A program made the translations under genes and the position numbers. From Gemmatimonadaceae bacterium (GTDB lineage: Bacteria; Gemmatimonadota; Gemmatimonadetes; Gemmatimonadales; Gemmatimonadaceae): 64,000 nt of DNA. This document shows, in pieces, positions 1 through 64,000 of the stretch. The stretch is taken from positions 248,001-312,000 of the forward strand of contig JAICWO010000002.1 of assembly GCA_025934775.1 (NCBI GenBank). The letters run 5' to 3'. The notes under the pieces are model-generated. The model ran no database searches, was not told where the DNA came from, and saw nothing but the letters and a program-made list of their open reading frames with translations. Positions within the stretch are counted from its first letter, which is position 1, and each line of letters opens with the position of its first letter.

Positions 1-14
1 GGAGGGTGACACGC

Positions 15-815
15 ATGGAACGATCGACCGTCCGAGGCACGCTTCGATTCTCCGCCGCCCTCGCGCGCACGGCGCTCGCGGGCGCCATGGCGCATCGCGG
101 GACGTTCCTGCTCCAGGCGGGGCTCATGGCGCTCAACAACGCGATCTTCTTCACGTTCTGGATCGTGCTGTTGCATCGCGTGCACACCGTGCGCGGCTAC
201 GGGCTGCGCGACATGACGCTGCTCTACGGCATCGTCGCCGCCGGCGTCGGGCTCGCGATGATCGTCGCCGGCGGCGTGCGGCAGCTCGCGCGCGTCGTTC
301 AGGATGGCGAGCTCGATGCGGTGCTCGCCCAACCCAAACCGACGCTGCTCTACGTGCTCGGCCGGCGTTCGGGCGCGTCGGGCGTCGGTGACTTGGCCAC
401 GGGGATCGTGATGATCGCGCTCTCGGGCGCGGTGCATGCGTCCACGGTGCCGCCCCTCGTCCTGGCGATCGTCGCGAGCGCGGTCGTAATCGTCTCGTCG
501 GGCGTGATGTTCGGCAGCCTCGCATTCTGGCTCGGTCCCGTGGATGCGGCGACGCGCCAGCTCTTCGAGCTCGTGATCACGTTCGCGATCTACCCCGAGC
601 CATTGTTCGGTGGCGCGTTGCGCGTGCTGTTGTTCACGCTCGTGCCGTCGGCGTTCGTGGGCTATGTCCCCGCGCGCCTGGTGCAGTCGCCGACGGTGGG
701 CTTGGGCCTCGAGCTGTTCGCGATTGCCGCGATCTACGCGATGGTCGCGAGTTGGGTGTTCGGGCGCGGGCTGCGGTCGTACTGCGGAGGGAGCCGGTTC
801 GAGCTCGTGGGTTAG
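15..815 (+). CDS. ABC-2 type transporter permease (PF06182-like)
   Basis: This is an integral membrane permease of about 266 residues with roughly six hydrophobic segments. It resembles the ABC-2 'membrane_6' group, which pairs with a separate ATPase to export an unknown substrate. A GTG at base 6 is in frame, but the GGAGG at 1-5 sits nine bases before the ATG at 15, so the ATG is preferred. The ATPase and a possible second permease would lie upstream, outside the window. The family call rests on the TM pattern and on the cytosolic loop around residues 90-110 (ELDAVLAQPKP), which is typical of the group. The substrate cannot be inferred. Confidence 0.8.
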   Translation: MERSTVRGTLRFSAALARTALAGAMAHRGTFLLQAGLMALNNAIFFTFWIVLLHRVHTVRGYGLRDMTLLYGIVAAGVGLAMIVAGGVRQLARVVQDGELDAVLAQPKPTLLYVLGRRSGASGVGDLATGIVMIALSGAVHASTVPPLVLAIVASAVVIVSSGVMFGSLAFWLGPVDAATRQLFELVITFAIYPEPLFGGALRVLLFTLVPSAFVGYVPARLVQSPTVGLGLELFAIAAIYAMVASWVFGRGLRSYCGGSRFELVG

Positions 816-1684
816 CCCGCGAGCTCCTCCAGCTCCATCGCCGCGAGCGCATCACGATCGGCGACGGCGTCGAGCGCGGCGATCTTGCCGTTCGCGAACG
901 TGACCTCGAGCACGAGCAGCAGACGTCCCTTGGGTCGTACGAGAACTCCAATCGTTCCGTCGATGAGGCCCGGCACGGCGGCCTGTGCGCGTCCGTTGAA
1001 ATATCCGGCGACGAGCTCGGCGCCGCGCGCCTCGGCCGGTCCACCCATGCGGATCCCCTGCGCGTCGGAGCGAAGAACGACGTCGGGATCGAGCACCGCG
1101 ACGAGCGCCGCGAAGTCGCCGGACTTCGCCGCGGCGACGAAGGCTTCGACGATCTCCCGCTTTCGCGTGCGATCGAGGTCGCCGGTCGTCCCGCCCTGCA
1201 CGCGGCGCCGCGCGCGGCTCGCGAGCTGGCGCGTGGCGACGGGCGTGCGTCCAACGATCGGCGCGATCTCGTCGAACGGAAGATCGAACATGTCGTGGAG
1301 CACGAACGCGACGCGCTCCGCCGGCTCGAGCGTCTCGAGCACCACGAGCAGCGCGAGCCCGACCGAGTCGGCGAGCTCGACTTCCTCGTCGGGCGAGCGC
1401 GGCCGGCGTTGCTCGATCGCGGCCTCCGGTTCGATCCCATCCAACGTTTCCTCGTGCCGCGCGTTGCGTGCGCGGAGCATGTCGAGGCAGACGCGACCAA
1501 CGACCGTCGTCATCCAGCCCTCGAGATTGTCGACGCTCGACGCATCGGCGCGGCTGATGCGGAGCCACGCCTCCTGCACGGCGTCGTCCGCTTCGGCGGC
1601 CGAGCCGAGCATGCGATAGCCGATGCGCCGCAGATGCGCACGGTGTTCGTCGAATCGTCGGGCCAGCAGCTCGCGTTCATCCAT
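812..1684 (-). CDS. ECF sigma factor with C-terminal SnoaL-like domain (ECF41/SigJ type)
   Basis: This is an extracytoplasmic-function sigma factor of 290 residues. Region 2 lies at about 8-75 (RIGYRMLG, then AEADDAVQEAWLR), region 4 at about 115-165 (LPFDEIAPIVGRTPVATRQ), and a SnoaL/NTF2-like extension at about 170-288. In the ECF41 group the extension controls activity in place of an anti-sigma factor. The WLPEP linker motif described for ECF41 is not visible, so a related SnoaL-tailed group (ECF56 or ECF294) is possible. The divergent neighbour is a carboxymuconolactone-decarboxylase-like gene, the usual genomic partner of ECF41. An ECF41-type promoter reading into this gene sits at 1721-1747, which suggests autoregulation. 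Its 3' end overlaps the end of the upstream permease gene by four bases on the opposite strand. Confidence 0.9.
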   Translation of the reverse strand: MDERELLARRFDEHRAHLRRIGYRMLGSAAEADDAVQEAWLRISRADASSVDNLEGWMTTVVGRVCLDMLRARNARHEETLDGIEPEAAIEQRRPRSPDEEVELADSVGLALLVVLETLEPAERVAFVLHDMFDLPFDEIAPIVGRTPVATRQLASRARRRVQGGTTGDLDRTRKREIVEAFVAAAKSGDFAALVAVLDPDVVLRSDAQGIRMGGPAEARGAELVAGYFNGRAQAAVPGLIDGTIGVLVRPKGRLLLVLEVTFANGKIAALDAVADRDALAAMELEELAG

Positions 1685-1685
1685 C

Positions 1686-1747
1686 GGTCACACTCTCGCA
1701 TTGCGTTACGTCATGATCATGACGGATGGCAGCGCTCGAATGTGACG
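1686..1747. promoter_or_regulatory. Face-to-face pair of ECF41-type promoters sharing a palindromic centre
   Basis: On the plus strand GGTCACA (1686-1692), 16 bases and CGTC (1709-1712) match the ECF41 consensus TGTCACA-N16-CGTC, as I recall it, at ten of eleven positions. On the minus strand CGTCACA (1747 down to 1741), 16 bases and CGTC (1724 down to 1721) match equally well. The two -10 elements lie inside a perfect 16-bp palindrome, 1709-1724 (CGTCATGATCATGACG). The plus promoter would drive the gene at 1809. The minus promoter would drive the sigma gene with a leader of about 30 bases. Because the -10 elements are only eight bases apart, polymerase probably cannot occupy both at once. 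Confidence 0.72.
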
Positions 1748-1808
1748 GAGCGACTCGCGCGCGCGCTGCGGACGAACGCACGATAACCGATTCAATGAGG
1801 AGTGAACG

Positions 1809-2312
1809 ATGCCAAAGCTTCCACAATCGACCGCCGTGGCCGAGCCGCCGGTCGTGATCGAACCGCGCCTGGACAACCCCGCGGCTCTCATGCCCGACGC
1901 GTTGGAAGGCATTCAGAAGCTGCTCGTCGCCGTGCACAAGGGCGGCCTGCCGGAGAGCACGATCGCGCTCACCCACATGCGTGCCAGCCAGATCAACGGA
2001 TGCAGCTCGTGCATCGAGGGCACGATCAATCACGTGCGCAAGTCCGGCGGTGAGCTGGACGATCGCCTGCTCATGGTCGCCGCGTGGGCGCATTCATCGC
2101 AATTCAGCGAAGCCGAGCGCGCGGCGCTCGAGCTCACCGAGGAGATGACGCGGCTCGCTGATCGGCGGGATCCGGTGCCCGACGAAACGTGGAGCCGCGT
2201 CGCCGAGCACTATGACGAGCGCGCGATCGCCTCGCTGGTGTTGCACGTGGCGCTCACGAACCTCTTCAACCGGCTGAACGTTGCGACGAGACAGCCGGCC
2301 GGGGATTGGTAG
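1809..2312 (+). CDS. Carboxymuconolactone decarboxylase/AhpD-like protein
   Basis: This is a cytosolic protein of 167 residues of the CMD/AhpD alkylhydroperoxidase superfamily. The hallmark block (RASQINGCSSC) is near residues 57-67, followed by the usual EAERAALELTEEM helix and a C-terminal LTNLFNRLNVATR segment. The CxxC pair is intact. The His that normally stands four residues after the second Cys is replaced by Thr, and a His occurs three residues later. A good GAGGAG ribosome site precedes the ATG. Divergent transcription from a SnoaL-type ECF sigma gene, with a matching promoter, marks it as the sigma factor's likely target, probably for oxidant or thiol redox stress. Confidence 0.88.
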   Translation: MPKLPQSTAVAEPPVVIEPRLDNPAALMPDALEGIQKLLVAVHKGGLPESTIALTHMRASQINGCSSCIEGTINHVRKSGGELDDRLLMVAAWAHSSQFSEAERAALELTEEMTRLADRRDPVPDETWSRVAEHYDERAIASLVLHVALTNLFNRLNVATRQPAGDW

Positions 2313-2396
2313 CGGCGCCCGGGCGGCGGCGAGGTGGTGATGCGAGGCGGAGTTCTTTGTAAGTTGGATTGTGAACCCGCCATTGGAGCTCGTTCA

Positions 2397-2861
2397 GTGA
2401 TCCCGCACGTGCTGGGCACGCTCACACTCCTCGCCGTCGCGCTGCTGTTCGGCGCCACGTGGTACGAAGCCGTGGTGATGGCGCCGAACTACGAGCGTGA
2501 TGTGCCCGATTCGCTGTCGCTCGCACGGCAGTTCCTGCAGCGCACCACGCCGGCGCACTACTTCAGGGTCGTGGCGCCCATCGCACAGATCCTGGCGCTG
2601 CTCAGCGCGATTTTCGCGTGGAAGTCAGCCGCCCGCTGGCCGTTTGTCGTCGCGTTCGTGCTGCTCGTCCTCGGCGACGTGATCACGTTCGCGTTTCATT
2701 ATCCCCGGCTCGCGATCATGTTCAAGAGCGACGCGGCGCAGGTGCCCGGCCGTCTCGCGCGTGCGGCGCGCGAATGGGCGATCGGGAACTGGGTGCGAGG
2801 AGTGCTGTTGGCCCTCGTCGTGCTGGCGTTGCTGCACGGCCTGTTGCGGCTCGCGGTATAG
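2397..2861 (+). CDS. Four-TM membrane protein, DUF1772-like
   Basis: This is a hydrophobic protein of about 154 residues with four predicted membrane spans and a polar stretch (YERDVPDSLSLARQF) after the first span. The layout resembles DUF1772/anthrone-oxygenase-like small membrane proteins, but no catalytic motif is visible. The GTG at 2397 is chosen because GGAG stands eight bases upstream and the first membrane span begins at once. The in-frame extension from 2334 encodes no family-like sequence. It follows the CMD-like gene on the same strand at about 85 bases and may be co-transcribed with it. Function unknown. Confidence 0.65.
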   Translation: MIPHVLGTLTLLAVALLFGATWYEAVVMAPNYERDVPDSLSLARQFLQRTTPAHYFRVVAPIAQILALLSAIFAWKSAARWPFVVAFVLLVLGDVITFAFHYPRLAIMFKSDAAQVPGRLARAAREWAIGNWVRGVLLALVVLALLHGLLRLAV

Positions 2862-2869
2862 CGGCCGGC

Positions 2870-3400
2870 TTAAGATGTCGCCGGCTCGCGCAGCACGCGC
2901 GCGACGCTCTCGAGCGTCCCCCAACTCCGGGTGGTGACCGTCGCGCCGACGATCGCATCGATCTGTCCGAGATAACCGATCGTCTTCATGTGCCGGCGAT
3001 ACTCGCCGAAGACGAACTGCCCGTCCGAGGCGAGCAGCCGCACGAGCCACCGACCGCGCTCGGGCAGCACGACCGGCCTGGCGATCCGTGCCTCTCCCGG
3101 TTTGGCGAGGACGCTCACGAATCGCGTCACGCCGGGTTGAACGCGTGATGTATACGGATGCTCATTCACGATTCGTAATATGTCCCATGCATCACAGAGC
3201 GCGACGTGCGCCTCGAACGGCAGCTTCGCGCGGAACGCGGCGCGACACTTGGCCGCCGAGCCCGGCTTGCGAATGACGAACGTTCCCGCGGCGCCGATGT
3301 TGACCACATCGAGCTGGGCAAGCTCCGCCGCGAGTACACTCGGCCGAAAGCGCCGGTGCCCGCCCACGTTCATGCCACGAAGGAATGCGACGAGCGTCAC
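2870..3400 (-). CDS. DUF1697 family protein
   Basis: This is a cytosolic protein of 176 residues that opens with the DUF1697 signature VTLVAFLRGMNVGG and continues with LDVVNIGAAGTFVI. The family is widespread but has no established biochemical role. The GTG at 3400 overlaps the stop of the preceding hydro-lyase small subunit as GTGA, so the two are probably translationally coupled. A longer in-frame extension upstream is discarded because it lies inside that subunit gene and does not resemble DUF1697. Confidence 0.85.
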   Translation of the reverse strand: MTLVAFLRGMNVGGHRRFRPSVLAAELAQLDVVNIGAAGTFVIRKPGSAAKCRAAFRAKLPFEAHVALCDAWDILRIVNEHPYTSRVQPGVTRFVSVLAKPGEARIARPVVLPERGRWLVRLLASDGQFVFGEYRRHMKTIGYLGQIDAIVGATVTTRSWGTLESVARVLREPATS

Positions 3401-3915
3401 GTGCGACCGAGCGGCACGAACCGCCCCTCGCGGCGCAGGTACGCCACCAACCCGCCCGCGTCGAGAATCGCCCCCGCGATGCCGCCGAGCGGCGGACGGA
3501 TCTCGCACCGCCCCGTGCGCTCGTTCGTGATCGACGTCCCGTCCGGACCGGCGGTGATCATCAAACCGTCGCCTTCGAGAATCTCCGTCGTGTCGCACTC
3601 GATCGGGAGCAGCCCGTTGTTGATCGCGTTACGGTAGAAGCTCCGCGCAAAGCTCGTCGCGAGCACCGCGCGAATGCCGGCGGCGAGAATTACGGTCGCC
3701 GCGACTTCCATCGCCGACCCGCATCCGAGGTTCTTGCCGGCGACCAAAACGTCGCCGGCGCGCACGGACGACGCGAACGCCGGATCGAGCGACTCGAGCA
3801 GGTACTGCTTGAGTATCTGCTCATCGAGCGTAGTCTTCTTGCGGGCCGACGAGATGATGTAGTCGGTGTTGATGTCGTCGCCGAGCCGGCGCGCGCGGCC
3901 GATGATCTCCGTCAT
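3397..3915 (-). CDS. 3-isopropylmalate dehydratase-like small subunit with altered active-site motif
   Basis: This is a 172-residue swivel-domain subunit of the aconitase superfamily, of the compact LeuD/HacB type. It has an N-terminal GRARRLGDDINTDYI block and a C-terminal SFARSFYRNAINNGLLPI block. The normally conserved GCGSSREHA segment reads GCGSAMEVA at about residues 64-72, so the catalytic-site Arg and His are missing. The specificity loop after NTDY reads IIS rather than a classical LeuD or homoaconitase sequence. It overlaps the large subunit by ATGA. No leuA or leuB is nearby, so the substrate may not be isopropylmalate. Confidence 0.85.
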   Translation of the reverse strand: MTEIIGRARRLGDDINTDYIISSARKKTTLDEQILKQYLLESLDPAFASSVRAGDVLVAGKNLGCGSAMEVAATVILAAGIRAVLATSFARSFYRNAINNGLLPIECDTTEILEGDGLMITAGPDGTSITNERTGRCEIRPPLGGIAGAILDAGGLVAYLRREGRFVPLGRT

Positions 3916-5183
3916 GGGCCGGCTCGGACGGTGCGTGGATCGGCGATCGCACCCGAGAGCGCCGCCGCGGCGCAGGCAGCCGGTGACGCGAGATAGATCG
4001 GCGCGCTCGCGTTCCCCATGCGCGCCTTGAAATTGCGGTTTGCTGTCGAGAGAACCGTCATGCCATCATCGGGGATCACGCCGCTCGTGCCGCAGCACGC
4101 GCCACAGCCGGGCGCGGTGATCACGGCGCCCATCCGCGCGAGCGCCGGCAGCGTTCCGTCGGCCTCGAGCTGGCGCGCGACGTCGCTCGATACCGGCGTG
4201 ACCACGAGCGTCACGCCGTCGGCAATCCGCCCGCCGCCCCGCTCCAGGATCGCGCGCGCGTCGCGCAGGTCGCTGGCGCGTCCGCCGGTGCACGTGCCGA
4301 GGAACACCATCTGCACGGGCGTGCCCACCGCATCAGCGATCGCGACGACGTTCTTCGGTGCGTGGGGAAGGGCGACGCGCGGCGTGAGCCGGTCGATGCC
4401 GACGACGAGCTCCCGCACACAGCGCGCGCCGGCGTCCGCGAACACGCCGCCGGCGACTTCCCAGATCGCGGCCTTGGCGCCGGCTTCCACCATGAGATTG
4501 CTCAACACGAGCCGGTCATCGCGCGAAAAGGAATCTGCGGCCGGCCCGACGAACTCGATCGCGTGGTACTCCGCGCCATCGCCACCGAGCATCGCGACGA
4601 TCGCGAGCGCGATGTCCTTCGCGGCGACGCCGGCCGGCCGATCGCCGCGCAAGGTGACGCGCATCGTCTCCGGCACGCGCAGCCAGAGCTGTCCGGTGAG
4701 CATCGCCGCGGCGAGATCGGATGAGCCGACGCCAGTCGCGAAGGCATTGAGCGCGCCGCACGTGACGGTGTGGCTGTCCGCGCCGACGATGAGCTGCCCC
4801 GGACGCACGATCCCGCGCTCGACGATGATCTGATGGCTGATGCCCTCGCCGACCTCGAATACGCGCACGCCCTGCTCGCGCGCGAACGCACGCACCTGCG
4901 CGTGGAACTTTGCGGTGCTCTCGCTCTCGCTTTGCGGCGTGTAATGATCGAGCGCGAACGCGACGCGCGAGGGATCGTGCACGCGCGCGCCCGGTCCGCC
5001 CATCCGCTCGAAATAGCCGATCGCCATGGGCGCGGACGCGTCGGTGCCGAGCACGAGATCGACATCGCAGACGACGACGTCGCCGGCGTGCGCCAGCCGC
5101 CCGCATTTGGCGGAGAGAATTTTCTCGGCGATCGTCTGCGGCGGCATGCGGTAAAGCTGCGTGCGCGCCGCGCGGAACGCCAT
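3912..5183 (-). CDS. Aconitase/isopropylmalate isomerase-type large subunit (LeuC-like)
   Basis: This 423-residue protein is the Fe-S subunit of a two-subunit hydro-lyase. The three cluster ligands are visible as Cys298 (LGTCTGGR) and Cys360/Cys363 (APGCGACCGT). Substrate-site blocks DSHTVTCGALNAFATGVGSSD (split at about 136-155) and STANRNFKARMG (379-390) are intact. Length matches archaeal-type LeuC/HacA. The ATG at 5183 starts four bases after the upstream permease stop; an ATG at 5147 (MPPQTIAEKIL) fits the family start better. It is coupled by ATGA to the small subunit. Isopropylmalate, homoaconitate or dimethylmalate are all possible substrates. Confidence 0.87.
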   Translation of the reverse strand: MAFRAARTQLYRMPPQTIAEKILSAKCGRLAHAGDVVVCDVDLVLGTDASAPMAIGYFERMGGPGARVHDPSRVAFALDHYTPQSESESTAKFHAQVRAFAREQGVRVFEVGEGISHQIIVERGIVRPGQLIVGADSHTVTCGALNAFATGVGSSDLAAAMLTGQLWLRVPETMRVTLRGDRPAGVAAKDIALAIVAMLGGDGAEYHAIEFVGPAADSFSRDDRLVLSNLMVEAGAKAAIWEVAGGVFADAGARCVRELVVGIDRLTPRVALPHAPKNVVAIADAVGTPVQMVFLGTCTGGRASDLRDARAILERGGGRIADGVTLVVTPVSSDVARQLEADGTLPALARMGAVITAPGCGACCGTSGVIPDDGMTVLSTANRNFKARMGNASAPIYLASPAACAAAALSGAIADPRTVRAGP

Positions 5184-5187
5184 GCGC

Positions 5188-7824
5188 TCAGTCCGCGTGC
5201 AGCGCCTCGAGGGGATCCGCGCGCGCCGCGCGCCACGTCGGTGCGAACGCGGCCATCCCGCCGACGATCGCGAGGAGCACGGCGCTGGCGCCGAACGCCC
5301 ACGGATCCGTTTGCGTGATGCCGTAGAGCTGCGCCGAGACGAGCTTTCCGGCGGCCAGCCCGGCGACGGCGCCGGCCGCGACTCCGATCACGATCCAACC
5401 CGCCACCTGCGTGAAGACGAGCCGCACGAGATCGCCGGTGACCGCGCCGAGCGCCGCTCGCACGCCGAACTCGCGCATGCGTTGCGTGACGGAGTAGCTG
5501 ATGACGCCATACAGCCCGACGGCGGCGAGCAGCAACGCGGCCACGGCGAACGCACCGAGGATCGACGCGGTGAGCCGACGCCGGGCGATGCCCGACGCGA
5601 TCCAGTCCGACATCGTTCGCACTTGCAGCACGGGGAGCGCGGGGTCGATCTCACGCAGGGCATCGCGGTACACCGCTTCCACCCCGCTCGGATCGCGGTC
5701 GGTGCGCACGATCATGTTCATGAACGTGTTCGGCACCTGCTCGCTCGGCGCGTACACCGCGGGCGGCGCGGCCTGATCGAGCGGCCCTTCGCGAACGTCC
5801 GCGACGACGCCGACGATCGTCTGAGGCCCGCTAGTGTTCCAATCGAACGTGATCTGATGCCCGAGCGGCGATTCGGTCGGGAACCAGCGCTTCACAAAAG
5901 CCTCATTCACGATTGCGACATGCGGCGCGCCCAGCACGTCGCCCGCGGCGAACAGGCGGCCGGAAACGAGCCGAGCATGTAAGACGCTGAAGTAGCCGTG
6001 CGACACGACGCGCTTCTGCACCATCGGCGCTTGCCCCGCTGCGAACACACGGCCCACGATCGTGATGTCCCCCGACGTGCCGCCGCCGACTGGTAGATCG
6101 CTGGTCAAGGCGACGTTGGTCGCGCCGAAGCGCCGAGCCACCGCGTCGCCGAGACGGGTATTGAAGGCGATCTGCGAGACGGAGTCCGGGTACCGCGAAT
6201 CCGGCAGCCAGGTGCTCGCTGTCACGAGATCGCGCGGGTCGAAACCATTTGGGGCATGCGTGAGCCGCTCGAAGCTCCGTCCGAGCAGCGCGCCGGTGAC
6301 GAGCAGCGTGAACGAGACCGCGATCTGCGCGATCACGAGCGCGTGGCGAACGCGATCCCGGCCGCCGGACACGCCGCGCGCTCCCTCTCGCAGATCGCTG
6401 ACGAGATCACCACGCGATGCTCGCAGCGCCGGAACGAGACTCGCGAGCATTCCGGTCGCGATCGACAGCGCGGCCGCGATGAGGAGCGCGCGAACGTCGA
6501 GCGTCACCTCGCTGATGCGCGGGATCTCGCGCAGGAAATGTCGCGCAGCGCTCACGGTGCCCAGGGCGAGCAGAATTCCACATACGCCGCCGATGGTGGC
6601 GCGGACGATTCCCTCGAGCAGCACGTGCCACGTGACGCGCAGCCGGCCGGCGCCGAGCGCGGCACGGACGGCAAGCTCGCGACGGCGCGCGGTCGTGCGC
6701 GCTAACAAGAGATTGGCGATGTTGGCGCACGCGACGATGAGCACGAGCACCACGCTGCCCAAGAGCAGCGCGAGCGGCGCCCGCAGATTGCCCACGAGCT
6801 CCGTCGCGAGCGGGAGCATCGCGATGCCGTGCGTTGTCGCTCGATCCTTCTCGAGCTGGCCCTCGACGGCCGCGAGGCGCACGCTCGCAGCCGCGGCCGT
6901 CACCCCTGGCCGCAGCCGCGCAATCACCGAGATGTAGTGCACGCCGCGCGGTGAATTCCTTTCCGAGAGACGGAGCGGCTCCCAGAAATCCGGCGCTTTC
7001 CCATGCGCGAACGTGTTCCCTTGGGGCAGCACCGCCGTGGGCGATGCGTGATACACGCCGATGACGACGAACGGCTGTCCGGTGAGCGTGATCGAGCGGC
7101 CGATGATCGTGGAATCGGCATTGAAGCGCCGCTTCCACAAGTCGTCGCTCAACATCACCACGCGCGGCGCGCTCGGCAGATCCTCGTCGGCGCGAAACGC
7201 CCGGCCGAGCGTGGGTGTGACGCCGAGCATCGACAACACGTTCGCGGACGTCTCCGCCCCCTGGAGCTGCTCGGCGTCGCCGCTGCCGCTCAACACCTCG
7301 CCGTGCCAGATGAGCGCGCCGACGTCGGAGAAGATGCTCGTCGTGCGCTGCCGCCAATCGACGTACTCCGGAAACGATGCGGGCAGATCGCGGTCGGTAC
7401 GCTGGACGTCGTGCAGCACGACCAGCGATTCCGGCGCACGATATGGCAGCGGCCGGAGCAGCACGCCGTCGACGATGCTGTAGATCGCCGTGGTCGCGCC
7501 GATGCCGAGAGCGAGCGTCAGCGTGATGACGAGCGTGAGCGCCGGTGTGGCGCGCATCGCTCGAAGGGCGACGCGGATGTCGGTGACGAGCGCCTCCGCC
7601 CAACGCGCGCCACGCGCGTCGCGCGCATCGGACGCGATCACCGTCGCGTTCCCGAACTCGCGGCGCGCCGCGACGGTTGCCTCGGCGCGCGACATGCCGC
7701 GCGCCATGTAGCGGTCCGCCGCGCGCTCGACGTGCGCGCGCATCTCCTCGTCCATCTCACGCTGCATGCGGCCGAACAGAAACACCGCGCGCAGCCGCAG
7801 CAGCATTCGTCGGACGGCAGTCAT
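5188..7824 (-). CDS. ADOP-type MacB/FtsX permease with prefix domain
   Basis: This is an 878-residue 'acidobacterial duplicated orphan permease'. A short N-terminal prefix domain (about residues 1-70, with MQREMDEEMRAHVE and AEATVAARREFGN) precedes two repeats of MacB periplasmic core plus FtsX membrane domain. Membrane spans lie near 95-120, 350-420 and 720-860. No ATP-binding domain is present or adjacent, as is usual for this family. It follows a PadR regulator by four bases on the same strand, the classical PadR-ADOP pairing, so it is probably repressed through the dyad at 8165-8202. Substrate unknown. Confidence 0.9.
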   Translation of the reverse strand: MTAVRRMLLRLRAVFLFGRMQREMDEEMRAHVERAADRYMARGMSRAEATVAARREFGNATVIASDARDARGARWAEALVTDIRVALRAMRATPALTLVITLTLALGIGATTAIYSIVDGVLLRPLPYRAPESLVVLHDVQRTDRDLPASFPEYVDWRQRTTSIFSDVGALIWHGEVLSGSGDAEQLQGAETSANVLSMLGVTPTLGRAFRADEDLPSAPRVVMLSDDLWKRRFNADSTIIGRSITLTGQPFVVIGVYHASPTAVLPQGNTFAHGKAPDFWEPLRLSERNSPRGVHYISVIARLRPGVTAAAASVRLAAVEGQLEKDRATTHGIAMLPLATELVGNLRAPLALLLGSVVLVLIVACANIANLLLARTTARRRELAVRAALGAGRLRVTWHVLLEGIVRATIGGVCGILLALGTVSAARHFLREIPRISEVTLDVRALLIAAALSIATGMLASLVPALRASRGDLVSDLREGARGVSGGRDRVRHALVIAQIAVSFTLLVTGALLGRSFERLTHAPNGFDPRDLVTASTWLPDSRYPDSVSQIAFNTRLGDAVARRFGATNVALTSDLPVGGGTSGDITIVGRVFAAGQAPMVQKRVVSHGYFSVLHARLVSGRLFAAGDVLGAPHVAIVNEAFVKRWFPTESPLGHQITFDWNTSGPQTIVGVVADVREGPLDQAAPPAVYAPSEQVPNTFMNMIVRTDRDPSGVEAVYRDALREIDPALPVLQVRTMSDWIASGIARRRLTASILGAFAVAALLLAAVGLYGVISYSVTQRMREFGVRAALGAVTGDLVRLVFTQVAGWIVIGVAAGAVAGLAAGKLVSAQLYGITQTDPWAFGASAVLLAIVGGMAAFAPTWRAARADPLEALHAD

Positions 7825-7828
7825 GGCA

Positions 7829-8158
7829 TCATGCTCGTTTCAGAATGTGCGAGAGCGCGCCGGCGAAGCGCGCCCACTCCGCGCGCTGCGATTCGAGCGC
7901 TTTGCGGCCGGCGGCGGTGAGCGAGTAGACCTTGGCGCGCCGGCCGGTGTCGGTCTCCTTCCACGCGGCTTTGACGAGCCCGCGCTCCTCGAGGCGGTAG
8001 AGCGCCGGATAGAGCGAGCCCGCGTTGACCTGGAGCACGTCGCGCGAGACCGCCTGGATGCGCTGCGCGAGATCGTACCCATTGGTGGGCTCGGAGCGGA
8101 GCAGCTCGAGGACGATGAGGTCGAGCGTGCCTTGGAGGAGCGGGGCAGGTTTGGCCAT
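7829..8158 (-). CDS. PadR family transcriptional regulator
   Basis: This is a 109-residue winged-helix repressor of the short PadR subfamily. It opens with LLQGTLDLIVLELL, followed by NGYDLAQRI and the recognition region VNAGSLYPALYRLEERG at about 46-62, then a short C-terminal dimerisation helix. It is encoded immediately before the ADOP permease. No Shine-Dalgarno sequence precedes the ATG. A large dyad lies 7-44 bases upstream, with a TATAAC sequence inside it, so the transcript may have a very short leader and be autorepressed. Confidence 0.93.
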   Translation of the reverse strand: MAKPAPLLQGTLDLIVLELLRSEPTNGYDLAQRIQAVSRDVLQVNAGSLYPALYRLEERGLVKAAWKETDTGRRAKVYSLTAAGRKALESQRAEWARFAGALSHILKRA

Positions 8159-8164
8159 GGGAGG

Positions 8165-8202
8165 ATCACTAGGTTGTCTAGTTATATAGACGGCCTAGTG
8201 AT
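8165..8202. promoter_or_regulatory. PadR operator-like dyad overlapping the promoter
   Basis: This is a 38-bp nested dyad with outer arms ATCACTAGG (8165-8173) and CCTAGTGAT (8194-8202) and inner arms GTCTA (8176-8180) and TAGAC (8187-8191). The AT-rich centre contains a TATAAC that would be a -10 element for the minus-strand padR gene. Perfect outer arms, location and the neighbouring PadR gene make this the likely autoregulatory operator. Confidence 0.75.
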
Positions 8203-8241
8203 CTCGCAAGTGCCCCTCCTCCGGCGTGAGGCGCCCGGTCG

Positions 8242-10671
8242 TTACTCCGCGCGCATCGCGACGATCGGATCCGCGTGCGACGCGCGAAGCGCGGGGACCA
8301 CCGTGGCGAGGAGCGTCGGCACGACGAGGCTCACGGCGGCCAGCGCGAACGTCAGCCGGTCGACCGGATTCACGCCGTACAGCACCGACACCATCACGCG
8401 CGTCAGCGCGAAGCTCGCCGCGAGCCCGGCGACGATCCCGATCAGCACGAGCGACACGCCGTCCACGGTCACCAATCGCACGAGTCGCCCGCGCGAGCTG
8501 CCGAGCGCAACGCGAATACCGAGCTCGCGCGTGCGCTGCGCGACCGCGTAGCTCAACACGCCGTACAGTCCGGCCACCGTGAGCAGGAGCGCGACGGCGG
8601 CGAACGCGCCGAGCATCGCGAGATAGAATCGCGGCCGGCCGAGGCTGCGCGCGATGATGTCGGGCATCGTCGCGACATCGGAGATCGCCGCCGTGGGATC
8701 GGCGGCGCGCACCGCCGCGCGCACGCCCGGGAGCACGTCCATCGGATTCCCGCGCGTGCGCACCATGATCGGGAACTGCGATCCCGCCGCGCCCGACTGC
8801 AGGTAGCTCCAGTACATCTCGGGCGCCGGGTCGGCCACCGGGCCGACATTGCGGATGTCGCTCACCACGCCAACGATCGTCGCGAACGACGTGTCGCCGG
8901 TGTAGAACCGGCGGCCCACCGGATTCGCACCCTTGAAATCACGTTTCACCAGCGCCTCGTTCACGACGACGACCGGCGGCGCTTTGGGACTGTCGTCGTC
9001 GCCCGGACCGAGCAGCCGGCCAGCGATCAATCGCTGTCCGGTGACGGCGAAGAAGCTCGGCGTCGCGCTCCGCCGCTCGACGAGCGGCCACTGCGACGGG
9101 TTGCTCGCGGGCATGCCTTCGTAGCGAATGTTGCCGTTCCATCCCCAGTTCACGTAGGGAATGAGATTGATCGACCCGGCGGATTGCACGCCCGGCACGC
9201 CGCGCATCGACGCGAGCGCGGGATCGAGGAAGCGCCGCACCGACGTCGCGTCCGGATAGCGCGCGGTCGCGACGGTCACGTCGAGCGTGAGGACGTGCGC
9301 GGTCTCGAAGCCGGGATCTTTGCCGAGGAGATCCGCGAACGCGCGGAGCATGAGCCCGGCGCCGATGAGGAGCACGAGCGAGAGCGCGATCTCGGAGACG
9401 ACCAGCACGCGCAGCGCACGGTGGTGGTCGCGGCCGCTCCCGCCGCCGCGTCCGGCGCGAAGCGCATCCTGCGGATCGACCGCGGCGTTGCGCCACGCCG
9501 GCGCCGCGCCGCAGACGAGCGCCACGACGAGCGCGATCGCGACGCCGAACGCGATCACGCGTCCGTCGACGCTCAGGCCGGCGAGCTGCGGCACGCGCTC
9601 CGCGGCGAGCGCGCCGATCGTGCGCACCCCCGCGAAGGCCAACGCGAATCCGGCGATCGTACCAGTGATGCTAATGACGAAACTCTCAACGAGCACGGGG
9701 CGCATCACGTGCCAGCGCGCGGCGCCGAGCGCCGTGCGGACGGCCATCTCGCGCCGCCGATGCACCCCGCGCGCGAGCAGCAGCGCCGCGACGTTGGTCG
9801 CCGCGATGAGCAGCACCATGCAGACCGCGCCAAACAACAGCAGCAGCGGTTGGCGCACCGAACGCGCGCTCTCCGCGACGAGCGGCGCGACGCGCACGCC
9901 TTCGCCGCGGAGCTGCGGGAACTGGTCGACGAGCCGCGCGAAGAGCCCGCGCATCTCCGAATCCGCCGACGCCGGCGTCGCGCCGCGCGCGAGACGGCCG
10001 AGCATCAGCAGCATGTTGCTCTGCCGCTGCGCCAGCCGGTCGGGCGTGAGCCGGATCGGCAGCCACACGTCGCCCGTGAGCACGCGCGAGCCGTGCGGAA
10101 TGCGAAACGCTCGCGGCGCGATGCCGACGATCGTCGTCGGCTTTCCGTCGATGTCGATCGTGCGGCCGACGATCGTCCGGTCGCCGCGGAGCTTCGCGCG
10201 CCAGAACTCGTCGCTCAGCACCGCGACGACGGGCGCGTCGAGCCGATCGTCCGCCGGTGTGATCAGTCGCCCAAGCTCCGCGCGCGCGCCGAGCATCGGA
10301 AAGAGATTCCCCGTGACGAGCATCTCCGACGCCTGCGCGGTCTCCGAGCCGAGGTTCACCAGCGCCGTGCCGAACGTGATCGCAGAGAGCAAATCGACCG
10401 TGCGGCTCTCGCGCGCGAGATCGGTGTAGTTCGCCGGCGATTCGGGCCACGTCCCCTGCGGGCCGGACTGCGGCGTGATCCGGTGTACGGCGACGAGCCG
10501 CTCCGGATTTCGCACCGGAATTGGTTGGAGCAGCGCGCGACTGATCGCGCTCGCGACGGCCGTCGTGCCGCCAACACCGAGCGCGAGGCAGAGCACCGCC
10601 GAAACGGCCATGCCGGGTGTGCGCGCGAGGCTGCGTGCCGCGCTGCGAAGCTCGACGCCGAATGAACTCAT
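8242..10671 (-). CDS. ADOP-type MacB/FtsX permease without prefix domain
   Basis: This is an 809-residue permease with two MacB-core plus FtsX repeats. The first span is near residues 20-45 and others lie near 285-400 and 685-800. It is related to the permease at 5188-7824 but lacks the N-terminal prefix and has no PadR partner. ATG 10671 is preferred to a longer upstream frame because GGAG lies about six bases before it and the encoded MSSFGVELRSAARSL is a typical ADOP start. The extension upstream would be read from tandem repeats. Substrate unknown. Confidence 0.88.
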   Translation of the reverse strand: MSSFGVELRSAARSLARTPGMAVSAVLCLALGVGGTTAVASAISRALLQPIPVRNPERLVAVHRITPQSGPQGTWPESPANYTDLARESRTVDLLSAITFGTALVNLGSETAQASEMLVTGNLFPMLGARAELGRLITPADDRLDAPVVAVLSDEFWRAKLRGDRTIVGRTIDIDGKPTTIVGIAPRAFRIPHGSRVLTGDVWLPIRLTPDRLAQRQSNMLLMLGRLARGATPASADSEMRGLFARLVDQFPQLRGEGVRVAPLVAESARSVRQPLLLLFGAVCMVLLIAATNVAALLLARGVHRRREMAVRTALGAARWHVMRPVLVESFVISITGTIAGFALAFAGVRTIGALAAERVPQLAGLSVDGRVIAFGVAIALVVALVCGAAPAWRNAAVDPQDALRAGRGGGSGRDHHRALRVLVVSEIALSLVLLIGAGLMLRAFADLLGKDPGFETAHVLTLDVTVATARYPDATSVRRFLDPALASMRGVPGVQSAGSINLIPYVNWGWNGNIRYEGMPASNPSQWPLVERRSATPSFFAVTGQRLIAGRLLGPGDDDSPKAPPVVVVNEALVKRDFKGANPVGRRFYTGDTSFATIVGVVSDIRNVGPVADPAPEMYWSYLQSGAAGSQFPIMVRTRGNPMDVLPGVRAAVRAADPTAAISDVATMPDIIARSLGRPRFYLAMLGAFAAVALLLTVAGLYGVLSYAVAQRTRELGIRVALGSSRGRLVRLVTVDGVSLVLIGIVAGLAASFALTRVMVSVLYGVNPVDRLTFALAAVSLVVPTLLATVVPALRASHADPIVAMRAE

Positions 10672-10747
10672 GGCTGCTCCGGTAGAGTCAGTACTCAGAC
10701 AGTGTGATTGGACGATTGGTTGGCGCGGCTCAGCGACGCTCGCCCAC

Positions 10748-10920
10748 GTCATCCCGAGCGACCGAGCGAAGCGGCACCCGCCCATGTCATCCTGAGCGAC
10801 CGAGCGAAGCGGCACCCGCCCGCGTCATCCCGAGCGACCGAGCGACGCGGCACCCGCCCGCGTCATCCCGAGCGACCGAGCGAAGCGAGGGAGTCGAGGG
10901 ATCTGGGCTCGTGGCGCGCG
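10748..10920. repeat. Four tandem copies of a 38-bp GTCATCCCGAGCG repeat
   Basis: GTCATCCCGAGCG or a one-base variant begins at 10748, 10786, 10824 and 10862, an exact 38-bp period. The last copy is longer and runs through GAGTCGAGGGATCTGGGCTC to 10920. These 59 bases (10862-10920) reappear perfectly inverted at 11152-11210. The array lies upstream of the second ADOP gene and has no coding signal. Confidence 0.9.
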
Positions 10921-10988
10921 TGGCCGTCCTGGTGCGATCGCTCCTACAGCCCGCAACCCCTTTCACGTGAATCGGCTTGGACTCCCTA

Positions 10989-11084
10989 GGGAACTACAAT
11001 CGAGCTGAAACTGCATGAAGTGAACGAAGCACCACCTCGGAACCCTCGGTTCGGTTCGTTCGAGTTCGTTGATTTGTAGTTCCC
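10989..11084. repeat. 96-bp inverted-repeat element with GGGAACTACAA ends
   Basis: GGGAACTACAA (10989-10999) is matched by TTGTAGTTCCC (11074-11084). The interior contains GAACGAAGC and a TTCGTTCG stretch that would fold back. A related element with the same end sequence is at 44331-44480. It sits between the two 59-bp arms of the larger inverted repeat, so the structure is nested. Confidence 0.75.
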
Positions 11085-11151
11085 CCTATTCCAAATTGAT
11101 TCGCGAGCATTCAGCAAATTCGCGCGCCAGAGACGAGCACCATGTCGGAAT

Positions 11152-11280
11152 CGCGCGCCACGAGCCCAGATCCCTCGACTCCCTCGCTTCGCTCGGTCGC
11201 TCGGGATGACAGGCGAGGTGTCACTTCGGCTCGCTCGGGGTGACAGGCGCGGCGTCACTTCGGTTCGCTCGGATGACAAC
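11152..11280. repeat. Inverted partner of the 38-bp repeat family plus two partial copies
   Basis: Bases 11152-11210 are the exact reverse complement of 10862-10920. Two degenerate partial units follow (TCACTTCGGCTCGCTCGGG and TCACTTCGGTTCGCTCGG), ending just before the symporter stop codon. With the tandem array at 10748 and the element at 10989 this accounts for most of the 611-bp gap 10672-11282; nothing coding is seen there. Confidence 0.85.
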
Positions 11281-11282
11281 GC

Positions 11283-12530
11283 CTACGCCGACTCCTCCGC
11301 CACGGCCACAACCGGCACGCTCGCACCCACGCTCGGCCGCGCGACCCACGATGCGCCGACCAGATTCCCCAGTGTGTTCACGGCCGTCCGACACATGTCG
11401 AGCGGTCGATCGATCGCGGCGACGAGCGCGATCCCCGCCGCCGCCTCGCTCCCGAGGCCGATCGCGTTGAGCACGATGAGCGTCGTCACGAGCGAGCTGC
11501 CAGGCACGCCAGCGCCCGCGAACGCCGCCACCGTCGCCGCGAGGATGATCGCGAGCTGCCGCGACGGACCGAGCGTGAATCCATACAATGTGGCGAGAAA
11601 GACCGCCGTCACCGCCTTGTAGACCGCGGCGCCGTTCTTGTCGAGCGTCGCGCCGGCCGGCAGCACGAATCCGACGACCTCGGGTGGAACGCCGAGTCGT
11701 CCGGAGGCAGCCATGCTCACCGGCAGCGTCGCGCTCGACGACGCGGTCGCGAGCGCGAGCATCAGGGCGTCGGAGGTTGCACGAAAGAACGTGCCGATGC
11801 GCACACCAGCCGCCAGGCGCGCCGCCGGCAGAAGCACGAGCGTCGTGTGCGCGAGCAGCGCGACGATCACGACGCCGGCGAAGAGCAGCAGATCGCCGAG
11901 CACCGCGGCGCCGAAGCGCGCGATGGTCGCCGCGATCAGCACGAACACCGCGATGGGAGCGGTCTCCATCAACCAGCCGATGAGAATCATCGACAAGTCG
12001 TTCAACCGCTCGAAGAGCGCGACGACGGAGCGCCGCTTCTCCTCGGCGAGCGTCGTCGCGGCGGCGGCGAACAGACAGACGGCCACGATGAGCGGCAGCA
12101 GCTCGCCACCGACCGCGGCGGCGAACGGATTCTGCGGAATCAGCGCGAGGAGCTGGTCCGCGAGCGACGGCGCCTTCGGCGCGGCGACGGCGGCACCCGC
12201 GGCGAGTCCCGCGGCGGCATGAAACGGCGCGAGACGAGCGACGCCGAGTCCGATCGTCGACGCCAATAAAGTTGTAATGAGGAAATACGCAAATGTGCGG
12301 CCGCCGATCCTGCCGAGCCGCCGGATGTCGCCCAGGGACGCCACGCCGGTGAACAGGCTGCCGATCACCAGCGGCACGACGATCATGTTCGCGAGACGTA
12401 TGAACGCGGTGCCGAGCGGCTCGATCGCGACCAGCACGTGCTCGAGCGGCGCGGCCCAGCTCAGCTTCGAGACCGCGCCGATCGCGATGCCGGCCACGAG
12501 CCCGGCGAAGATCTTCTGCGGGAGCTTCAC
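11283..12530 (-). CDS. Dicarboxylate/amino acid:cation symporter (DAACS, GltP/DctA-like)
   Basis: This is a 415-residue inner-membrane symporter. It carries the serine-rich re-entrant loop TASSSATLPVS near residue 260, the GATLDKNGAAVY segment (counterpart of GATINMDGT) near 293, and RTAVNTLGN near 380 (counterpart of RTxVNVxGD). It is the last gene of a three-gene operon and overlaps the aminotransferase by ATGA. Family members import glutamate, aspartate or C4-dicarboxylates with Na+ or H+. Here the partner enzymes suggest uptake of an amino acid that is then transaminated and cleaved. Confidence 0.9.
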   Translation of the reverse strand: MKLPQKIFAGLVAGIAIGAVSKLSWAAPLEHVLVAIEPLGTAFIRLANMIVVPLVIGSLFTGVASLGDIRRLGRIGGRTFAYFLITTLLASTIGLGVARLAPFHAAAGLAAGAAVAAPKAPSLADQLLALIPQNPFAAAVGGELLPLIVAVCLFAAAATTLAEEKRRSVVALFERLNDLSMILIGWLMETAPIAVFVLIAATIARFGAAVLGDLLLFAGVVIVALLAHTTLVLLPAARLAAGVRIGTFFRATSDALMLALATASSSATLPVSMAASGRLGVPPEVVGFVLPAGATLDKNGAAVYKAVTAVFLATLYGFTLGPSRQLAIILAATVAAFAGAGVPGSSLVTTLIVLNAIGLGSEAAAGIALVAAIDRPLDMCRTAVNTLGNLVGASWVARPSVGASVPVVAVAEESA

Positions 12531-13654
12531 GTCGCCGCGGCCTCCCCGACGCGGGCTCCGGCGTGCAGCTCGCCGAGTACGTCGCGGAGCGCGTCGAGCG
12601 TGCGGTCGACGTCAGCGACGCGAATATCGCCCATGTGTCCGATGCGGAACGACGACGTGAACGGCCCGAGTGCGGCCGCGGTGAGAATCCCGCGCGCTTT
12701 GAGCCCATCACGCACCGCGGCTGGTGCAATCGTCGCCGGCAGCGCGACGGCCGTGAGCGTCGACGCGTAGCTCCCGAGCTGCGGACACTGCATCGCCAAT
12801 CCCAGCTCGCGCGTGCCGGCGCGCACGCGTTCCGCGAGCTCGGCGTGGCGCGCGAACACACGGTCGATCCCCTCCTCGTGAATCATGCGGAGCGCCTCCG
12901 CGACCTGGAGCATCAGGTGCACCGGCGTCGAGCCCGGCGTCTCCGGTTTTGCCGCGGCGACCGCGTCCCGGATCGCCGCGAAGTCCCAGTAGTTGCGCGG
13001 GAGCCGCGCGCGCCGCGTCACCTCCCACGCCCGATCGCTCACCGCCGCGAACGCGAGCCCGGTGCTCGACATGAGGCACTTCTGCGACGCGGTGACCGCG
13101 ACGTCGACGCCCCACTCGTCGAACGCGAACGGCATGCCGCCGATCGACGATACGCCGTCCACGAGGACGAGCATCCCGTGCGCGCGCGCGACGCGCGCCA
13201 CGCCGGCGACGTCGTTCGCGACGCCGGTCGAGGACTCGGTGTAGGTCATCGCGACCGCGCGCGCGTTCGGCCGTTCGGCGAGACATGCGTCGACTTCCGC
13301 GACGGCAACCGCGCGGGCCCAATCCGTCGCGATCCGGTGCACGCGCACGCCGTACGATTCGGCGAGGGCGGCCCACATCTCCGTGAACTTGCCGTTGCAG
13401 CAGACGACGATCTCATCGCCGGGCGATAAGAGATTGCAAATCGTCGCCTCGAGCGCGCCGCGACCGGTCGTATGGACCGGGAGCACCCGCGCGCGCGTGC
13501 CGAACAGCGGCCCAATCAGCTCGAGCACCGTGGCGAGCTCGCGTGAGAACTCGGCGCTGCGATGATGGATCATCGGCCGCGCGCCGGCCTGCAGCACGCG
13601 CTCGGGAACGCGCGTCGGTCCCGGCGTCATCAACAGCAGCGGCTCGGTCTGCAT
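12527..13654 (-). CDS. Class V aminotransferase, alanine--glyoxylate/serine--pyruvate type
   Basis: This 375-residue fold-type I PLP enzyme begins with the family start LLMTPGPTRVPERVL. It has the HHRSAEF block near 30-36, the VDGVSSIGGMPF cofactor-Asp region near 165-176 and the PLP lysine at about 192 (TASQKCL). Relatives transaminate alanine, serine or aspartate with glyoxylate or pyruvate. It starts ten bases after the RraA-like gene and overlaps the symporter gene, so it belongs to one catabolic unit. The amino donor cannot be read from sequence. Confidence 0.9.
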   Translation of the reverse strand: MQTEPLLLMTPGPTRVPERVLQAGARPMIHHRSAEFSRELATVLELIGPLFGTRARVLPVHTTGRGALEATICNLLSPGDEIVVCCNGKFTEMWAALAESYGVRVHRIATDWARAVAVAEVDACLAERPNARAVAMTYTESSTGVANDVAGVARVARAHGMLVLVDGVSSIGGMPFAFDEWGVDVAVTASQKCLMSSTGLAFAAVSDRAWEVTRRARLPRNYWDFAAIRDAVAAAKPETPGSTPVHLMLQVAEALRMIHEEGIDRVFARHAELAERVRAGTRELGLAMQCPQLGSYASTLTAVALPATIAPAAVRDGLKARGILTAAALGPFTSSFRIGHMGDIRVADVDRTLDALRDVLGELHAGARVGEAAAT

Positions 13655-13664
13655 CGGCGCGCGG

Positions 13665-14336
13665 CTATTCGATCACGCCTTTGCGGCGCAACGCGTCGTC
13701 GATCTCGGCCTTGAACAGCACGCCCGCCTTGATCTCGGCGACGCGCTTGCTCTCGCGCTCCATGAGCTCCACGACCGCGGACAACACGTCCTCCGCGTGC
13801 GCCCGCGGCACGACGACGACGCCGTCGCGATCGCCGACGACGACGTCGCCAGGACAGACGACCACGCCGCCGCACGCGATGGGCACGTTGATCTCGCCCG
13901 GTCCATCCTTGTCGCAACTCCCTGCGCTGAGGCTGCGGCTGTATGCGGGGAACTCGAGCCGGACGAGATCGTCGACATCGCGGATCGCGCCATCGACGAC
14001 GATTCCGCCGAGCTTCTTGGCGGCGGCGGTCGTGCACATCAATCCGCCGAAGACCGCGCTGGTCGTGTTGCCGCACGTATTGACGACGACGACATCGCTC
14101 GGCTCCGCGACCTGCAGCGCCTTGTGGACCATCAGATTGTCCGCCGGGCGCGCGTTGACGGTGACGGCGATGCCGCAGAGCGGATGGTTGGTGCGCGGCT
14201 GAATGCCGGGGTCCATGAAGTTGAAGCGACCCATGGCGTCGGCGAGGTTGGACGACGCGAGGCCGCGGAAGCAGTCGAGGATCTTGGCGTCGATGCGGGG
14301 CGGGGAGGGGAGGACGCGGAAGCCGAGGATGGGCAT
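13665..14336 (-). CDS. RraA-like / 4-hydroxy-4-methyl-2-oxoglutarate aldolase family protein
   Basis: This is a 223-residue protein of the RraA/HMG-aldolase fold. The active-site stretch runs from FGGLMCTTAAAKKLGG (about 96-111) into VVDGAIRD (113-120), where the Arg-Asp pair binds substrate and divalent metal in the aldolases. Family enzymes cleave 4-hydroxy-4-methyl-2-oxoglutarate or 4-carboxy-4-hydroxy-2-oxoadipate to pyruvate, or decarboxylate oxaloacetate; others only inhibit RNase E. Co-transcription with an aminotransferase and a dicarboxylate/amino-acid symporter favours the catabolic role. Confidence 0.85.
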   Translation of the reverse strand: MPILGFRVLPSPPRIDAKILDCFRGLASSNLADAMGRFNFMDPGIQPRTNHPLCGIAVTVNARPADNLMVHKALQVAEPSDVVVVNTCGNTTSAVFGGLMCTTAAAKKLGGIVVDGAIRDVDDLVRLEFPAYSRSLSAGSCDKDGPGEINVPIACGGVVVCPGDVVVGDRDGVVVVPRAHAEDVLSAVVELMERESKRVAEIKAGVLFKAEIDDALRRKGVIE

Positions 14337-14425
14337 GGACGAGTATGCGGTCGTGCGAGAGAGGGGCGCAAGTTGGGGTCAGCGGGAGGCGAGATGGGAG
14401 CGAGCGGGGAGCGAGGTGCCAGCCG

Positions 14426-15006
14426 CAGTTCCCAGCTCGGCTGTTCGCTATCAGCGACAGCTATCGGAGGAATTTGGATGGCGCTGCGCGCTTTTGGTGA
14501 TGGGCGGGACGGTTCTTTACGCTAGGCTCGAAGTTCTCAATGCGCGGCGAGGCCAGCGTGGGCGACTACAGGAAGCTCTTGGTTTGGCAGCGGGCTACCG
14601 GCCTCGCGCGGCGGGTGCGGGCGCTGGTCGATGCGCTCCCGCCGCGTGAGCGTCGCAATATCGGCGACCAGCTCTTGCGCGCGTCTGGCTCCATTCGCTT
14701 CAACATCGCTGAAGGCGCGGGGCTCAACTCCGACGCGGGCTTTGCGCGGCATCTCCGCATTGCCCCGGGCTCGGCCAACGAGGTCCAAGATCAACTCGCC
14801 GATCTCGAAGCTGTAGGGCTGCTCGCCGAGTCAGACCGCGAGCTTCCGAAGGAAGTTGCCGAAATCCGCGCCATGCTCGCCGTGCTTCATCGCCGCGTCT
14901 CGGCAGACGCCGCGACGTCGAACTCGCCCCGCGCTCACACGGAGCGGCCGCCGTCCAAATTCCTCCGATAGCCGTCGCTGATAGCGAATAGCCGAGCTGG
15001 GAACTG
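14426..15006. mobile_element. 581-bp element: four-helix-bundle gene between 58-bp inverted repeats
   Basis: The left arm 14426-14483 and right arm 14949-15006 are inverted copies with about three mismatches. Both contain CAGTTCCCAGCTCGGCT and GCTATCGGAGGAATTTGGA. Each arm holds a smaller hairpin of REP type, for example around TTCGCTATCAGCGA. The gene's last seven codons and stop lie inside the right arm. The same arms, without a gene, occur at 61021-61269. It is called an element because arms, gene and a gene-less relative recur in one genome; no target-site duplication was confirmed. Confidence 0.7.
14540..14971 (+). CDS. Four-helix-bundle protein (23S rRNA intervening-sequence/S23 family)
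   Basis: This is a 143-residue helical protein of the TIGR02436 type: DYRKLLVWQRATGLAR at about 9-24, NIGDQLLRASGSIRFNIAEG at about 42-61, then two further helices with HLRIAPGSANEVQDQL and AEIRAMLAVL. The family was first seen in intervening sequences inside 23S rRNA genes and is related in fold to Avd of diversity-generating retroelements; its biochemical role is unsettled. Here it is outside any rRNA gene and enclosed by inverted repeats. No ribosome site precedes the ATG. The C-terminal PPSKFLR is encoded by the right arm. Confidence 0.9.
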   Translation: MRGEASVGDYRKLLVWQRATGLARRVRALVDALPPRERRNIGDQLLRASGSIRFNIAEGAGLNSDAGFARHLRIAPGSANEVQDQLADLEAVGLLAESDRELPKEVAEIRAMLAVLHRRVSADAATSNSPRAHTERPPSKFLR

Positions 15007-15045
15007 GCCGCTGGCCGTCAGCGCGCCGTCAGCTCCCAGTCACTC

Positions 15046-16272
15046 TCAGCGCCGGAATGGCCACACGACTCCCTGATTCTCCGCCACCATTCCCATTCCT
15101 TTATATACGAACTTCTGAATTCGCTTCCCCTCGTACGTCTCGGCCGTGAAGATGTTGCCTTTGGAGTCCGTCGCGATCGAGTGCACGGCGAAGAATTCGC
15201 CCGGCTGGCGGCCGCCGTCGCCGAAGCTGGTGAGGATGTCGAGCGACTGCCGGTCGACCACGTACACCATCTCGTTCTTGCCGTCGGCCATGAAGATGTA
15301 CTTCTGCTGCGGGTCGCGGGAGAACGCGATGTCCCACACGCTCCCGTCGCCGGGCGTCCACGGCTTGATGATCTTCTCTTTCACGAACTTGCCATCCTTC
15401 GTGAAGACCTGGAGCCGGTCGTTGACGCGGTCGCACACGTAGACCAGGCCGTCCGGCGTCGGCTCCGCGCAGTGAACCGGGTTCCGGAACTGCGGGTCGA
15501 GCGGCGCGCCGGGGATGTACGGGCCGGGGTTCGAATCCGACGGCACGTGCCCGTACGCGCCCCAGAACCGCTTGATGTGGCCGTCGTCCATGTCCAGCAC
15601 CGCGACGCGCTTGTTGCCATAGCCGTCGGCGATGTACGCCTCGTTCGCCGGCACGTCGAACGCGATCTTCGCCACGCGGCCGAAATGCGTCGTGCTCCGG
15701 CTGTCGACCGTCGCGTGCGGCGTGCCGATCTCCATCAGGAACTTGCCGTCGTGTGTGAATTTGAGAATAAAAGAATCAATGGTGCCGGCCGGGCAGTCGG
15801 CCGTGCCCGGCGGCGGACAGGTGCCGTTGCCGCCGATCCACACGTTGTTCTTGTTGTCGATCGAGATGCCGTGGTTCGACGACGGCCAGTCGTATCCCGC
15901 GTGCGGGCCGCCCCACGCGTTGATCAGGTTTCCCGCCTGGTCGAACTCGAGCACCGGCGGCGCGGGGACGCAGCAGTCGCTCAGCTTCGGGTTCTGCACC
16001 GCGCCGATCTCCGTCTGCGCGTCGAACGTGTCGTTGCGATGCACGATGAACACGTGGTCCTGCGCGTCCACGCCGACGCCGATGACGTTGCCGAGGACCC
16101 AGTGATTCGGCAGCGGCTTGGGCCAGAGCGGGTCGACCTCGAACCGGGGCGCCATCACCGCGTGCCCGCTCTCGCGCGCCACGCGCGCCTCGAGCACGTG
16201 CTGGCCCAGTCCGAGCGCCGCGAGCGCCAGGGCGAGGCCGGAGGCGAAGACGAGCTTTCGCGAGCGGATCAT
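15046..16272 (-). CDS. Exported NHL/six-bladed beta-propeller protein (PAL-like)
   Basis: This is a secreted protein of 408 residues with a signal peptide at about 1-30. The remainder forms an NHL-type propeller resembling peptidyl-alpha-hydroxyglycine alpha-amidating lyase folds. Repeats with ISIDNKNNVWIGG, AYIADGYGNKRVAVLD, VYVCDRVNDRLQVF and ATDSKGNIFTAE are spaced about 50 residues apart. Its start overlaps the end of the paralogue upstream by ATGA. Known relatives are often encoded beside PQQ dehydrogenases and cytochromes, but no catalytic role is established. Confidence 0.85.
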   Translation of the reverse strand: MIRSRKLVFASGLALALAALGLGQHVLEARVARESGHAVMAPRFEVDPLWPKPLPNHWVLGNVIGVGVDAQDHVFIVHRNDTFDAQTEIGAVQNPKLSDCCVPAPPVLEFDQAGNLINAWGGPHAGYDWPSSNHGISIDNKNNVWIGGNGTCPPPGTADCPAGTIDSFILKFTHDGKFLMEIGTPHATVDSRSTTHFGRVAKIAFDVPANEAYIADGYGNKRVAVLDMDDGHIKRFWGAYGHVPSDSNPGPYIPGAPLDPQFRNPVHCAEPTPDGLVYVCDRVNDRLQVFTKDGKFVKEKIIKPWTPGDGSVWDIAFSRDPQQKYIFMADGKNEMVYVVDRQSLDILTSFGDGGRQPGEFFAVHSIATDSKGNIFTAETYEGKRIQKFVYKGMGMVAENQGVVWPFRR

Positions 16273-17570
16273 GGCTTGGCGCTCCGACCAGCGGCGGGCC
16301 AGACGACGCCGGCGTTCACCGGCGCGGGGCCCACGCCCTTGAATTGGAACTTCTGAATTCGCTTACTCTCATACGTCTCGGCCGTGTAGATGTTGCCCTT
16401 CGAATCGGTCGCGATCGCGTCGACGGCGTAGAACTCCCCCGGCTGACGCCCGCCGTCGCCGAAGCTCGACAGCTCTTTCAAGGACTGCCGATCGAGAATG
16501 TGCACCTTCATGTTCATCCCATCCGCGACGTAGAGATACGTCTGTCGCGGGTCGCGCGAGAACGCGATGTCCCACGCCGAGCCGCCGCCGAGCGTCTGCG
16601 GCTCGACGCTCGCTTCCTTCACGAACGTGCCCGCCTTCGTGAAGACTTGAATGCGATCGTTGGTCGCGTCGCAGACGTACACGTAGCCGTCCGTGGACAG
16701 CGTCGCGCAGCGGACGACTCCGAACTCCTTGGGAGATGCACCGGGCGCGTATTTAGAAGATTGTGAATCGTCCGGCTTGTTGCCGTACGCCCCCCAGTAG
16801 CGCTTGATCGCGCCCGTCGTCATGTCGATCACCGCGACGCGATGGTTGCGATAGCCGTCGGCGACGTAGGCTTCGTTCGCCTTGGCGTCGAATGAGAAGC
16901 GCGCCGGTCCGCCGAACGTCTCCACGCTGTTGCTGTTCGCGGGGAGCGCGGGCGCGCGCACCGGCCCGCCGCGTCCACGTCCGCCCCGGCCGCGCCCGGG
17001 CGACACGCCGCCGTACGCGGTGTCGGGACGCTCGCTGCCCGCGGCGGCCACCGCGCCGCCCGTTCCAAACTCGGCGATGAATTGCCCGTCGCGGCTGAAC
17101 TTGAGAATACGCGAATCGGCGCCGCCCTGGCCGCCAATCCAGACGTTGCCTGCCCCGTCGACCCCGACGCCCGCGTTCATCTCCGGCCATTGATAGCCGG
17201 CGCCCGGTCCGCCGAAGTGGCCGACGACTTTCCCCGACGCGTCGAGCTCGAGCACGTTGGGCGACGGCGCGCAGCATCCCTCGCCGGGGGGATTCAGCTC
17301 CATGCCGGTCTCGGTGCGCCGGTTGAAGCTGTCCGTGAGATTGACGACGAACACGTGATCGCGCGCGTCGATCGTGAGCCCGGTCACCGAGCCGAGGATC
17401 CAGTGATTCGGCATCGGGTCGGGCCACATCGGATCGACCTCGAACCGTGGCGCCTGCGCGCGAGCGGCTGATGCGCGTGCGGCTGGTGCGCGAGTGCTCC
17501 GCTGCGCCGCGCCGGCGAACAGCGGGAGCATGAGGAGTGACCCGCCGAAGAGGAAACCGCGCCGATGCAT
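16269..17570 (-). CDS. Exported NHL/six-bladed beta-propeller protein (PAL-like), paralogue
   Basis: This is a 433-residue paralogue of the next gene, sharing the start of the mature domain (PRFEVDPMWPDPMPNHWILG) and the C-terminal block GDGGRQPGEFYAVDAIATDS. The N-terminus is signal-like with an RRGF motif, suggesting Tat export. It differs by an Arg/Gly-rich insertion of about 20 residues near 196-215 (GRGRGGRGRGG) between blades. ATG 17570 is followed by the signal sequence. Function unknown; probably a periplasmic partner of the redox proteins nearby. Confidence 0.85.
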   Translation of the reverse strand: MHRRGFLFGGSLLMLPLFAGAAQRSTRAPAARASAARAQAPRFEVDPMWPDPMPNHWILGSVTGLTIDARDHVFVVNLTDSFNRRTETGMELNPPGEGCCAPSPNVLELDASGKVVGHFGGPGAGYQWPEMNAGVGVDGAGNVWIGGQGGADSRILKFSRDGQFIAEFGTGGAVAAAGSERPDTAYGGVSPGRGRGGRGRGGPVRAPALPANSNSVETFGGPARFSFDAKANEAYVADGYRNHRVAVIDMTTGAIKRYWGAYGNKPDDSQSSKYAPGASPKEFGVVRCATLSTDGYVYVCDATNDRIQVFTKAGTFVKEASVEPQTLGGGSAWDIAFSRDPRQTYLYVADGMNMKVHILDRQSLKELSSFGDGGRQPGEFYAVDAIATDSKGNIYTAETYESKRIQKFQFKGVGPAPVNAGVVWPAAGRSAKP

Positions 17571-17679
17571 GGAAGCTCCGGGGATGGAGGAGCGGCCCGG
17601 GATTCGGGAATGGTGTGCATGGCCAAACGCATCAGAACGTCTGGCCGCCAGCCCCTAACCCCCGGCCCCTACACGCCAC

Positions 17680-17693
17680 TATAATCGTGGCCG
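17680..17693 (+). promoter_or_regulatory. TATAAT -10 element placed for a leaderless HupE-like mRNA
   Basis: TATAAT at 17680-17685 is the only consensus -10 in this GC-rich gap and ends seven bases before the GTG at 17693. Transcription would therefore begin at or next to the start codon. No clear -35 is visible. Confidence 0.5.
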
Positions 17694-19054
17694 TGATTCT
17701 ACCTCCGGCGAGACTCCGTCGTCCAGGGCTGGCCTTCGTTCTGGGCCTCGTGCTCGTGTTGGCGCTGCCGAGCCTGAACTTCGCGCACGACATCCCGAGC
17801 AGCGTGACCGTCCTCGCGTTCGTGAAGCCCGAGGCGAAGGTGCTCCGCGTGGTGCTGCGCGTGCCGCTCGCCGCGATGCGCGACGTGAACTTCCCGCTGC
17901 ACGGGCCCGGGTACCTCGACATCGACAGCGTGACGACCGGCCCGCTCTTGCGCGATGCGGCAGGCGTCTGGATCGCGCACGATCTGCACATGTACGAGAA
18001 CGCGCGTCCGCTCGGCACCCCGACGATCGCCGCGGCGCGCGTCTCGATCCCGTCCAACCGTTCGTTCACCGCGTACGACTCGGCGCTCGCGCATGTCCGC
18101 GGCGCGCCGCTCGCCGCGAGCACGGAGCTGATGTGGAATCAGGCGCTGCTCGACGTGGAGCTGACGTATCCGATCGCGTCGCCGGCGTCCGAGTTCTCGA
18201 TCGAGCCCACGCTCGCGCGCCTCGGCGTGCACACGACGACGGTGCTGCGCTTCCTGCCCGCGACCGGCGGCGAGCGCGACTTCGAGTATCTCGGCGATCC
18301 CGGGCTCGTGCGCCTCGATCCGCGCTGGTATCAGGCGGCGGCGCGCTTCGTCGCGCTCGGCTTCGCGCACATTCTGAGCGGGATCGACCACCTCTTGTTC
18401 CTGTTCTGCCTCGTGATCCCGTTCCGCAAGCTGCGGCCGCTGATCGCGATCGTCACGGCATTCACGATTGCTCATTCCATAACGCTCATTGCATCGGCGA
18501 GCGGCTTCGTGCCGGACGCGCTCTGGTTCCCGCCGCTGATCGAGGCGTTGATCGCGCTCTCGATCGTCTACATGGCGCTGGAAAACATCGTCGGCGCGAA
18601 GCTCGAGCGGCGGTGGCTCGTGGCGTTCGGCTTCGGCCTCGTGCACGGCTTCGGCTTCTCGTTCGCGCTCCGCCAGTCGCTCCAGTTCGCGGGCGCGCAC
18701 CTCGCGACGTCGCTCGTCTCGTTCAACGCCGGCGTGGAGCTCGGCCAGCTCTTCGTGCTCGCGCTCATCGTCCCGGCGCTGGGCTGGGTGTTCACGCACG
18801 TGGTCGCCGAGCGCATGGGAACGATCATTCTCTCGGCGTTCGTCGCGCACACGGCGTGGCACTGGATGCTGGACCGTTGGGCGGTGCTCGCGAAGTACGA
18901 GTTCACCATGCCGACGCTCGACGCCGAATTCGCCGCGAGCGCGATGCGGGCCGGGATGCTCTTGCTGTTCATTGCCGGCGCGGCGTGGGCGATGTACGAG
19001 CTGTATCGCCGGCTGATGCGCCGCGGTGACCTGTTGGCGGTGGAGGGCGAGTGA
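17693..19054 (+). CDS. HupE/UreJ-like membrane protein with exported N-terminal domain
   Basis: This is a protein of about 453 residues: a signal peptide or first span, a periplasmic beta-rich domain (about 30-205), then a C-terminal domain with about seven spans. The C-terminal domain carries FAHILSGIDHLLFLFCL near 223-239 and a conserved histidine-containing LVHGFGFSFALR segment. This matches the HupE/UreJ_2 group, whose members are linked to nickel or cobalt handling, mostly by homology. Starts at GTG 17693 or 17687 are favoured by the upstream TATAAT. It sits between the propeller pair and the cytochrome-PQQ operon. Confidence 0.75.
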   Translation: MILPPARLRRPGLAFVLGLVLVLALPSLNFAHDIPSSVTVLAFVKPEAKVLRVVLRVPLAAMRDVNFPLHGPGYLDIDSVTTGPLLRDAAGVWIAHDLHMYENARPLGTPTIAAARVSIPSNRSFTAYDSALAHVRGAPLAASTELMWNQALLDVELTYPIASPASEFSIEPTLARLGVHTTTVLRFLPATGGERDFEYLGDPGLVRLDPRWYQAAARFVALGFAHILSGIDHLLFLFCLVIPFRKLRPLIAIVTAFTIAHSITLIASASGFVPDALWFPPLIEALIALSIVYMALENIVGAKLERRWLVAFGFGLVHGFGFSFALRQSLQFAGAHLATSLVSFNAGVELGQLFVLALIVPALGWVFTHVVAERMGTIILSAFVAHTAWHWMLDRWAVLAKYEFTMPTLDAEFAASAMRAGMLLLFIAGAAWAMYELYRRLMRRGDLLAVEGE

Positions 19055-19064
19055 CGCGCGCACC

Positions 19065-19110
19065 GTCATCCCGAGCGAGCGAGCGCAGCGAGCGAGTCGA
19101 GGGATTGTCT
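19065..19110. repeat. Single copy of the GTCATCCCGAGCG repeat family
   Basis: GTCATCCCGAGCGAGC begins at 19065 and runs into GAGTCGAGGGATTGTCTC, the same core as the units at 10748-10920 but without the 38-bp tandem arrangement. It lies ten bases after the HupE-like stop codon. Confidence 0.7.
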
Positions 19111-19154
19111 CTCCGGCTCGCGATGCGCCTCTCGCGGCGCGCAACCAACGCGCC

Positions 19155-19268
19155 GTGTCATTCCGAGCGAGCGGAGCGAGTCGAGGAATCCGGGCTCGTC
19201 GCGGTACGTCGCCCAACGAGCCCAGATTCCTCGACTCCGCCGCTTCGCGGCTCCGCTCGGAATGACAC
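19155..19268. repeat. 114-bp inverted-repeat element abutting the cytochrome c start codon
   Basis: GTGTCATTCCGAGCG (from 19155) and its inverse ending at 19268 (CGCTCGGAATGACAC) enclose two inverted copies of the GAGTCGAGGAATC-GGGCTCG core. This is the same family as the 10748-10920 array, arranged as a doublet. The element ends one base before the GTG start of the next gene, so it supplies that gene's whole immediate upstream region. Confidence 0.8.
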
Positions 19269-19269
19269 G

Positions 19270-19749
19270 GTGAAGGGTTCGCGCCCATTCGCGCGTGCTC
19301 GGTGTTGCGCGGTCGTCGCCGCAACGCTCCTGCTCGCGACCCGCGGCTACGCGCAGACGGCTTCTCGCGCCGCGGCCTCGAGCCAGCTCACCACGCTCGT
19401 CGGCGTGTACACGGACTCGCAGGCGGCGCGCGGGAAGGACGTCTACGCGGGGAGCTGTCGCTCGTGTCACACGCCGGTCTCGCACACGGGCGTGATGTTC
19501 GCCAAGTGGTGGGTGCACAAGCCGCTCTCGGATCTCTACACGTTCGTCGCCAAGAACATGCCGAAGAACGATCCCGGCAGCCTCGATCCCTACGATGCGG
19601 CGGACGTGGTGGCGTATCTGCTCAAGATGAACCAGATGCCCGTCGGGCCGAGCGACATGCCGCCCGATGTGGATTCGTTGAAGAAATTCCGCATTGAAGT
19701 GAAGCGCAGCACCAAGTCCTCACCCGTCAGGAGGAAGAAGAAGCCATGA
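19270..19749 (+). CDS. Exported monohaem c-type cytochrome
   Basis: This is a 159-residue protein with a signal peptide ending near the AQ of GYAQTASR and one haem-binding CRSCH motif near residue 66. The distal Met is probably in NMPKNDPGS or in the MNQMPVGP segment. The GTG at 19270 is chosen because upstream sequence is repeat element, not signal peptide. It overlaps the PQQ dehydrogenase gene by ATGA, so it is the likely electron acceptor of that enzyme. Confidence 0.85.
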   Translation: MKGSRPFARARCCAVVAATLLLATRGYAQTASRAAASSQLTTLVGVYTDSQAARGKDVYAGSCRSCHTPVSHTGVMFAKWWVHKPLSDLYTFVAKNMPKNDPGSLDPYDAADVVAYLLKMNQMPVGPSDMPPDVDSLKKFRIEVKRSTKSSPVRRKKKP

Positions 19750-22001
19750 CGCGACGCTGGATCATCATCACCTCGGCGTGCGCCGCGGCGCTCGCCGCCG
19801 CGAGCTTGCTCCTCGCGCACCCGTCGAGCGCGCGGCAGGGCCCGTCGCTCGAGCGCGGGAACAAGCCGGGCGAGTGGCGCTACTGGGGCGCCGACGCGTG
19901 GAGCACGCGCTACTCGGATCTCGATCAGATCAACGCGAGCAACTTCGACTCGCTGCAGATCGCGTGGCAATGGAGCCCCGGCGGCGAGGACGAGTATTTT
20001 CGCTCGACGCCGCTCTACGCGAACGGACGGCTGTTCACCGTCGGCACGAATCGACGCAACGCGTTCGCCATCGATCCGTCGACCGGCAAGACGCTCTGGC
20101 GCTGGGGAATGGACGAGGGCATCCGCTTCCAGAAGGCGGCGCGGCCGTACTCGGGCCGCGGCCTGATGTACTGGACCGATGGGACGAACGAGCGTGTGAT
20201 CGAGATCACTCCGGGCTACCACCTCGTCTCGATCGACGCGAAGACCGGCACGCTCGATCCGAAGTTCGGCACGAACGGCATCGTCGATCTCGAGACCGGG
20301 CTCGGCTTGCCGCTCGTCAAGCTCGCCGTCGACGACTCGGGGCCGCTCATCATCAGCGAAGCGGCGCCGGCGCGGAAAGCGCGCCCGGGAGAGAAGTGGA
20401 ATGCCAGAACTCGTACTGGGGCGGACGGCACAGTCGGCATCGACCCGGCGATGGGGCAGATCGCGAGCAGCTCACCCGGCATCGTCGTCGGCGACGTGGT
20501 CGTCGTCGGCAACTCGGCGATCCACGGCTACTACCCGCTGCGGCTGCGCAACCTGCCGGGCTTCATTCGCGGCTTCGACGTGCGCACGGGCAAGCAGCTC
20601 TGGAAGTTCGACCTGATTCCGCAGCCGGGTGAGTTCGGCGCCGACACGTGGAAGCACGGCACCAAGATCGGCACGCCGGGCGTGGGCAAGGCGGACGCGT
20701 GGGCGACGTACACCGCCGATCCGGACCTCGGGCTCGTCTACATCCCGGTGGGCATGGGCCTCAACGACGAATACGGCGGCCATCGTCCGGGCGCGAACCT
20801 GTTCGCGAACAGCATCGTCGCGATCGACGTGCACACGGGCCAGCGCAAGTGGCACTTCCAGGCTGTGCATCACGACATCTGGGATTATGATTTCCCAATG
20901 GCGCCGAACCTCCTCGACGTCACGGTGAACGGCCAGCGGCGAAAAGTCATCGCCGCGACGTCGAAGCAGGGCTTCGTCTACGTGCTCGACCGCGTCACCG
21001 GCGAGCCGATCTGGCCGATCCCGGAGAAGCCGGTGCTCGCGAGCGAGGTGCCGGGCGAAGAGGCGTGGCCGACGCAGCCGATCCCGAGCCGGCCGGCCCC
21101 GTACGCGCAGCAGGGCCTCGTCGAGTCGGACCTCATCGACTACACGCCGGCGATCAAAGATTCAGCATTAAAGATGGCGAACAAATGCCGGATGGGGCCG
21201 TACTTCATCCCGGCGTCGCCCGCCGACGGCTCGGGGCCGAGCCACTACGACTGCTCCTGGTACGCGCCCGGCGCGAGCGGCGGCGTGAACATCGACGGCG
21301 GCGCGGCGGCCGATCCCGAGACCGGCATGCTCTACGTCGGCGCGCAGAGCGGGCTCAATACGATCGAGGTCGCGCACGACCCGTGCTCGGAGCACCGCTA
21401 CAGCCAGGTGCACGATAGCTGCGGCCTCCTCGGCGCCCTCGCGCCGCCCAAGGGCTACGCGAAGAACGTGGAGCTCGCGGGCCGCGGCGGCTTCGGCGCG
21501 CGCGTGCCGACGACGATCGGCGGCGTGTCCATCCTCAAGCCGAAGCAGCTCGGCGGGATCACCGGCTACGATCTCAATACCGGCGACAAGAAGTGGTGGA
21601 TGCCGAACGGCGGCCTGATGGCGAAGCCGCAGACGAACGATCCCATCTTCGCCGGCGTCGACCTACCGCCCGCGCCGGTGTTCAACGGACAGCCCGAAGT
21701 GATCACGACGAAGTCGCTCGTGATCTACGGAACGGGGAGACTGGGCGGCGGAGGCCGCGGCCGTGGCCGCGGTGCCGCACCCGGCGGACGCGGCGGCGGA
21801 CCCGGCACCGGCCCCGATGCGGCGCCGCAGATCTTTGCCGTCGACAAGGCGACGGGAAAGCAAGTCGGCTCCGTTCAGATCCCGACGCGCAATACCGCGG
21901 TGCCGATGACGTTCCTGCACGAGGGGAAGCAGTACATCGTGTTCGCCACAGGGCAGGGGGAGCACACGGAGCTGATCGCGCTGACGCTGCCCAGGAAATA
22001 A
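19746..22001 (+). CDS. PQQ-dependent dehydrogenase (soluble quinoprotein, glucose-dehydrogenase-like propeller)
   Basis: This is a 751-residue exported quinoprotein with a signal peptide at about 1-30 followed by an eight-bladed PQQ propeller. The conserved core HHDIWDYDFPMAPNL is at 375-389, and tryptophan-docking repeats such as IDPSTGKTLWRW and DVRTGKQLWKFDL are present. A Gly/Arg-rich insertion (GGGGRGRGRG and more) lies near 663-695, ahead of the last blade. Relatives oxidise alcohols or sugars in the periplasm and pass electrons to cytochrome c, here encoded directly upstream with a four-base overlap. The substrate is unknown. Confidence 0.88.
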   Translation: MTRRWIIITSACAAALAAASLLLAHPSSARQGPSLERGNKPGEWRYWGADAWSTRYSDLDQINASNFDSLQIAWQWSPGGEDEYFRSTPLYANGRLFTVGTNRRNAFAIDPSTGKTLWRWGMDEGIRFQKAARPYSGRGLMYWTDGTNERVIEITPGYHLVSIDAKTGTLDPKFGTNGIVDLETGLGLPLVKLAVDDSGPLIISEAAPARKARPGEKWNARTRTGADGTVGIDPAMGQIASSSPGIVVGDVVVVGNSAIHGYYPLRLRNLPGFIRGFDVRTGKQLWKFDLIPQPGEFGADTWKHGTKIGTPGVGKADAWATYTADPDLGLVYIPVGMGLNDEYGGHRPGANLFANSIVAIDVHTGQRKWHFQAVHHDIWDYDFPMAPNLLDVTVNGQRRKVIAATSKQGFVYVLDRVTGEPIWPIPEKPVLASEVPGEEAWPTQPIPSRPAPYAQQGLVESDLIDYTPAIKDSALKMANKCRMGPYFIPASPADGSGPSHYDCSWYAPGASGGVNIDGGAAADPETGMLYVGAQSGLNTIEVAHDPCSEHRYSQVHDSCGLLGALAPPKGYAKNVELAGRGGFGARVPTTIGGVSILKPKQLGGITGYDLNTGDKKWWMPNGGLMAKPQTNDPIFAGVDLPPAPVFNGQPEVITTKSLVIYGTGRLGGGGRGRGRGAAPGGRGGGPGTGPDAAPQIFAVDKATGKQVGSVQIPTRNTAVPMTFLHEGKQYIVFATGQGEHTELIALTLPRK

Positions 22002-22033
22002 GAAATCTCACTTCTCGTTTCTCGCATCTCGCT

Positions 22034-22099
22034 TCTCGAAACTGGTCTCGGCCCGCCACGTCGCGATCACGACGTCGCCGCCCGAGACCAGTTGCGAGA
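22034..22099. repeat. Long hairpin between convergent genes, TCTCGAAACTGGTCTCGG family
   Basis: ACTGGTCTCGG (22041-22051) pairs with CCGAGACCAGT (22082-22092). Outer TCTCGAA/TGCGAGA and inner GCCACGTCG/CGACGTCGC extend the stem. It lies between two convergent stop codons and could end transcription in both directions. The same core recurs at 63631-63764. Confidence 0.7.
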
Positions 22100-22133
22100 C
22101 GCGAGTGGCCAGAATCGGGACGCGAAACGCGGT

Positions 22134-23192
22134 CTACGGGTGCTCGTAGCGCTTCACATCCCTCTGCCCGACCTCTGCCCCGTAGATGTGCCCCGCCGCG
22201 TCGACGGCGACGCCTTCGGCCGAGCTGGTCGACGGCGGATTCACCGCGGGGTCGGGGATGAAGGCGACGACGGCGCCCGTGCGCGCGCTGCCGATGCGGA
22301 TGCCGCGCTTCCAGCCGGTGCGCGTGCGCGCGACCGAACCGGACTCGGAGTCGGCGACGTAGATCGAGTCGTGGGCGTCGATGTAGATCCCGCTCGGCCG
22401 GCTGAACTGGTACCACGTGTCGAGCAGCGCGCCGTCCTGATCGAGGATCTTGATCCGGTTGTTCGCCCGGTCGCCGACGAACAGGCGGCCCCTGGAGTCC
22501 ATCGCCAGGGCGTGCGGCTGGTTCCAGTCGTCGGGGCCGGCGCCGAACTGGCCCCACTGCTTGATGAGTTTTCCTGAATTACTGAATTTAAACAGCCGCG
22601 CGACGCTGTTGGGCGCCGAGGAGTGTCCCTCGGCGACGAAGATGTCGCCATTGGGCGCGACGAGGACCGCGTTCGGCTGCCAGAACGCCGAGTCGCGGCT
22701 GCCGCCCGGCGCGCCGAGGGTCATCAGCAGCTTGCCGTCGTGGCTGAACTTGAAGATCTGATGGCCTTTGCCGGCGGGCGGCGGCGGCGCACCGCGGCCG
22801 CCGGTGCACGCGCAGTCCACCACCCACACGTTCTCGTCGCGGTCGACGAAGATGCCGTGCGGCGCGAGCATCAGCCCGGCGCCAAAGTGGCGCACGAGAT
22901 TGCCGTGCTCGTCGAACTCGAGTATCGGGTCGAGATCCGAACCGGCGCAGCTGTTCGCGCCGCACCGCTCGGCGACCCAGACGTGGGTGCCGTCCCGATC
23001 GATCGTCACCGCGCTCGTCGAGCCCCACGTGCGCCCCTCGGGGAGCTTGGCCCAGCCCTCGATCGTGCGATACGGATTCGGCAGATCGTTGACCGCCGGC
23101 ATCGTCGGCGACGACGTGGACTGCGCGCCGAGCGACGCGGCGCCGCACGCGAGCGCGAGTGCGATCGCGCCAAAGCTCGCGGCGCGGCTCAT
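22134..23192 (-). CDS. Exported NHL-repeat propeller protein (PAL-like)
   Basis: This is a 352-residue protein with a signal peptide ending near residue 23, followed by at least five NHL-like blades (AVTIDRDGTHVWVAER, HGIFVDRDENVWVVD, AVLVAPNGDIFVAEG, LAMDSRGRLFVGDRANNRI, GIYIDAHDSIYVADSES). It resembles the amidating-lyase propeller group and is distantly related to the two proteins at 15-17.6 kb. It overlaps the upstream cytochrome gene by ATGA, so the pair mirrors the cytochrome-PQQ pair next door. Function unknown. Confidence 0.85.
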   Translation of the reverse strand: MSRAASFGAIALALACGAASLGAQSTSSPTMPAVNDLPNPYRTIEGWAKLPEGRTWGSTSAVTIDRDGTHVWVAERCGANSCAGSDLDPILEFDEHGNLVRHFGAGLMLAPHGIFVDRDENVWVVDCACTGGRGAPPPPAGKGHQIFKFSHDGKLLMTLGAPGGSRDSAFWQPNAVLVAPNGDIFVAEGHSSAPNSVARLFKFSNSGKLIKQWGQFGAGPDDWNQPHALAMDSRGRLFVGDRANNRIKILDQDGALLDTWYQFSRPSGIYIDAHDSIYVADSESGSVARTRTGWKRGIRIGSARTGAVVAFIPDPAVNPPSTSSAEGVAVDAAGHIYGAEVGQRDVKRYEHP

Positions 23193-23722
23193 TGCGCTCC
23201 CGGGCGCGACGCGCTCGCGGCGGTGCTGCCCGCGACGTCGATGCGCACGTGCTTCATCGCCGCGGTGTCGGCCGCCAGTGCCGCACCGGCCGCGGCGCTG
23301 TTGCGCTGGAGCAGGTAGGCGATCACGTCGAGGTACTGCTCATCGCTCAACGTGCCCGGCTTGTCTTGCGGCATCGTGTTCGACACGAGCGAGTAGAGAT
23401 CGTAGATGCGACGGTTCTTCCACGCCGTGGCGAACGTGGCGCCGTCGAGCTGGCCGGGTGGATGGCAGCGCGCGCACGTCGATTCATAGACCTGCTTGCC
23501 GCGCGCCGCCTGTTGGGCGGTGTACGTCGCCGGTGGCAGCGACGCGTTGAGTGCGTTCATCGACTCCGGTCCCGCGGCGCTGCTCAACTTGAGCGGCGCG
23601 CCCGCCTGCACCGTCGACCCGACCACGCGCGCGCCGAGCGGTTCCCGCCACGGCACGTCGCGCTTGCAGGCGGCGAGCGTCAGCGAGAGACAACCAACGG
23701 CAATGAGCGAATGCGACCGCAT
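23189..23722 (-). CDS. Cytochrome c lipoprotein
   Basis: This is a 177-residue monohaem cytochrome. ATG 23722 has a strong GGAGGAG site and gives a lipoprotein signal with lipobox LTLAAC, so it is anchored by lipid at about Cys19. The haem motif CARCH is near residue 84, with NTMPQDKPGTLS as the probable Met ligand region. A Ser/Ala-rich tail follows. It overlaps the propeller gene by ATGA and probably forms a membrane-tethered redox unit with it. Confidence 0.88.
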   Translation of the reverse strand: MRSHSLIAVGCLSLTLAACKRDVPWREPLGARVVGSTVQAGAPLKLSSAAGPESMNALNASLPPATYTAQQAARGKQVYESTCARCHPPGQLDGATFATAWKNRRIYDLYSLVSNTMPQDKPGTLSDEQYLDVIAYLLQRNSAAAGAALAADTAAMKHVRIDVAGSTAASASRPGAQ

Positions 23723-23885
23723 CGACGTCTCCTCCAGGTCGGGTGGGAGTGCTGCTGGATCCGACGGTGGCCACAATTATACGCGGGGACTCGCCGCTGT
23801 CGACCGTCGCCTGATCGCCGCGCGGGTTTGATTTCAGCCGATGCGCGCGACATGTTTGCGCGACTCTTCCATCCTGAGCGGCGTC

Positions 23886-25400
23886 ATGTCGAACGATTCC
23901 CCAACGGGCCCGTCGCATTCGGCGCCCGTGCTTCCGCGGCGCGACTTCCTGAAAGTCGCTGGAGCCGGCGCCGGGTTGCTGATGCTCGGCGGCACGGCGG
24001 CGCTCGCCGAGAGTCCGGCGGTGCCAGGGCTCAGACCCAAGCGGCGCATTCCATTCATCAGCAGCTCGCCGGACATCATCGTCATCGGTGCGGGCGCGTG
24101 GGGCGGATGGACGGCGTACCACCTGCGGCAGATGGGCGCGAAGGTGACGGTCGTCGACGCGTACGGGCCCGGCAACGCGCATTCGACGTCGGGCGACGAG
24201 AGCCGTGGCGTGCGCTCATCGTACGGCGACCGCGATCCGGACAAGCAGGAGTTGTGGATGCTCTGGGCGCGCGAAGCGATGAAGCGGTGGCGCGCGTTCG
24301 ACGACGAGTGGGGCCGCGACATGCGGCTGAACCTCTTCCACACGACCGGCGATCTCATGTTCCGGCAGGACTGGGAGCCGTACCTGATCAACACGAAGAA
24401 ATGGTGGGATAAGCACAACATTCCGTACCAGGTGCTGCACCCCGCCGACGTGGCGAAGGAGTTTCCCGTCATCGGCATGGGCGACATCAACGTCGTGATG
24501 TACGAGCCGGACGCCGGCGTGGTGCGCGCGCGGCGCGGCTGTCAGGCGGTGAGCGCGGCGTTCGAGCGGCTGGGCGGCCACGTGATCATCGGCCGCGTCC
24601 AACTGCCATTAAAAAACTCTAATGGCAAATTACGGGAGATCACGCTCGATACCGGCCAGACGCTTCGCGCCGACACGTTCGTGATCGCCCCAGGGCCGTG
24701 GCTCGGGAAGACGTTCCCCGAGATCTTCGAGAACAAGATGCGGACGCCGCTCGGCTACGTGTGCTACTTCGGCACGCCGATGAACGACGAGCGGTTCACC
24801 TATCCCAACATCCCGAGCTTCAACTTTCCGGGCGTGACCGGCTGGGCGGCGCTCCCGGTCGATAGCCGGGGCTTCCGCGTGCGGGGCGGCGAGCGCGCAC
24901 CGGGCGCGCGGCCAGGTCAGGGACAGGCGGCCGCCCAGGGAAAGGGACCGCGAGCGAACGGCGGCGCCGCGCCGGGTAATCGTCCGCCGCAGCCGCCGAC
25001 GCCGCCGGCGCAGCTCGATCCGGACACGAGCGATCGCTGGGCGAACGAGCAGCAGATCGAGGGCCCGCGGCGCTTCGTGGCGCATCGCTTCCCGCTGCTC
25101 GCGAACGCGCCAATTCTCCAAACACACTCCTGTCATTACGAAATCAGCGCGAGTCGCAACTTCATCGTCACGTGGCACCCGCGCATCTCGAATCTACTCA
25201 TCGCCGGCGGCGGCAACGCCGAGGGGTTCAAGTTCGGCCCGGTGATGGGCGAGTACATCGCGCAGCGCGCGATGGGCGACGAGGGCGACCCGGCGTTCGC
25301 GAAGGGGTTCGGGATCCCGGAGCATGATTTTCAGCCGGGGTCGAACGGGTTCGGGGGAGGGGGAGGGCAGCGGGACACCACGCGGAGAGGGCGCGGCTAA
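23886..25400 (+). CDS. Tat-exported FAD-dependent oxidoreductase (DAO/sarcosine-oxidase-like)
   Basis: This is a flavoprotein of about 504 residues. A twin-arginine signal (PRRDFLKVAGAGAG, about 17-30) is followed by the dinucleotide-binding IVIGAGAWGGW (65-75) and a C-terminal FAD block with LLIAGGGNAEGFKFGP. The DAO family oxidises N-methyl or D-amino compounds. A low-complexity insertion rich in Gly, Arg, Gln and Pro lies near 335-385. ATG 23886 is preferred over 23841 because the signal then starts in the usual place. It lies among cytochromes, so electrons may go to haem rather than oxygen. Confidence 0.83.
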   Translation: MSNDSPTGPSHSAPVLPRRDFLKVAGAGAGLLMLGGTAALAESPAVPGLRPKRRIPFISSSPDIIVIGAGAWGGWTAYHLRQMGAKVTVVDAYGPGNAHSTSGDESRGVRSSYGDRDPDKQELWMLWAREAMKRWRAFDDEWGRDMRLNLFHTTGDLMFRQDWEPYLINTKKWWDKHNIPYQVLHPADVAKEFPVIGMGDINVVMYEPDAGVVRARRGCQAVSAAFERLGGHVIIGRVQLPLKNSNGKLREITLDTGQTLRADTFVIAPGPWLGKTFPEIFENKMRTPLGYVCYFGTPMNDERFTYPNIPSFNFPGVTGWAALPVDSRGFRVRGGERAPGARPGQGQAAAQGKGPRANGGAAPGNRPPQPPTPPAQLDPDTSDRWANEQQIEGPRRFVAHRFPLLANAPILQTHSCHYEISASRNFIVTWHPRISNLLIAGGGNAEGFKFGPVMGEYIAQRAMGDEGDPAFAKGFGIPEHDFQPGSNGFGGGGGQRDTTRRGRG

Positions 25401-25424
25401 ACGGCGCGGTTAGCCGCGGCGCGG

Positions 25425-25551
25425 CGGTCGCTGTCGTTGTGCGTGGTCCGTCTTCCGTTGTCCGATTTTCCGTCGCGTGGCACGCACGCGCATGATGCGG
25501 TCACGGTCAAACGGAGAACGGACAACGCAGAACGCCTCACGACAGCGACCG
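25425..25551. repeat. 127-bp inverted-repeat element between convergent genes
   Basis: CGGTCGCTGTCGT (25425-25437) is matched by ACGACAGCGACCG (25539-25551). Inside, CGTTGTCCG and CGGACAACG form a second complementary pair. It lies between the stop codons of the flavoprotein and the next cytochrome gene and may act as a two-way terminator. Confidence 0.75.
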
Positions 25552-25579
25552 GCGCGGAATGCCTCCGCGCCGGCCGCCG

Positions 25580-26032
25580 TCACGGATGATTCTGCGCGAT
25601 CTTGATGTCGTGCAACCTCGCCGAATCCGCCGTCAGCCCCGCCGGCCCCGCGGGAAACTGATTCTGCGCCAGCACGAACGCCATCACGTCCGCGATGTCC
25701 TGCGGCGCGACCGACTTCGGTTTGTCGGGCGGCATCGTCGTGAGGATTTTGTCATAGAGGTCGCCGAGAGTCAGCCCGTCCCAGTTCGCGAGGAAGTCGT
25801 GTCCCGCGAGAGGGGTACCGTCGGGCGTGCCGGCGAGCGCGGGGCCATGACACTTCACGCAGCCCTGGTGGTAGATCGAGTCGCCGTGCGCCGCCTGGGC
25901 GGTCGTGTACACGCTGTCCCACGTGGTGTGCGTGGGCTCGCGCGACGGGACGCCGCCGCGATGCGCCGCGAACGATCCCAACGACACGACGGCGCCGACG
26001 GACGCGGCGACCGCGATGAGCTTGTTCGGCAT
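25580..26032 (-). CDS. Exported monohaem c-type cytochrome
   Basis: This protein of about 150 residues has a signal peptide (MPNKLIAVAASVGAVVSLGS), a haem motif CVKCH near residue 58 and a TMPPDKPKSV Met-ligand region near 101. The start is uncertain: ATG 26032 or ATG 26047 both give exportable proteins and neither has a ribosome site. The far-upstream extension of the frame is not cytochrome-like. It has the length and layout of the other two small cytochromes in this region. Confidence 0.82.
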   Translation of the reverse strand: MPNKLIAVAASVGAVVSLGSFAAHRGGVPSREPTHTTWDSVYTTAQAAHGDSIYHQGCVKCHGPALAGTPDGTPLAGHDFLANWDGLTLGDLYDKILTTMPPDKPKSVAPQDIADVMAFVLAQNQFPAGPAGLTADSARLHDIKIAQNHP

Positions 26033-26258
26033 GACACTCAGGAGCATGTTCGCGCGTAGAAGGTGAAGCCCTATGGCCGGGAGATAAGATGCTCGAGATC
26101 GCGATACTTTCGGGAGTGGCGCGGTTCGTGATCGGCGCGATCGAGATCGAGCGCAAATCGGACCGCCTTCGGGAGCTTCCACTCCCGAGGCCGGTCCCGA
26201 TCTCTCCGTTTCCTCCGTACTTCCCGCGCCAACCGCGGAGTCTGGCCAAGCGAACGAG

Positions 26259-27287
26259 CTATTGCGGCGACTCCGCACCCTCGTCCGGCACCGTCACGAT
26301 CTTCGGATCGACATCGCTCGGCTGGATCGACGTGATCTGCGTCTGCTGCACCACGTGAAGCGTATCGACCGGCGAGTCGGGATTGATGAAGCTCTCGAAG
26401 CCCACGATGTCCTTGATGCCGGTGAGCGTCGTGTTCGTGACGACTTTGATCGGCGTGCCCTCGAACTGCGCGCGGATCGCGCGGAGCTTGAGCGCATACT
26501 CGATCATCGGGCCGTCGGCGGATTGATCGGCAACCGCGAACGGCTCGAACGGATTCGGGATGTTCGTCGGGAGCTGCGTCGTCCAGATGTCGGTCACCGC
26601 GTGCGCGGGGATCGGCTGGTCGCCCCACACGATTCGATAGTCCGTCGTCACACGATAGTGCTGCGTTGGATGTCCTTCGATCACGTCGCCCGCGCCGAGC
26701 TTCTCGAGCTTGAAGTCGACGTTGAGGACCTGAATCTGATTCAGAAACCCGCCGCTCACGCCACCGCGTCCGCGCGCGCCGCGCGCAGCGCGACCAGGAA
26801 ACCCGCCGCCGCCGCCGCCACGTCCACCACGGAAGCCGCCCCCGCCCCCGCCGCCCGGAGCGCCGCCGCCGCGGAAGCCACGGCCACCACCGCCCCCGCC
26901 GAGCACGCGACTCAGCGCGACCACGGCAGGTCCGCCGAACATGTCGTTCGCCGGCTGAAAGGTCTGGCTGCCGTTGTGGAAGATGAATGCCTTGCCCGAG
27001 TCGGCACCGAAGACGTAGTCGTCGGTCGTCACGTTGCTGGGCGTCGGCGTGTAGACGAGAAACTCGATGCGCGAGCGGCCGTTGACGGCGACGCCGCGGC
27101 CGCGCATCACTTCGTTATCCTGCCCGCTTGGCACGTCGCCAGCGTAAATTTTGGTCGATGCGTTGATCCTGAACGCCACGCCGGGCGCGAACCACGCATG
27201 CGGCGCGGCGGCGGCGAGCGCTGCAATCGATCCGACGGCCAGCACGACGCGGCAGGCCGACTTCACTCGTTGCTTCTGTGCGAACAC
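26259..27287 (-). CDS. Exported protein with long Gly/Arg-rich insertion, function unknown
   Basis: This is a protein of about 342 residues. The GTG at 27287 has GGAGAG just upstream; ATG 27314 is the alternative. A signal-like segment with VVLAVGSIAALAAAA is followed by a beta-rich half (about 40-125), a Gly/Arg/Phe-rich stretch of about 60 residues (runs of GGGGG and GRGG, about 126-185), then a second half with VIEGHPTQHYRVTTDYRIVW. The outer halves suggest a DUF4412-like periplasmic fold split by the insertion. No catalytic residues recognised. Long in-frame sequence upstream is not part of the gene. Confidence 0.72.
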   Translation of the reverse strand: MFAQKQRVKSACRVVLAVGSIAALAAAAPHAWFAPGVAFRINASTKIYAGDVPSGQDNEVMRGRGVAVNGRSRIEFLVYTPTPSNVTTDDYVFGADSGKAFIFHNGSQTFQPANDMFGGPAVVALSRVLGGGGGGRGFRGGGAPGGGGGGGFRGGRGGGGGGFPGRAARGARGRGGVSGGFLNQIQVLNVDFKLEKLGAGDVIEGHPTQHYRVTTDYRIVWGDQPIPAHAVTDIWTTQLPTNIPNPFEPFAVADQSADGPMIEYALKLRAIRAQFEGTPIKVVTNTTLTGIKDIVGFESFINPDSPVDTLHVVQQTQITSIQPSDVDPKIVTVPDEGAESPQ

Positions 27288-27449
27288 GTGCTCTCCAATG
27301 CGCGTGATGGTCATCTGTAATAGAATACGCTGGACGCGCGGCGAACGTTCGGTGCCAACCCCTTCAGTCGCGTCCCCACCGCGCCGATACTCCCGGCACC
27401 GGCTCCGTCCAAACGTGGCCGGCCCCTCACCCCACGCAGGCAGTTCCGA

Positions 27450-27842
27450 GTGACGGTTTCCCCACCGCGAATCCTGGTCGTCGACGATGACTCCGAGATT
27501 TGCGACGTCTACGATCAGATTCTCCGCGAGCACGGCTATGACGTCGCCACGGCGCAGAGCCGCGCCGAAGCGATGGACGTGCTCGACCGCTTCGATGGGG
27601 ACATTCACGTCCTCATTCTCGACATCGCGCTGCCGGACGCGGACGGTGCCGAAGTCGCGCGCGAGATCGCAAGCCGCGTAGGCCACCGACCGACGTTGTA
27701 CGTGAGCGGCTGGACGGACGAGTTCTGGAACCTCTCTGAAGCACCGGGGCGCTGGCTGGTTTTGCAGAAGCCCATCCAGGTTCCGCGATTGCTCGAGGCA
27801 GTCGACTGGCTTTCGGGTCGGAGAGCGGAACGGCCGGAGTGA
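27450..27842 (+). CDS. Stand-alone response regulator receiver domain
   Basis: This is a 130-residue CheY-like single-domain protein with acidic residues VVDDDSE (10-16), phosphoacceptor Asp at about 58 (LILDIALPDADG), a Ser in YVSGW, and the conserved Lys near 107 (LQKPIQ). There is no output domain and no kinase gene nearby. It probably acts by protein contact or in a phosphorelay. The GTG start has only a weak ribosome site. Confidence 0.88.
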   Translation: MTVSPPRILVVDDDSEICDVYDQILREHGYDVATAQSRAEAMDVLDRFDGDIHVLILDIALPDADGAEVAREIASRVGHRPTLYVSGWTDEFWNLSEAPGRWLVLQKPIQVPRLLEAVDWLSGRRAERPE

Positions 27843-28011
27843 CGGCGTGCCGCCGCGGCGGCCACGTGGGCAAATTAAAATCCTCTCATCTTGGATTTGG
27901 TTGGATACTGCGTGCACCGGCCGTTGCTTCCGCCGCGTGCGCGCCGCATCTTGATCAGCCCGCAAGCGCCGCCGCTCGGGAAACCTCGCGCTGTTTCCTT
28001 CCCGCCCATCC

Positions 28012-29565
28012 ATGGCTGATCCCACTGGAGCCGATCCCGCCGGAGCCGGCCCCGCCGGCTCGCGTGAGCCCAAGCAGTTCGATCCGCACATCCTCGACAG
28101 CACCGTCATCGCTCGACCGTTGCTCAAGGATCTCGCGAAGCTTGGCGATGCGACTCCCGTCAACGTCGTCATCGATCTCAACCTCGCGTTCCACGGCGGA
28201 CGCGATCGCGCGAAGGAGCGCGTGCGCGATCTCGTCGCGGCGGGGCTCGCCGCGAGCGGCGGGCGTGCGGAGGACGCCGGCGTCGACGAGCGCAAGACGG
28301 AGCTGAGCGACCAGTACGTCTTCGCGCGCCTGACCGGCGCCGCGATTCGCGTCATGGTGCGGCTCGACGCGGAATCGGCGCGCGCCACGGACGAGCGTCG
28401 CGTCATCCATCGCATCTGGCCGGACTTCGAGGTGCGCGCGCTGCTCACGCATTCGGTGAGCACCGTCAAGGCCGACGCGGCGCGCACGTCGTTCGCCGCC
28501 GGCGGAAGAGGGATCGTCTGGGCGGTGCTCGATTCCGGCGTCGACGAGACGCATCCGCACTTCAAGAAATACTCAACGCTCGGCCTGACGGCGCCGCTGC
28601 GGCATCGCGACTTCACGTGCGGCCCCGGCCAGCCCGAAGCGCCGCTCACCGACGATTTCGGACACGGGACGCACGTGGCCGGGATCATCGCGGGCGAGCT
28701 CGCGGCGGCGGATCTCGCGACCGCCGCTGGCGCGGCAACGCCCGCGCGCATCGTGGCCGTCTCGCGGCACAAGGACGAATCCGACAAGGTGGTGCAGGAC
28801 GCGATCGAGCTCACGGACATCCGCGGCATCGCGCCGGAGTGCACGATCGTCAGCCTCAAGGTGCTCGACAAGAACGGCCGCGGGCAGGTGAGCAACCTGA
28901 TCACCGCGCTCGAGGACGTGCTGCGCGTCAATGGCTACGGCAAGGACATTCGCATTCACGGTGTGAACCTGAGCGTCGGCTACGACTTCGATCCGGAGTG
29001 GTTCGCGTGCGGACAGAGTCCGCTGTGCAACGTCGTCGATCGGCTGGTGCGCTCGGGCGTCGTCGTGGTCGTCGCGGCGGGAAACACCGGCTACGGATAT
29101 CAGGACACGGTGCAGCGCGGGTCGGTGCTCGCGGGACTCACGTTGAGTATCAACGATCCCGGCAACGCCGAGCGGGCGATCACGGTGGGATCGACGCATC
29201 GCGACATGCCGCACGTGTACGGCGTGTCGTACTTCTCGTCGAAGGGACCGACGGGCGACGGCCGGCCGAAGCCGGACCTCGTCGCGCCGGGAGAGAAAAT
29301 TTTGTCGTGCGGCGCGGGCGCGAGCCTCCAGAAGGCGAAAGCCGCGACCGCCGAAGCGCTGTACCTCGAGGACAGCGGCACGAGCATGGCCGCGCCGCAC
29401 GTCTCGGGCGCGATCGCGGCGTTTCTCTCGATCCGCCGCGAGTACATCGGTCAGAGTGATGAAGTGAAGCGCATTTTTCTCAGCTCGGCGACCGACCTCC
29501 GCCGCGAGCGCTACTTCCAGGGCGCGGGTCTCGTCGATCTGATGCGCGCCATTCAATCCGTGTAA
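28012..29565 (+). CDS. S8 family subtilisin-like serine peptidase, probably cytosolic
   Basis: This is a 517-residue subtilase with the full triad: Asp174 (AVLDSGVDETHPHF), His218 (DFGHGTHVAG) and Ser near 463 (EDSGTSMAAPHVSG), plus the oxyanion Asn in VVAAGNTG. Residues 1-165 form an N-terminal region without a recognisable signal peptide, with a possible inhibitor-like part near 95-135. The enzyme therefore seems intracellular. It is followed at ten bases by an alpha/beta-hydrolase gene, suggesting a functional pair. No trafficking signal or membrane span is seen. Confidence 0.9.
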   Translation: MADPTGADPAGAGPAGSREPKQFDPHILDSTVIARPLLKDLAKLGDATPVNVVIDLNLAFHGGRDRAKERVRDLVAAGLAASGGRAEDAGVDERKTELSDQYVFARLTGAAIRVMVRLDAESARATDERRVIHRIWPDFEVRALLTHSVSTVKADAARTSFAAGGRGIVWAVLDSGVDETHPHFKKYSTLGLTAPLRHRDFTCGPGQPEAPLTDDFGHGTHVAGIIAGELAAADLATAAGAATPARIVAVSRHKDESDKVVQDAIELTDIRGIAPECTIVSLKVLDKNGRGQVSNLITALEDVLRVNGYGKDIRIHGVNLSVGYDFDPEWFACGQSPLCNVVDRLVRSGVVVVVAAGNTGYGYQDTVQRGSVLAGLTLSINDPGNAERAITVGSTHRDMPHVYGVSYFSSKGPTGDGRPKPDLVAPGEKILSCGAGASLQKAKAATAEALYLEDSGTSMAAPHVSGAIAAFLSIRREYIGQSDEVKRIFLSSATDLRRERYFQGAGLVDLMRAIQSV

Positions 29566-29575
29566 GGAGCCGCTC

Positions 29576-30898
29576 ATGCCCGCACGACCGACGACGATGG
29601 GACCGTACGCCTACTATCCCATCGAGTTCACGAAGGACGGCGACGTCTTCCAGCAGCCGCAGCTCGACGCGATCCTGAACGCCGTCGCGCCGCAGGGCGG
29701 GCTCACCGACCTCCTCGTGATCTCGCACGGCTGGAACAACGACATCGCCGACGCCGAGGATCTGTACACGCGGATCTTCGCCCAGGTGAACGCGGTCCTC
29801 GCGCAGCCCGGCGCGGTGACGGACAACGTCCGCGTTCGCCGTGCGGCCGTCGTCGGCATCCTCTGGCCATCAAAGAAGTTTGCTGAGGAATCGCTCATTC
29901 CCGGCGGCGCGGCCGGTCTCGCGGACGGCGGCGTTGCCGACCTCGGCGCGAGCGTCGATCTCCTCTCGCAGTTCCTCGAGTCGCCGGATGCCGCGAAGTC
30001 GCTCGGCCGCGCCAAGGATCTCACCGCCTCGCTCGCCGACGACATGGACGCACGCGACGAGTTCGTGCGCATCGTGCGCGCGTTCATGCCGCACGACGTG
30101 AACGACGAGGAGTCCGTCGTGCCGAACGATCTCTTCGTGCTCGACGGCGACGAGCTCCTGCGGCGATTGAGCCGTCCGGGGCGCGATCAGACGACGAGCG
30201 GCGGCGGCGCCGCGGGGCTCGGCGACTGGATGGGCAAAGCCGTCGACGGCGCGAAGAGCCTCGTCAATCTCGTCACGTACTATCAGATGAAGAACCGCGC
30301 CGGCGTGATCGGAGAGAAGGGCGCGTACGACATGCTGCGGCAGATTCGCGCCGCGCGACCCGCCGACGGCACGAGCGGACTGCGGCTCCATCTCATCGGG
30401 CACAGCTTCGGGTGCAGGCTCGTCACCGCGGCGACCGCCGGGCCCACGGACAGCACGCCGCCGCTGCCGATCGATTCCCTCACGCTGCTGCAGGCCGCGT
30501 TCTCGCACTACGGCTTCGCGCAGGCGTACGACGGCACGCACGACGGATACTTCCGCCGCGTGGTGACCGATCCCACGCGCGTGCGCGGCCCGATGTTGAT
30601 CAGCTTCACGCAGCGCGATCTCGCGGTCGGCCTCGCGTATCCGATCGCGTCGCGCATCGCGCGGCAGATCGCGGCCGCGATCGGTGACGCGAACGATCCC
30701 TACGGCGGCTTGGGACGGAACGGCGCGCAGAAGACGCCAGGCACCACGGTCGTCACGCTCGGCGCACCCGGTACCGCGTACACCTTCGCGCTGCGCGGCG
30801 TCTACAACATGGACGCGAACGCGGTGATCGGCGGCCACTCGGATCTCGCGCATCCGGAGGTGGCGTATGCGCTGCTGGCGGGAGTGGCGGTGACTTAG
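29576..30898 (+). CDS. Alpha/beta-hydrolase-fold protein partnered with the subtilase
   Basis: This is a 440-residue protein. An early LLVISHGWNND (about 46-56) resembles the oxyanion strand-loop of alpha/beta hydrolases, and the nucleophile elbow GHSFG is near 280. A plausible Asp (TQRDLAVG) and a late His (GGHSDLAHPE, near 423) complete a triad. The middle (about 90-240) is a long insertion with Gly-rich stretches. There is no signal peptide. It starts ten bases after the subtilase stop. Lipase, esterase or peptidase activity are all possible; I do not recognise a named family. Confidence 0.7.
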   Translation: MPARPTTMGPYAYYPIEFTKDGDVFQQPQLDAILNAVAPQGGLTDLLVISHGWNNDIADAEDLYTRIFAQVNAVLAQPGAVTDNVRVRRAAVVGILWPSKKFAEESLIPGGAAGLADGGVADLGASVDLLSQFLESPDAAKSLGRAKDLTASLADDMDARDEFVRIVRAFMPHDVNDEESVVPNDLFVLDGDELLRRLSRPGRDQTTSGGGAAGLGDWMGKAVDGAKSLVNLVTYYQMKNRAGVIGEKGAYDMLRQIRAARPADGTSGLRLHLIGHSFGCRLVTAATAGPTDSTPPLPIDSLTLLQAAFSHYGFAQAYDGTHDGYFRRVVTDPTRVRGPMLISFTQRDLAVGLAYPIASRIARQIAAAIGDANDPYGGLGRNGAQKTPGTTVVTLGAPGTAYTFALRGVYNMDANAVIGGHSDLAHPEVAYALLAGVAVT

Positions 30899-31000
<102 letters not shown>

Positions 31001-31084
31001 TCTACCACCCTATACCCTCCACCGGCAAACGGCCATATTTCCCCCACGCCGCCGTCGCGGCGCCCCTCACCTCACGAGGCTTCA

Positions 31085-32038
31085 ATGGCCAAACTCACCG
31101 CGACCGACTGGATCTGGCGCGACGGCGAATTCATTCGCTGGCAGGACGCGACCGTCCACGTGCTCGCGCATTCCATGCAGTTCGGATCGTCGGCGTTCGA
31201 AGGCGTTCGCTGCTATAGCACTCCGCGCGGACCGGCGATCTTTCGCCTCGAGGATCACCTGCAGCGGCTGCTCGACACCTGCAAGATCTATCGGATGGAC
31301 GTGAAGTATTCGCTCGACGAGCTCGTCGCCGCGTCGTGCGAGCTGGTGGAGAAGAACAATCTCGATGCGTGCTACATCCGGCCCATGGTGCTGCGCGGCT
31401 TTGGCGCGTCGGGCATGGTCCCGGGCGACAGTCCGGTCGAGGTCTACCTCCCGTGTTGGCCGTGGGGCGCGTACCTCGGCGAAGGCGCGCTCGAGAACGG
31501 CGTCGATGCGTGCATCGCGAGCTGGGCGCGTGTGGCGCCGAACACGATTCCGTCGATGGCGAAGGTCGCCGGGAATTATCTGAGCGGCCAGCTCATCAAG
31601 CAGGAAGCGCTCCGCAACGGCTACGCCGAGGCGATCGCGTTGACGGTCAATGGCATGATCAGCGAGGGCTCGGGGCAGAACGTGTTCATGGTGTACAAGG
31701 GCGAGCTCTATACCCCGACGGTGAACGGCACGTTGCTCCACGGCATCACCCGGAGCTCGATCATCACGCTCGCGAAGGACATGGGGATCCCCATCCGCGA
31801 GCAGGAAGTGCCGCGCGAGATGCTCTATCTGGCGGACGAGGTGTTCGTCTGCGGCACGGCGTCGGAAGTCACGCCCGTGCGGAGCGTCGATCGCATTCAG
31901 GTTGGCGAGGGGCGGCGCGGTCCGATCACGACCAGGATTCAGCAGCGGTTCCTCGATCTCGTGAAGGGTGCGCGCGAGGATCCGTACAACTGGCTGACGT
32001 ACGTGCGCGCGGAGCGGGCGGCGAAAGCGACCGCATAA
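31085..32038 (+). CDS. ilvE: Branched-chain amino acid aminotransferase
   Basis: This is a 317-residue fold-type IV PLP enzyme that interconverts Leu, Ile and Val with their 2-oxo acids. MQFGSSAFEGVRCY (about 31-44) is the substrate-side loop, and the PLP lysine is in PSMAKVAGNYLSGQL near 162. EAIALTVNGMISEGSGQNVF (split near 183-202) and the late VCGTASEVTPV complete the family pattern. ATG 31085 has GAGG seven bases upstream; in-frame sequence further upstream comes from the 7-mer repeat. A strong terminator follows, so the gene is probably monocistronic. Confidence 0.95.
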   Translation: MAKLTATDWIWRDGEFIRWQDATVHVLAHSMQFGSSAFEGVRCYSTPRGPAIFRLEDHLQRLLDTCKIYRMDVKYSLDELVAASCELVEKNNLDACYIRPMVLRGFGASGMVPGDSPVEVYLPCWPWGAYLGEGALENGVDACIASWARVAPNTIPSMAKVAGNYLSGQLIKQEALRNGYAEAIALTVNGMISEGSGQNVFMVYKGELYTPTVNGTLLHGITRSSIITLAKDMGIPIREQEVPREMLYLADEVFVCGTASEVTPVRSVDRIQVGEGRRGPITTRIQQRFLDLVKGAREDPYNWLTYVRAERAAKATA

Positions 32039-32061
32039 GAGAACGCTGAATCACGGCGGAC

Positions 32062-32097
32062 GCGCGCCGGGCGATTTCGCCCGGCGCGCTTTCTTTG
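32062..32097 (+). terminator. Rho-independent terminator after ilvE
   Basis: A perfect 12-bp stem, GCGCGCCGGGCG (32062-32073) with CGCCCGGCGCGC (32078-32089) and loop ATTT, is followed by TTTCTTT. Confidence 0.9.
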
Positions 32098-32186
32098 CCG
32101 GTTTCACTCTGACATTCGCCGGAAACAATCCAGCAAAGTTGCCAGGCTAGACTCTCCGCACCGCATTCACGGATGGAGAGCGAGGC

Positions 32187-33062
32187 ATGAAGCGTTGGCT
32201 CTGGGCGACGGCGACTCTCGGCATCGTGGTCACGATCGCCGCCGCGACGCGCACGCGGCCGCGGAGCTCGCCGAGCGTCCCGGCCGCCGACACCACGCAC
32301 ACGGCGCGGCGCGACGACACCGCGACGGTGAAAGCGACCGGTGTCATCAAGCCGCGCGTCGGCGCCGAGGTGCGCGTCGGCTCGCAAGTCTCCGGCGTCG
32401 TCAAGCGATTGTACGTCCAGGTCGGCGACTCGGTGCGAAAAGGTCAGCTCCTCGCGGAGCTGGACGACCGCGACCTCGTTGCCAAGCGCGATCAGGCGGC
32501 GGCCGAGGTGCAGCAGATGCAGGCGGATCTCGAGTACGCGCGCGCGGATCTGGCGCGCAAGCGCGACCTTGCCGCGGCGCGCGTGCTCACGCCGAGCGAT
32601 CTCGAGGCTGCGGAGCGCGCGGATGCCGTCGCGCAGCGGCAGGTCGACGCAGCAAAGGCGAACCTCGCGGTTGCCGCCGCGCAGGTCGAGTACGCGAAGA
32701 TCACCGCGCCGATCGACGGCGTCGTCTCGTCCGTGACGACGCAGGAGGGCGAAACGGTCGCCGCGAGCTTCGCGGCGCCCACCTTTCTCACGCTGCTCGA
32801 TCCGTCGCGGCTCGAGGTCTGGGCATACGTCGACGAGACGGACATCGGCCGGGTTCATGCCGGCCAGCGCGCCCGGTTCACGGTGGATACGTACGGAGAT
32901 CACGAGTTCACCGGCCGCGTGACCGCCATTTATCCGAGCGCCGAGATCCGCGACAACGTCGTGAACTACGTCACGGTTGTGCGCTTCGACCGGCCGAGGG
33001 GCCGAATTCTCCGCCCGGAGATGACGACGACCGTTCGCATCGCCGTCGACACGATCACTTGA
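32187..33062 (+). CDS. MacA/HlyD-type periplasmic adaptor subunit
   Basis: This is a 291-residue membrane-fusion protein with one N-terminal membrane anchor (about 4-22). The lipoyl half-motif VGSQVSGVVKRLYVQVGDSVRKG is near 65-88, a helical hairpin lies at about 100-165, and a second lipoyl half (ITAPIDGVVSSVTTQEGETV) and beta-barrel follow. The hairpin is short compared with MacA. It starts a six-gene operon with an ATPase, two permeases and a two-component system. No TolC-like gene is present. Confidence 0.9.
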   Translation: MKRWLWATATLGIVVTIAAATRTRPRSSPSVPAADTTHTARRDDTATVKATGVIKPRVGAEVRVGSQVSGVVKRLYVQVGDSVRKGQLLAELDDRDLVAKRDQAAAEVQQMQADLEYARADLARKRDLAAARVLTPSDLEAAERADAVAQRQVDAAKANLAVAAAQVEYAKITAPIDGVVSSVTTQEGETVAASFAAPTFLTLLDPSRLEVWAYVDETDIGRVHAGQRARFTVDTYGDHEFTGRVTAIYPSAEIRDNVVNYVTVVRFDRPRGRILRPEMTTTVRIAVDTIT

Positions 33063-33091
33063 GACCTGCGCAGGCCAATCGGAGAGAGCAC

Positions 33092-33808
33092 ATGATCGAC
33101 CTCGAGAGTATTGGAAAGACGTACACGCGGCAGACCGGCGAGAGCGTCAGGGCGCTGGACGACGTGTCGTTGCGCATCGAGCGGGGCGAGTTCGTGGCGA
33201 TCGTCGGCGCGTCGGGATCGGGGAAATCCACGTTGATGAACGTTCTCGGACTTCTGGACGAACCCACCGAAGGCCGTTATCGCTTCGACGCCGAAGACGT
33301 GTCGAATCTGAGCTTGGCCGCGCGCGCGGGGTTTCGGAACGCGCGGATCGGGTTCGTATTCCAATCCTTTCATCTGCTCGCCCGTACGAGCGCGCTCGAG
33401 AACGTCGAGCTGCCGCTCCTGTACTCGGATCGCGCGGACATCGCGGGACTTGGCGAACGCGCGCTGGCGGCGGTCGGACTCGCCGACCGCATGCAGCACA
33501 CGCCGGCGGAGCTTTCCGGGGGACAGCAGCAGCGCGTCGCGATCGCCCGCGCGCTCGTCAACGAGCCCGATCTCCTGCTCGCTGACGAGCCGACGGGCAA
33601 TCTCGATGCGGCGGTGGCGGCTGAGATCATGAGCATTCTTCAATCGCTCAATCGTGCCGGCCGGACCATCGTGCTCGTCACGCACGATCCCGCCATGGCC
33701 AGCGCCGCGCGACGGCTCGTCCGGCTCGCGCATGGCCGCGTCGTGTCCGACGGGCCGATCGCGAGCGGTGACATCACCCTTGCGCCGACCGTTCTGGAGG
33801 CACGATGA
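33092..33808 (+). CDS. MacB/LolD-type ABC transporter ATPase
   Basis: This is a 238-residue ATPase with Walker [10 protein letters not shown] (39-47), the Q-loop in FVFQSFHLL, signature LSGGQQQR near 144 and Walker [13 protein letters not shown] near 163, followed by the H-loop in VTHDP. It energises the two permeases encoded next, the first by an ATGA overlap. ATG 33092 has GGAGAG upstream. The family exports antibiotics, peptides or lipoproteins by mechanotransmission. Confidence 0.94.
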
Positions 33809-35013
33809 AGACCCCGGCGCTCATCAGGCAGGCGATCCGCTCGATGGACCGGTACCGGCTCAGGAGCGCATTCATGATGCTCGGCAGCCTGGTCGGCGCC
33901 GCGGCGCTGACGTTCGTCGTATCGCTCGCGCAGGGGGCGGAGGCGAAAATGCTGCGCACGGTCAAGCAAGTCGTCGGCGATGGATCGGTGATCGTCGCCG
34001 GCGGCGGCTCGCGGATGATGGGCGGTCCACACGCCGCGGCTGGCCGGCTCACGATCGACGATGTCGCTGCGGCCGTGCAGCAGGTCCCTGGAATCGAAGC
34101 GTGGGACCCGCAGGCCGTCGTGCGCGAGACGGTGCGCCACGCCGACTCGACGACTGAGGTGCGCGTGATCGGCGGGTCCGAGCATTGGTCACGCGTGTGG
34201 GGACGGGGTGTCGCACGCGGCGAGTCGTTCGATCGATCCGCGATCGAAGGGTCATCACGCGTTGCGCTGATCGGCGAAACAGTGGCGCACCGCATCTTTG
34301 GCGCGGAGAATCCGATCGGCGGCGACATCCGAATCGGCGCGGTGCCGTTTCGCGTGATCGGCGTGCTCGAGCCGTTCGGCGTCGACATGCACGGCATGGA
34401 TCGCGACGACGAGATCGTGGTGCCGCTCTCGACGCTCATGCGCCGTGTCACGAACATCGACGCCATCGGGGCGGCGAAGATCGTCGTCGCGGACCCGCGC
34501 CGGGAAGACACCGTCGCTGCGTCGCTGCGGCAGGCGCTGCGCGCGCGGCACCGGCTCGATCGCGATCGGCCCGACGACTTCAGCATCATGACCTCGTCAC
34601 AGGTGCAGGGGATGGTGTCGACCATCGAGCGCGTGCTCTGGCTCTACGTTCCACTCGTCGGCGGCATCGTGCTGATCATCGGCGGCGGCGTCGCCGCGAC
34701 GCTCATGCTCGCGTCGGTCAACGAGCGCACCGCCGAAATCGGCCTGCGCACCGCCATCGGCGCGCGGCCGGCGGACATCCGCTGGCAGTTCATCGCCGAG
34801 ACGGCGGCGACCGTGGTGCTCGGCGGACTGGGCGGCGTCGTGCTCGGTCTGGCTGGCGTGCAGCTCGTGGCGCTGCACCTGCCGCTCGACAGCACGGTAT
34901 CATGGGCCGCGGTCGCGATTAGCGTTCTCGCATCGATCGTCGTCGGCTTCGCCGCGGGCGTCGCCCCGGCGCAGCGGGCCGCGCGGCTCAATCCCGTCGA
35001 CGCGCTCCGGTGA
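33805..35013 (+). CDS. MacB-like ABC permease (FtsX domain), first of two
   Basis: This is a 402-residue permease with one N-terminal span (about 20-42), a MacB periplasmic core (about 45-270) and three C-terminal FtsX spans (about 285-395). LMLASVNERTAEIGLRTAIGARPADI is the typical coupling segment, and the protein ends in the PAQRAARLNPVDALR tail. It overlaps the ATPase by ATGA and the second permease by GTGA. The two permeases probably form a heterodimer. Confidence 0.9.
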   Translation: MKTPALIRQAIRSMDRYRLRSAFMMLGSLVGAAALTFVVSLAQGAEAKMLRTVKQVVGDGSVIVAGGGSRMMGGPHAAAGRLTIDDVAAAVQQVPGIEAWDPQAVVRETVRHADSTTEVRVIGGSEHWSRVWGRGVARGESFDRSAIEGSSRVALIGETVAHRIFGAENPIGGDIRIGAVPFRVIGVLEPFGVDMHGMDRDDEIVVPLSTLMRRVTNIDAIGAAKIVVADPRREDTVAASLRQALRARHRLDRDRPDDFSIMTSSQVQGMVSTIERVLWLYVPLVGGIVLIIGGGVAATLMLASVNERTAEIGLRTAIGARPADIRWQFIAETAATVVLGGLGGVVLGLAGVQLVALHLPLDSTVSWAAVAISVLASIVVGFAAGVAPAQRAARLNPVDALR

Positions 35014-36224
35014 GGTTCGGCCGATCGCTTCGATTGTCCGTGCGCGCCCTTGGCGCGCGCCGGGTGCGGTCGGCGCTGGCGCTCGCCGGCGCGGCCACGG
35101 GCGTCGCGGCCGTCGTGCTCACCGCGGCCGTCGGCGTCGGCACCGCGCGCCGGATCGACGAGCAGATCCAGAGCCTGGGCGCGAATCTGCTGATCGTCCG
35201 TCCCGCCGACGTGAAGCGGCTCGTCGCGCGGCAGGCGCTTTCCGGACCGGCCACGACGCTGACGCTCGACGATTTCGCCGCCGTCGGCGCGCTCCGTGGT
35301 GTCGCGCACGCGGCGCCGGGCGTGAGCGCGACCATGACGGTAAAGCACGACGCCACGACGACGTCGACGACCGTGCTCGGCACGACGCCGGCGTTCGCCG
35401 CCGTGCGCCGCTTTCACGTACGCACCGGTCGCTTGTTCGACGACGACGACGATCGTCATGCGCGCCGGGTCGCGGTGCTCGGCGCGGAGGTCGCGGACGC
35501 GCTGTTCGCCGGCGCGGTGGCCGTGGGGCAGGCGATCCGGATTCGAGGCGTGCCGTTCGACGTGATCGGCGTTCTCGCGCCGAAGGGCGTGCTCGCCGAC
35601 GGCGACGAGGATAATCAAATTCTCATCCCGTTTCACACCGCGGCGCGGCGGGTGTTCAACGTGACGTGGCTGTCGAGTGTGTTCGTAAGCGTGGTGAATC
35701 CGACCGAGGTGTCGAGCGTCGAGACACGCATCGAGGCGCTGCTCGGCGCGCGGCACCGGAGCGAGCGAGACGTCGCCGACGACTTCGAGGTGCAGGACGC
35801 CGCGCGATACTTCACCATACAGCGAAAGGCGAGCGAGACGCTCCGCGTGTTGACGGCGGGCATCGCCGCCGTCGCGCTGGGCGTGGGCGGCACCGGCATC
35901 ATGGCGCTCATGCTGCTCTCCATTCGCGAGCGCTCGGACGAGATCGGGTTGCGCGTCGCCGTTGGCGCTCGTCCACGGGACATTGTGGCGCAATTCCTCA
36001 TGGAATCGACGGCGCTCGTCGTCGCGGGCTGGCTGGGAGGCGTCGCGGTCGCGCTGTTTGGCGGGATCGCGATCGCGCGGGCCACGAGCCTCGCGATCGC
36101 GCCGCCGCTCGCCGCGCTCGCGGGCTCGTTCGCCATGGTGATGATCATCGGGATCGGCTTCGGCGCATTCCCAGCGCGCCGCGCCTCGCTGCTCCCGCCG
36201 ATTCGCGCGATGGCCGAGCGATGA
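35010..36224 (+). CDS. MacB-like ABC permease (FtsX domain), second of two
   Basis: This is a 404-residue permease with the same one-plus-three span layout as the preceding protein but clearly diverged from it. The coupling segment is SIRERSDEIGLRVAVGARPRDI near 307-328 and the tail is FPARRASLLPPIRAMAE. Translation from a GTG inside the preceding stop suggests strict stoichiometry. It overlaps the regulator gene by ATGA. Confidence 0.9.
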   Translation: MRFGRSLRLSVRALGARRVRSALALAGAATGVAAVVLTAAVGVGTARRIDEQIQSLGANLLIVRPADVKRLVARQALSGPATTLTLDDFAAVGALRGVAHAAPGVSATMTVKHDATTTSTTVLGTTPAFAAVRRFHVRTGRLFDDDDDRHARRVAVLGAEVADALFAGAVAVGQAIRIRGVPFDVIGVLAPKGVLADGDEDNQILIPFHTAARRVFNVTWLSSVFVSVVNPTEVSSVETRIEALLGARHRSERDVADDFEVQDAARYFTIQRKASETLRVLTAGIAAVALGVGGTGIMALMLLSIRERSDEIGLRVAVGARPRDIVAQFLMESTALVVAGWLGGVAVALFGGIAIARATSLAIAPPLAALAGSFAMVMIIGIGFGAFPARRASLLPPIRAMAER

Positions 36225-36925
36225 ACGCGCGCACCGCGGCGCCGCGCGCCGGCAGCGTGTTGATCGTCGATGACGACGAGCGGCTCACCGGGCTGCTCAC
36301 CGAATATCTCGGCCGATTCGGCTATGCGGTGCGCGCCGTCGGTCACCCCGAGGCCGGCTTGCGCGCGTTGAAAACGGATCCGCCCGATCTCGTGATCCTC
36401 GACGTGATGCTCCCCGACCTCGACGGGCTCGCCGTCTGCCGCAGGATTCGCGAGACGAGCCGCATTCCGATCATCATGCTCACCGCGCGCGGCGACGTCG
36501 CGGACCGCATCGTCGGCCTCGAGCTCGGCGCAGACGACTATCTGGCCAAACCGTTCGAGCCGCGCGAGCTCGTCGCGCGCGTGCAGGCCGTATTGCGCCG
36601 CGGCAGCCCGCATGACGTCGATGTCGCGCGTGCCGGTCCGGTCTCGGTGAATTTCACCACGCGCACGGCGACGCTCGATGGACGAGCGCTGTCGCTCACG
36701 ACGGCGGAGTTCGAGCTACTCGGCTTTCTCGTGCGGAATCGCGGACGCGTGGTGAGCCGCGAGCGCATCATCGAAGGCACGCGGGGAATCAACTGGGAGT
36801 CGTTCGATCGATCGGTCGACGTGCTCGTGAGCCGCGTGCGCCAGAAGCTCGGCGACGACGCGCGCCAGTCGGCGTACATCCGGACGGTGCGCGGCGTGGG
36901 CTACAGCTTCATCGCGGGCGGCTGA
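36221..36925 (+). CDS. OmpR/PhoB-family response regulator
   Basis: This is a 234-residue regulator with receiver domain 11-125 (acidic VDDDE, phosphoacceptor Asp61 in VILDVMLPDLDG, Lys in DYLAKPF near 111) and a C-terminal winged helix (about 140-232, SLTTAEFELLGFLVRNRGRVVS and IRTVRGVGYSF). Coupled by ATGA to the permease gene and one base ahead of the histidine kinase gene, it probably controls the exporter operon itself, as CpxR-like or efflux-linked regulators do. Confidence 0.94.
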   Translation: MNARTAAPRAGSVLIVDDDERLTGLLTEYLGRFGYAVRAVGHPEAGLRALKTDPPDLVILDVMLPDLDGLAVCRRIRETSRIPIIMLTARGDVADRIVGLELGADDYLAKPFEPRELVARVQAVLRRGSPHDVDVARAGPVSVNFTTRTATLDGRALSLTTAEFELLGFLVRNRGRVVSRERIIEGTRGINWESFDRSVDVLVSRVRQKLGDDARQSAYIRTVRGVGYSFIAGG

Positions 36926-36926
36926 C

Positions 36927-38192
36927 GTGCGATCGGTCTTCGCGAAAGTCGTCGCGATCATGGTCGGGATGGCGGCGGCGCTCATGCTGCTCGTCATTGT
37001 GTTCTTCGGGTTCATCGTGAGCCCGAGCCTCAACCGCTCGTTCGACGGCCTCCTCGACGCGTACGCGCGCACGTACTCGGCGACGTCGCCGACCTTGGCC
37101 GACGCTCGGCGCACGGCGTCGGCCCTTCATATCGACATTCGATATGAAGGGCCCCGCGGCGGGTGGACGACGCGCGCAAGTATGCCGCACGCCGCCGATC
37201 TGCGCGCCAGGCCAGGCAACGGCGTGCCCGGGTTTCTGCCGCACCGACAGTACGAGATCGCGTCCGCGCCGGACGGCGGCACGTATCTCTTCGGCTGGAG
37301 CCTCGCCGGCCATGCGCTCGAGGCGCACACGGCGCTCCTCGTCAGCCTGCTGATCGTCATGATCGCGGTCATTCTCGCCGCGCACGTGGTCATTCAGCGT
37401 TTGCTCGACCCGCTCCGCGCCCTGAACGACGGCGTCGCGCGGCTCGGCGCGGGTGAGCTCGACGTGCACGTACCGCGCGCAGGACACGACGAGTTCGGAC
37501 GCCTCACGGACGCGTTCAATCAGATGGTCGAGCGCGTGCGCGGCATGATCCACTCGCGAGACCGACTGCTGGTCGACGTGAGCCACGAGCTCCGCTCGCC
37601 GCTCACCCGGCTGAAAGTGGCGCTCGAGCTGCAGCCGGACGACGCGCAGCGCGCCGGCTTGTCGAGCGACGTCGCCGAGATGGAGCACATGGTCGCGGAG
37701 CTGCTCGAGCTGGAGCGGCTCCGCGCGGGCCAGGGCATCGTGACGGCGCCGACCGATCTCGTGCCGCTGCTCCACGCCGCCGCCGCGCGCTGGCGGGACC
37801 GCGCGCCCGGCGCGCGTGTGGTCGCGCCCGCCCCGCTCGCGGCCGACGTCGACGCGGAGAAGATCCGCCTCGTGCTGCGCAACCTGCTCGAGAACGCGGT
37901 CAAGTACTCGCTACCGGACAGCGCCCCCGTCCAAATCCGCGGCGAGCGCCGCGACGAGGGAATCCTCATCACGATCACGGACGACGGCGTCGGCATACCG
38001 CCCGCGGACGTGGAGCGCATCTTCGAGCCGTTCTACCGCGTCGATCCCTCGCGGTCCAAGCGCACGGGCGGCTACGGCCTTGGCCTCAGCATCTGCAAGC
38101 GGGTGATGGAGGCGCACGGCGGGACGATCTCCGCGGAACGCGGCATGCCGCGCGGCGCGAGGTTTGTATTATGGCTTCCGCATAGCGGTTGA
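36927..38192 (+). CDS. CpxA/BaeS-like sensor histidine kinase
   Basis: This is a 421-residue membrane kinase with two spans (about 8-32 and 137-157) flanking a short periplasmic sensor of about 100 residues. A HAMP domain (about 158-210) is followed by the HisKA box with His220 (DVSHELRSPLTRLK). The ATPase domain has N box NLLENAVKYS, G1 DDGVGIP and G2 GGYGLGLSICK. A perfect 14-bp inverted repeat (37121-37134 and 37140-37153) encodes residues 66-75 of the sensor. The GTG start lies one base after the regulator stop. Confidence 0.93.
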   Translation: MRSVFAKVVAIMVGMAAALMLLVIVFFGFIVSPSLNRSFDGLLDAYARTYSATSPTLADARRTASALHIDIRYEGPRGGWTTRASMPHAADLRARPGNGVPGFLPHRQYEIASAPDGGTYLFGWSLAGHALEAHTALLVSLLIVMIAVILAAHVVIQRLLDPLRALNDGVARLGAGELDVHVPRAGHDEFGRLTDAFNQMVERVRGMIHSRDRLLVDVSHELRSPLTRLKVALELQPDDAQRAGLSSDVAEMEHMVAELLELERLRAGQGIVTAPTDLVPLLHAAAARWRDRAPGARVVAPAPLAADVDAEKIRLVLRNLLENAVKYSLPDSAPVQIRGERRDEGILITITDDGVGIPPADVERIFEPFYRVDPSRSKRTGGYGLGLSICKRVMEAHGGTISAERGMPRGARFVLWLPHSG

Positions 38193-38201
38193 CGACCAGC
38201 C

Positions 38202-39059
38202 CTACGGCCGCCGTTTCGCTCGCGCGATCGAGTCGCTGCGCAGCGAATCGGCGCGAGTCGAATCGCGCTTGAGCAGCGCGCGCGACTCCAACGCGCGAAG
38301 CCGCCGCTGATAGTCGGCGTCGAGCGCCGAATCGCGCTTGCGTTGCGCGGGTGACGGGCCCGGGCTCAGAAACGGGACCGGAATGCTGGCCCCGCCGAGC
38401 GACATCGTGCCGGGGCCGGCGCCTCCGCCCGGCCCGTTGTGGAGCGGCGGCGGATGCGGGCCGTTCGGCTGGGCGCCGCGCTCGGCAGGCGTCTCCGGAT
38501 GCGTGCGCGCGTACTCCGCCAATTTCGCCATCGTCGCGTTGTCCATCGAGTCCATCTGCTGGAGCGACAGCTTCTTGTTGTGAATCGTGACCCCGGCGGG
38601 CGAGGGCGGAGTGCCGAGCATGCGCCCCGCCGGCGGCGGCGGAGGAAAGATTCGCGGACGCAATTCAGTGAGTGAGCTCGCGGGGACTGGCGGGGCCGTC
38701 GGGTGGCCGTTCGCCGTGGAATCGCGAGGCGCCGACCGCGGTGGGGGCGCCGCTTGGGCGGGCGCGACGGTCGGCGGTGCGACCTGTTGCGGAGTCATGC
38801 GCACGGCGGGAGCGGCGCGCCGCGTGATCCGCTCGACCCTCGGCGGTGTCGCCGGAGCAGGTGCGGGCAGCGCGACGATTCTCGGCTGCGGCTCGGCTTG
38901 GGGACTTGAGCGCTCGCGCATCTCGCGCACGTGCGTCATAGCAAGAAATGCCGACGCGAACAGCAGGGCGGTGGCGATCATCGCGATCGCGCCGCTCATC
39001 CAATCGGGCGAGCCGCCGCCGTTCGGCCATCGGTACCTCGGCATTTCGCTCACGCCCAT
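38202..39059 (-). CDS. Proline-rich single-span membrane protein, function unknown
   Basis: This is a 285-residue protein with one span near 23-43 and a periplasmic-type Pro/Ala-rich linker (about 50-150) with VALPAPAPATPPRVERITRR. A short segment (LSLQQMDSMDNATMAKLAEYARTH, split near 170-190) could be helical, and a charged C-terminal helix rich in Arg, Asp and Ser follows (about 250-285). The layout recalls TonB or anchor proteins, but no TonB domain is visible. GGAG precedes the ATG. It is divergent from the pseudokinase gene, which has a similar linker, so the two may interact. Confidence 0.65.
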   Translation of the reverse strand: MGVSEMPRYRWPNGGGSPDWMSGAIAMIATALLFASAFLAMTHVREMRERSSPQAEPQPRIVALPAPAPATPPRVERITRRAAPAVRMTPQQVAPPTVAPAQAAPPPRSAPRDSTANGHPTAPPVPASSLTELRPRIFPPPPPAGRMLGTPPSPAGVTIHNKKLSLQQMDSMDNATMAKLAEYARTHPETPAERGAQPNGPHPPPLHNGPGGGAGPGTMSLGGASIPVPFLSPGPSPAQRKRDSALDADYQRRLRALESRALLKRDSTRADSLRSDSIARAKRRP

Positions 39060-39155
39060 GCCCGCTCCGGTGTCTCTGGCCGACGCTGATGCCGCGCGTC
39101 ACGATACCCGCACGAGCTTGCAACGATCCATTCGCGCTCACGGCACGGAATCCGC

Positions 39156-40808
39156 ATGACTTCGCCACATGCGCCCGGTGCTCAGGCGCCTCTGGCCAAC
39201 GCTCACTCCGTCATGATCAACGAACCGTCCGACGCACCGTCGCCCGAGCTGAACGGACTCGAGGGCACGTACCAGATTCTCACCGAGCTGCACACGTCGC
39301 CCGCGGCCGACACGTATCTCGCGCGCCATCTGACGCTGAACCGCGATGTGACGATCACGGCGTTCCGCGCGAGGGAGGCGGATCGCGGCGGCTTGGACGC
39401 GCTCGCCGCCGACGCGCGGAAGCTGCCGGAGTTGCGTCATGAAAATCTCATTCCAGTTCTCGAAGGCCGTTGGCTGGGCGACGGGCGGTTCGCGGTCGTG
39501 CGCGCGCGGATTCGCGGCTCGACACTCGATCAGGTGATGAGCGCCGTCGGGCCGATGCCCGCCGAACGCGCGGCGGCTGCGCTGCGGCAGGTGCACGCGG
39601 GGCTCGAGTACGCTCGCTCGAACGGGATCGCGCAGCGCAATGTCTCCGCCGATGGGCTCGTCTTTCAGCAGGGAACCGGCCGCGCGATGATGGCGCTCGA
39701 TCCGTTCTTCGGTGAAGGAGCGCCGGCGAGCGATCCGTGCGCCGACGCGCGGACTATCGGACGGCTCGCGACGGCGATGCTGACTGGACAATCCGCCGGC
39801 GCCGCTGATGCCAAGCCGCTCGCGATCGCGCGGCCCGACCTGCCGTCCACCGTCGTGCAGCGGACGAACGCGCTCGCGAACTGCACGGGCGCCGTCGCGC
39901 CGGATATCCCGGCTTACATAGCGCTCCTCGATCCCAGCTCGCGCGCGGTGACCACGGCACCGGCGCCATCAGTGACGGCTCCAGCGTCGAACGATGCGGT
40001 CGTCGTCGTGAACCGCGGCTCGGGGTACAGTGCGCGACTCGCCACCGCGGTGCTCGTCGTGCTCGTGCTCGCGGGACTCGGCATCTTCTGGGTGCACAAC
40101 AGGCAGCAGAATGAGAATCGAGTCTCGGTCACGACGACCGCGCGACCTGATACGAGTACGCTGTCGGCGGGAGATGTCGGTACGCAGACCACGTCGGTGG
40201 CGAACCCGCTGCCGCCGGGCTATCCGATGATCGCCGGATCATCGACACCGACACCACCGCCGCCAATGCCGGCGACGACGCAGCCCGTCGCCGTGCCGCC
40301 GGCGAGTGGGGCGCCTGGCACATACATGCCTGCTCCTCAGCCGGCACCCGTCACCACGGCACCAGTGACCCCGGCGCCCGCGACAGCGCCGACACCGGCG
40401 CCCGTGATGCGCGTTGACACCGCGACGCGCGCGCCAACTCGCGACACCACCATTGCGAGCGGCGGCGACGTTTGCAGCTCGCCGGCGGCCGCGGACCAGC
40501 GTACGTGCTTCAGCAATGCGGTGGCGCACAGCGACGCGGATCTCACGCGCGCCTACAACGCGGCGATCGCCGCGCTCCGCCGCCAAGCCGGCGTGCAGCC
40601 GACGGATCCCGATCCGGCCACGGTGAGCCGGCTTCGCAGCGAGGAGTGGAGCTGGCTGGACAAGCGCGACGCCGCGTGTCGCGGTGCGGGTGCTCCGCCC
40701 CTCTACGCGCAGGCGCGCGCGCAGTGCTATCAGCAGCAGACCGAAGCGCGTATCGCCGAGCTGCAACAGCTTCAATCCGCGCCGCCGGATACGACCGGCA
40801 TGCCTTGA
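39156..40808 (+). CDS. Transmembrane pseudokinase with DUF1311/LprI-like C-terminal domain
   Basis: This is a 550-residue protein. Residues 35-260 resemble a Ser/Thr kinase lobe pair, but the invariant Lys strand reads VTITAF, the HRD loop reads AQRNVSADG (about 159-167) and DFG reads LDPFFG (about 181-186), so catalysis is unlikely. One span (about 293-314) is followed by a Pro/Thr/Ala linker (340-440). A periplasmic domain with four Cys has the DUF1311 pattern: CSSPAAADQRTC, DADLTRAYNAAIAALR, EEWSWLDKRDAAC and QCYQQQTEARIAEL. The combination suggests an envelope sensor that binds something outside and signals through an inactive kinase fold. Confidence 0.72.
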   Translation: MTSPHAPGAQAPLANAHSVMINEPSDAPSPELNGLEGTYQILTELHTSPAADTYLARHLTLNRDVTITAFRAREADRGGLDALAADARKLPELRHENLIPVLEGRWLGDGRFAVVRARIRGSTLDQVMSAVGPMPAERAAAALRQVHAGLEYARSNGIAQRNVSADGLVFQQGTGRAMMALDPFFGEGAPASDPCADARTIGRLATAMLTGQSAGAADAKPLAIARPDLPSTVVQRTNALANCTGAVAPDIPAYIALLDPSSRAVTTAPAPSVTAPASNDAVVVVNRGSGYSARLATAVLVVLVLAGLGIFWVHNRQQNENRVSVTTTARPDTSTLSAGDVGTQTTSVANPLPPGYPMIAGSSTPTPPPPMPATTQPVAVPPASGAPGTYMPAPQPAPVTTAPVTPAPATAPTPAPVMRVDTATRAPTRDTTIASGGDVCSSPAAADQRTCFSNAVAHSDADLTRAYNAAIAALRRQAGVQPTDPDPATVSRLRSEEWSWLDKRDAACRGAGAPPLYAQARAQCYQQQTEARIAELQQLQSAPPDTTGMP

Positions 40809-40840
40809 CTCGCGGAACCAGCGTCCCTTTGTTTCGATTC

Positions 40841-40963
40841 ATGCACCGCATGTACGCCACCCAGTCGCCGCTCGCGCCCACCACCGCCGCCACGTTCGCG
40901 TGTCGGGCGATGTGTTGTCGTGCGCTTGTACACCGGCGGCCGGAAGCGAGGCGCGCGCCCTAA
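40841..40963 (+). CDS. Candidate cysteine leader peptide of the sulfurtransferase/cysteine synthase operon
   Basis: A 40-codon frame contains TGT Cys codons at 21, 25 and 26 (CRAMCC) and ends 34 bases before a terminator stem. GCGGCCGGA (40936-40944), inside codons 32-35, is perfectly complementary to TCCGGCCGC (40996-41004), part of the terminator's left arm. CGCTT (40923-40927) with AAGCG (40944-40948) could shield it. This is the 1:2, 2:3, 3:4 layout of an attenuator: a ribosome waiting at the Cys codons would free the antiterminator. No ribosome site is seen; a TTGACT at 40805 could give a near-leaderless start. Confidence 0.6.
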   Translation: MHRMYATQSPLAPTTAATFACRAMCCRALVHRRPEARRAP

Positions 40964-40997
40964 GACGGCGCTTCGATTTCCAAACGGACACCCACTC

Positions 40998-41030
40998 CGG
41001 CCGCTCACCCGAGCGGCCGTTTTTTGTTTT
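40998..41030 (+). terminator. Attenuator terminator upstream of the cysteine operon
   Basis: A perfect 9-bp stem, CGGCCGCTC (40998-41006) with GAGCGGCCG (41011-41019), is followed by TTTTTTGTTTT. It lies about 40 bases before the first operon gene, and its left arm competes with the antiterminator pairing described for the leader. Confidence 0.85.
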
Positions 41031-41068
41031 CTCCGCGCTCCATTCTCCACTCTCCACTCTCTCCATCC

Positions 41069-41935
41069 ATGCCAGATCTCTCAATTGCCGCCAAAGGCTA
41101 CGCCCACCCCGACGCACTCGTCAGCACCGACTGGCTCGCCGCGCATGTCGACGATCCGACGATTCGCATCATCGAGAGCGACGAAGACGTACTGCTCTAC
41201 GACATCGGCCACATTCGCGGCGCGCAGAAGGTCGACTGGCACGCCGACCTCAACGACCCGATCACGCGCGACTACGTGAGCCGGGAAGCGTTCCAGGCGC
41301 TGCTCCGCCGCCTCGGCATCGACAGCTCGACCACCGTCGTCTTCTACGGCGACAAGAACAACTGGTGGGCGACGTACGCGTTCTGGGTCTTTCAACTTTT
41401 CGGATTCAAGAACGCGAAGATCCTCGACGGCGGCCGGATCAAGTGGGAGCAGGAAGGGCGGGAATTCGTAACGGATGTACCCAAATTCCCGCCGTCGGCG
41501 TACGTCGCGCCCGCGCGTGAGGATGCGCCCATCCGCGCGTTCCGTGACGAGGTGCTCGAGCACGCGCGGGCGCCGCGGCCGCTCGTCGACGTCCGCTCGC
41601 CCGACGAGTACTCGGGCAAGAAGACGCACATGCCGGAGTACCCGCAGGAGGGCGTGCTGCGCGGCGGCCACATTCCCGGGGCGAAGAGCGTGCCGTGGGG
41701 CCGCGCCGCGAATCCCGACGGCACGTTCAAATCCGCCGACGAGCTCCGCGCGATCTACGAGAAGGAGCAGGGGCTCGCGCCCGGCGACGACGTCGTCACC
41801 TACTGCCGCATCGGCGAGCGGTCGAGCCACACGTGGTTCGTGCTCTCGTACCTGCTCGGGTATGACAAAGTTCGAACCTACGACGGCTCGTGGACCGAAT
41901 GGGGCAACAGCGTGCGGCTCCCGATCGAGCGATGA
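41069..41935 (+). CDS. Thiosulfate/3-mercaptopyruvate sulfurtransferase (tandem rhodanese)
   Basis: This is a 288-residue two-domain rhodanese: an inactive N-terminal domain (about 15-135) with [19 protein letters not shown], and an active C-terminal domain (about 155-285) with catalytic Cys246 in the loop YCRIGERSS. This is the CysA-type motif that favours thiosulfate. The cytosolic start at ATG 41069 follows the attenuator directly. Gene order with cysteine synthase, overlapping by ATGA, points to sulfane-sulfur delivery for cysteine synthesis. Confidence 0.93.
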
Positions 41936-42879
41936 GCCAGCCACTCGGAGTCGAGACGACCATCGGCGAGACGCCGGTGGTCAAGCTCGCCCGCGTCGTC
42001 GAGCCCGACATGGCCGAAGTCTGGGTCAAGCTCGAGGGAATGAATCCCGGCGGATCGATCAAGGACCGCACCGCGCTCGGCATGGTGCGCGACGCCGAAG
42101 CGCGCGGCTTGATCGGACCGGGCGGCACGATCGTCGAACCGACGTCCGGCAACACGGGCATCGGACTCGCGCAGGTCGCTGCCGCGCGCGGCTACCGCCT
42201 GATCATCTGCCTGCCGTCATCGGCCAGTGAAGAGCGCAAGCGCACGCTCGAAGCCTACGGTGCGCGGCTAGTGCTCACCGATCCCGAGCGGCGCATGCTC
42301 GCGGCGATCGAAGAGGCGAAGCGCATCAGCGCCGAGACGGGCGCGTGGATGCCGCACCAGTTCGAGAATCCGGCCAACCCGCGCGTTCACTACGAGACCA
42401 CGGGGCCCGAGCTCTGGAAATCGCTCGACGGCCGGATCGACGCGTTCGTGTACGGATCGGGGACCGGCGGCACGATCAGCGGCGTCGGACGATTTCTCAA
42501 GGAACGCGATCGCGCGATCCAGATCATCGCCGTCGAGCCGGCGCGCTCGCCCGTGCTCTCGGGGGGCGAGCGCGGCGCGCATCAGTTTCAAGGAATGGGA
42601 CCGGGATTCATCCCCGGGAACTTCGACTGGAGCGTCGTCGACCGCGTCATCCCGGTGTGGGAGGAGGAGGCGTTTCCGCTCGCCCGCAGGCTCGCGCACG
42701 ACGAGGGGCTCTTCGTCGGGATGTCGAGCGGAGCGACGGCGTTCGCGGCGCTGCGCGTGGCGCGCGAGCTCGGCCCCGCGAAGCGCGTTGCGTGGATCTC
42801 GCCGGATTCCGGCGCGCGGTATCTCACGACGTCGCTGTTCGCCGCGTATGATTCCGCGGTCCCCACCGAGCTCCCATGA
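41932..42879 (+). CDS. Cysteine synthase-type PLP enzyme
   Basis: This is a 315-residue fold-type II enzyme. The PLP lysine is near residue 43 (NPGGSIKDR), the substrate loop is [11 protein letters not shown] near 76-86 and the phosphate cup is [12 protein letters not shown] near 178-189. It condenses O-acetylserine (or phosphoserine or cystathionine-type analogues) with sulfide or thiosulfate. ATG overlaps the sulfurtransferase stop, and its own stop overlaps the next gene. Adjacent sulfurtransferase and Cys-codon leader support cysteine synthesis; CysK versus CysM type was not resolved. Confidence 0.92.
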
Positions 42880-44285
42880 TCCTCACGCCGACTCTCTTTC
42901 TCATTGCCGCCGCGGCCGCCGCGCACGCGAGCGCGGCACTGCCCAACACGCTCCCGGACTCCATCGTTCGGCGCATCGATTCGGTCTTTGCTGCGTACGA
43001 TCGCGCCGACGTGCCTGGGTGCGCGGTCGGCGTGTATCAGAACGGTGAAATAGCATTCGAGAAAGGGTATGGGTCGGCGAATCTGGAGTACCGGATTCCG
43101 ATCACGCCCACCACGCCGTTCATCATGGGCTCGGTGTCGAAGCAATTCACGGCGGCGGCGATCGCGCTGCTCGCGGACGACGGCCGTCTCTCGCTCGACG
43201 ACGACGTGCGGAAGTACCTCCCCGAGCTACCCGACTACGGCCAGCGCATCACCATCAACGAGCTCGTCCATCATACGAGCGGGCTGCGCGACTTCTGGGC
43301 GCTCGTCGAGGCCGCGGGCATGCGGCTCGACGACACGTACGCCGTGGCCGACGTGCTCGATCTCGCCGCGCGCCAGAAGCACCTCGAGTTCACGCCGGGC
43401 GCGGCGTACGACTACAGCAACACCGGCTACGTCGTGCTCGGCGAGATCGCGCGGCGGGTGTCGGGAGAATCGCTCGCCCGCTTCGCCGCCGAAAACATCT
43501 TCGCGCCGCTCGGCATGACGCACACGCATTTCCAGGACGATCATACGGTGATCGTTCCCGGGCGCGCCTATGCCTACATGCCGCACGCGGGCGGCTGGCG
43601 CATCGACGTCTGGAACAACGACATCGTCGGGCAGGGCGGCCTCATGACGACCGTCGAGGATTTACAAAAGTGGGATGAGAATTTTTATACCGGCCGCGTG
43701 GGCGGCCCGCGCTTCCTGGCCCGCCAGCTCGAGCAGGGGCGCCTGAACGACGGCACCGTGCTGAGCTACGCCTTCGGCCTCGAGGTCGGCGCGTACCGCG
43801 GACTGCGCCTCGTCGAGCACACGGGGAGCACGGGCGGATACCGCACGATCATCAGCCGATTCCCGAGCGCGCACACCAGCGTCGTGGCGCTGTGCAACGC
43901 GAGCAACGTGAACACCACTACGTTGTCGCGCCGCGTCGCCGACGTTGTGCTCGCGTCGTCCTTCACGTCGCCCGCGCCCGCGCCGCGGATCGCCGCGGCG
44001 ACTCGCGTTCGCCAGGCATCGGCTCCGACGACCGCGGTCCCCGCCGACGAGGCCGCGCGCCTCGCGGGCCGCTACTACTCCGACGAGCTCGCGGCGACGT
44101 TCTCGGTGCGCGACTCGCTCGGCACGCTGCTGCTGCAGCGTCCGCGCGCCGGGTCGGAGACGCTCATGGTCGTGGCGCCGCACGCATTTCGGACGGGCAA
44201 CATGACGCTCACGTTCAACGCGGCCGGCTTCACGCTCGACGTGGGCCGGGCGAGAGGGATCGAGTTCGTGCGGCGCGAGCGGTGA
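42876..44285 (+). CDS. Exported serine beta-lactamase-like hydrolase (class C/DD-peptidase fold)
   Basis: This is a 469-residue secreted protein with a signal peptide (about 1-21). The SxxK box is Ser86-Lys89 (GSVSKQFTAAAI), the Tyr box is YDYSNTG near 187, and the third box is EHTGSTGG near 314. A C-terminal lipocalin-like extension (about 390-469) starts with AARLAGRYYSDEL. Family members are esterases, D-aminopeptidases or beta-lactamase relatives. The ATGA overlap with cysteine synthase puts it in the Cys-regulated operon, an odd partnership whose purpose is unclear. Confidence 0.88.
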   Translation: MILTPTLFLIAAAAAAHASAALPNTLPDSIVRRIDSVFAAYDRADVPGCAVGVYQNGEIAFEKGYGSANLEYRIPITPTTPFIMGSVSKQFTAAAIALLADDGRLSLDDDVRKYLPELPDYGQRITINELVHHTSGLRDFWALVEAAGMRLDDTYAVADVLDLAARQKHLEFTPGAAYDYSNTGYVVLGEIARRVSGESLARFAAENIFAPLGMTHTHFQDDHTVIVPGRAYAYMPHAGGWRIDVWNNDIVGQGGLMTTVEDLQKWDENFYTGRVGGPRFLARQLEQGRLNDGTVLSYAFGLEVGAYRGLRLVEHTGSTGGYRTIISRFPSAHTSVVALCNASNVNTTTLSRRVADVVLASSFTSPAPAPRIAAATRVRQASAPTTAVPADEAARLAGRYYSDELAATFSVRDSLGTLLLQRPRAGSETLMVVAPHAFRTGNMTLTFNAAGFTLDVGRARGIEFVRRER

Positions 44286-44330
44286 GCCCGGCGCGCGATT
44301 CGAGGGCGTTTTGGCGAGTATGCTTGGGCT

Positions 44331-44480
44331 GGAACGGTACTACAATTGAGCGGAGAACGAGCGAAGTTAGCGAATGACTTTGCGGGCGGGTGAGCACCTG
44401 ATCGAGAAGGAGCTGACGTTCTCGACCATCGGTGCGTTCGTTCGCTCCCTTCGTTGACTTCCGCTCAATTGTAGTTCCCC
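44331..44480. repeat. 150-bp inverted-repeat element with ACTACAATTGAGCGGA arms
   Basis: ACTACAATTGAGCGGA (44339-44354) and its perfect inverse (44460-44475) enclose about 105 bases in which further GAACGAGCGAA/TTCGTTCGCTC segments can pair. The ends match the element at 10989-11084. It follows the serine hydrolase gene and may end its transcript; bases 44481-44531 hold nothing else recognisable. Confidence 0.8.
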
Positions 44481-44531
44481 CCCGCCCAATCCACCTCGGA
44501 GGCAACGCCGCTGGCGCCGAGCGACGGGATC

Positions 44532-44560
44532 TTGACGCCGCGCCCGACGCGCATTATCCT
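44532..44560 (+). promoter_or_regulatory. Sigma70-type promoter of the methionine operon leader
   Basis: TTGACG (44532-44537), a 17-base spacer and TATCCT (44555-44560) match the vegetative consensus well. Transcription would start near 44567, about twelve bases before the riboswitch. Confidence 0.65.
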
Positions 44561-44578
44561 CAGCGCACAATCGATCGA

Positions 44579-44627
44579 CCGTGGTGATTTGCCGCCTATT
44601 GCCGCCACGTAAAACAAAGTGCTAAAA
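44579..44627 (+). ncRNA. SAM-II riboswitch aptamer (SAM_alpha)
   Basis: The sequence fits the SAM-II pattern from memory. Stem CGTGG (44580-44584) pairs with CCACG (44605-44609). The conserved TGATTTG follows the first strand and TTGC stands in the loop. TAAAACAAAGTGCTAAAA after the stem supplies the pseudoknot strand with the invariant GCTAAA. A terminator follows within eight bases, so SAM binding should favour termination. The downstream genes are metX-, metB- and hom-like, the usual targets of this class. Confidence 0.88.
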
Positions 44628-44633
44628 CGCGAC

Positions 44634-44670
44634 AAGCCCGGCGGCTGTTTCCGCCCGGGCTTTTTCGTTT
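44634..44670 (+). terminator. SAM-II expression-platform terminator
   Basis: AAGCCCGGCGG (44634-44644) pairs with CCGCCCGGGCTT (44651-44662) with one bulged base, followed by TTTTTCGTTTT. It lies directly after the aptamer. Confidence 0.88.
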
Positions 44671-44698
44671 TCGGCTTCTACTTCGCTCAACACGCTCG

Positions 44699-44794
44699 AT
44701 GATCATCTCGATGCGCCGGATGCAGATGCGAATGTCGATGGCGGCCGCTTCTCTCGCGAGAGGATCGGACGGGCGACATCGCTTGCGCGCATAG
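44699..44794 (+). CDS. Candidate methionine leader peptide of the metX-metB-hom operon
   Basis: A 31-codon frame has ATG at codons 1, 5, 8, 10, 12 and 14 (MIISMRRMQMRMSM) and stops at 44792. CTCTC (44751-44755) can pair with GAGAG (44758-44762), and GAGAGG (44758-44763) with CCTCTC (44832-44837) at the tip of the next terminator. A ribosome slowed at the Met run would cover the first segment and favour the second pairing, preventing termination. GCTCGATGA (44694-44702) and TCATCGAGC (44796-44804) are perfectly complementary and would close the whole region when it is not translated. No ribosome site is visible, which is the main weakness. Confidence 0.5.
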   Translation: MIISMRRMQMRMSMAAASLARGSDGRHRLRA

Positions 44795-44821
44795 CTCATC
44801 GAGCACACGCATACGCGGTTC

Positions 44822-44856
44822 AACCCCCGGGCCTCTCAGAGGCTCGGGGGTTTTCG
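44822..44856 (+). terminator. Second leader terminator before metX
   Basis: AACCCCCGGGCCTC (44822-44835) pairs with GAGGCTCGGGGGTT (44839-44852) over 14 positions with one G-T pair and a three-base loop, followed by a short T run. It ends about 20 bases before the metX ribosome site. Confidence 0.82.
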
Positions 44857-44887
44857 CTGTTCGTGAATCGCGGATCGAGGAATCGGC

Positions 44888-45802
44888 ATGGCTGAACTAC
44901 CAAACTTCGAGGTCGTTGGACCGGACGATGCGCCGCTCGTCGTCGTGCTCGGCGGGATCTCCGCCTCGCGCCATGTCGCGGCGCACTCGGCGGATCCCGC
45001 GCCCGGCTGGTGGGAGGAGATCGTCGGCCCCGGCCGCGCGATCGACACCGATCGGCTGCGCGTCCTCAGCATCGACTATCTCGACGGCGGCCGCGGGAGC
45101 GACGGCCGGCCGAAGCGCACCGTCTCGACGCGCGATCAGGCGGACGCGATCGCGCGCGTGCTGAGCGAGATCGCCGTGCTTCGCGCGCACGCGTTCGTCG
45201 GCGCGTCATACGGCGGCATGGTCGCGCTGGCGTTCGGCGCAACCTACCCGGCCCGCGCGCGCCAGCTCGTCGTCATCAGCGCGCCGCACGAGCCCCACCC
45301 GATGAGCACCGCGCTGCGCGCGCTCCAGCGCCGCATCGTGCAGCTCGGGATCGACACGGGCGAGGCGACGGAGGCGTTGGCGATCGCGCGCGGGCTCGCG
45401 ATGACGACGTATCGCTCCGCGCGCGAGTTCGGCGAGCGGTTCGACGCCGATCCGATCGAACGGACCGCGAACGACGCGATCTTCCCGGTCGAGGGCTACC
45501 TGCGTCACCACGGCGAGAAGTTCGCAGCGACGTGGACGCCCCATCGCTTCCTCGCGCTCTCCCTCTCGGCCGATCTCCACCGCATCGACCCGGCGGCGAT
45601 TCGCGCGCCGACGCTGCTCATCGCCGCCCAAGGCGACGCGATCGTCCCCGGCGAGCAGATGGCCGCGCTGTCCGCGCGACTCGTCGCACCGCACCAACTC
45701 GTCGAGCTGCCGACCAAGTGCGGCCACGACGCATTTCTCACCGAACCGGAGGCGCTCGGGCGCCTCCTCAGAACATCCCTGGCCACCACGAGACTCTCAT
45801 GA
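44888..45802 (+). CDS. metX: Homoserine O-acyltransferase-like protein (MetX family, alpha/beta hydrolase)
   Basis: This is a 304-residue alpha/beta-hydrolase-fold acyltransferase with nucleophile Ser107 (GASYGGM), a late Asp in AAQGDAIVPGEQM and His in CGHDAFL. It would acylate homoserine from acetyl- or succinyl-CoA, the first committed step of methionine synthesis. It is shorter than typical MetX (about 350-380 residues), mainly in the lid. GAGG stands seven bases before the ATG. It opens a three-gene operon overlapping metB by ATGA, behind a SAM-II riboswitch. Acyl preference cannot be read. Confidence 0.85.
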   Translation: MAELPNFEVVGPDDAPLVVVLGGISASRHVAAHSADPAPGWWEEIVGPGRAIDTDRLRVLSIDYLDGGRGSDGRPKRTVSTRDQADAIARVLSEIAVLRAHAFVGASYGGMVALAFGATYPARARQLVVISAPHEPHPMSTALRALQRRIVQLGIDTGEATEALAIARGLAMTTYRSAREFGERFDADPIERTANDAIFPVEGYLRHHGEKFAATWTPHRFLALSLSADLHRIDPAAIRAPTLLIAAQGDAIVPGEQMAALSARLVAPHQLVELPTKCGHDAFLTEPEALGRLLRTSLATTRLS

Positions 45803-47004
45803 GCACCGTTGATACGCGCAGCCAGACCCGCGCCGTGCGCGCCGCCATCGCCACCGACCGCGAGCACGGCGCGGTCGTGCCGCCGATCCATCTCTCGTCG
45901 ACGTTCGCGTTCGAGGGCTTCGGGAAGCCGCGGACGTTCGACTACACGCGGAGCGGCAACCCCACGCGCTCGCAGCTCGCCGACGCGCTCGCGGCGCTCG
46001 AGGGGGGCGGCCGCGGCGTCGTCACGAGCACCGGCATGTCGGCGGTGACGCTCGTGCTGCATCTCCTCCGGCCCGGCGACACGATCGTCGCCGCGCACGA
46101 CTGCTACGGCGGCACGCAGCGCCTCCTGCGCGCGCTCGCGGCCAAGCAGCACTTCACGCTGCAGCTCACCGACCTCACATCAGAGAATGCTGATGCCGAG
46201 ATCGCGCGGCTCCGGCCGCGGATCGTGTGGGTCGAGACGCCGAGCAATCCGCTGCTGCGCATCACGGACATCCGGCGGGTCGCGGACGCGGGGCACGCGG
46301 CCGGCGCGCTCGTCGTCGTCGACAACACCTTCCTCTCGCCCGCGCTCCAGCAGCCCATCGCGCTCGGCGCCGATCTCGTCGTGCACTCCACGACCAAGTA
46401 CCTCAACGGCCACAGCGACGTCGTCGGCGGCGCGGTCGTCGCGAGCGACGGCTCGCTCGGCGATGAGCTGACGTGGTGGGCGAATTGTCTCGGCATCACC
46501 GGGGCGCCGTTCGACAGCTACCTCACGCTCCGCGGCGTGCGCACGCTGCACGCGCGGCTCGATCACCATCTCGCCAACGCGAGCGCCTGCGTCGACGCGC
46601 TGTGCGCGCACGACGCGGTAGCCAACGTCTACTATCCCGGATTGCCCACCCACCCGGGGCACGCGATCGCCGCGCGCCAGCAGCGCGGCTTCGGCGCGAT
46701 GATCAGCTTCGAGGTCGTCGGCGGCACGGCGGGCGTGGAGTGCCTCGCGTCGCAGCTCGAGTACTTCACGCTCGCCGAGTCGCTCGGCGGCGTGGAAAGC
46801 TTGATCGCGCATCCGGCGACGATGACGCACGCGTCGATGGACGCCGCGGCGCGCGCCGACGCCGGCATCAAGGACTCGCTCGTCCGCATCTCGGTCGGGA
46901 TCGAAGGAGCGAGCGATCTCGTGGACGATCTCACGCGCGCGCTCGACGTCGTCGCGGCGCGCTTTGTCGCTGAACGCAAGTGCGAGGAGGTCGCGGTCGC
47001 ATGA
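45799..47004 (+). CDS. metB: Cystathionine gamma-synthase/O-acylhomoserine-dependent PLP enzyme
   Basis: This is a 401-residue Cys/Met-metabolism PLP enzyme. The PLP lysine is Lys200 (HSTTKYLNGHSD), with YTRSGNPTRSQL near 49-60 and the late ESLIAHPATMTHAS substrate block. It joins activated homoserine to cysteine (cystathionine route) or sulfide (direct route); the family call does not separate these. Its ATG overlaps the metX stop and its stop overlaps the hom start, giving a fully coupled operon. An upstream in-frame extension within metX is rejected. Confidence 0.92.
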   Translation: MSTVDTRSQTRAVRAAIATDREHGAVVPPIHLSSTFAFEGFGKPRTFDYTRSGNPTRSQLADALAALEGGGRGVVTSTGMSAVTLVLHLLRPGDTIVAAHDCYGGTQRLLRALAAKQHFTLQLTDLTSENADAEIARLRPRIVWVETPSNPLLRITDIRRVADAGHAAGALVVVDNTFLSPALQQPIALGADLVVHSTTKYLNGHSDVVGGAVVASDGSLGDELTWWANCLGITGAPFDSYLTLRGVRTLHARLDHHLANASACVDALCAHDAVANVYYPGLPTHPGHAIAARQQRGFGAMISFEVVGGTAGVECLASQLEYFTLAESLGGVESLIAHPATMTHASMDAAARADAGIKDSLVRISVGIEGASDLVDDLTRALDVVAARFVAERKCEEVAVA

Positions 47005-48185
47005 GCACATCACTCGTCGTGACCGAACCGGTCAGCAAAGCCAAGCCGCACTGTACGGACATCGTGCTGCTCGGCGTGGGCTCGATCGGGCGCGAGCTGC
47101 TCGGCCAGCTCGCGTCGACGAAGAACGGCATCTCGGCCAAGCTTCGCGTCTGCGCGCTCGTCGACAGCGATGGATATGTCCTCGATGCGGCGGGGCTCGC
47201 GCGCAAAGCGATCCTCTCGATCTGCGCGCACAAGCGCGGCGGCGATCAACTCAGAACGTCGGAGCTCGGGCGGCCGGCGAATCCGGCGGACGCGGTCGCG
47301 TTCATCGCCGCGCAGCTCACCGGCCGCGTCGTACTGATCGACGCGACGGCGGCGGACACGCAGGACATTCTGGAGATCGGCCTCGAGCGCGGGTGGGACG
47401 TGATCCTCGCCAACAAGGTGCCGATCGCCGGCGGGCAGGGACGCGTCGATCAGCTCTATTCAGTCGCGCGCGAGGGCGGCGCCGAGATTCTGCACGAAGC
47501 GACCGTGGGCGCGGGACTGCCCGTGATCGACACGCTGCGCAAGCTGATCGAAGCGGGCGACAAGGTGAGCGCGATCGAGGGATGTCCGTCCGGCACGCTC
47601 GGCTTTCTCTTCGGCCAGCTCGGGCGCGGCCACACGTTCTCCGAGGCCCTGCGCGACGCGATCGTGGCGGGCTACACCGAGCCTGATCCGCGCATCGATC
47701 TCTCGGGGCTCGATGTCGCGCGCAAGGCGTTGATCCTCGCGCGCATCATCGGCTTCCGCGGCGATCTCGACGCGGTGCGCGTGGAGTCGCTCGTGCCGCC
47801 GTCCTTGCGCGACCTGGCGGTCGACGAGTTCCTGGCGCGCGCGTCCGAGCTCGATGCGTATTGGGCGGAGCGCGTCGAGGCGGCGCGGGCGCGCGGCTGC
47901 GTGCTGCGCTACCGGGCGCGCGTGACGCGGCGGAGCGTGCGCGTGGGGCTCGCGGAAGTGCCGGTGACGGATCCTCTGAGTTTGCTCAACGGAACGGACA
48001 ATCAGTTTTCGTTCACGACGGCGCGATACAAGGCGAATCCGCTCGTGATCACCGGGCCCGGCGCGGGGCCGGCGGTGACGGCGGCGGGGGTGTACAACGA
48101 TCTGCTGCGTGTGATCGCGGAGCGCGCCGTGCGCGCCGCGCCAGCCGTCACGGCTGCCTTGCGCGCACCACGGCGATGGCAATGA
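47001..48185 (+). CDS. hom: Homoserine dehydrogenase
   Basis: This is a 394-residue NADP-type homoserine dehydrogenase with the nucleotide-binding GVGSIGRELLGQL near 25-37, then IDATAADTQDI, VILANKVPIAGGQG and EATVGAGLPVIDTLRKLI. The catalytic region contains EGCPSGTLGF and EPDPRIDLSGLDVARKALILAR. It lacks a C-terminal ACT domain, so feedback inhibition by threonine is less likely and control may be mainly at the leader. It supplies homoserine to MetX and is coupled by ATGA to metB. Confidence 0.93.
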   Translation: MSTSLVVTEPVSKAKPHCTDIVLLGVGSIGRELLGQLASTKNGISAKLRVCALVDSDGYVLDAAGLARKAILSICAHKRGGDQLRTSELGRPANPADAVAFIAAQLTGRVVLIDATAADTQDILEIGLERGWDVILANKVPIAGGQGRVDQLYSVAREGGAEILHEATVGAGLPVIDTLRKLIEAGDKVSAIEGCPSGTLGFLFGQLGRGHTFSEALRDAIVAGYTEPDPRIDLSGLDVARKALILARIIGFRGDLDAVRVESLVPPSLRDLAVDEFLARASELDAYWAERVEAARARGCVLRYRARVTRRSVRVGLAEVPVTDPLSLLNGTDNQFSFTTARYKANPLVITGPGAGPAVTAAGVYNDLLRVIAERAVRAAPAVTAALRAPRRWQ

Positions 48186-48444
48186 TCGCCGCGAACATGA
48201 GGCCGAGGAGCGTCAGACACACCTTCATGAGCGGGTCCATGAACGGCGCTGGACCGGTCGTGGTGGCTACGTCGACCGTTGGCAGCAGCCCCCGCGCGCG
48301 CTCGTAATCCTCTTCCGGAACGAAGATGCGCATCCCCTGTTCGCCCGTCGGATCGTTCGTCGAGTACCGAATGCCCGCCGCGTCCAGCGCGACACACACG
48401 CTGAGCCCGTAGTCCATTCGCCACGTATAAACCAGCTCGCGCAT
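48148..48444 (-). CDS. DUF2007-like small membrane-anchored protein
   Basis: This is a 98-residue protein with a strong GGAGG site seven bases before the ATG. Residues 1-58 (CVALDAAGIRYSTND, then FVPEEDYERARGLL) resemble the DUF2007 'prokaryotic signal transducing' fold. A C-terminal span follows at about 70-92. Its 3' end overlaps the end of hom by 38 bases on the opposite strand, so the two transcripts are antisense at their ends. Function unknown. Confidence 0.75.
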   Translation of the reverse strand: MRELVYTWRMDYGLSVCVALDAAGIRYSTNDPTGEQGMRIFVPEEDYERARGLLPTVDVATTTGPAPFMDPLMKVCLTLLGLMFAAIIAIAVVRARQP

Positions 48445-48488
48445 CCGGTATCCTCCACGCGGTCGCCGACCGCGTCGTGCGATGCGTG

Positions 48489-49061
48489 CTACGGCGCCTT
48501 CGCGAAGCGAAGGGCCGCGGAGTCGATGCAATATCGCAAGCCCGTCGGTCGCGGACCGTCGTCGAACAGATCGCCCAGGTGCGCGTCGCAGCGACGACAG
48601 TAGACCGGACTGTCCGTGTAGCCGTGGCTCGCCGCGCCGTGGATGATGTTCTCTGCCGCGATCTCGCGCCAGAAGCTCGGCCACCCGGTGCCGGCGTCGA
48701 ACTTCGTCTCCGAGCTGAACAGCGCGTTGTCGCAGCACACGCATCGGTAGACGCCGCGGTCGTGCACGTTCCAATAGGCGCCGCTGAACGCGCGCTCGGT
48801 GCCTGCGTGCCGCGTGCAGACGTACGCTTCCGGCGAGAGCTGCGTGCGCCACTCGCCATCGCTCTTCACGAGTTTGGCGACGCGCCGCGTCTTGCCCCGC
48901 CGGCCGGCATCATCGAATTCTATGATGGTGACTTCATCGACCCGGAGCAGGGAATCGCCGAGCGCGGCGCGTGACACGCGTGACAACGGAATCGCCGCGC
49001 CGAGGCTGGCGAGGCCTCGAACGAACGCGCGTCGGTCGACTGGTCTTCCTGAATCGATCAT
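48489..49061 (-). CDS. msrB: Peptide-methionine (R)-S-oxide reductase, Tat-exported
   Basis: This is a 190-residue MsrB with a twin-arginine-like leader (DRRAFVRGLASLGAA, 9-23), so it likely repairs oxidised Met in the periplasm. Zinc ligands are Cys107/Cys110 and Cys155/Cys158, and the catalytic Cys is Cys178 in GLRYCIDSAALRF. GTGWPSFW and HGYTDSPVYCRRCDAHLG are conserved. It is followed on the same strand by the DUF2007-like gene after about 45 bases. Confidence 0.94.
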   Translation of the reverse strand: MIDSGRPVDRRAFVRGLASLGAAIPLSRVSRAALGDSLLRVDEVTIIEFDDAGRRGKTRRVAKLVKSDGEWRTQLSPEAYVCTRHAGTERAFSGAYWNVHDRGVYRCVCCDNALFSSETKFDAGTGWPSFWREIAAENIIHGAASHGYTDSPVYCRRCDAHLGDLFDDGPRPTGLRYCIDSAALRFAKAP

Positions 49062-49270
49062 GGCTCCTCGACGGCGGAGAAGTGCCGGCAGCTACTCGTG
49101 CCGCGAACGAACCGCCGAATGCAGGCGAAGGTTTGGCACGAGGTTAAGAAAACCCTCAGGACGCTTCCGGTGCAACCGCGGCCAACGTCGTCCCGCTCAT
49201 CCGCGGTCTTCGATACCGGGACGAAACTTGCACGCCCAATTCCTGGGAACATCGAAGACGAGGAGCAGTC

Positions 49271-50173
49271 GTGACACCGAACCAAGCGACCCCCCACTCC
49301 GCTACGCCGGCGGCGCATGCCGGCGCGATCACCATCGGCGGCGAGCTCCACGTGAACCGCATGGGCTTTGGGGCGATGCGGATCACGGGGCAGGGCATCT
49401 GGGGACCGCCAACTGACCGCGGCGAGTGCGTGCGCGTATTGCGCCAGGCCGTGGAGCTCGGCGTGAATTTCATCGATACCGCAGACTCGTACGGGCCGTT
49501 CGTGTCCGAGGAGATCATCGCCGAGGCGCTGCACCCGTACCCGGCCGACCTCGTCATCGCGACCAAGGGCGGGCTCGAGCGGCCTGGGCCGAACAAGTGG
49601 ACGCCCAACGGCCGCCCCGAACATCTGCGCCGCTCGCTGGAGGGCAGCCTCAAGCGACTCAAGCGCGACCGCATCGACCTCTGGCAGTTGCACCGCATCG
49701 ACTCGACCATTCCCGCGGACGAGCAGTTCGATGTCCTGCGCGAGTTCGTGCGTGACGGAACAGTGCGGTGCATCGGACTGTCCGAGGTGAACGCGAAGCA
49801 GATCGAGCAGGCCGCGCAGTTCGTCGAGGTAGCGTCGGTGCAGAACCGTTACAACATCGTCGATCGCGAGTGGGATGACGTGGTCGACTACTGCCAGCGC
49901 CACGGGATGGCCTTCATCCCGTGGTTCCCGCTCGCCGCCGGCTCGATCGAGAGCTCGAGCGACAACGCGAACGCGCATCAGATCATCGAACGCGTGGCGA
50001 AACGGCACCACGCGACGGCGATGCAGATCGCGCTCGCCTGGCTGCTCGCGCGCTCGCCGGCGACGGTCGTCATCCCCGGCACCTCGAAGACGGACCACGT
50101 CGGCGAGAACATTCGCGCGGCGGAGATCGAATTGAGCGAAGACGAATTACAAGAGTTGAATCAACTCGGCTGA
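49271..50173 (+). CDS. Aldo/keto reductase
   Basis: This is a 300-residue NADPH-dependent TIM-barrel reductase. The catalytic set is Asp-Tyr in FIDTADSYGPF (about 67-77), Lys in IATKGGLE and His in LWQLHRID. The cofactor region is near the C-terminus (TVVIPGTSKTDHVGENIRA). It starts at GTG with GAGGAG upstream. It is monocistronic and divergent from msrB. The substrate is unknown; relatives reduce small aldehydes and ketones. Confidence 0.92.
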   Translation: MTPNQATPHSATPAAHAGAITIGGELHVNRMGFGAMRITGQGIWGPPTDRGECVRVLRQAVELGVNFIDTADSYGPFVSEEIIAEALHPYPADLVIATKGGLERPGPNKWTPNGRPEHLRRSLEGSLKRLKRDRIDLWQLHRIDSTIPADEQFDVLREFVRDGTVRCIGLSEVNAKQIEQAAQFVEVASVQNRYNIVDREWDDVVDYCQRHGMAFIPWFPLAAGSIESSSDNANAHQIIERVAKRHHATAMQIALAWLLARSPATVVIPGTSKTDHVGENIRAAEIELSEDELQELNQLG

Positions 50174-50174
50174 C

Positions 50175-53100
50175 TCACGGCGTCTTCACGTCGATCCCGG
50201 CCTGCTTGAGCGCCTCGAGCAGCGCCGGCAGATCGGCGCTCTGGACTTTCTTCACGCGCGCCGCGGCCTTGTCGAGATCCGCCGGCAGCATCTGCACGAG
50301 CTTTTTCTGCGCCGGGTTGGGGTTGAACGTGACGTTGAGCATCTCGGTCGTCGTGCCGAGCTTGGCCTGAATCGTCTCCGGCGTCTGCGACGGCGCGGGA
50401 TTCTGATCTTCCTCATTGGCCGGCGGCGCCGCGGCCGCGGCCGGAGCGCCCGGTGCCCCGCCGGCACGCCTCGGCGCGCCGGATTGCACCACGCCGGCGC
50501 GGCCGCCGCCTCGCCCGCCGCGACCCGCGGCCTCGGCGAGGGCGTTGGTCGGCGCGCCGCCAAAGGCCGCTCCGCCCCGGCCGCCGCGTCCACCCGCGGC
50601 CCCGATCTCCTTCGTCAGGTCCGCAAGCTCTTTATCCATCGCGGCGATCTTCGTCTTGAGCTCGGGCGTCAGCTTCGCGCTCGTGTCCGCGACGCGCTTC
50701 GCCGCGGCGACCGCGCGCTGCACGGTGTCGAGCCGCGCCTGCTCGTCGCGCAGCCGCGTCTGGAGCTTCACGACGCTGAGCCGGAACGCGTAGAGCTGCT
50801 TGAGCTCGGCGTCGCTCATGACGACGAGCGGGTCTTTATACATCGTGAATGATTGTTCTAGCACGGTCGGAGCGCCCGACTTGGGCGCCACGGTGAGCCG
50901 CGCGACGTAGCGGCCCGGGTTCGCCGGGAACATGTTCGTGTTGCCCCGCCCGCCGAATCCGCCGAACGCGCCGCCGCCCGCTCCGCCGCGGCCCGCGGAA
51001 TCCGCCGCGCCGCCAGGGCCCCCACGTCCGCCGCCGAAGCCACCGCGGCCGCGCGCCGTAGTCGCCGTATCAACTGGCCCCGTGAGCGGCGGCCCGACGC
51101 GCGCGTCCCACACGACGCGGTGCAGCCCCGGCGTCTTGGGCGCCGTGACGTCGCGAATCACCGTGCCGCTCGCGTCGACGATCGACAGCGTGACCGTGGC
51201 GCCGCTCGGGACGGTGTTGAGCAAATACGTAATCCGCGTGCCGGGCTCCGGATTCTCGCCGGTGAACCCGCGCGTGCCCATGCCCGAGTTCTTACTCGTG
51301 TTCGGCTGGAACAGCAGCTCGTCGCGGACGGGATAGAGATACGCCACCTGCGCCGCCTTCGCCCTGGCGAGTTGCTCGAGGGGCGTGATGTCGTCGAGGA
51401 TGTAGACGCCGCGGCCGTGCGTGCCGAGCACGAGATCGTTCTCGCGCTGCTGAATCGCGATGTCGTCCACCGGCACGCCGGGGAGACCGCCCTCGAGCTG
51501 CGTCCAGTGCGCGCCATCGTCGACCGTGAAGAACACGCCGAACTCCGTGCCCGCGAAGAGCAGGTTGGGCTGGCGCGGATGCTCGCGCACCACCTGCACG
51601 GATCCTTCCGCCGGAAGATTTCCCGTGATCGACGTCCAGCTGGTGCCGTAGTCGGTGCTCTTCACGATGTACGGCTTGAAATCGTTGCTGCGGTGGCCGT
51701 CGAGTGTGGCGTAGAGCGTTCCTTCGTTCGCCTTCGACCAGACGACGCGGCTCACGTACGTGGTGTCGGGGACGCCGGGGAATGCGTCGGACTTGTGCCA
51801 CGTCTTGCCGCCGTCGCGCGTCACCTGAATCAGCCCATCGTCCGTGCCGACCACGATGAGCCCGGCGCGGAACGGCGACTCGTCGAACGTCGTGACGTTG
51901 CTGAACTCCGCCGTGCCTTCGTTGCGGCCGAGGGCGGTGGAGTCCGGGACGGCGCCGCGGAGCGGCAGCTCGTCGCGGTCGATGTTGCGCGTGAGGTCGG
52001 GGCTGATCGTCTGCCACGTGTCGCCGCGATCAGTACTCTTGAATAAGTAGTTCGCGGCCATGTACACCGTGCCGGCACTGTGGCGCGACGGCACGATCGG
52101 AGCGCTCCAGTTGAAGCGGTAGCGGGTGCCGGCCGGCGGTACGGGCTTGATGTTCTTGTTCTGCCCCGTGCGCGCGTCGTAGCGCACGACGCCGCCCTGC
52201 TGCATCTCGGCGTACACGAAGTTGTGATCGTAGAAATCGGGGACCGCGTAGAAGCCGTCGCCGCCCGCCATGCGCGCCCAATCGGCATTGCTCGGCCCGA
52301 AGGCGTTGCGCGTGCGGCTCGGCCCCCACCACGTCTGGTTGTCCTGCAGGCCGCCGTACACGTTGTAGAACGGCTGCGCGTCGTCGACCGAGACGGTATA
52401 GAACTGTCCCGCGACGATGCTCTCGACGTGATCCCACGTCTTGCCCGCGTCCCACGACAGATACAGACCGCCGTCGCCGCCCAGGATCATCTGCTGCGGA
52501 TTCGCGTCGTTGATCCAGAGCGCGTGGTGATCGCTGTGCACGCCGCCCGCCGCGAACGGCGTGAGCGTCTTGCCGCCATCGTGCGATTCGCGCGACGACG
52601 CGTTGAGCGTCACCACGTGCTCGGGGTCCGACGGGTCGCAGCGCACCTGGCTGTAGTACCACGCGGTGCCGTTCTGATTGTTGACCTGCCGCCACGTCGC
52701 GCCCGCGTCGTCGCTGCGATACAGACCGTTGCCCGGCGCCTTGGCGTGCACGATCGCGTACACCGTCTGCGGCCGCGATTCGCACACCGCGAGCCCGATG
52801 CGGCCGATCTCCCCGGTCGGGAGTCCGCGCGAGAGCTTGTTCCACGTCTTGCCGGCGTCGGTCGTCTTGTAGATCCCGCTCTCCGTGCCCGCGGGCAGGA
52901 AGCCGTACTCGCGGCGCTCGCGCTCGAGCGACGACGCGTAGAGCACGTCGGGGTCGGCCGGGTCCATTACGAGATCGCTAAAGCCCGTGTACTTGCTGAT
53001 CTCCTTCGTGTTCGTCCACGTCTTTCCGCCGTCGGTCGTCTTGAAGAGCCCGCGCTCGCCACCCGACGCCCAGAGGGGGCCCAGGGCCGCGACGTACACC

Positions 53101-53591
53101 ACGTTCGGGTCCCGCGGATCGATCACGATGCGGCCAATGTGCTGCGACGCCGGAAGCATCGCCTTCGACCACGTCTTGCCACCGTTGATCGACTTGTACA
53201 CGCCGGTGCCCCACGAGGAGCTTCGCATGTTGTTCGCTTCGCCCGTGCCGACCCACACGATGTCGGGATCGGATGGCGCGACGGCGATCGCGCCGACGGA
53301 GCCGGTGCGCACCGAATCGAACACGGGCGTCCAGGTCACGCCGGCGTTGGTCGACTTCCAGACGCCGCCGGTCGCGGCCGCCGCGTAGATCACGTTGCCG
53401 ATCTTGGCACGCGAGCCTTTCGCGTCAGTCACCGCGACGTCGGCGATGCGGCCGCTCATCACGGCGGGGCCGATCGAGCGAAATTTGAGATCGCGAACGA
53501 GCACGGAGTCGGCGGGGAGCTGAGCCAACGCCGTAGTGGTCGAGACAACCGCGAGCGTGAGCGTGGCGATCGTCGTCGTGAGGCGATGCAT
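50175..53591 (-). CDS. Large exported BNR/sortilin-type beta-propeller protein
   Basis: This is a secreted protein of about 1138 residues with a signal peptide ending at TALAQ (about residue 23). It has a VPS10/BNR double propeller (about 30-800) with at least nine Asp-box repeats of the SxDxGxTW type (KSINGGKTW, KTTDGGKTW, KSTDRGDTW, VTRDGGKTW and others). A Gly/Arg-rich stretch near 875-920 and a second one near 1045-1085 flank a helical C-terminal part (about 945-1030). Relatives are common in Gemmatimonadota and Bacteroidota, with glycoside-recognising or unknown roles. ATG 53591 gives the signal peptide; upstream frame is not coding. Confidence 0.88.
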   Translation of the reverse strand: MHRLTTTIATLTLAVVSTTTALAQLPADSVLVRDLKFRSIGPAVMSGRIADVAVTDAKGSRAKIGNVIYAAAATGGVWKSTNAGVTWTPVFDSVRTGSVGAIAVAPSDPDIVWVGTGEANNMRSSSWGTGVYKSINGGKTWSKAMLPASQHIGRIVIDPRDPNVVYVAALGPLWASGGERGLFKTTDGGKTWTNTKEISKYTGFSDLVMDPADPDVLYASSLERERREYGFLPAGTESGIYKTTDAGKTWNKLSRGLPTGEIGRIGLAVCESRPQTVYAIVHAKAPGNGLYRSDDAGATWRQVNNQNGTAWYYSQVRCDPSDPEHVVTLNASSRESHDGGKTLTPFAAGGVHSDHHALWINDANPQQMILGGDGGLYLSWDAGKTWDHVESIVAGQFYTVSVDDAQPFYNVYGGLQDNQTWWGPSRTRNAFGPSNADWARMAGGDGFYAVPDFYDHNFVYAEMQQGGVVRYDARTGQNKNIKPVPPAGTRYRFNWSAPIVPSRHSAGTVYMAANYLFKSTDRGDTWQTISPDLTRNIDRDELPLRGAVPDSTALGRNEGTAEFSNVTTFDESPFRAGLIVVGTDDGLIQVTRDGGKTWHKSDAFPGVPDTTYVSRVVWSKANEGTLYATLDGHRSNDFKPYIVKSTDYGTSWTSITGNLPAEGSVQVVREHPRQPNLLFAGTEFGVFFTVDDGAHWTQLEGGLPGVPVDDIAIQQRENDLVLGTHGRGVYILDDITPLEQLARAKAAQVAYLYPVRDELLFQPNTSKNSGMGTRGFTGENPEPGTRITYLLNTVPSGATVTLSIVDASGTVIRDVTAPKTPGLHRVVWDARVGPPLTGPVDTATTARGRGGFGGGRGGPGGAADSAGRGGAGGGAFGGFGGRGNTNMFPANPGRYVARLTVAPKSGAPTVLEQSFTMYKDPLVVMSDAELKQLYAFRLSVVKLQTRLRDEQARLDTVQRAVAAAKRVADTSAKLTPELKTKIAAMDKELADLTKEIGAAGGRGGRGGAAFGGAPTNALAEAAGRGGRGGGRAGVVQSGAPRRAGGAPGAPAAAAAPPANEEDQNPAPSQTPETIQAKLGTTTEMLNVTFNPNPAQKKLVQMLPADLDKAAARVKKVQSADLPALLEALKQAGIDVKTP

Positions 53592-53706
53592 CGGTTGCGC
53601 GGGCGAGGGGAGAAACGGCGGTGCGGGGACTGATATTCTACGCCGCGGGACGGGCGTTCGCTGGACTCGCGACGGGGCGCCGTGGCGCCGTGGTGCGCCG
53701 AATATC

Positions 53707-53976
53707 GTTGGATTGATTTTGGGGACGCGGACTAGACGGGCCTGTGGCGGGCGAACGAGGGGCTGACTCGCTCCGCTACTCAGAAGGCTCCGCTCGCAAC
53801 GAGCCCGGGCGAATGTGTTAGGAACGGCCTCAGGACGCGTCTCGTGACGTCCCGGGCGGCAGTGCCCAAAGAAGATCCCGGCTCGTGGCGCCTGGAGATC
53901 GCACTGCAAAGCAGTTCTCCGTCCCTCGTTCGCGCGCCGCAGGCCCGCCAGGTCCGCGTCCCCATTTCAATCCAAC
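53707..53976. repeat. 270-bp element with about 54-bp imperfect inverted-repeat ends
   Basis: Left end 53707-53761 (GTTGGATTG, GGGGACGCGGAC, GGCGAACGAGG) and right end 53923-53976 are inverted copies with roughly ten differences. The interior carries no gene-like frame. It fills the 406-bp gap between the BNR gene start and the GH18 gene end; the remaining flanks show nothing recognisable. Confidence 0.75.
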
Positions 53977-53997
53977 CCAATTCGGCGCGACGATGCG

Positions 53998-55038
53998 CTA
54001 CGGGACGATCCCCCACACCTTGGGATCTTCCGTCCCGAGCACCCACACCGAATACCCGCGCAGCTTGTACTTGCGCACGAGCTCCAGCTTCGCCGCGAAT
54101 GCGCGCGCGTCCTCCAGCCAGAGGAACTCGTTGATGCCGTCGTTGCTCCAGAATGCGTACGACGCCTTGTCGCGATCGTCCCAGACCGGCTTCGCGTCGT
54201 AGCGCGCGAGCAGCCCCTGCGCGGTCTCGTAGGCGATGTCGCTGCCGCGCATCTGCGAGCCGTTCTTCACGTCGAACGTCGGGTACCACCAATCCGAATA
54301 CGACGGAATGCCGAGCGAGATCTTGTTCGGCGGCACGCCAAGGGAGAGGACGTACTGGAGCGCGCTCTCCATCCAGGGATAGCCGGCGACCGGTCCCGGC
54401 GGCGTGCCTCCGGTGTGCTGCGCGTACGTCATGAACGAGATGAAATCGAGCGCGTCGGCGAGCGCCTTGTAGTCGTACGCGCCGCGCCAGTTCTCGAAGA
54501 TCCAGCGGTGATAGGACGTCGGTCCGGGAAAGTCGCTCGCGCGCGGCACCACGGCGGCGGACAGCGTGCACTGCACGCCGTGGAGCGCGTCGGCGGACTG
54601 GCGCATGAAGCTCGTGAGCGAGTCGCGATCGGCGACATTCACGTTCTCGATGTCGAACTGAATGCCGTCGAAGTGATGATCGCGGCAGAGCGTGACGAGA
54701 TTCGCGATCGCCCGCCGGCGGACGTCGGCCGTGTTGAGGATATGGTGAATCGTCGGCTGATCGAAGCCGGGGTTCATCACCAGCGGCACGACTTTCGTCT
54801 GCGATGCGTGCGCCCGCGCGACGACGCGCGCGTCGACATCGCCCCAGATCACGCCGAGCGAGTCGATCGAGAACACTTGCGGCGAGACGATCGAGATCTT
54901 GCCGGCGTGCGCGAGGAAGCTCTGCGTGCTCGTCTCGTTGTCGACCGAGTACCAGAGCGACTCGAGCTGCTGGGCCCGCGCCAGGCGGCTCGTGGCGGCG
55001 AGGGCGATGATTGCTACGATCAGTCGCGCGAGTCGCAT
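53998..55038 (-). CDS. Exported glycoside hydrolase family 18-like protein (YaaH/chitinase type)
   Basis: This is a 346-residue secreted TIM-barrel protein with a signal peptide ending near RAQQ (about 23). The GH18 catalytic motif is DGIQFDIEN with Asp124, Asp129 and Glu131. FDFISFMTYAQHTG-type (LDFISFMTYAQHTGG) and late SYAFWSNDGINEFLWLED segments resemble spore-coat YaaH-type enzymes that act on N-acetylglucosamine polymers. Peptidoglycan or chitin hydrolysis is plausible. Confidence 0.85.
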   Translation of the reverse strand: MRLARLIVAIIALAATSRLARAQQLESLWYSVDNETSTQSFLAHAGKISIVSPQVFSIDSLGVIWGDVDARVVARAHASQTKVVPLVMNPGFDQPTIHHILNTADVRRRAIANLVTLCRDHHFDGIQFDIENVNVADRDSLTSFMRQSADALHGVQCTLSAAVVPRASDFPGPTSYHRWIFENWRGAYDYKALADALDFISFMTYAQHTGGTPPGPVAGYPWMESALQYVLSLGVPPNKISLGIPSYSDWWYPTFDVKNGSQMRGSDIAYETAQGLLARYDAKPVWDDRDKASYAFWSNDGINEFLWLEDARAFAAKLELVRKYKLRGYSVWVLGTEDPKVWGIVP

Positions 55039-55071
55039 GCGGTGGGGCGGGTGTGGTTGGAATTGAATGAT

Positions 55072-55549
55072 GCTACGGACCTGACGGACGGCGACGAACT
55101 TGACTGAATGACGCTACGGAATGGCGATGAGCTTCTGGAAGAACACCTCTCGCGGTCGGCAATTGGAGCCTTCTACGCCACATATCGCAAGCTTGGATTC
55201 GGCTTCCTCGAGAGCATCTATGTTCTGGGGCTCGAGCGTGAGCTGACGAGCCGGGGTCACCGCGTGGGCCGGGAAGTCGCGGTCCCGGTGTACTATGACG
55301 GCGATATTCTCGCCTATCAGCGCATGGACCTAGTCGTCGACGATCGATTGGTGCTCGAAGTGAAAGCGACCGAGATCCTGCACAAGGATGCTCCCCGTCA
55401 ATTCCTGAACTACCTCCGTTCAACGAATCTGGAAGTTGGTCTCGTGCTTCACTTCGGGCGAGAGCCAAAGTTTCATCGCGTCATCTACGACAAGGACTTC
55501 AAGCAACGCCGAGTCCGTCAAGTTCGTCCAGATTCGTCAGGTTCGTAGC
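55072..55549. mobile_element. 478-bp element: GxxExxY gene between 36-bp inverted repeats
   Basis: Left arm 55072-55107 and right arm 55514-55549 are inverted copies matching at about 29 of 36 positions (shared GCTACG, ACCTGACG, GACGAACTTGAC). The gene starts at the base after the left arm, and its last codons plus stop lie inside the right arm. This is the same architecture as the four-helix-bundle element at 14426-15006, with unrelated arm sequence and gene. Confidence 0.62.
55108..55548 (+). CDS. GxxExxY family protein, PD-(D/E)xK nuclease-like
   Basis: This is a 146-residue protein with the family motif GFLESIY (about 32-38) and YVLGLERELTSRGH behind it. YQRMDLVVDDRLVLEVKA (about 70-87) has the D-x(n)-ExK spacing of PD-(D/E)xK nucleases. 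FLNYLRSTNLEVGLVLHFG completes the fold. The family is patchily distributed and its function is unproven. Enclosure by inverted repeats suggests it moves as a cassette. No ribosome site is obvious. Confidence 0.88.
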   Translation: MTLRNGDELLEEHLSRSAIGAFYATYRKLGFGFLESIYVLGLERELTSRGHRVGREVAVPVYYDGDILAYQRMDLVVDDRLVLEVKATEILHKDAPRQFLNYLRSTNLEVGLVLHFGREPKFHRVIYDKDFKQRRVRQVRPDSSGS

Positions 55550-55563
55550 TCACCTCTTCGACG

Positions 55564-57225
55564 CTACCTCGCGCCCTCCGCCCCCTCGCGCCGCACCAGG
55601 ACATAGAAGTTCGGATCCACCTTCACCGCCGCATCCGCCGCGACCGTGCCGGGAAGCGTCTTCCACGCCTCGGTCGCCGTGATCCACTGATACCGCGTGG
55701 TGTCCCCGATGCCGACGCGGACGCGCATCGCGAAGCCGGGAACGACGTCCGTCCAGTGATACGCGAGCCGGCTATTCGTGATTTTGTATTCCAGAACTGG
55801 TATCTTGGTCGTCGTCAGATACTGCTGAAAGATCTTCGAGAAGTCCTGGCCGGCGAGCGCGCTGAGCTCGTGCTCGAATTCCGGGCTCGAGACGGTCTGA
55901 TGCCAGAAATGCGATTGCAGCCCGCGCAGCACGCCGCGCCACTTCGCATCATTGTCGACGAGCTGGCGGAGCATGTTGATCATGCTGCCGCCCTTGTAGT
56001 ACATGTCGCCCGAGCCCTCGGCGTTCACGCCGTAGGCCGGGATGATCGGCTCATCGTTCCGAACGAGACGACGGCTGCCGATGATGTACCGCTCGCCCGC
56101 GTCCTTCCCCTGCTGGCATTCGGTGTAAATCCCCTCCGCGTAGTTCGCGAAGCTCTCGTGGATCCACATGTCCGCCTGGTCCTTGCCGGTGATGTTGTTC
56201 CCCCACCACTCGTGCGCGCTCTCGTGCACGATGATGAAATCCCACTCGAGTCCGAGACCGGTCGCCGAGAGATCGCGGCCGAGGTAGCCGTTCTTGAAGT
56301 GATTGCCGTACGCGACGCCGCTCTGATGCTCCATGCCGAGGTGCGGCGCCTCGATGAGCTTGTAGCCGTCCGGATACCACGGGTATGGCCCGAACCAGTG
56401 CTCGAAGCACTTCATCATCGACTTGGCCTGCTGGAACTGCACGCGCGCCGTGTCGAGGTGGTACGCGAGCGGCCAGAAGTCCATCGTCAACTTGCCTTTC
56501 TCACCCTCGTACGAGTCGGCGATATGTGCGTACTGGCCCGCGTTCACCTCGACGTCGTACGTGTTGATCGGTTCCGTGACGAACCACTCGTACGTGGTCG
56601 TCCCGTCGGAGTTGTGCGTCGTCGAGCGCAGCCGGCCGTTGGAGACGTCCATCATCGGGTCCGGCACCGTGATCGCGATGCGCTGGCTGTCCGGCTCGTC
56701 GGCGAGGAGGTCTTTCACCGGCCACCACACGCTCGCGCCGAGTCCTTCGTTCGCCGTCGCGATCCAGCGGTTGCCGAGCGAATCGTGCTGCCAGATGAAA
56801 CCACCGTCCCACGGCGGCCGCATCGCCGCGCGCGGTTTGCCGTGATAATAGACGGTCACGGTGTTCTTGGTGCCCGCGCGCTGCGGAGCGGTGAGCGCGA
56901 CGAAGAACGCATTGCTGTCGCGGCGGAACGTGAGCGTGTGTCCGTCCTGGACCATGCTGTCCGCTTCGAGCGGTACCTGGAGATCGATCTGCATCTCCTT
57001 CGCCGGTTTGAGCACGCGATACGTGATCGCGTTCCATCCCGAGATGCTGCTGTCGACCGGGTTTACACGCACGTGCAAGTCATAGAACGACGCGTCCCAC
57101 CACGCGCGCGCGGGCCCGTTCGTCCCGCGAACGGTGTCAGCGTGGGTGTAGACGCGAGGCCTGCGCTGCGCATTCGCGGCGGCGGCGCAGAAGAAGAGCG
57201 AGAGCAAGGCAACGATTCGACGCAT
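55564..57225 (-). CDS. Exported M1 family zinc metallopeptidase
   Basis: This is a 553-residue secreted aminopeptidase-like enzyme with a signal peptide ending NAQ (about 20). The zinc site is His334-Glu-x2-His338 (HESAHEWW) with Glu357 (WIHESFANYAE). The exopeptidase motif reads GMEHQ at 297-301 rather than GAMEN, as in many bacterial periplasmic M1 relatives. It probably trims peptides at the cell surface. Confidence 0.92.
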   Translation of the reverse strand: MRRIVALLSLFFCAAAANAQRRPRVYTHADTVRGTNGPARAWWDASFYDLHVRVNPVDSSISGWNAITYRVLKPAKEMQIDLQVPLEADSMVQDGHTLTFRRDSNAFFVALTAPQRAGTKNTVTVYYHGKPRAAMRPPWDGGFIWQHDSLGNRWIATANEGLGASVWWPVKDLLADEPDSQRIAITVPDPMMDVSNGRLRSTTHNSDGTTTYEWFVTEPINTYDVEVNAGQYAHIADSYEGEKGKLTMDFWPLAYHLDTARVQFQQAKSMMKCFEHWFGPYPWYPDGYKLIEAPHLGMEHQSGVAYGNHFKNGYLGRDLSATGLGLEWDFIIVHESAHEWWGNNITGKDQADMWIHESFANYAEGIYTECQQGKDAGERYIIGSRRLVRNDEPIIPAYGVNAEGSGDMYYKGGSMINMLRQLVDNDAKWRGVLRGLQSHFWHQTVSSPEFEHELSALAGQDFSKIFQQYLTTTKIPVLEYKITNSRLAYHWTDVVPGFAMRVRVGIGDTTRYQWITATEAWKTLPGTVAADAAVKVDPNFYVLVRREGAEGAR

Positions 57226-57357
57226 GGATCAGCGGGTCCGGGAGTGTGTTCAGATTCAAGCTACAGTCCCGCGCTGGGAGCGCACAACGCGCCAACGTCG
57301 TTGACCGGCCACGGGCTCGCGCAATACGTTCGATAGCCCCCACTTTCGGACTCTCGC

Positions 57358-59397
57358 ATGATCGGTCGTTTGGCCCTTGCCGCGGCGCTCGTCGCGGCGA
57401 CCTCGCTTCAGGCGCAGAACGCGATCCGGCCGCTCGAGGTCGTCGACACGAGCTACATGAACCATCACGCCAACGCGTGCGTCGACTTCTTCGACTTCGC
57501 GAACGCCGGGTGGCTCGCTCGCGACACGATCCCGGCCGCGTATTCGTCGTCGGGTGTCGGTCGCGAGATGTCCGACAACAATCAACTCGTCGTCAGGTCC
57601 GTGCTCGACGACGCGATGGCGAAGCGCGCGTCGCTCCCGGCGACGAGCACCGAGCACAAGCTGGGCACGTTCTACGCGACGTGTATGGATTCGACGGCGG
57701 CGGAGCACGCCGGCATCGCGCCGATCCGACCGACGCTCGCCGCGATCGACGCGATCACGTCGCGGCGGCAGCTCGTGGCGGAGATCGGCACGCTGCAGAT
57801 GGCCGGGGTCAACGCCGCGTTCGGGTACGGCCCCGACGTCGACGAGCACGACGCCAAGCATTACATCGCCGACTTCGGCTCCGGCGGCCTCGGGCTGCCG
57901 GATCGCGACTACTACACGAACACCGATCCGTCGAGCGACTCGCTGCACGTCGCGTACAAAGCGCACGTCGCGACGCTGCTCGCGTTGGCGGGCGAAAGCG
58001 CCGAGCGCGCGCGCGACGAGGCGAATCGTATCTTCGCGCTCGAGACGGAGCTCGCGAAGGCCACGCTCACCAACACCGAGCGGCGGGACCCCGCCGCGAC
58101 GGATCATCCAATGCCGATCGACAAGTTTCGCGCGATGACGCCGAACGTCGACTGGAGCACGTATTTCCGCAACGTGGGCCTCACCGCGCCGCTCCGGAAA
58201 GTGAATGTCGCCGAGCCGAAGTTCTACGCCCGGCTCGATTCGCTCATCGCGGAACGCCCATTAGCGGATTGGCAAGCCTACCTGCGCTATCACGCGATCG
58301 CCCAAGCCGCACCGTGGCTCAGCACGCCATTCGTGAATGAGAATTTCGCGTTCTCTAAACGATTCACGGGCGCCAAGGCCATGCTGCCGCGCTGGAAGCG
58401 CTGCCTCCAGGTCACCGACGGCATGATCGGCGAGGCGCTCGGCCAGGCATACGTGCAGAAGACCTTCTCGCCCGCCGCCCGCGCGCGCGCGAAGCAAGTG
58501 ATCGACGACATCCGCGCCGCGTTCGGCGAGCGCGTGAAGAAGCTCGACTGGATGTCCGATGCCACGAAGCGGCAAGCCGAGTACAAGTTGTCGAAGGTTG
58601 GCGAGAAGGTGGGATATCCCGACCGGTGGCGCGACTATACAAGGCTCGTGACGACCGACGGTCCGTTCGCGACGAACGTGGCGCGCGCGAACCAGTTCGA
58701 GTGGAAGCGCACGATCAATCGCCCCGGTGCGCCGGTCGACACGACGGAATGGGACATGACCGTGCCGACGGTGAACGCGTACTACAGCGGCACCAAGAAC
58801 GAGATGGTCTTTCCGGCGGGTGCGCTCGCGCCGCAGACGTTCGACCCGAAAGCCGACGATGCGGCCAACTATGGCTCCCTCGGCGGCAGTTGGGCGGGGC
58901 ACGAGCTCACGCACGGCTTCGACGACGAAGGACGCCACTACGACGCATCGGGGAATCTCCGCGACTGGTGGCAGCCGAGCGATTCGGTCCACTTCTCGAA
59001 AGAGGCGCAGAAAGTCGTCGATCAATTCAACGGATACGTGCAGGTCGACACGTTCCACGTGAACGGCAAGCTCACGTTGGGCGAGAACATCGCCGACTAC
59101 GGTGGACTGCTCACGGCGTACGACGCGCTCCAGCGTGCGCTGCAGCGGAACGGGCGGCCGGGGTTGATCGACGGGCTGACGCCCGAGCAGCGGTTCTACG
59201 TCGCGTACGCGCAGAGCTGGCGCGCGCACACCCGGCCCGAGTCGATGCGCAATCGCGTCACGGTGGACCCGCACGCGCCGGAGCGATGGCGCGTGAACGG
59301 GCCGCTCTCGAATATCCCCGCGTTCGCCGCGGCGTTCGGCTGTAAGCCGGGCGATCCGATGGTGCGACCCGCGGCGCTCGTGCCGCACATCTGGTAA
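57358..59397 (+). CDS. Exported M13 family (neprilysin/PepO-like) metallopeptidase
   Basis: This is a 679-residue secreted peptidase with a signal peptide of about 20 residues. The zinc-binding GHELTHGFDDEG is near 514-525, the third ligand region is TLGENIADYGG near 572-582, and the substrate-binding NAYYSGTKNEMVFPAG is near 471. The tail ends CKPGDPMV-PHIW, the typical M13 C-terminus. It cleaves short peptides and is divergent from the M1 gene. Confidence 0.94.
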   Translation: MIGRLALAAALVAATSLQAQNAIRPLEVVDTSYMNHHANACVDFFDFANAGWLARDTIPAAYSSSGVGREMSDNNQLVVRSVLDDAMAKRASLPATSTEHKLGTFYATCMDSTAAEHAGIAPIRPTLAAIDAITSRRQLVAEIGTLQMAGVNAAFGYGPDVDEHDAKHYIADFGSGGLGLPDRDYYTNTDPSSDSLHVAYKAHVATLLALAGESAERARDEANRIFALETELAKATLTNTERRDPAATDHPMPIDKFRAMTPNVDWSTYFRNVGLTAPLRKVNVAEPKFYARLDSLIAERPLADWQAYLRYHAIAQAAPWLSTPFVNENFAFSKRFTGAKAMLPRWKRCLQVTDGMIGEALGQAYVQKTFSPAARARAKQVIDDIRAAFGERVKKLDWMSDATKRQAEYKLSKVGEKVGYPDRWRDYTRLVTTDGPFATNVARANQFEWKRTINRPGAPVDTTEWDMTVPTVNAYYSGTKNEMVFPAGALAPQTFDPKADDAANYGSLGGSWAGHELTHGFDDEGRHYDASGNLRDWWQPSDSVHFSKEAQKVVDQFNGYVQVDTFHVNGKLTLGENIADYGGLLTAYDALQRALQRNGRPGLIDGLTPEQRFYVAYAQSWRAHTRPESMRNRVTVDPHAPERWRVNGPLSNIPAFAAAFGCKPGDPMVRPAALVPHIW

Positions 59398-59415
59398 CCT
59401 CGACGAACCACGACC

Positions 59416-60002
59416 ATGGGCAAGCGAGACAAGCGCGTTGACGCGTACATCGCGAAGTCGGCCGACTTCGCCAAGCCCTCGGTTTCGTACGCGAGGCGGT
59501 GCACGCGGGATGTCCGGATGTTGAGGAAACTATAAAGTGGGGAATGCCGGCGTTCAGCCATGACGGACTGCTGTGCAACATGTCCGCGTTCAAGGAGCAC
59601 TGTCGATTCGGATTCTGGAAAGGCGCGCTCGTCGTGGGCGATGGCGAACCGACGGCGCCGAACGGCCATTTCGGCGACATCACGTCGCTCGCCGATCTTC
59701 CGAACAAGAAGGCGCTCGCGGGCTACGTGAAGAAGGCGGCCGAGCTCAACGCGTCAGGCGTGAAGGTCCAGCGCGCGAAGAAGCCGGCGAAGAAGCCGCT
59801 CCCGGTGCCCGACGACCTCTCGGCGGCGCTCACGAAGAACAAGAAGGCGCGGGCCACCTTCGAGAACTTCGCGCCGAGCCATCAGCGCGAATACGTGGAG
59901 TGGATCACGGAGGCCAAGCAGCCGGCCACGCGCGAACGCCGGCTCGCCCAAGCGATCGAATGGATGGCGGAGGGGAAGCGGCGGAATTGGAAGTATGAGT
60001 AG
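59416..60002 (+). pseudogene. DUF1801/YdeI-family protein, frameshifted near codon 20
   Basis: ATG 59416 opens MGKRDKRVDAYIAKSADFAKP, the usual start of YdeI/DUF1801 proteins, but this frame meets a stop at 59533. The rest of the family sequence continues in another frame, from about 59475 (ALGFVREAVHAGCPDVEE) to 60002, with the DUF1801 block ETIKWGMPAF and the C-terminal OmdA-like region EYVEWITEAKQPATRERR. One base appears missing between 59470 and 59490. Either the gene is broken, or the base is a sequencing error, or translation begins at GTG 59499. Confidence 0.75.
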
Positions 60003-60105
60003 GAGAGTGGAGAGTGGAGCGTGGAGCGTGGAGAGTGGCTACGACTACCGGCGCGCCGTTCGCCTGTCTCTCCACTCTCGACTCTCCCTTCTCGACTCTC
60101 CAGCT
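60003..60105. repeat. Inverted arrays of a GTGGAGM 7-mer
   Basis: Direct units (GTGGAGA/GTGGAGC, 60005-60038) are followed by inverted CTCCACTCTCGACTCTCC units (60067-60103). The period is seven bases, as in the array at 30899-31000. It lies just after the frameshifted gene. Confidence 0.75.
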
Positions 60106-60200
60106 TCCAGCCTCTTCCGTCCCATTCTTAACGCCGACTCCCATGTGTTCCCAATTATATTTCTCATCATGGGAATTCCATTTGGGCTGGGGAGGCTATC

Positions 60201-60479
60201 GTGACTCTAGGGCTGGGACTGGTACCGATCGTCCCGATTCTGCTGCTTCCGTTCATTCTGATTTTCTTCGTCATCGTATTTCCGATCTGGGGTGTCTCGC
60301 TCGGCGTGCTCGGATTGGTGCTCCTGATCGTTCGCGGACTCAACTGGCTGCTCCAGAAGGTTGGCGTGCATGGGCTCGAGGGGACGGTGGCTGGAATTCA
60401 CAAGGCGTTCCGGTGGGTCTTGACGTTCGGCGGGCTGGCGGAGAAGGTGACGGCGTCGAAGGAAGCGCCGACTCCCTGA
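60201..60479 (+). CDS. Small two-TM membrane protein, function unknown
   Basis: This is a 92-residue protein with two closely spaced hydrophobic segments (about 5-25 and 28-50) and an amphipathic helix (WLLQKVGVHGLEGTVAGIH) before a polar tail. A GGGGAGG site lies five to six bases before the GTG. It is followed after 17 bases by the cupin gene. No family recognised. Confidence 0.7.
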   Translation: MTLGLGLVPIVPILLLPFILIFFVIVFPIWGVSLGVLGLVLLIVRGLNWLLQKVGVHGLEGTVAGIHKAFRWVLTFGGLAEKVTASKEAPTP

Positions 60480-60496
60480 ACCATTTCACGCGACAC

Positions 60497-60967
60497 ATGC
60501 GATCGATCATCACGCTCTTGCTCGGGATGGCGATCGTCCCGGCCCTCGGCGCGCAAGCGGCGAAGCTGGCGAAGGCGGCGACCGTCATCACGCCCGCGCA
60601 ACTGCATCACACGGCCGATTCGCTGCCGCGGGGCGCGTCTCGCACCGCGCAGCTGGGTGGTGGCTCGGGCTACACGTACGCGCTCACGCAGCGCGACAGC
60701 AGCGGCGGTGTGGAGCGGCACGCCGACTGGACCGACATGTTCGTCGTCCAGTCAGGCAAAGCGCGCATCCTGACGGGCGGCACGATCGACGGCGGGAAGG
60801 AAGCGTCGCCGGGCGAGTGGCGCGGCGGCACGATCGCGGGCGGGACGACGCGGGCGATCGCGCCGGGCGACGTCGTGATCGTACCCGCGGGAACGCCGCA
60901 CCAGATGATTCTCGCGCCCGGAACGAGAATAGCATATCTCGCATTCAAGATTGCGAGAGAGAAATAG
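60497..60967 (+). CDS. Exported cupin-domain protein
   Basis: This is a 156-residue protein with a signal peptide ending GAQA (about 20) and one cupin barrel: HADWTDMFVVQSGKARILTGG near 75-95 and PGDVVIVPAGTPHQM near 125-139. One His set for metal binding is only partly present. The substrate is unknown; it may bind a small ligand in the periplasm. Confidence 0.82.
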   Translation: MRSIITLLLGMAIVPALGAQAAKLAKAATVITPAQLHHTADSLPRGASRTAQLGGGSGYTYALTQRDSSGGVERHADWTDMFVVQSGKARILTGGTIDGGKEASPGEWRGGTIAGGTTRAIAPGDVVIVPAGTPHQMILAPGTRIAYLAFKIAREK

Positions 60968-61020
60968 CTTATCATTCCCAATGGCTGATGGCGGGAGCGG
61001 GCGGCGGGAGCTGACAGCCC

Positions 61021-61269
61021 CAGTTCCCAGCTCGGCTGTTCGCTATCAGCGACAGCGATCTGAGGAGCTCGGAACGAAGCGTTGAATGGGAGCGCGTGCC
61101 GTGCCCCGCGCGGCCCTCCGAGGATCACTGCCGAACCGGGTGCCCGGACAACTTCCCGCCGTGCCACGCGTGGCGTCCACGCCACCCGAAGCTGACCCCC
61201 GCTCCCATCACACACTTCCAAATTCCTCGGATAGCTGTCGCCGATAGCGAACAGCCGAGCCGGGAACTG
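61021..61269. repeat. 249-bp gene-less relative of the four-helix-bundle element
   Basis: Left arm (from CAGTTCCCAGCTCGGCTG at 61021, to about 61073) and right arm 61218-61269 are inverted and closely match the arms at 14426 and 14949. The 144-bp interior has no coding frame. It resembles a non-autonomous deletion form (MITE or REPIN-like) and fills most of the gap 60968-61292. Confidence 0.8.
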
Positions 61270-61292
61270 ACGGCTTGCTGTCATCTCCGCCG

Positions 61293-63587
61293 TCACGACA
61301 TTCGGAATACATAACTCAACTTCACAAAGAACTCATCGCTCGTCCGCCGCAGCCGCTGGAACGCCAACGGATCCGGCTCGCTCAAGCTCCCGCCATAGCC
61401 GAGAAAGAACACCGTCCCCGGCGTTGGACGGTACGAGAAGAGCCAATCCGTCCGCAGTGCGTTCGAGGCGCTCACCGTCGACGGCGTCAGCGTTCCATTC
61501 ACGTCGAACAACAGCACCTGGCCCGTCGCCGGATCAACGAGCGGCTCGCGCCGTTGCGCGGTGTACTGCGAGACGACCCGCACGAACACCGGGCGGGCGA
61601 GCTGGTACTCGATCTTGAGTCGCGGGATGTACGTGAAGGTCGAGCGCGCTCGATCGGTGCGGCGGGTGAACTCGCTGCTCGCGTACGTGGCGTTCACGCG
61701 AAGACGCGCGCTCGGCCGGAGGTCGAGCGTCGCGTTGTAGTCGACGCGCTGCACGCGCGAGGTCTCGAGAAAATCGACGTCGTTGCCGATCGTCGTGCCG
61801 AGCGACAGATCCCACTTCGGGAACTGCGGCGTCGCGATGCTGAACGAGTTGAGCGCGGTCTCGATGCGGCCCGGCGGCACGAACGGAACGTTCGGCCCCG
61901 CGAACGTGCCGGCGTACGACGACGACGCGAATCCGTAGCTCGAGAGCTTGGGATTCAGCCCGACGCTCCACCCGCCGCGCAGCGTGAACTGCATCTGCGC
62001 GTTGGCGTGATCCTCGAGCAGACTCTTCGCCGCGAAAAAGTCGCCGTAGTTCCACAGCCCCTGGACCGTGGCGAACACGTTGAATCGCTCGAGCAGCGCG
62101 CCGGGCTTTCCATAATACGTATAACGATTCGATGCATTCGGCTGCACGTACCCCACGCGCGGCACGAACCCATTGTCGTCCTGAAATTGCGGCGCGATGC
62201 CGAGCACGTTGTAGTGGAAGCCGAAGCTGCGCCCGGTGCCGTCGAGCACCGCTTCCCACATCGGGCCCGCGCGCGTGACGCCGTTCGCGTGCGTCGCGCT
62301 GCTCACGAGCTGGAATTGCGCGAAGTACTCTCGCCAGAACACGATGTGCGTGTCCGCGCCGAACACGCGGTTGTACCGTCCCGCGCCCGCGCGGTCGCTG
62401 TAGAGCAGTCCCGCCTGCGACTGCTCGCCGAACGCCTGCGTGAGCCGCACGAGATCGACGAGCGGATGGCTCGCATCGAACGCGCTCGATGCGGCATCGA
62501 CGGCCGAGAGCACGGCGATGTTCGCGCGTCCGATCTGCCCGGTGAGCTTCATCGCGCCCTGCGGCTGCACGATCGTGCGCGTGTACACGAGTGTGTTGGG
62601 TGCGTTGAACTGATCGAGTCCTTCGACGAAGAAGGGGCGCTTCTCCGGGTAGAACAGGGCGAAGCGTTCGTCGGCGGCGATCTGGGTCGCGTCGGCTTCG
62701 ACCTGCGAGAAGTCCGGCTTCACGGTGCCGTTGAGCACGAAATCGCTGCCGAGCGCCCACCGCACGTTGCCGCCGAGCTGCGGGTTCGCGTCGTACGTCC
62801 AACCGACCTGGTTTGCGCTCGGCGCGCCGTTGATCGTGTTGGTGAGCTCGGGATTGAGCTCGACGACCGAGCCGTGATGCATTCCAGTCAGACCGTCGAG
62901 AAAACCTTCCTGCGAGATGAACGACGCCGACGCGCGCTTCGCGGGCGTCCACGTCTCCTCGTAGCCGTTGTGCTGCACGTGCCGGTCGACCTGAAAGCCC
63001 CAGCGTTCGTTCGAGCCCGGCGGATAGCGCAGGCTGCTGAACGGAATGCGAATCTCGACTTCGTACCCGTACCCGGTGACGTGCCCCTTGGATTCCCAGA
63101 CGAAGTCCGCGCTCAAATCGTTCTGGCCGGGCGCGACGTTCGAGCCGGGAATGAACCCGCCGACTTCGCTCTTGGTACCATCGGCCTGCACGCCGAGCGG
63201 ATTGACGATGAACACGAACGCGCGATTGCGCTCGTCGAACGTGTCGAGGTGAAGCTCGACATTGTCGTCAGACGAGATGCGGTCGCGGTCGGCGAGGGTG
63301 GCCGAGACGGGCGCGTGCGGCTCGAACGCGCGAATCCCGAAGTACATCGCGCTCGACGAGTACCAGACCCGTACCTCGGTGGAATCAGGCGCCGGGCGGC
63401 CGTCGGCGGGCTGGTACTCCGAGAAGCCGGTGAGGAGCGCGGCCTGCTGCCACACGGGCTCGTCCAGGTTGCCGTCGATCGTGATCTCGGTCTCGACCTT
63501 GGGTGGACGCACGGACGTCTGGCCGGCGCGGCCGTTGTAGACGGGTTGGGCGGCGAGTTGGAAGGCGGCGAGGAACGGCAGGAGCAT
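61293..63587 (-). CDS. DUF5916 protein with CBM9-like N-terminal domain
   Basis: This is a 764-residue exported protein. A signal-like start (LLPFLAAFQLAAQ) is followed by a CBM9/DOMON-like beta-sandwich (about 30-200: ITIDGNLDEPVW, SSDDNVELHLDTFDERNRAFVF). The rest is a long beta-rich C-terminal part of DUF5916 type (about 250-764), with YPEKRPFFVEG near 319 and a final aromatic FVKLSYVFRMS, suggesting an outer-membrane barrel. Annotated relatives bind or take up glycans, but this is not demonstrated. Confidence 0.87.
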   Translation of the reverse strand: MLLPFLAAFQLAAQPVYNGRAGQTSVRPPKVETEITIDGNLDEPVWQQAALLTGFSEYQPADGRPAPDSTEVRVWYSSSAMYFGIRAFEPHAPVSATLADRDRISSDDNVELHLDTFDERNRAFVFIVNPLGVQADGTKSEVGGFIPGSNVAPGQNDLSADFVWESKGHVTGYGYEVEIRIPFSSLRYPPGSNERWGFQVDRHVQHNGYEETWTPAKRASASFISQEGFLDGLTGMHHGSVVELNPELTNTINGAPSANQVGWTYDANPQLGGNVRWALGSDFVLNGTVKPDFSQVEADATQIAADERFALFYPEKRPFFVEGLDQFNAPNTLVYTRTIVQPQGAMKLTGQIGRANIAVLSAVDAASSAFDASHPLVDLVRLTQAFGEQSQAGLLYSDRAGAGRYNRVFGADTHIVFWREYFAQFQLVSSATHANGVTRAGPMWEAVLDGTGRSFGFHYNVLGIAPQFQDDNGFVPRVGYVQPNASNRYTYYGKPGALLERFNVFATVQGLWNYGDFFAAKSLLEDHANAQMQFTLRGGWSVGLNPKLSSYGFASSSYAGTFAGPNVPFVPPGRIETALNSFSIATPQFPKWDLSLGTTIGNDVDFLETSRVQRVDYNATLDLRPSARLRVNATYASSEFTRRTDRARSTFTYIPRLKIEYQLARPVFVRVVSQYTAQRREPLVDPATGQVLLFDVNGTLTPSTVSASNALRTDWLFSYRPTPGTVFFLGYGGSLSEPDPLAFQRLRRTSDEFFVKLSYVFRMS

Positions 63588-63630
63588 CGGGTCGAGGCGG
63601 GGTTGGGATGGCTCGTGGCGCGGGGTGGGG

Positions 63631-63764
63631 ATCGCGACGTCGAACCTGAGACCAGTCGCGAGAGCCGAGACTCGAGAGCCGAGATGCGAGACCCGATCGT
63701 GGTCTCGCGGCTCTCAGCTCGGCTCTCGCGTCTCGAAACTGGTCTCGGGCAGCGACGTCGCGAT
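63631..63764. repeat. 134-bp long hairpin, TCTCGAAACTGGTCTCGG family
   Basis: Outer arms ATCGCGACGTCG (63631-63642) and CGACGTCGCGAT (63753-63764) are perfect. Inner arms 63648-63693 and 63701-63746 pair imperfectly over 46 bases. The core matches the hairpin at 22034-22099. It lies upstream of the DUF5916 gene and of the partial gene at the window end. Confidence 0.8.
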
Positions 63765-63865
63765 CGTGGCGCGGCGCCTGAATATATCTATTGGCCTCCC
63801 CCCTCTGTCCGACTCCACGCCCCCGGGATACTCTATCCTGCGTCCCATCATGGAGCCCTCTGACA

Positions 63866-64000
63866 ATGCGCCGCGTTCCCGCGCTCGCCGCGTTCGCGAT
63901 TCTGTGTGCATCCCAACCCCTGCTTGCTCAGCGTGGCGGCCAGGCCCCGCGCGCGCCGCAGCAGGATCCCTTCCGCTTCCAACTCCTCGGTCCCGCCGAA
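63866..64000 (+). CDS. Start of an exported protein, truncated by the window end
   Basis: ATG 63866, with GGAG ten bases upstream, opens a signal peptide (MRRVPALAAFAILCASQPLL, then AQ) followed by a Gly/Arg/Pro/Gln-rich stretch (GGQAPRAPQQDPF) at the edge. Only 45 codons are visible. The Arg/Gly-rich beginning resembles the exported beta-propeller proteins of this window, but no domain can be called. Confidence 0.65.
   Translation, partial: MRRVPALAAFAILCASQPLLAQRGGQAPRAPQQDPFRFQLLGPAE

Follow-up and report, generated by a model that had tools for sequence, protein, structure and literature searches.

The closest described counterparts of the locus considered here are the ECF41 sigma factors with their neighbouring COE genes and, for the arrangement of the promoters, the bidirectional promoters of the housekeeping sigma factor. 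TGTCACA-N16-CGTC was established as the ECF41 promoter by 5'-RACE and lacZ in B. licheniformis and R. sphaeroides, and in divergent ECF41/COE loci the motif is often present before both genes (36 and 41 of 55 loci), as reported in the available passages of that paper (Wecke et al., 2012; PMC3426412). The relative placement of the two motifs is not given in these passages. The sequence given for the RpoE9 promoter of S. meliloti is CGTCATGGTGTCG, and its +1 is a G nine bases past CGTC (PMC6180224); this +1 was read here as the last base of the listed sequence, the point at which the rows with a marked start end in that source. In bidirectional promoters of the housekeeping sigma factor, a near-symmetric TATAAT serves both directions (Warman et al., 2021, as cited in passages of PMC10268837 and PMC12825309). 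According to the same passages, the starts on opposite strands most often lie 18 bp apart, and distances of 10 and 23 bp are common as well (PMC10268837; PMC12825309).

The window, i.e., the whole stretch of 64,000 nucleotides that was analysed, contains two ECF41-type promoters that face each other between a sigma factor gene and a divergent carboxymuconolactone decarboxylase (CMD) gene. The features are as follows (positions in the window).

1686 to 1747, both strands: candidate bidirectional promoter element of 62 bp, composed of two interlocked face-to-face promoters (from sequence and conserved geometry)
1686 to 1692, plus strand: -35 box GGTCACA of the target (CMD) promoter; the first base is mostly G across loci in the logo
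1693 to 1697, minus strand: putative Shine-Dalgarno sequence GAGAG of the sigma gene, located in the target promoter's spacer, where the logo built from 104 loci shows a purine-rich GGGGAA
1709 to 1712, plus strand: -10 box CGTC of the target promoter; the sigma transcript is predicted to have its +1 here, at base 1712, by the start distance of the S. meliloti RpoE9 promoter (PMC6180224)
1713 to 1720, no strand: 8-bp gap ATGATCAT separating the two -10 boxes; its outermost A and T are about 90% conserved across loci
1721 to 1724, minus strand (read 1724 to 1721): -10 box CGTC of the sigma promoter; the CMD transcript is predicted to have its +1 here, at base 1721
1741 to 1747, minus strand (read 1747 to 1741): -35 box CGTCACA of the sigma promoter
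812 to 1684, minus strand, ATG at 1684: ECF sigma factor with sigma2-sigma4 and a C-terminal SnoaL/NTF2-like domain, ECF41-like (SigJ-like), predicted to be autoregulated
1809 to 2312, plus strand, ATG at 1809: CMD target gene (AhpD-like, Pfam PF02627), with a predicted leader of 88 nt

As the sequence-only reading of this DNA had proposed, each promoter matches the ECF41 consensus in 10 of 11 bases with a 16-bp spacer, from 1686 to 1712 on the plus strand and from 1747 to 1721 on the minus strand. The first is directed at the CMD gene and the second at the sigma gene, again as claimed. The locus thereby resembles the ECF41/COE loci in the available passages of Wecke et al. (PMC3426412), which have the same -35/-10 motif with a 16-bp spacer and a sigma gene beside a CMD or other COE gene. 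The -35 box of the target promoter falls between the putative Shine-Dalgarno sequence and the start codon of the sigma gene, on the opposite strand. Chance pairing of half-sites was ruled out as an explanation. The exact half-site GTCACA-N16-CGTC occurs eight times in the 4.9-Mb genome (six times for the reversed-pattern control), so that chance would supply about 3e-6 mirrored pairs for a single gap length and 1e-4 for 31 lengths together, and a scan of the whole genome returned the pair in the window only. Downstream of the CMD gene, an ORF at 2334-2861 (plus strand) has a weak, below-cut-off match to anthrone oxygenase (PF08592) and may be co-transcribed with CMD.

The window sigma scores above cut-off for Pfam Sigma70_r2 and Sigma70_r4_2, and its C-terminal extension has a weak match to SnoaL_2, a domain detected in 29 of 33 aligned members. 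The AlphaFold model (mean pLDDT 86) predicts an NTF2-like tail, which matches NTF2-like enzymes including ketosteroid isomerases. The first structural match of the whole model is M. tuberculosis SigJ (5xe7), which is also the best match by sequence, and the second is SigG1/ECF56 (7qh5); both combine, like the window sigma, an ECF core with a C-terminal SnoaL/NTF2-like domain. With sigma2 and sigma4, a SnoaL/NTF2-like extension of about 100 aa, a promoter matching in 10 of 11 bases on both sides and a linked COE (CMD) gene, the locus has several of the features by which ECF41 is recognised. However, WLPEP in the sigma2-sigma4 linker and NPDKL and DGGG in the extension are all absent from the window protein. 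The same holds for most of its own sigma group (clade A) compared with canonical ECF41 (clade B): WLPEP is found in 3/55 vs. 79/91 proteins, NPDKL in 2/55 vs. 67/91 and DGGG in 2/55 vs. 76/91. In their place, clade A has a linker REEPL...P.P and a C-terminus ADPxRL. WLPEP and NPDKL are thought to let the tail of ECF41 hold the linker, and the replacement of all three motifs implies that the contact between tail and core differs from that in ECF41. The window sigma is therefore best called ECF41-like, a member of a sister clade that, judging from the sequences, has the promoter motif in common with ECF41. The label ECF41, as initially given, was thus exact for the promoter (10 of 11) and approximate for the protein. 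A paralogue of the window sigma in the same genome (G000:C12:17304-18170, L002; 54% identical) lacks a recognisable promoter pair upstream.

Conservation of the arrangement was assessed in a collection of 84,980 genomes, which was scanned for pairs of exact half-sites that face each other, any gap from 0 to 30 bp being allowed. This yielded at least 119 stretches, which are to be seen as a sample, with Rhizobium and Bradyrhizobium over-represented among the matches listed. The spacing of eight bases between -10 boxes, for which the initial reading had suggested searching, accounts for 106 of the 119 matches listed; the gap is 9 bp in five and 11 bp in three, gaps of 5, 10, 21, 23 and 24 bp are represented by one stretch each, and none is 6 or 7 bp. 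At least 115 of these 119 matches have a window-like sigma gene adjacent and divergent. The stretch with gap 5 (L055) has no such neighbour and represents background. Among the matches listed, the gap-8 loci belong to Pseudomonadota (48, all Alphaproteobacteria), Actinomycetota (44), Acidobacteriota, Chloroflexota, Myxococcota, Dormibacterota and Armatimonadota, i.e., at least seven phyla and at least 38 genera, and the phylum of the window supplies further face-to-face cases. The 8-9 bp gap and both promoters are conserved across phyla. The divergent partner is CMD in 71 of the 103 readable loci; among the others, those tested with Pfam include MFS transporters, glyoxalases, NmrA/epimerases, an FAD-binding protein, an ABC ATPase, a polyketide cyclase and TrmO. 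Three stretches with long gaps, of 23, 21 and 24 bp (L038:5243-5317, L051:6225-6297 and L112:6556-6631, respectively), keep a gap-8-like core (CGTC-N8-GACG, with GACT in L051) and have a second GACG box 13-16 bp beyond it. They look as if a short insertion or duplication displaced one promoter.

A scan with the motif selects for the motif, and loci were therefore also gathered by sigma protein alone, with promoters scored afterwards. They were taken from the phylum of the window, Actinomycetota, the class of Bradyrhizobium (G315), Chloroflexota and Acidobacteriota. Clade A comprised 45 loci, with loci of genomes picked via the motif left out, and clade B, the canonical ECF41 with WLPEP/NPDKL, comprised 102. 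A face-to-face pair is present in 28 of the 45 clade-A loci (gap 8 in 20, gap 9 in seven and gap 4 in one), including all four of the nearest relatives examined in the phylum of the window (L136, L137, L138 and L141). The pair is not essential, since about one third of the clade-A loci lack it or have their promoters arranged differently. Clade-B loci with a recognised arrangement most often have one promoter that precedes a same-strand upstream gene (tandem). At the stricter threshold, 11 of the 12 clade-B loci with promoters in two directions have them back to back, with the -35 boxes -7 to 47 bp apart, and none has a short face-to-face pair (Fisher p 4e-6 compared to clade A); a looser threshold admits two weak face-to-face pairs, with gaps of 6 and 20 bp. 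At 41 tandem promoters, no mirror half was found (0-6 of 11 bases matching). Face-to-face placement as a trait of all ECF41 promoters was ruled out by the tandem and clade-B promoters, which have no mirror half.

Sampling of 246 genomes from the phylum of Streptomyces (G249) gave exact face-to-face pairs with gaps of 8, 8, 9 and 9 bp, exact back-to-back pairs with cores 10, 12, 13, 18 and 26 bp apart, and zero pairs for the reversed control patterns. In a FastTree tree of 147 proteins, all 38 labelled face-to-face loci fall within one clade of 55 members (support 99). Among the loci gathered by sigma protein, the face-to-face arrangement is thus restricted to one sigma clade, and it is associated exclusively with divergent genes of that clade. 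Some individual loci deserve mention. L225 bears its tandem label on the tree only because of a long sigma leader; the same locus, as L104, has a gap-8 pair. In L141 (G076:C45:128957-129816), a gene related to the sigma gene is broken into two frames, through a frameshift or a sequencing error, with its promoter pair intact. The clade-B loci L146, L151 and L154 have perfect boxes with a promoter spacer of 15 bp instead of 16 bp.

The element is probably a bidirectional promoter, conserved in loci of ECF41-like sigma factors with a SnoaL tail. In the reading preferred here, to which we assign a probability of about three in four on the basis of the sequences, it serves one alternative sigma factor, whose holoenzyme would start either the CMD gene or the sigma gene depending on the orientation in which it binds.

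The alternative that survives best accepts both promoters as real and takes the 8-bp gap to be functionless, having arisen once in the ancestor of the clade and been inherited since. All face-to-face loci lie in one sigma clade, which is consistent with a single origin. However, the sigma proteins of these loci differ by 40-50%, their spacers are only about 47% alike between loci, and the leader of the target gene comes in 32 distinct lengths between 21 and 190 nt (longest-ORF rule), so that the DNA beside the element tolerates insertions and deletions while the gap stays fixed. Among the matches listed the gap remains at 8 or 9 bp and avoids 6 and 7, and the back-to-back pairs of the sister clade drift in spacing. 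Mere inheritance of the gap is thus considered unlikely. A second alternative holds that just one half-site works as a promoter, the other being a relic or a chance match. It finds some support in the clade-A paralogues L171 and L174, which have lost the target-side -35 box and kept the sigma-side promoter. Conservation of one promoter alone, which had been named as an outcome that would speak against the paired arrangement, was not what was found: both halves are intact together in more than 100 loci and in near relatives. In addition, the available passages of Wecke et al. report the motif before both genes in many divergent loci (PMC3426412), and the one-promoter reading is accordingly improbable.

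For the preferred reading of a two-way promoter, the following mechanism is proposed. RNA polymerase with the sigma factor would bind the 62-bp element in either orientation, one orientation starting the CMD gene and the other the sigma gene. When the distance of the RpoE9 promoter is applied, i.e., that of one mapped promoter of a canonical ECF41, the starts are predicted at 1721 (plus) and 1712 (minus), 9 bp apart, and at a gap of 8 bp each coincides with the first base of the opposing -10 box as read on the other strand. With starts at these positions, the transcripts would diverge without overlap or common template, and both would begin with GACG. Each -10 box, read on the opposite strand, would act as the initiator of its partner, with T at -1 and G at +1. 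The base after CGTC is an A in 27 of 30 face-to-face promoters compared to 6 of 12 other clade-A promoters (p 0.009), as expected if this base is also the T(-1) of the partner, with G(+1) next.

Both -10 boxes would lie within one melting region, so that only one polymerase at a time could open the element. Given the established footprint sizes of RNA polymerase, the DNA covered by the polymerase would be nearly the same in both orientations, and mutual exclusion of the two promoters is therefore likely, judging from their overlap. Such exclusion would hold at many gap lengths and does not by itself explain a gap of 8 bp. Instead, the gap may be fixed by the dual use of the boxes inside the common melting region. 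The outcome would be positive autoregulation of the sigma factor, coupled to expression of the target, in which the ratio of sigma to target would be set by the relative strengths of the two promoters and not by the sigma level. The wider proposal is that the element represents a promoter class of one ECF sigma clade, in which the -10 box doubles as the opposing initiator, the choice of orientation fixes the sigma-to-target ratio and selection holds the gap at 8-9 bp; the odds for this proposal are about even.

Like the housekeeping bidirectional promoters, as far as these are described in the available passages of the cited sources, the proposed element is a single stretch of DNA that would take the polymerase either way, and not both ways together. 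The starts of the housekeeping type lie 7-25 bp apart on opposite strands; for the window, a distance of 9 bp is predicted from one mapped ECF41 promoter. The two differ in their construction, since the housekeeping type uses one common near-symmetric -10 element whereas in the window each direction has a CGTC box of its own, 8 bp from the other. Because CGTC lacks self-complementarity, the element consists of two complete -35/-10 promoters that interlock, each with its -10 box on the predicted start site of the other. Moreover, the housekeeping type is scattered over many sites, while the element of the window is one locus with predicted autoregulation, kept across at least seven phyla. It would thus represent a different geometric solution to two-way transcription than the symmetric housekeeping -10. 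Compared to the available passages on ECF41 (PMC3426412), it is new that the face-to-face geometry is fixed and confined to one clade, and that this clade lacks WLPEP/NPDKL. A literature search for bidirectional or face-to-face ECF promoters, with most subscription journals outside its coverage, returned no such arrangement.

The sister ECF41 clade, which does the same job with back-to-back or tandem promoters, provides a natural control, and direct tests become feasible of how the overlap affects autoregulation and of whether the polymerase really chooses its orientation. The locus also poses the puzzle of why a spacing is conserved that steric exclusion alone does not need. In practical terms, the element offers a sequence signature for finding the targets of an unstudied sigma clade, as well as a compact two-way promoter for building circuits.

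The initial reading had further suggested that mutual exclusion would couple target expression to autoregulation and could give a switch-like output. The geometry, which would bar two polymerases at once, agrees with the first part. The second part was addressed in a minimal steady-state model with a monomeric, non-cooperative sigma factor, positive feedback and one shared site. This model has a single steady state at every setting tried, and exclusion cuts the maximum output by half and makes the response slightly less steep. According to the model, the layout should couple the target to the sigma factor at a fixed ratio and should not create a switch by itself. In favour of a bistable switch built from mutual exclusion and autoregulation, the layout implies both positive feedback and steric exclusion; such a switch is nevertheless highly improbable, as the model is monostable at all settings tried and as ECF41 sigma factors are described in the literature with a fused regulatory domain and without an anti-sigma factor, so that there is no known titration step that would add cooperativity. 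In bidirectional promoters of E. coli, there is no competition at low activity, and opposing polymerases compete only at high activity (PMC12825309). By analogy, competition at the element may matter only when the sigma factor is fully active.

The last point concerns the symmetry of the element. Both -10 boxes and the gap form a perfect 16-bp palindrome, CGTCATGATCATGACG, at 1709-1724, and 22 of the 31 pairs of positions in the 62-mer are symmetric. This palindrome, which had been pointed out from the start, is mostly particular to this locus and is not conserved as such, as only 6 of 104 loci have a palindromic gap. In the logo of 104 oriented gap-8 loci, the sigma side reads TGTCACA-TCGGCCGGGTTTCGTT-CGTCA and the target side GGTCACA-TTCC...GTTC-CGTCA; the start codon of the sigma gene directly abuts the element, and a purine-rich Shine-Dalgarno sequence on the sigma strand lies within the spacer of the target promoter. 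Symmetry over these loci is limited to the -35 and -10 boxes and one base on each side. The spacers of the two arms agree at 5.20 of 16 positions within a locus, compared to 5.13 +/- 0.14 between different loci. Relatives keep CGTCA....TGACG and vary in the inner six bases. The conserved trait is the CGTCA-N6-TGACG box geometry and not the palindrome, and the 16-bp palindrome of the window is partly a local coincidence, because the spacers of relatives are asymmetric and their gaps rarely palindromic. The element could also be read as an operator whose inverted repeat is bound by a dimeric transcription factor, or as a signal that forms a cruciform or hairpin, with the likeness to promoters being secondary. 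Such a reading would fit the near-palindrome and the perfect arms of one relative (L086, see below), but is the least probable explanation of all, given that the symmetry ends at the promoter boxes, which rules out a palindromic operator, that the two spacers of one locus resemble each other no more than they resemble those of other loci, and that the constant neighbour is a sigma gene. The relative in question, Ktedonobacter robiniae (L086:6028-6087), is unlike all other loci in having a perfect inverted repeat with 27-bp arms that include the spacers, which suggests either that one arm was recently converted by the other or that a different constraint applies.

Follow-up and report, generated by a model that had tools for sequence, protein, structure and literature searches.

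The window analysed here, a stretch of 64,000 nucleotides from a Gemmatimonadaceae bacterium, contains a short gene enclosed by two inverted arms of a family that we refer to as F1 (Table 1). The arms are 95% complementary over 58 nt each, are spaced by 465 nt and form the ends of an element of ~580 bp, with F1 similarity continuing outward beyond the left arm to about 14414 and beyond the right arm, as CTGACGGC-like repeats, to about 15050. The enclosed gene matches PF05635 (E=1e-23) and TIGR02436 (E=4e-24), which confirms the preliminary description of a four-helix-bundle gene packaged between 58-bp inverted repeats, and its stop codon (14969-14971) indeed falls inside the right arm. A profile of relatives of the encoded protein matches PDB entries 2gsc and 2rld. 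No other recognisable gene lies between the arms (14426-15006), where the four-helix gene is the sole family-matching open reading frame, and no transposase is encoded there, as had been stated. The neighbouring genes are RraA-like and NHL-repeat genes and the locus (L001) has no Rfam match, such that its placement outside rRNA also holds; across ten element loci, no known RNA family was matched in Rfam.

Table 1. Features of the window that belong to, or resemble, the elements described in the text.
Feature	Position	Strand	Remarks
Left arm of inverted repeat (family F1)	14426..14483	+	58 nt
Four-helix-bundle gene (23S rRNA IVP type)	14540..14971	+	143 aa, complete
Right arm of inverted repeat (family F1)	14949..15006	-	58 nt
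Inverted array with CGGTCGCTGTCGTTG	25420..25556		Resembles arms of four-helix gene G000:C35:204811; score 12.5, below cut-off 14
Gene-less inverted heptamer array (GTGGACC)	30896..31004		Same family as arms of four-helix gene G000:C17:123990
Sister-type element	55072..55549	+	GxxExxY gene 55108-55545; 36-bp inverted arms
Inverted heptamer arrays GAGTGGA / CTCTCCA	59997..60102		Like arms of four-helix gene G000:C12:122018, by eye
Gene-less F1 element	61021..61269		Arms 61021-61074 and 61216-61269
Gene-less inverted array	63666..63735		Same family as arms of four-helix gene G000:C47:322867

Our own inverted-repeat finder assigns the window arm pair a score of 50.5. When 300 kb of the source genome were shuffled with a first-order Markov model, the same finder returned no inverted pair scoring at least 20, whereas the unshuffled sequence has ~39 per Mb, and a chance inverted repeat was rejected on this basis. 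Each arm had further been thought to contain a REP-like hairpin. Inspection of the arms reveals the imperfect palindrome GCTATCAGCGACAGC, but their predicted RNA folds are no stabler than those of shuffles (z of -0.91 and +0.70), so that the description of a REP-like hairpin is only partly supported. In the gene-less element that starts at 61021, the left arm does fold more stably than shuffles (z -3.49).

The whole source genome was searched for the F1 arm, which returned 28 matches (the gene-bearing pair of the window, 13 pairs without a gene and a lone arm). That is to say, the arms are dispersed over 14 places besides the window copy, and their similarity is not confined to that copy. The same search across 19 relatives, five of them of the same genus, returned 0 matches, where arms fixed at orthologous positions had been named as the other outcome that would weigh against a mobile cassette. 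The window copy is the only gene-bearing F1 pair, and no F1 pair in the genome encloses any other gene. Gene-less pairs are mostly about 245 bp long, with two of 156 bp, and share a conserved interior of their own that is not an evident deletion product of the gene-bearing copy. The conserved F1 arms do not consist of simple heptamer arrays, with GGGCTGA-like repeats present only in the outer flanks of some copies, and these non-heptameric arms make F1 an unusual case within the class described below. Likeness between left and right arms is 0.920 within one F1 copy and 0.932 between different copies; homogenisation of the two arms of a copy was thus not seen in F1, and since arms are no more alike within copies than between them, their pairing is not actively upheld once a copy has inserted. 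In the single case of the orthologous pair L022/L139, arms match better within a species (19.5, 26) than between species (15, 10.5).

Comparison with congeners reveals that one gene-less F1 copy (L082:3236-3484) has no counterpart at the syntenic position in congener G004, where 38 bp stand in place of 331 bp. The window copy (14327-15059) lies at a synteny breakpoint; the genes on its left and right are separated from each other in the congeners examined, and for this reason it has no empty site there.

The source genome carries seven PF05635 genes, six of which are located between inverted repeats. The arms differ among these six genes and are mostly arrays with units of about 7 bp. A sample of 1.26 Mb contains 66 gene-less inverted pairs, 26 of which match the arms of one of these six genes at a cut-off score of 14, with 3-6 pairs per gene; shuffled arms match 0 of 66. 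Homology with congeners ends at 59995, beside the array that begins at 59997. Four-helix genes of relatives in the same order are arranged likewise between inverted repeats, and the arms of one of them (L146, from G009 of another genus) have >100 matches in their own genome and none in six other genomes.

To extend these observations across phyla, loci were collected with a profile built from five four-helix proteins. Inverted repeats enclose the four-helix gene at 32 of 69 testable loci from many phyla, compared with 5 of 1263 control positions chosen within the same loci; in other phyla, roughly every second four-helix gene lacks a clear inverted repeat. Of 79 elements, 54 have 7 as their best arm period, the GC skew read inward is positive (G > C) in 67 of 71, and a typical element measures ~500 bp. 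None of nine loci checked in other phyla lies in rRNA, and no phage copies were found. Being G-rich when read inward, the arms provide a Shine-Dalgarno-like run ahead of the gene whichever way it is oriented, as with GGAGTCAGAATAAATG in L287.

Several copies lie inside operons, and there are insertions between nrdB and nrdA and between cas6 and cas4. The latter are found in type I-D CRISPR operons of Anabaena sp. 90 (L281) and Pseudanabaena galeata (L330), and a different, gene-less inverted element occupies the cas6-cas4 interval in Dolichospermum (L291). Such insertions may explain the reported association of 23S IVP with CRISPR loci (PMC10910872). At L082:3204-3536, L287, L288 and L283, the insertion lies immediately at the stop codon that ends the preceding gene. 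Four-helix genes without inverted repeats tend toward sites shared between different species (L026/L151, L137/L141) and are possibly domesticated copies; the gene at L026 lies just upstream of an atpA-like gene.

Direct evidence of movement was obtained from cyanobacterial plasmids. In Trichormus variabilis plasmid C and in Scytonema NIES-4073, the element directly follows a stop codon, and three Nostoc and Tolypothrix plasmids that are ~97% identical to the Trichormus plasmid lack both the gene and the arrays, with a 5-bp duplication (GTAAT) marking the Trichormus plasmid C site. A related element is found in a different operon of Nostoc pNsp_a and pC052_D, where p057_H is empty, and comparison of pNsp_a with p057_H identifies the 5-bp duplication TTCTA. 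These are the only two clear target duplications, and both were seen within a single group of related plasmid elements; a third empty site (L283 versus L301) is clean with an ambiguous duplication. As arrays are absent from the empty sites of plasmids that are 90-97% identical, the gene and arrays arrived in one step. A gene-less array pair (L299) occupies a site at which another plasmid carries the gene, and array length varies between the otherwise alike Trichormus and Scytonema copies. Related four-helix elements at different sites show dN/dS of 0.10-0.15, indicative of purifying selection, and the protein must therefore serve some purpose that outlasts individual moves. Mobility is thus supported for the class and likewise for a gene-less F1 copy; the earlier proposal of a mobile cassette stands to this extent, and the window copy itself shows no direct evidence of movement.

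A second type of gene shares this architecture. Inverted arrays also surround GxxExxY genes (TIGR04256), and in these a period of 9 is found in 7 of 13 cases and a period of 7 in 0 of 13. The GxxExxY element of the window is absent at the syntenic site of congeners G002 and G004, and the reverse case, a site occupied in G005 and empty in the source genome, was also found. GxxExxY genes between inverted arrays constitute a sister class of mobile element. The GxxExxY elements of the window and at L061:13317-13857, L121 and L174 have periods near 9, gene-less relatives and empty sites. An apparently decaying copy (G000:C39:25334-25645, L124) retains inverted arms around a gene with two in-frame TAG codons. 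Yet another dispersed inverted family, GTCATCCCGAGCGACCGAGCG...GAGTCGAGGGATCTGGGCTCGT, occurs at 10741-11278 of the window, at L093:14324-14724 and L074:9887-10213, and also in G004; its arms are separated by 200-275 bp in which no gene was found.

Among known systems, 23S intervening sequences resemble the window element, sharing the protein family, a single short gene (S23p/IVP ORF) and an inverted-repeat stem. They sit in the 23S rRNA gene, whereas the window element lies outside rRNA and has dispersed gene-less relatives, and the four-helix class further differs from them in the empty sites and 5-bp duplications of its plasmid examples. The intervening sequence of Coxiella burnetii encodes the same protein family, carries tandem heptamers (GACAGAT) upstream of its open reading frame and is excised by RNase III (PMC4990558). 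Because it shares both the protein family and tandem heptamers before the gene, we regard 23S intervening sequences as probable members of the same class that landed in an rRNA stem-loop. Mobility of 23S intervening sequences had been proposed earlier (Ralph and McClelland 1993, as cited in PMC4990558). The window element also differs from an insertion sequence, in which a transposase lies between terminal inverted repeats, as it holds only the four-helix gene. The gene-less F1 copies are akin to MITEs in their small size, their dispersal and the inverted repeats at their ends, and in the absence of the L082 copy from the orthologous site of G004; no parent transposon with a transposase was found for F1, as the one copy with a gene codes for nothing but the four-helix protein.

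The heptanucleotide repeats of cyanobacteria (STRR) may be linked to the arrays of the four-helix class. Repeats of this kind (STRR, LSSR, TAACTGA) are like the arrays of the four-helix class in consisting of tandem 7-bp units that are intergenic and vary in number. They have been noted in Beggiatoaceae, cyanobacteria and elsewhere and were attributed to slippage or regulation in a paper that does not mention four-helix genes (PMC4679880). In contrast to these repeats, which are described as direct and of unknown origin, the class arrays are inverted and bracket a gene. A structural link leads to diversity-generating retroelements (DGR), where the accessory protein Avd is a structural relative of PF05635 (Avd 4DWL, 2GSC; PMC10053308) and a reverse transcriptase stands beside the Avd-like gene. 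No reverse transcriptase (PF00078) is matched anywhere in the source genome, and movement based on reverse transcription was rejected for this reason.

We consider it moderately probable that the window element is a gene-bearing member of a widespread class of mobile elements, in which a four-helix gene lies between element-specific inverted arrays. The gene and arms would enter a site together as a single unit, as the plasmid members did, and the gene-less relatives with the same arms in each genome would probably be mobilised in trans. The protein is probably a nucleic-acid-binding ring, pentameric as in solved relatives; a homopentameric toroid is reported for the Xanthomonas protein (PMC4990558). 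In the mechanism that we consider most likely, this ring, bound to its cognate arms folded back in single-stranded DNA or RNA, would recruit enzymes of host replication or repair to make the new copy and join it. The absence of a Y1 transposase and of a reverse transcriptase from the source genome, and of any other gene from between the arms, makes it the simplest reading that the protein works together with enzymes of the host on the arms cognate to it; the family-wide association and purifying selection likewise suggest that it drives mobility. We know of no enzymatic activity for the four-helix fold.

That fold, with no known catalytic site, is also compatible with a passenger gene, which would benefit from sitting inside non-autonomous arrays that an unrelated transposase moves in trans. 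Gene-less copies form the majority of each arm family and GxxExxY genes likewise lie between inverted arrays, as such a passenger would allow. We nonetheless judge this explanation unlikely, as no F1 pair encloses a gene of any other kind, a RAYT was not found in the source genome, a single gene family is associated with differing arms in many phyla, and the protein is under purifying selection between sites. RAYT genes are single-copy genes flanked by the same sequence that occurs as dispersed inverted pairs, an arrangement that F1 shares. A REP/REPIN system (PMC3116915) with a RAYT-like partner, where the four-helix protein merely replaces or regulates the RAYT, is nevertheless very improbable. 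REPIN/RAYT systems have a Y1 transposase and short REP palindromes, whereas Y1_Tnp (PF01797) has no match in the source genome (5 of 14 control genomes match), the protein is instead a four-helix bundle, the arms of the class are mostly heptamer arrays, and those of the window fold no better than shuffles.

Two further explanations were considered. Replication slippage, a process already suggested as the origin of heptanucleotide repeats (Mrazek 2007, as cited in PMC4679880), could produce intergenic arrays between which the gene then spreads by recombination. The differing array lengths of the Trichormus and Scytonema copies fit this idea, but it is contradicted at the two clear sites by empty, 90-97% identical plasmids without an array, which leaves it only a slight chance. 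Equally remote is an immobile RNA element used by the host, where the stem formed by the arms has a part in control or processing of the mRNA and the host cell makes use of the gene. Excision of the Coxiella intervening sequence by RNase III (PMC4990558) and the copies inside operons agree with such a role, whereas dispersal, empty sites and species-specific families contradict it as a complete account. Processing of the RNA might still contribute to the tolerance of insertions.

Returning to the mobile class, we give roughly even chances to its most complete form: a minimal mobile element with a non-enzymatic four-helix protein as its sole gene and element-specific inverted heptamer arrays as its ends, with gene-less copies mobilised in trans, which is the source of 23S intervening sequences and of many heptanucleotide repeats and has a sister class with GxxExxY proteins and 9-bp arrays. 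No paper describing four-helix elements of this kind was found in the open-licence PubMed Central literature, and judged against that literature only, the class appears new.

Where 23S intervening sequences and bacterial heptanucleotide repeats come from, and how they spread, has been asked for decades. If one four-helix protein and its cognate inverted arrays are a complete mobile element, both questions become testable with a plasmid insertion of 430 bp. Were this true, a movement of DNA that proceeds without a recognisable transposase would need to be explained, and a common, uncharacterised family of small proteins would gain a function.

Follow-up and report, generated by a model that had tools for sequence, protein, structure and literature searches.

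The sulfurtransferase–cysK operon in this stretch of DNA from a soil-type bacterium of the Gemmatimonadaceae is preceded by what is, with a probability of roughly 0.86, a transcription attenuator of the ribosome-mediated type, with charged tRNA-Cys as the sensed signal. In the window (the whole 64,000-nucleotide stretch that was analysed), the locus combines a leader ORF in which codons for the amino acid made by the operon are frequent, an intrinsic terminator ahead of the first structural gene, and an antiterminator that excludes this terminator. Since Cys-rich ORFs with competing hairpins recur in distant relatives, the supply of cysteine is very probably gauged via the transit of ribosomes across the Cys codons. 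The kind of element is more certain than the strength of the regulation exerted by the copy in the window.

All genes and features of the locus lie on the forward strand. The first structural gene (41069-41935) encodes a thiosulfate sulfurtransferase of the double rhodanese type (PF00581; relatives 1uar, 3hzu, and 3hwi), and is followed with an ATGA overlap by cysK, encoding cysteine synthase A (41932-42879; TIGR01139, 422.9 bits against a cut-off of 351). These assignments bear out the view of the earlier note that the operon makes cysteine. A gene for a serine beta-lactamase-like hydrolase (42876-44285; PF00144) overlaps cysK by ATGA in turn and is probably part of the same transcript. The gene upstream of the leader is likewise on this strand and extends to 40808, where its end is overlapped by the -35 box of the candidate promoter. 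This gene (39156-40808) has a kinase-like N-terminal part (weak match) and a C-terminal LprI domain (PF07007).

The leader ORF (40841-40963) extends from an ATG at 40841 to a TAA at 40961-40963 and comprises 40 codons, with the predicted peptide MHRMYATQSPLAPTTAATFACRAMCCRALVHRRPEARRAP; Cys-rich ORFs occupy the equivalent place in relatives. Its TGT codons at 40901 (40901-40903), 40913, and 40916 are Cys codons 21, 25, and 26, the last two of which (40913-40918) form the presumed stall site. Further downstream, but still within the ORF, the antiterminator 5' strand GCGGCCGGA (40936-40944) is perfectly complementary to TCCGGCCGC (40996-41004). The latter segment overlaps the 5' arm of the terminator hairpin CGGCCGCTC-ACCC-GAGCGGCCG (40998-41019), which has a 9-bp stem and a 4-nt loop and is followed by TTTTTT (41020-41025), and the antiterminator and terminator (40998-41025) are thus mutually exclusive. 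The antiterminator encloses a further predicted hairpin (40947-40975), which holds the leader stop codon and whose GAAGC/GCTTC flanks are kept in a related leader, L003. The 40-codon frame with its three Cys codons, as well as the perfect 9-bp antiterminator competing with a 9-bp terminator and six T, had been described in the earlier note, and both descriptions are exact to the base.

Folding statistics agreed with this arrangement. The terminator (-19.6 kcal/mol, z = -6.0) and the antiterminator segment at 40928-41006 (-37.3, z = -3.5) both folded better than their shuffles, none of 200 being as good in either case, and the duplex between the spacer and the terminator arm was better than with shuffled spacers (z = -3.2). 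The folding of the whole leader taken alone was not unusual against shuffles (z = -0.7) and is uninformative. The terminator hairpin sequence occurs once in the 4.88-Mb genome. No curated Rfam family matched 40805-41030, which was assigned neither to the cysteine or SAM riboswitches nor to the T-boxes, the sole Rfam match in the window being SAM_alpha at 44571-44642, and no NCBIfam model matched the leader of the window or ten further leaders.

Because random short ORFs of like base composition would give clustered Cys codons (CC or CxC) in about one in nine regions (4.0 of 35), the case is decided by comparison with relatives. Sequences preceding the genes of orthologous sulfurtransferases were collected within the family and the phylum and from a named genome collection, yielding 202 non-redundant regions, among which an intrinsic terminator was found in 35. 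An ORF with CC or CxC preceded the terminator in 26 of these 35, against 4.0 ± 1.7 expected from dinucleotide shuffles, and none of 300 shuffled sets reached 26. In the same 35 regions the Cys cluster had a z of 13.1, and no other amino acid came near it; the next was Met (z = 7.0), owing in part to repetition of ATG at 5' ends and in part to two leaders with real Met clusters. Among the 167 regions without a detected terminator, CC/CxC was mildly enriched (17 versus 9.7 expected). The earlier note had suggested looking for conserved Cys codons in orthologous operons, and in those that keep the terminator they are indeed conserved (26 of 35). The pattern it had named as contrary to its reading, Cys codons lost with the terminator kept, was seen once, in L042. 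In this close relative the promoter and a terminator-like hairpin with a poor T-tract are kept and the leader ORF is lost.

The leader peptides are otherwise largely dissimilar to one another, as illustrated by MVMMQSRKDQSMCACCRAAHRWPGGSARRRC (L002), MSFRDRMCCCACTAARRPGRSALAA (L167), MTSRFCRRPSRPSCMCCRACAALMRPGRNVRAA (L019), and MANMTQLCICSGPHRGPAGAWVSS (L187), and by MMTMPLYPPAVCCPTCCCTQRFMLPARGGMSVI (L070) from Chloroflexota. Between genera the leader and terminator sequences vary, and the Cys codons and the layout stay constant. Two leaders of genus g31 (L086 and L187) shift frame after the Cys codons while keeping the Cys codons, the stems, and the position of the stop, a change more in keeping with the sensing of codons than with a peptide that has a function of its own. 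Furthermore, conservation in the alignments starts at the -35 box, and the sequence before the box is unrelated. The candidate promoter in the window (40806-40834) reads TTGACT-17-TTTGTT-7-ATG, with the -35 box at 40806-40811, a 17-nt spacer, and a weak -10 box, TTTGTT, at 40829-40834; the boxes are promoter-like, and the start sites are predicted from them. This geometry, supported by the alignments, is shared with 18 other loci, and in all 19 an ATG or GTG lies 4-11 nt (mostly 6-7 nt) after the -10 box, about 7 nt in the window. With start codons so close to the promoter, the leaders look leaderless wherever a promoter is recognisable, and the window ORF is probably translated leaderless or nearly so.

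The competing stems were also compared across loci. In most loci, 9-27 nt separate the last clustered Cys codon from the start of the antiterminator strand, whose end falls ahead of the stop or close to it; a few loci deviate (e.g., L090 and L096). This position would let the strand just clear a ribosome halted at the Cys codons, in line with the earlier proposal that the Cys codons are suitably placed relative to the pairing segments. Pairing of the spacer with the terminator surpassed that of shuffled spacers across loci (combined p about 1e-13), and antiterminators paired better with their own terminator than with swapped ones from other loci, a result that 0 of 20,000 permutations matched and that was retained when one locus per lineage was used. 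The compensatory changes in the alternative stems for which the earlier note had proposed a search are thus present, and two paralogous leaders of one genome provide a case, with GCGGCCGG/CCGGCCGC in L003 versus GCGGCCGA/TCGGCCGC in L256. What is observed comprises the elements, their recurrence and co-variation across many genomes, and the placement of the Cys codons with respect to the strands. A separate protector (1:2) hairpin was considered as a general feature and rejected (mean z = -0.7), as it was evident in a single genus and in a few loci elsewhere.

On this basis we infer how translation of the leader, stalling, and termination may depend on cysteine. RNA polymerase would begin transcription at the leader ATG or close by, and the 5' end of the transcript would be loaded with a ribosome. 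When charged tRNA-Cys is scarce, the ribosome would halt at 40913-40918 and leave 40936-40944 free to pair with 40996-41004, thereby blocking the terminator and allowing transcription of the sulfurtransferase–cysK operon. When cysteine is ample, the ribosome would reach the stop at 40961 and occupy or disrupt the antiterminator region, so that the hairpin at 40998-41019 could form and transcription would stop at the T-tract. In a model with an imposed ribosome footprint, at the stage when the 3' arm has yet to be transcribed, antiterminator formation was 0.67 with the ribosome on the Cys codons versus 0.29 with the ribosome at the stop, and the direction was as expected in 21 of 23 loci. This is consistency and not proof, given that the strand lies between the Cys codons and the stop and that the modelled geometry is in part a consequence of this.

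In the same model, the window copy gave 0.39-0.57 for the stalled ribosome versus 0.54 at the stop, showing no separation. The window copy is one of the weaker members of the element, and this poor discrimination, together with the weak -10 box and the fewer Cys codons than in L003, could mean that it is a family member in decay, mostly constitutive or weakly regulated. We consider such decay unlikely, as the ORF is intact, the antiterminator is perfect over 9 bp and its fold is well beyond the shuffles (z = -3.5), and the terminator is intact with its six T.

Comparable designs are known from other systems. Classical attenuators of the trp and his type carry codons for the product amino acid in the leader, with a mutually exclusive antiterminator and terminator. 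The present element is alike in both respects and differs in its apparently leaderless start, in the location of the antiterminator strand inside the leader ORF, and in the protector hairpin being clear only in some lineages. A second design is that of the mycobacteria, where leaderless polycysteine ORFs are cysteine-responsive attenuators (Canestrari et al. 2020, Mol Microbiol 114:93, as cited in PMC9031893, PMC9094748, and PMC13236596). As outlined in these citing papers, the mycobacterial ORFs are likewise short, leaderless, rich in Cys codons, and cysteine-sensing, and precede cysteine or sulfur operons, features that here are read from sequence; the outline given there is of attenuated downstream translation, whereas an intrinsic terminator with a competing antiterminator stands behind the ORF here, in other phyla. 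Cys leader peptides have also been predicted for cys/cbs operons of Mycobacterium, Propionibacterium, and Bifidobacterium (Seliverstov et al. 2005, PMC1262725), similarly with runs of Cys codons close to the stop and ahead of cysteine genes, but conserved terminator hairpins were not found there and Rho was proposed. In Rhodobacterales, the uORFC-8-2 motif upstream of cysS is a predicted ribosome-mediated attenuator (PMC8632094) that shares tandem Cys codons and a terminal hairpin with a U-run; it belongs to a cysteinyl-tRNA synthetase gene in Alphaproteobacteria, and the likeness noted is one of design. No report of such an element in Gemmatimonadota or Chloroflexota was found in a search centred on open-access literature, and with the above precedents elsewhere the element is thus a known type in new phyla.

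These precedents raise the prospect that the leaderless Cys ORF acts through translational attenuation by coupling or through Rho-type polarity, as has been proposed for the mycobacterial leaders, with the hairpin playing a minor part. The mycobacterial leaderless polycysteine design, which is reported to function with no conserved terminator hairpin found (PMC9031893, PMC1262725), would be in keeping with this, as would the slight enrichment of Cys clusters in regions that lack a terminator; set against the strong intrinsic terminator, the T-tract, and the matching, co-varying antiterminator found here, such a mode of action appears quite improbable. Least probable of all, and very much so, is that the hairpin just terminates transcription at the 3' end of the upstream gene (39156-40808), with the Cys ORF and the complementary strand arising by chance. 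In favour of this, that gene shares the strand of the leader and stops at 40808 with no other strong terminator between, and the leader as a whole has no unusual structure. Against it, many genera have the unit of leader and terminator ahead of the sulfurtransferase gene, the conservation begins only at the -35 box with unrelated sequence before it, and the Cys cluster has a z of 13.

The attenuator interpretation extends to a patchy set of loci. The Cys-leader element is present in both Gemmatimonadota and Chloroflexota, but as indicated by the 167 of 202 regions without a detected terminator, most orthologs are without it, in part because the sulfurtransferase gene sits in a different context; in the genus of the window it was found in two of six genomes. 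No clear Cys leaders were seen in the Actinobacterial orthologs recovered, and descent from the mycobacterial element is therefore not supported. Moreover, Cys leaders with terminators also precede cysH-type genes (L230 and L233), a cysC-type operon (L238), and the second cysK operon of G004 (L256). The segment with complementarity to the terminator appears to precede the Cys codons in L230 and L233, a topology unlike that explained by the proposed mechanism. On the reverse strand, L035 and L036 have a mixed Cys/Met leader (CMRMPIGMRMC) with a terminator, about 150-350 nt upstream of a sulfurtransferase gene that is followed by a homoserine-kinase-like gene, and this leader is possibly a sensor of both sulfur amino acids.

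A Met leader region (44571-44860) lies further downstream in the window, where the order is a SAM-II riboswitch (RF00521, 44571-44642) with its own terminator, a Met-codon-rich ORF (44699-44794; MIISMRRMQMRMSMAAASLARGSDGRHRLRA), and a second terminator, followed by a gene for a metX-like alpha/beta hydrolase at 44888. Two genomes of the same genus have the identical order (L224, with MHSMISTTAQSMRMTMTTASPTGATDGRSRMRA, and L225, with many Met codons), and L223 from another genus has the SAM-II riboswitch without the Met ORF. The Met leader of the earlier note is therefore real in sequence in three genomes of one genus, including that of the window, but it follows the riboswitch, so that codon sensing is not the sole control of the Met operon; a codon sensor appears to be present there in addition to the riboswitch, a candidate tandem. 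Between the hydrolase gene and the riboswitch there is an imperfect inverted repeat, CTACAATTGAGCGG ... CCGCTCAATTGTAG, at 44337-44485.

A broader reading, which we regard as tentative and somewhat short of an even chance, is that, throughout Gemmatimonadota and in part of Chloroflexota, codon-sensing attenuation may be a main control of the genes for sulfur amino acids, with leaderless Cys leaders on sulfurtransferase–cysK, cysH, cysC, and second cysK operons, Cys plus Met leaders in L035 and L036, and a SAM-II riboswitch plus Met-codon attenuator on the Met operon. By combining a start that appears leaderless with an intrinsic terminator, the element would unite two known designs, the leaderless polycysteine sORF and the intrinsic-terminator attenuator, and it offers a testable candidate for a protein-free cysteine sensor in two phyla for which none was found described. 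The many natural variants allow the Cys codons, spacing, and stems to be compared. Together with the adjoining candidate riboswitch-plus-leader tandem, these elements suggest that the control of sulfur amino acids in this lineage may run largely on RNA.

Follow-up and report, generated by a model that had tools for sequence, protein, structure and literature searches.

The window, that is the whole stretch of 64,000 nucleotides analysed here (G000:C20:248001-312000, from a 4.88-Mb genome), contains a small gene of the GxxExxY family lying between two inverted arms. The inverted-repeat search placed the arms at 55072-55107 and 55514-55549, 36 nt each with 29 of 36 positions complementary (81%) and 406 nt between them, which agrees with the arm length and the 29 matches given by an earlier, sequence-only reading. 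The gene, 55108-55548 on the plus strand, codes for 146 amino acids; its ATG follows immediately 3' of the left arm and its stop codon TAG (55546-55548) falls within the right arm. The earlier reading had taken this tight fit as part of the design, and it is correct for the window element but fails as a general rule. Among the arm-bearing elements of the cross-phylum set described below, the homology core is separated from the arm by a median of 35 bp on the left side and 22 bp on the right, and only 4 of 61 have the stop codon within the right arm.

The left arm, on the plus strand, is made up of iterons of about 9 nt, ACGGACCTG ACGGACGGCG ACGAACTTG, followed by ACTGA. The right arm, on the minus strand and including the stop codon, reads as reverse complement ACGAACCTG ACGAATCTGG ACGAACTTG and ACGGA; this division into units is our own, made by comparison with other elements. 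Outside the left arm there is a stretch, GTGGTTGGAATTGAATGAT (55050-55071, plus strand), which in sequence comparison resembles TGGGTTGGATTGAATTGG, found at the outer end of the elements L002 and L060, and has no matching partner on the right side.

The gene is antisense to a host operon. According to the ORF list and the orthologues, its neighbours are an operon-downstream gene that is glycosyl-hydrolase-18-like by motif (53998-55038, minus strand) and an operon-upstream gene that is M1-peptidase-like by its HExxH motif (55564-57225, minus strand). In two genomes of the same genus, G002 and G004, the orthologues of these genes are directly adjacent, the stop codon of one overlapping the start codon of the other, whereas in the window genome they are separated by the 525 bp of 55039-55563, within which the element lies. 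The segment is thus inserted relative to both relatives. Since the overlap is intact in them, we infer from the orthologue comparison that the window site has seen a gain and not a loss.

The protein matches TIGR04256 (95.9 bits, E 2e-27, cut-off 35) and PF13366, PDDEXK_3 (100.4 bits, cut-off 22). The residues G32, E35 and Y38 of the GxxExxY motif are invariant, and the conserved residues are E35, D74, E84, K86, Q98 and Y102. The RecB/Cas4 group is characterised by the combination of D..ExK and QxxxY. The AlphaFold model is a single domain of high confidence (mean pLDDT 88.5), and its best Foldseek match is SSO0001 (probability 1.0, E 1.4e-4), which we take to be a Cas4 protein, with alkaline and lambda-type exonucleases, MGME1 and Hjc as the next matches. 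In VIA-align, SSO0001 reached Z 9.2 at an rmsd of 7.7 and AF1548 reached Z 8.3 at an rmsd of 2.2; a search for solved structures by sequence found nothing. Judged by its sequence and predicted fold, the window protein is an intact PD-(D/E)XK nuclease. On this evidence its membership of the superfamily is secure, its exact nearest relative is not, and the nuclease activity is inferred.

Arms around two gene families

To score a palindrome, the left flank was aligned locally with the reverse complement of the right flank. The window gene scores 23, a value reached by 0.6% of 3070 random 330-bp cores taken from 464 kb of the same genome, and against first-order Markov flanks the arms have P = 0.0003. 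Considered alone, the window arms are significant but only modestly so, and the weight of the argument rests on the families. The six GxxExxY genes of the genome score 39, 23, 21, 18, 15 and 14; three of these values lie at roughly the 1% level or beyond, one lies at 4% and two cannot be distinguished from background. Strong repeats surround 6 of its 7 four-helix-bundle genes.

Two other loci of this genome deserve mention. The GxxExxY copy at C39:25334-25645 (L004) is interrupted by two TAG codons, and its arms can still be made out. The strongest inverted repeat in the 464 kb, at C20:65376-65978 (L017), has 139-nt arms and a score of 79; the arms repeat a CTTCCGAACGGCGCTGA-like unit of about 15 nt, and the core has no GxxExxY or four-helix-bundle match.

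A Gemmatimonadota set was made up of 49 of 50 GxxExxY matches from the window genome and 29 relatives, and the same 30 genomes supplied 36 TIGR02436 genes, which encode the four-helix-bundle protein, and 30 PIN-domain genes (PF01850) as controls. With a strong inverted repeat defined as a palindrome score of at least 20, repeats were found around 23 of the 49 GxxExxY genes and 27 of the 36 TIGR02436 genes. No PIN gene out of 30 reached this score (maximum 15), and random cores from the same loci did so in 8 of 638 cases (1.3%). About half of the GxxExxY copies in the relatives score below 20.

For a wider view, a GxxExxY subfamily alignment was run against 84,980 species genomes, which gave 80 loci, 76 of them usable and spread over 16 named phyla, Methanobacteriota included. 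The query was the GPGLLES-type subfamily, as a family-wide alignment was too diverse, and the set is biased accordingly. A score of at least 20 was reached by 61 of these 76 loci and by none of 664 random cores from the same loci. The elements have a median length of 521 bp and a median arm length of 40 nt. One of the numbered loci, L172, is the same place as L046 of genome G010.

Chance as the origin of the palindrome is ruled out by the random cores, the Markov flanks and the family enrichment, and a generic enclosure of patchy genes by the PIN control. The sequence-only reading had suggested that one-gene cassettes bounded by palindromes form a general class, and it proposed looking for flanking repeats around GxxExxY and TIGR02436 genes elsewhere, with a lack of enrichment as the refuting outcome. 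That outcome did not occur. Both families are enriched, and neither the size-matched, patchy PIN genes nor random intervals are, which supports the class. It had also called the arms of the two families unrelated. This holds between the families, which differ in iteron pitch; among themselves, the GxxExxY arms of different phyla have a degenerate consensus in common.

Some elements have arms of a special form. The GxxExxY element L255 of Hymenobacter (G035) has perfectly identical 52-nt arms, which suggests a very recent event or a strong arm-to-arm correction. In L189, L195, L196, L202, L223, L238 and L251 the inverted iterons of each single arm make a hairpin, which gives the gene a REPIN-like flank on both sides.

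Iteron syntax and the encoded protein

The arms are arrays of short tandem iterons. Across phyla, those of GxxExxY elements share the degenerate core C-R-C-N-R-A-G, whose units are 1-3 nt apart and often have T-T-N-A-(C/A) in front; we read the window units GACGGAC, GACGAAC and GACGAAT as a variant of this core. At 55 of the 76 loci, each side carries two or more core units that read towards the gene. Relative to the gene, 465 cores point inward and 160 outward; 84 of the spacings are of 8 nt, 110 of 9 nt and 40 of 10 nt. The core was picked after inspection of the arms, so these counts are descriptive and do not amount to a test. The inward bias and the spacing were not built into the pattern, and a 7-nt pattern disfavours shorter spacing. 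The four-helix-bundle arms in the same Gemmatimonadota genomes are mostly built from 7-mers: the ratio of 7-nt to 8-10-nt pitch is 21:5 for four-helix-bundle arms and 1:17 for GxxExxY arms (Fisher P = 1e-6).

The iteron word varies together with the protein. At a Sphingomonas locus the two arms of most elements are built from repeats of a single word, either CGCGGAG or CGCGAAG; in a few, CGCAGAG occurs beside CGCGGAG, or CGCAAAG beside CGCGAAG. Between species the words change jointly on both arms and follow the protein clade. Across phyla, the nearest protein from another phylum shares the iteron word in 28 of 53 cases, as compared to 12.0 ± 3.4 for shuffled words (0 of 2000 shuffles as high), and the protein tree requires 25 word changes against 29.2 ± 1.5 for shuffled labels. 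The nearest-neighbour pairs are not fully independent, and the P value is therefore approximate. The tie between protein and arms is a statistical one, and with no binding or cutting data a contact between nuclease and arms is inferred. The concerted change of the arms may stem from, or be helped by, conversion of one arm by the other.

The arms could also be thought to work as RNA, in the manner of the ORF-bearing intervening sequences of 23S rRNA, with the arm stem being excised or processed and the protein acting on RNA. The two arms pair together in the predicted 492-nt transcript of the window element, whose fold is 4 standard deviations more stable than shuffled sequences (z -4), and the four-helix-bundle sister family is the protein family of those intervening sequences, which also have terminal inverted repeats (PMC4990558). 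Selection for a stem in the gene-strand RNA would be expected to tilt the arm mismatches towards G.U. Pooled over three sets, the counts for and against G.U are 215 and 216, and the Gemmatimonadota set alone leans the opposite way, 49 against 76 (P = 0.02). This lack of a G.U bias mildly favours a role at the DNA level. An Rfam search of 53600-55700 gave no match; these two results speak against an RNA stem under selection. Furthermore, the window element sits between two protein genes, antisense to their operon, and not in a 23S rRNA helix, and gene-less copies are also found between genes. We regard an RNA-level element as improbable.

Gene-less copies and turnover at sites

Copies without a gene were sought on 2.03 of the 4.88 Mb, together with a genome-wide search using the window left arm. 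In the 2.03 Mb, inverted pairs of the arms of two GxxExxY elements, L001 and L002, occur again at places where no gene of this family was detected. One such palindrome, of the L002 dialect, occupies 53680-54003 in the intergenic space neighbouring the window element, and further L002-type pairs are found at C35:162816-163116, C7:23959-24138 and C47:227260-227420. Several four-helix-bundle arm types also recur in the 2.03 Mb, at as many as six or so places, which is far more than shuffled arms give. The four-helix-bundle (TIGR02436) element to which the earlier reading had compared the window element, 14426-15006 with 58-nt arms, has a gene-less palindrome with its arms at 61021-61269.

For the arms of the window element itself no convincing second copy was found, either in the 2.03 Mb or, for the left arm, genome-wide. 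As its own arms are without a second copy, this member may be old or immobile. Copies mobilised in trans are plausible for the class and have not been demonstrated for the window member.

Each of the four-helix-bundle arm dialects L008-L011 of the genome is accompanied by its own set of inverted pairs without a gene, about 100-280 bp in length; the heptamer dialect of L008 (GTGGACC) has 110 matches in the 2.03 Mb, as compared to 0.2 with shuffled arms. The window holds other intergenic-looking inverted repeats, at 10748-11237, 22008-22125, 25420-25556, 30893-31004 and 63645-63749, and several of these five consist of short iterated units, namely GTCATCCCGAGCGACCGAGCGAAGCG, CCGTGGAC heptamers and GAGACGCGAGA-like units.

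Gene-less palindromes are numerous, which is what would be expected if some other cellular enzyme, such as a Y1 transposase, spread the arms as REP- or MITE-like palindromes and the GxxExxY gene were only a passenger between two of them. That the element has no transposase, and that some GxxExxY genes have no arms, would fit this explanation too. It does not account for the iteron word following the protein sequence across phyla, for a pitch that is specific to the protein family, or for iterons oriented relative to the gene, and the patchy PIN family is never enclosed in this way. We consider a passenger gene unlikely, without dismissing it.

The sites themselves change between related genomes. 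At the Sphingomonas locus, which is independent of the window locus, the element lies directly after the upstream stop codon in 17 of the examined species, and species without it have only 29-44 bp at this place (L295, L297, L304). Neither the exact bases at the borders nor a target-site duplication could be read, since the empty sites at the window locus, in Sphingomonas and in Dolichospermum L261 are too diverged or rearranged; L261 is a rearranged site and offers no clean empty one. One intergenic site in Dolichospermum, with flanks 86-97% identical, carries three different GxxExxY elements across genomes, each with its own arms and one in reversed orientation, and in L276 the same site has a bare palindrome only. 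Repeated insertion into palindromes, homing and recombination are all possible explanations of this turnover. At one Dolichospermum site, in L266, L267 and L270 as compared to L249, the enclosed GxxExxY gene (about 70% identical DNA) is flipped between the same flanks.

It could be argued that the gene serves its host in defence or regulation. The nuclease would then be a repair or defence enzyme like Cas4, and the arms would act as operators or terminators. In favour of this, purifying selection acts on the gene, with a median dN/dS of 0.17 over 20 pairs of the Sphingomonas gene set, one family member has weak PADLOC matches to Cas4 and to reverse-transcriptase-associated PDDEXK proteins, and the linkage between protein and arms would fit an operator as well. 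The window protein, on the other hand, matched no PADLOC family at E <= 0.1. An operator does not predict arms on both sides, gene-less palindromes elsewhere, or different element types at one site and in both orientations, and we doubt strongly that a host function explains the arrangement. Carriage by plasmids and phages gives no conclusion here: the family query matched 7 of 72,556 plasmids and 0 of 50,697 phages, and a single PIN query gave a similar count on plasmids (8).

Proposed element and its relation to known systems

The explanation we prefer, with a probability of roughly 0.6, is a miniature element of about 0.5 kb, whose GxxExxY nuclease acts on its own iteron arms and which spreads in a RAYT/REPIN-like or homing-like manner. 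The two inward-reading iteron arrays around the gene form a long imperfect palindrome, and this unit would insert into tight intergenic spaces, at the window site between two overlapping operon genes. Most probably the DNA of its own iteron dialect, in the form of a hairpin, a cruciform or a duplex, is what the nuclease recognises and then cuts or trims. Host repair or replication would then copy arms and gene as one, or in trans only the arms, and the copies would go to new places or into existing palindromes. The economy as a whole would be like that of RAYT/REPIN or of homing, driven by a different enzyme.

The enrichment over PIN and random controls, the inward iterons, the family-specific pitch, the agreement between word and protein, the joint change of both arms, the purifying selection, the conserved catalytic residues with a Cas4/RecB-like fold, the empty sites, the gene-less pairs, the Dolichospermum turnover and the even G.U counts favour this model. 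The absence of a readable target-site duplication, the single-copy arms in the window, the GxxExxY genes without arms, the possible conversion between arms and the stable RNA fold count against it. The arms, the insertion relative to relatives, the enrichment, the iteron syntax, the arm change that follows the protein, the selection on the gene family and the gene-less copies of some dialects are observations. Binding and cutting of the arms by the nuclease, the resulting spread, its intermediate and transposition are all inferred, since an analysis of sequences could not observe movement, cutting or binding.

Taken further, the GxxExxY genes, found in many bacterial phyla and in archaea, and the four-helix-bundle genes may represent two parallel, ancient classes of autonomous miniature elements. 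In each, a small protein that is not a transposase would read iterons of a family-specific pitch (8-10 and 7 nt, respectively), spread its own palindrome and mobilise gene-less copies in trans, and much of the unexplained intergenic repetition of ACCACAGAGGCACAGAG type and of heptamers would be their arms. We put this forward tentatively, at somewhat below even odds. GxxExxY and TIGR02436 are widespread annotated families without an established function, and they now have a concrete, testable candidate role as proteins of palindromic elements. The data suggest an origin for common short-iteron intergenic repeats, and if the nuclease does act on the arms, a RAYT/REPIN-like system exists under a different enzyme superfamily. 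As the co-variation of enzyme and DNA word is visible, the specificity can be tested directly.

No description of such elements, or of the four iteron strings looked for, was found in the open-licence literature (no preprints and few subscription papers), where one paper mentions GxxExxY in passing, and an earlier description is possible. The class of palindromic, probably mobile elements is apparently undescribed, and the chance that it stands apart as a separate class is substantial. With the ORF-bearing 23S rRNA intervening sequences (S23p), which have terminal inverted repeats and a four-helix-bundle protein (PMC4990558), it shares a short single-gene unit between terminal inverted repeats, and the four-helix-bundle sister element shares the protein family. 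Unlike them, it is not in rRNA, has no sign of selection for RNA pairing, and GxxExxY is an unrelated nuclease fold. Like MITEs and insertion sequences, the elements have terminal inverted repeats, a size of about 0.1-0.6 kb, intergenic insertion and gene-less derivatives, but they have no transposase of a known superfamily, their arms are iteron arrays with a variable word, and no target duplication has been established. The protein has the fold and the D..ExK and QxxxY residues of the Cas4/RecB/lambda-exonuclease group of PD-(D/E)XK nucleases; it differs in being a short stand-alone protein encoded inside a palindrome, with no CRISPR, helicase or phage partner seen. As for homing endonuclease elements, no intron or intein is apparent at the window site, and the exchange at the Dolichospermum site is compatible with homing without proving it.

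Together with the intervening sequences, the nearest known organisation is that of the RAYT (TnpA-REP) genes with their REP/REPIN palindromes (PMC3116915). In both cases palindromic repeats enclose the gene, a genome has several gene copies, each with its own repeat dialect, and paired copies without a gene are dispersed over extragenic sites, here for the L001 and L002 dialects and not for the window's own. The differences lie in the enzyme, as the only gene is a PDDEXK nuclease by profile and predicted fold in place of a Y1/HUH transposase, and in the arms, which are tandem arrays of 8-10-nt iterons as compared to single REP hairpins of 20-40 nt, and which are found in archaea too.
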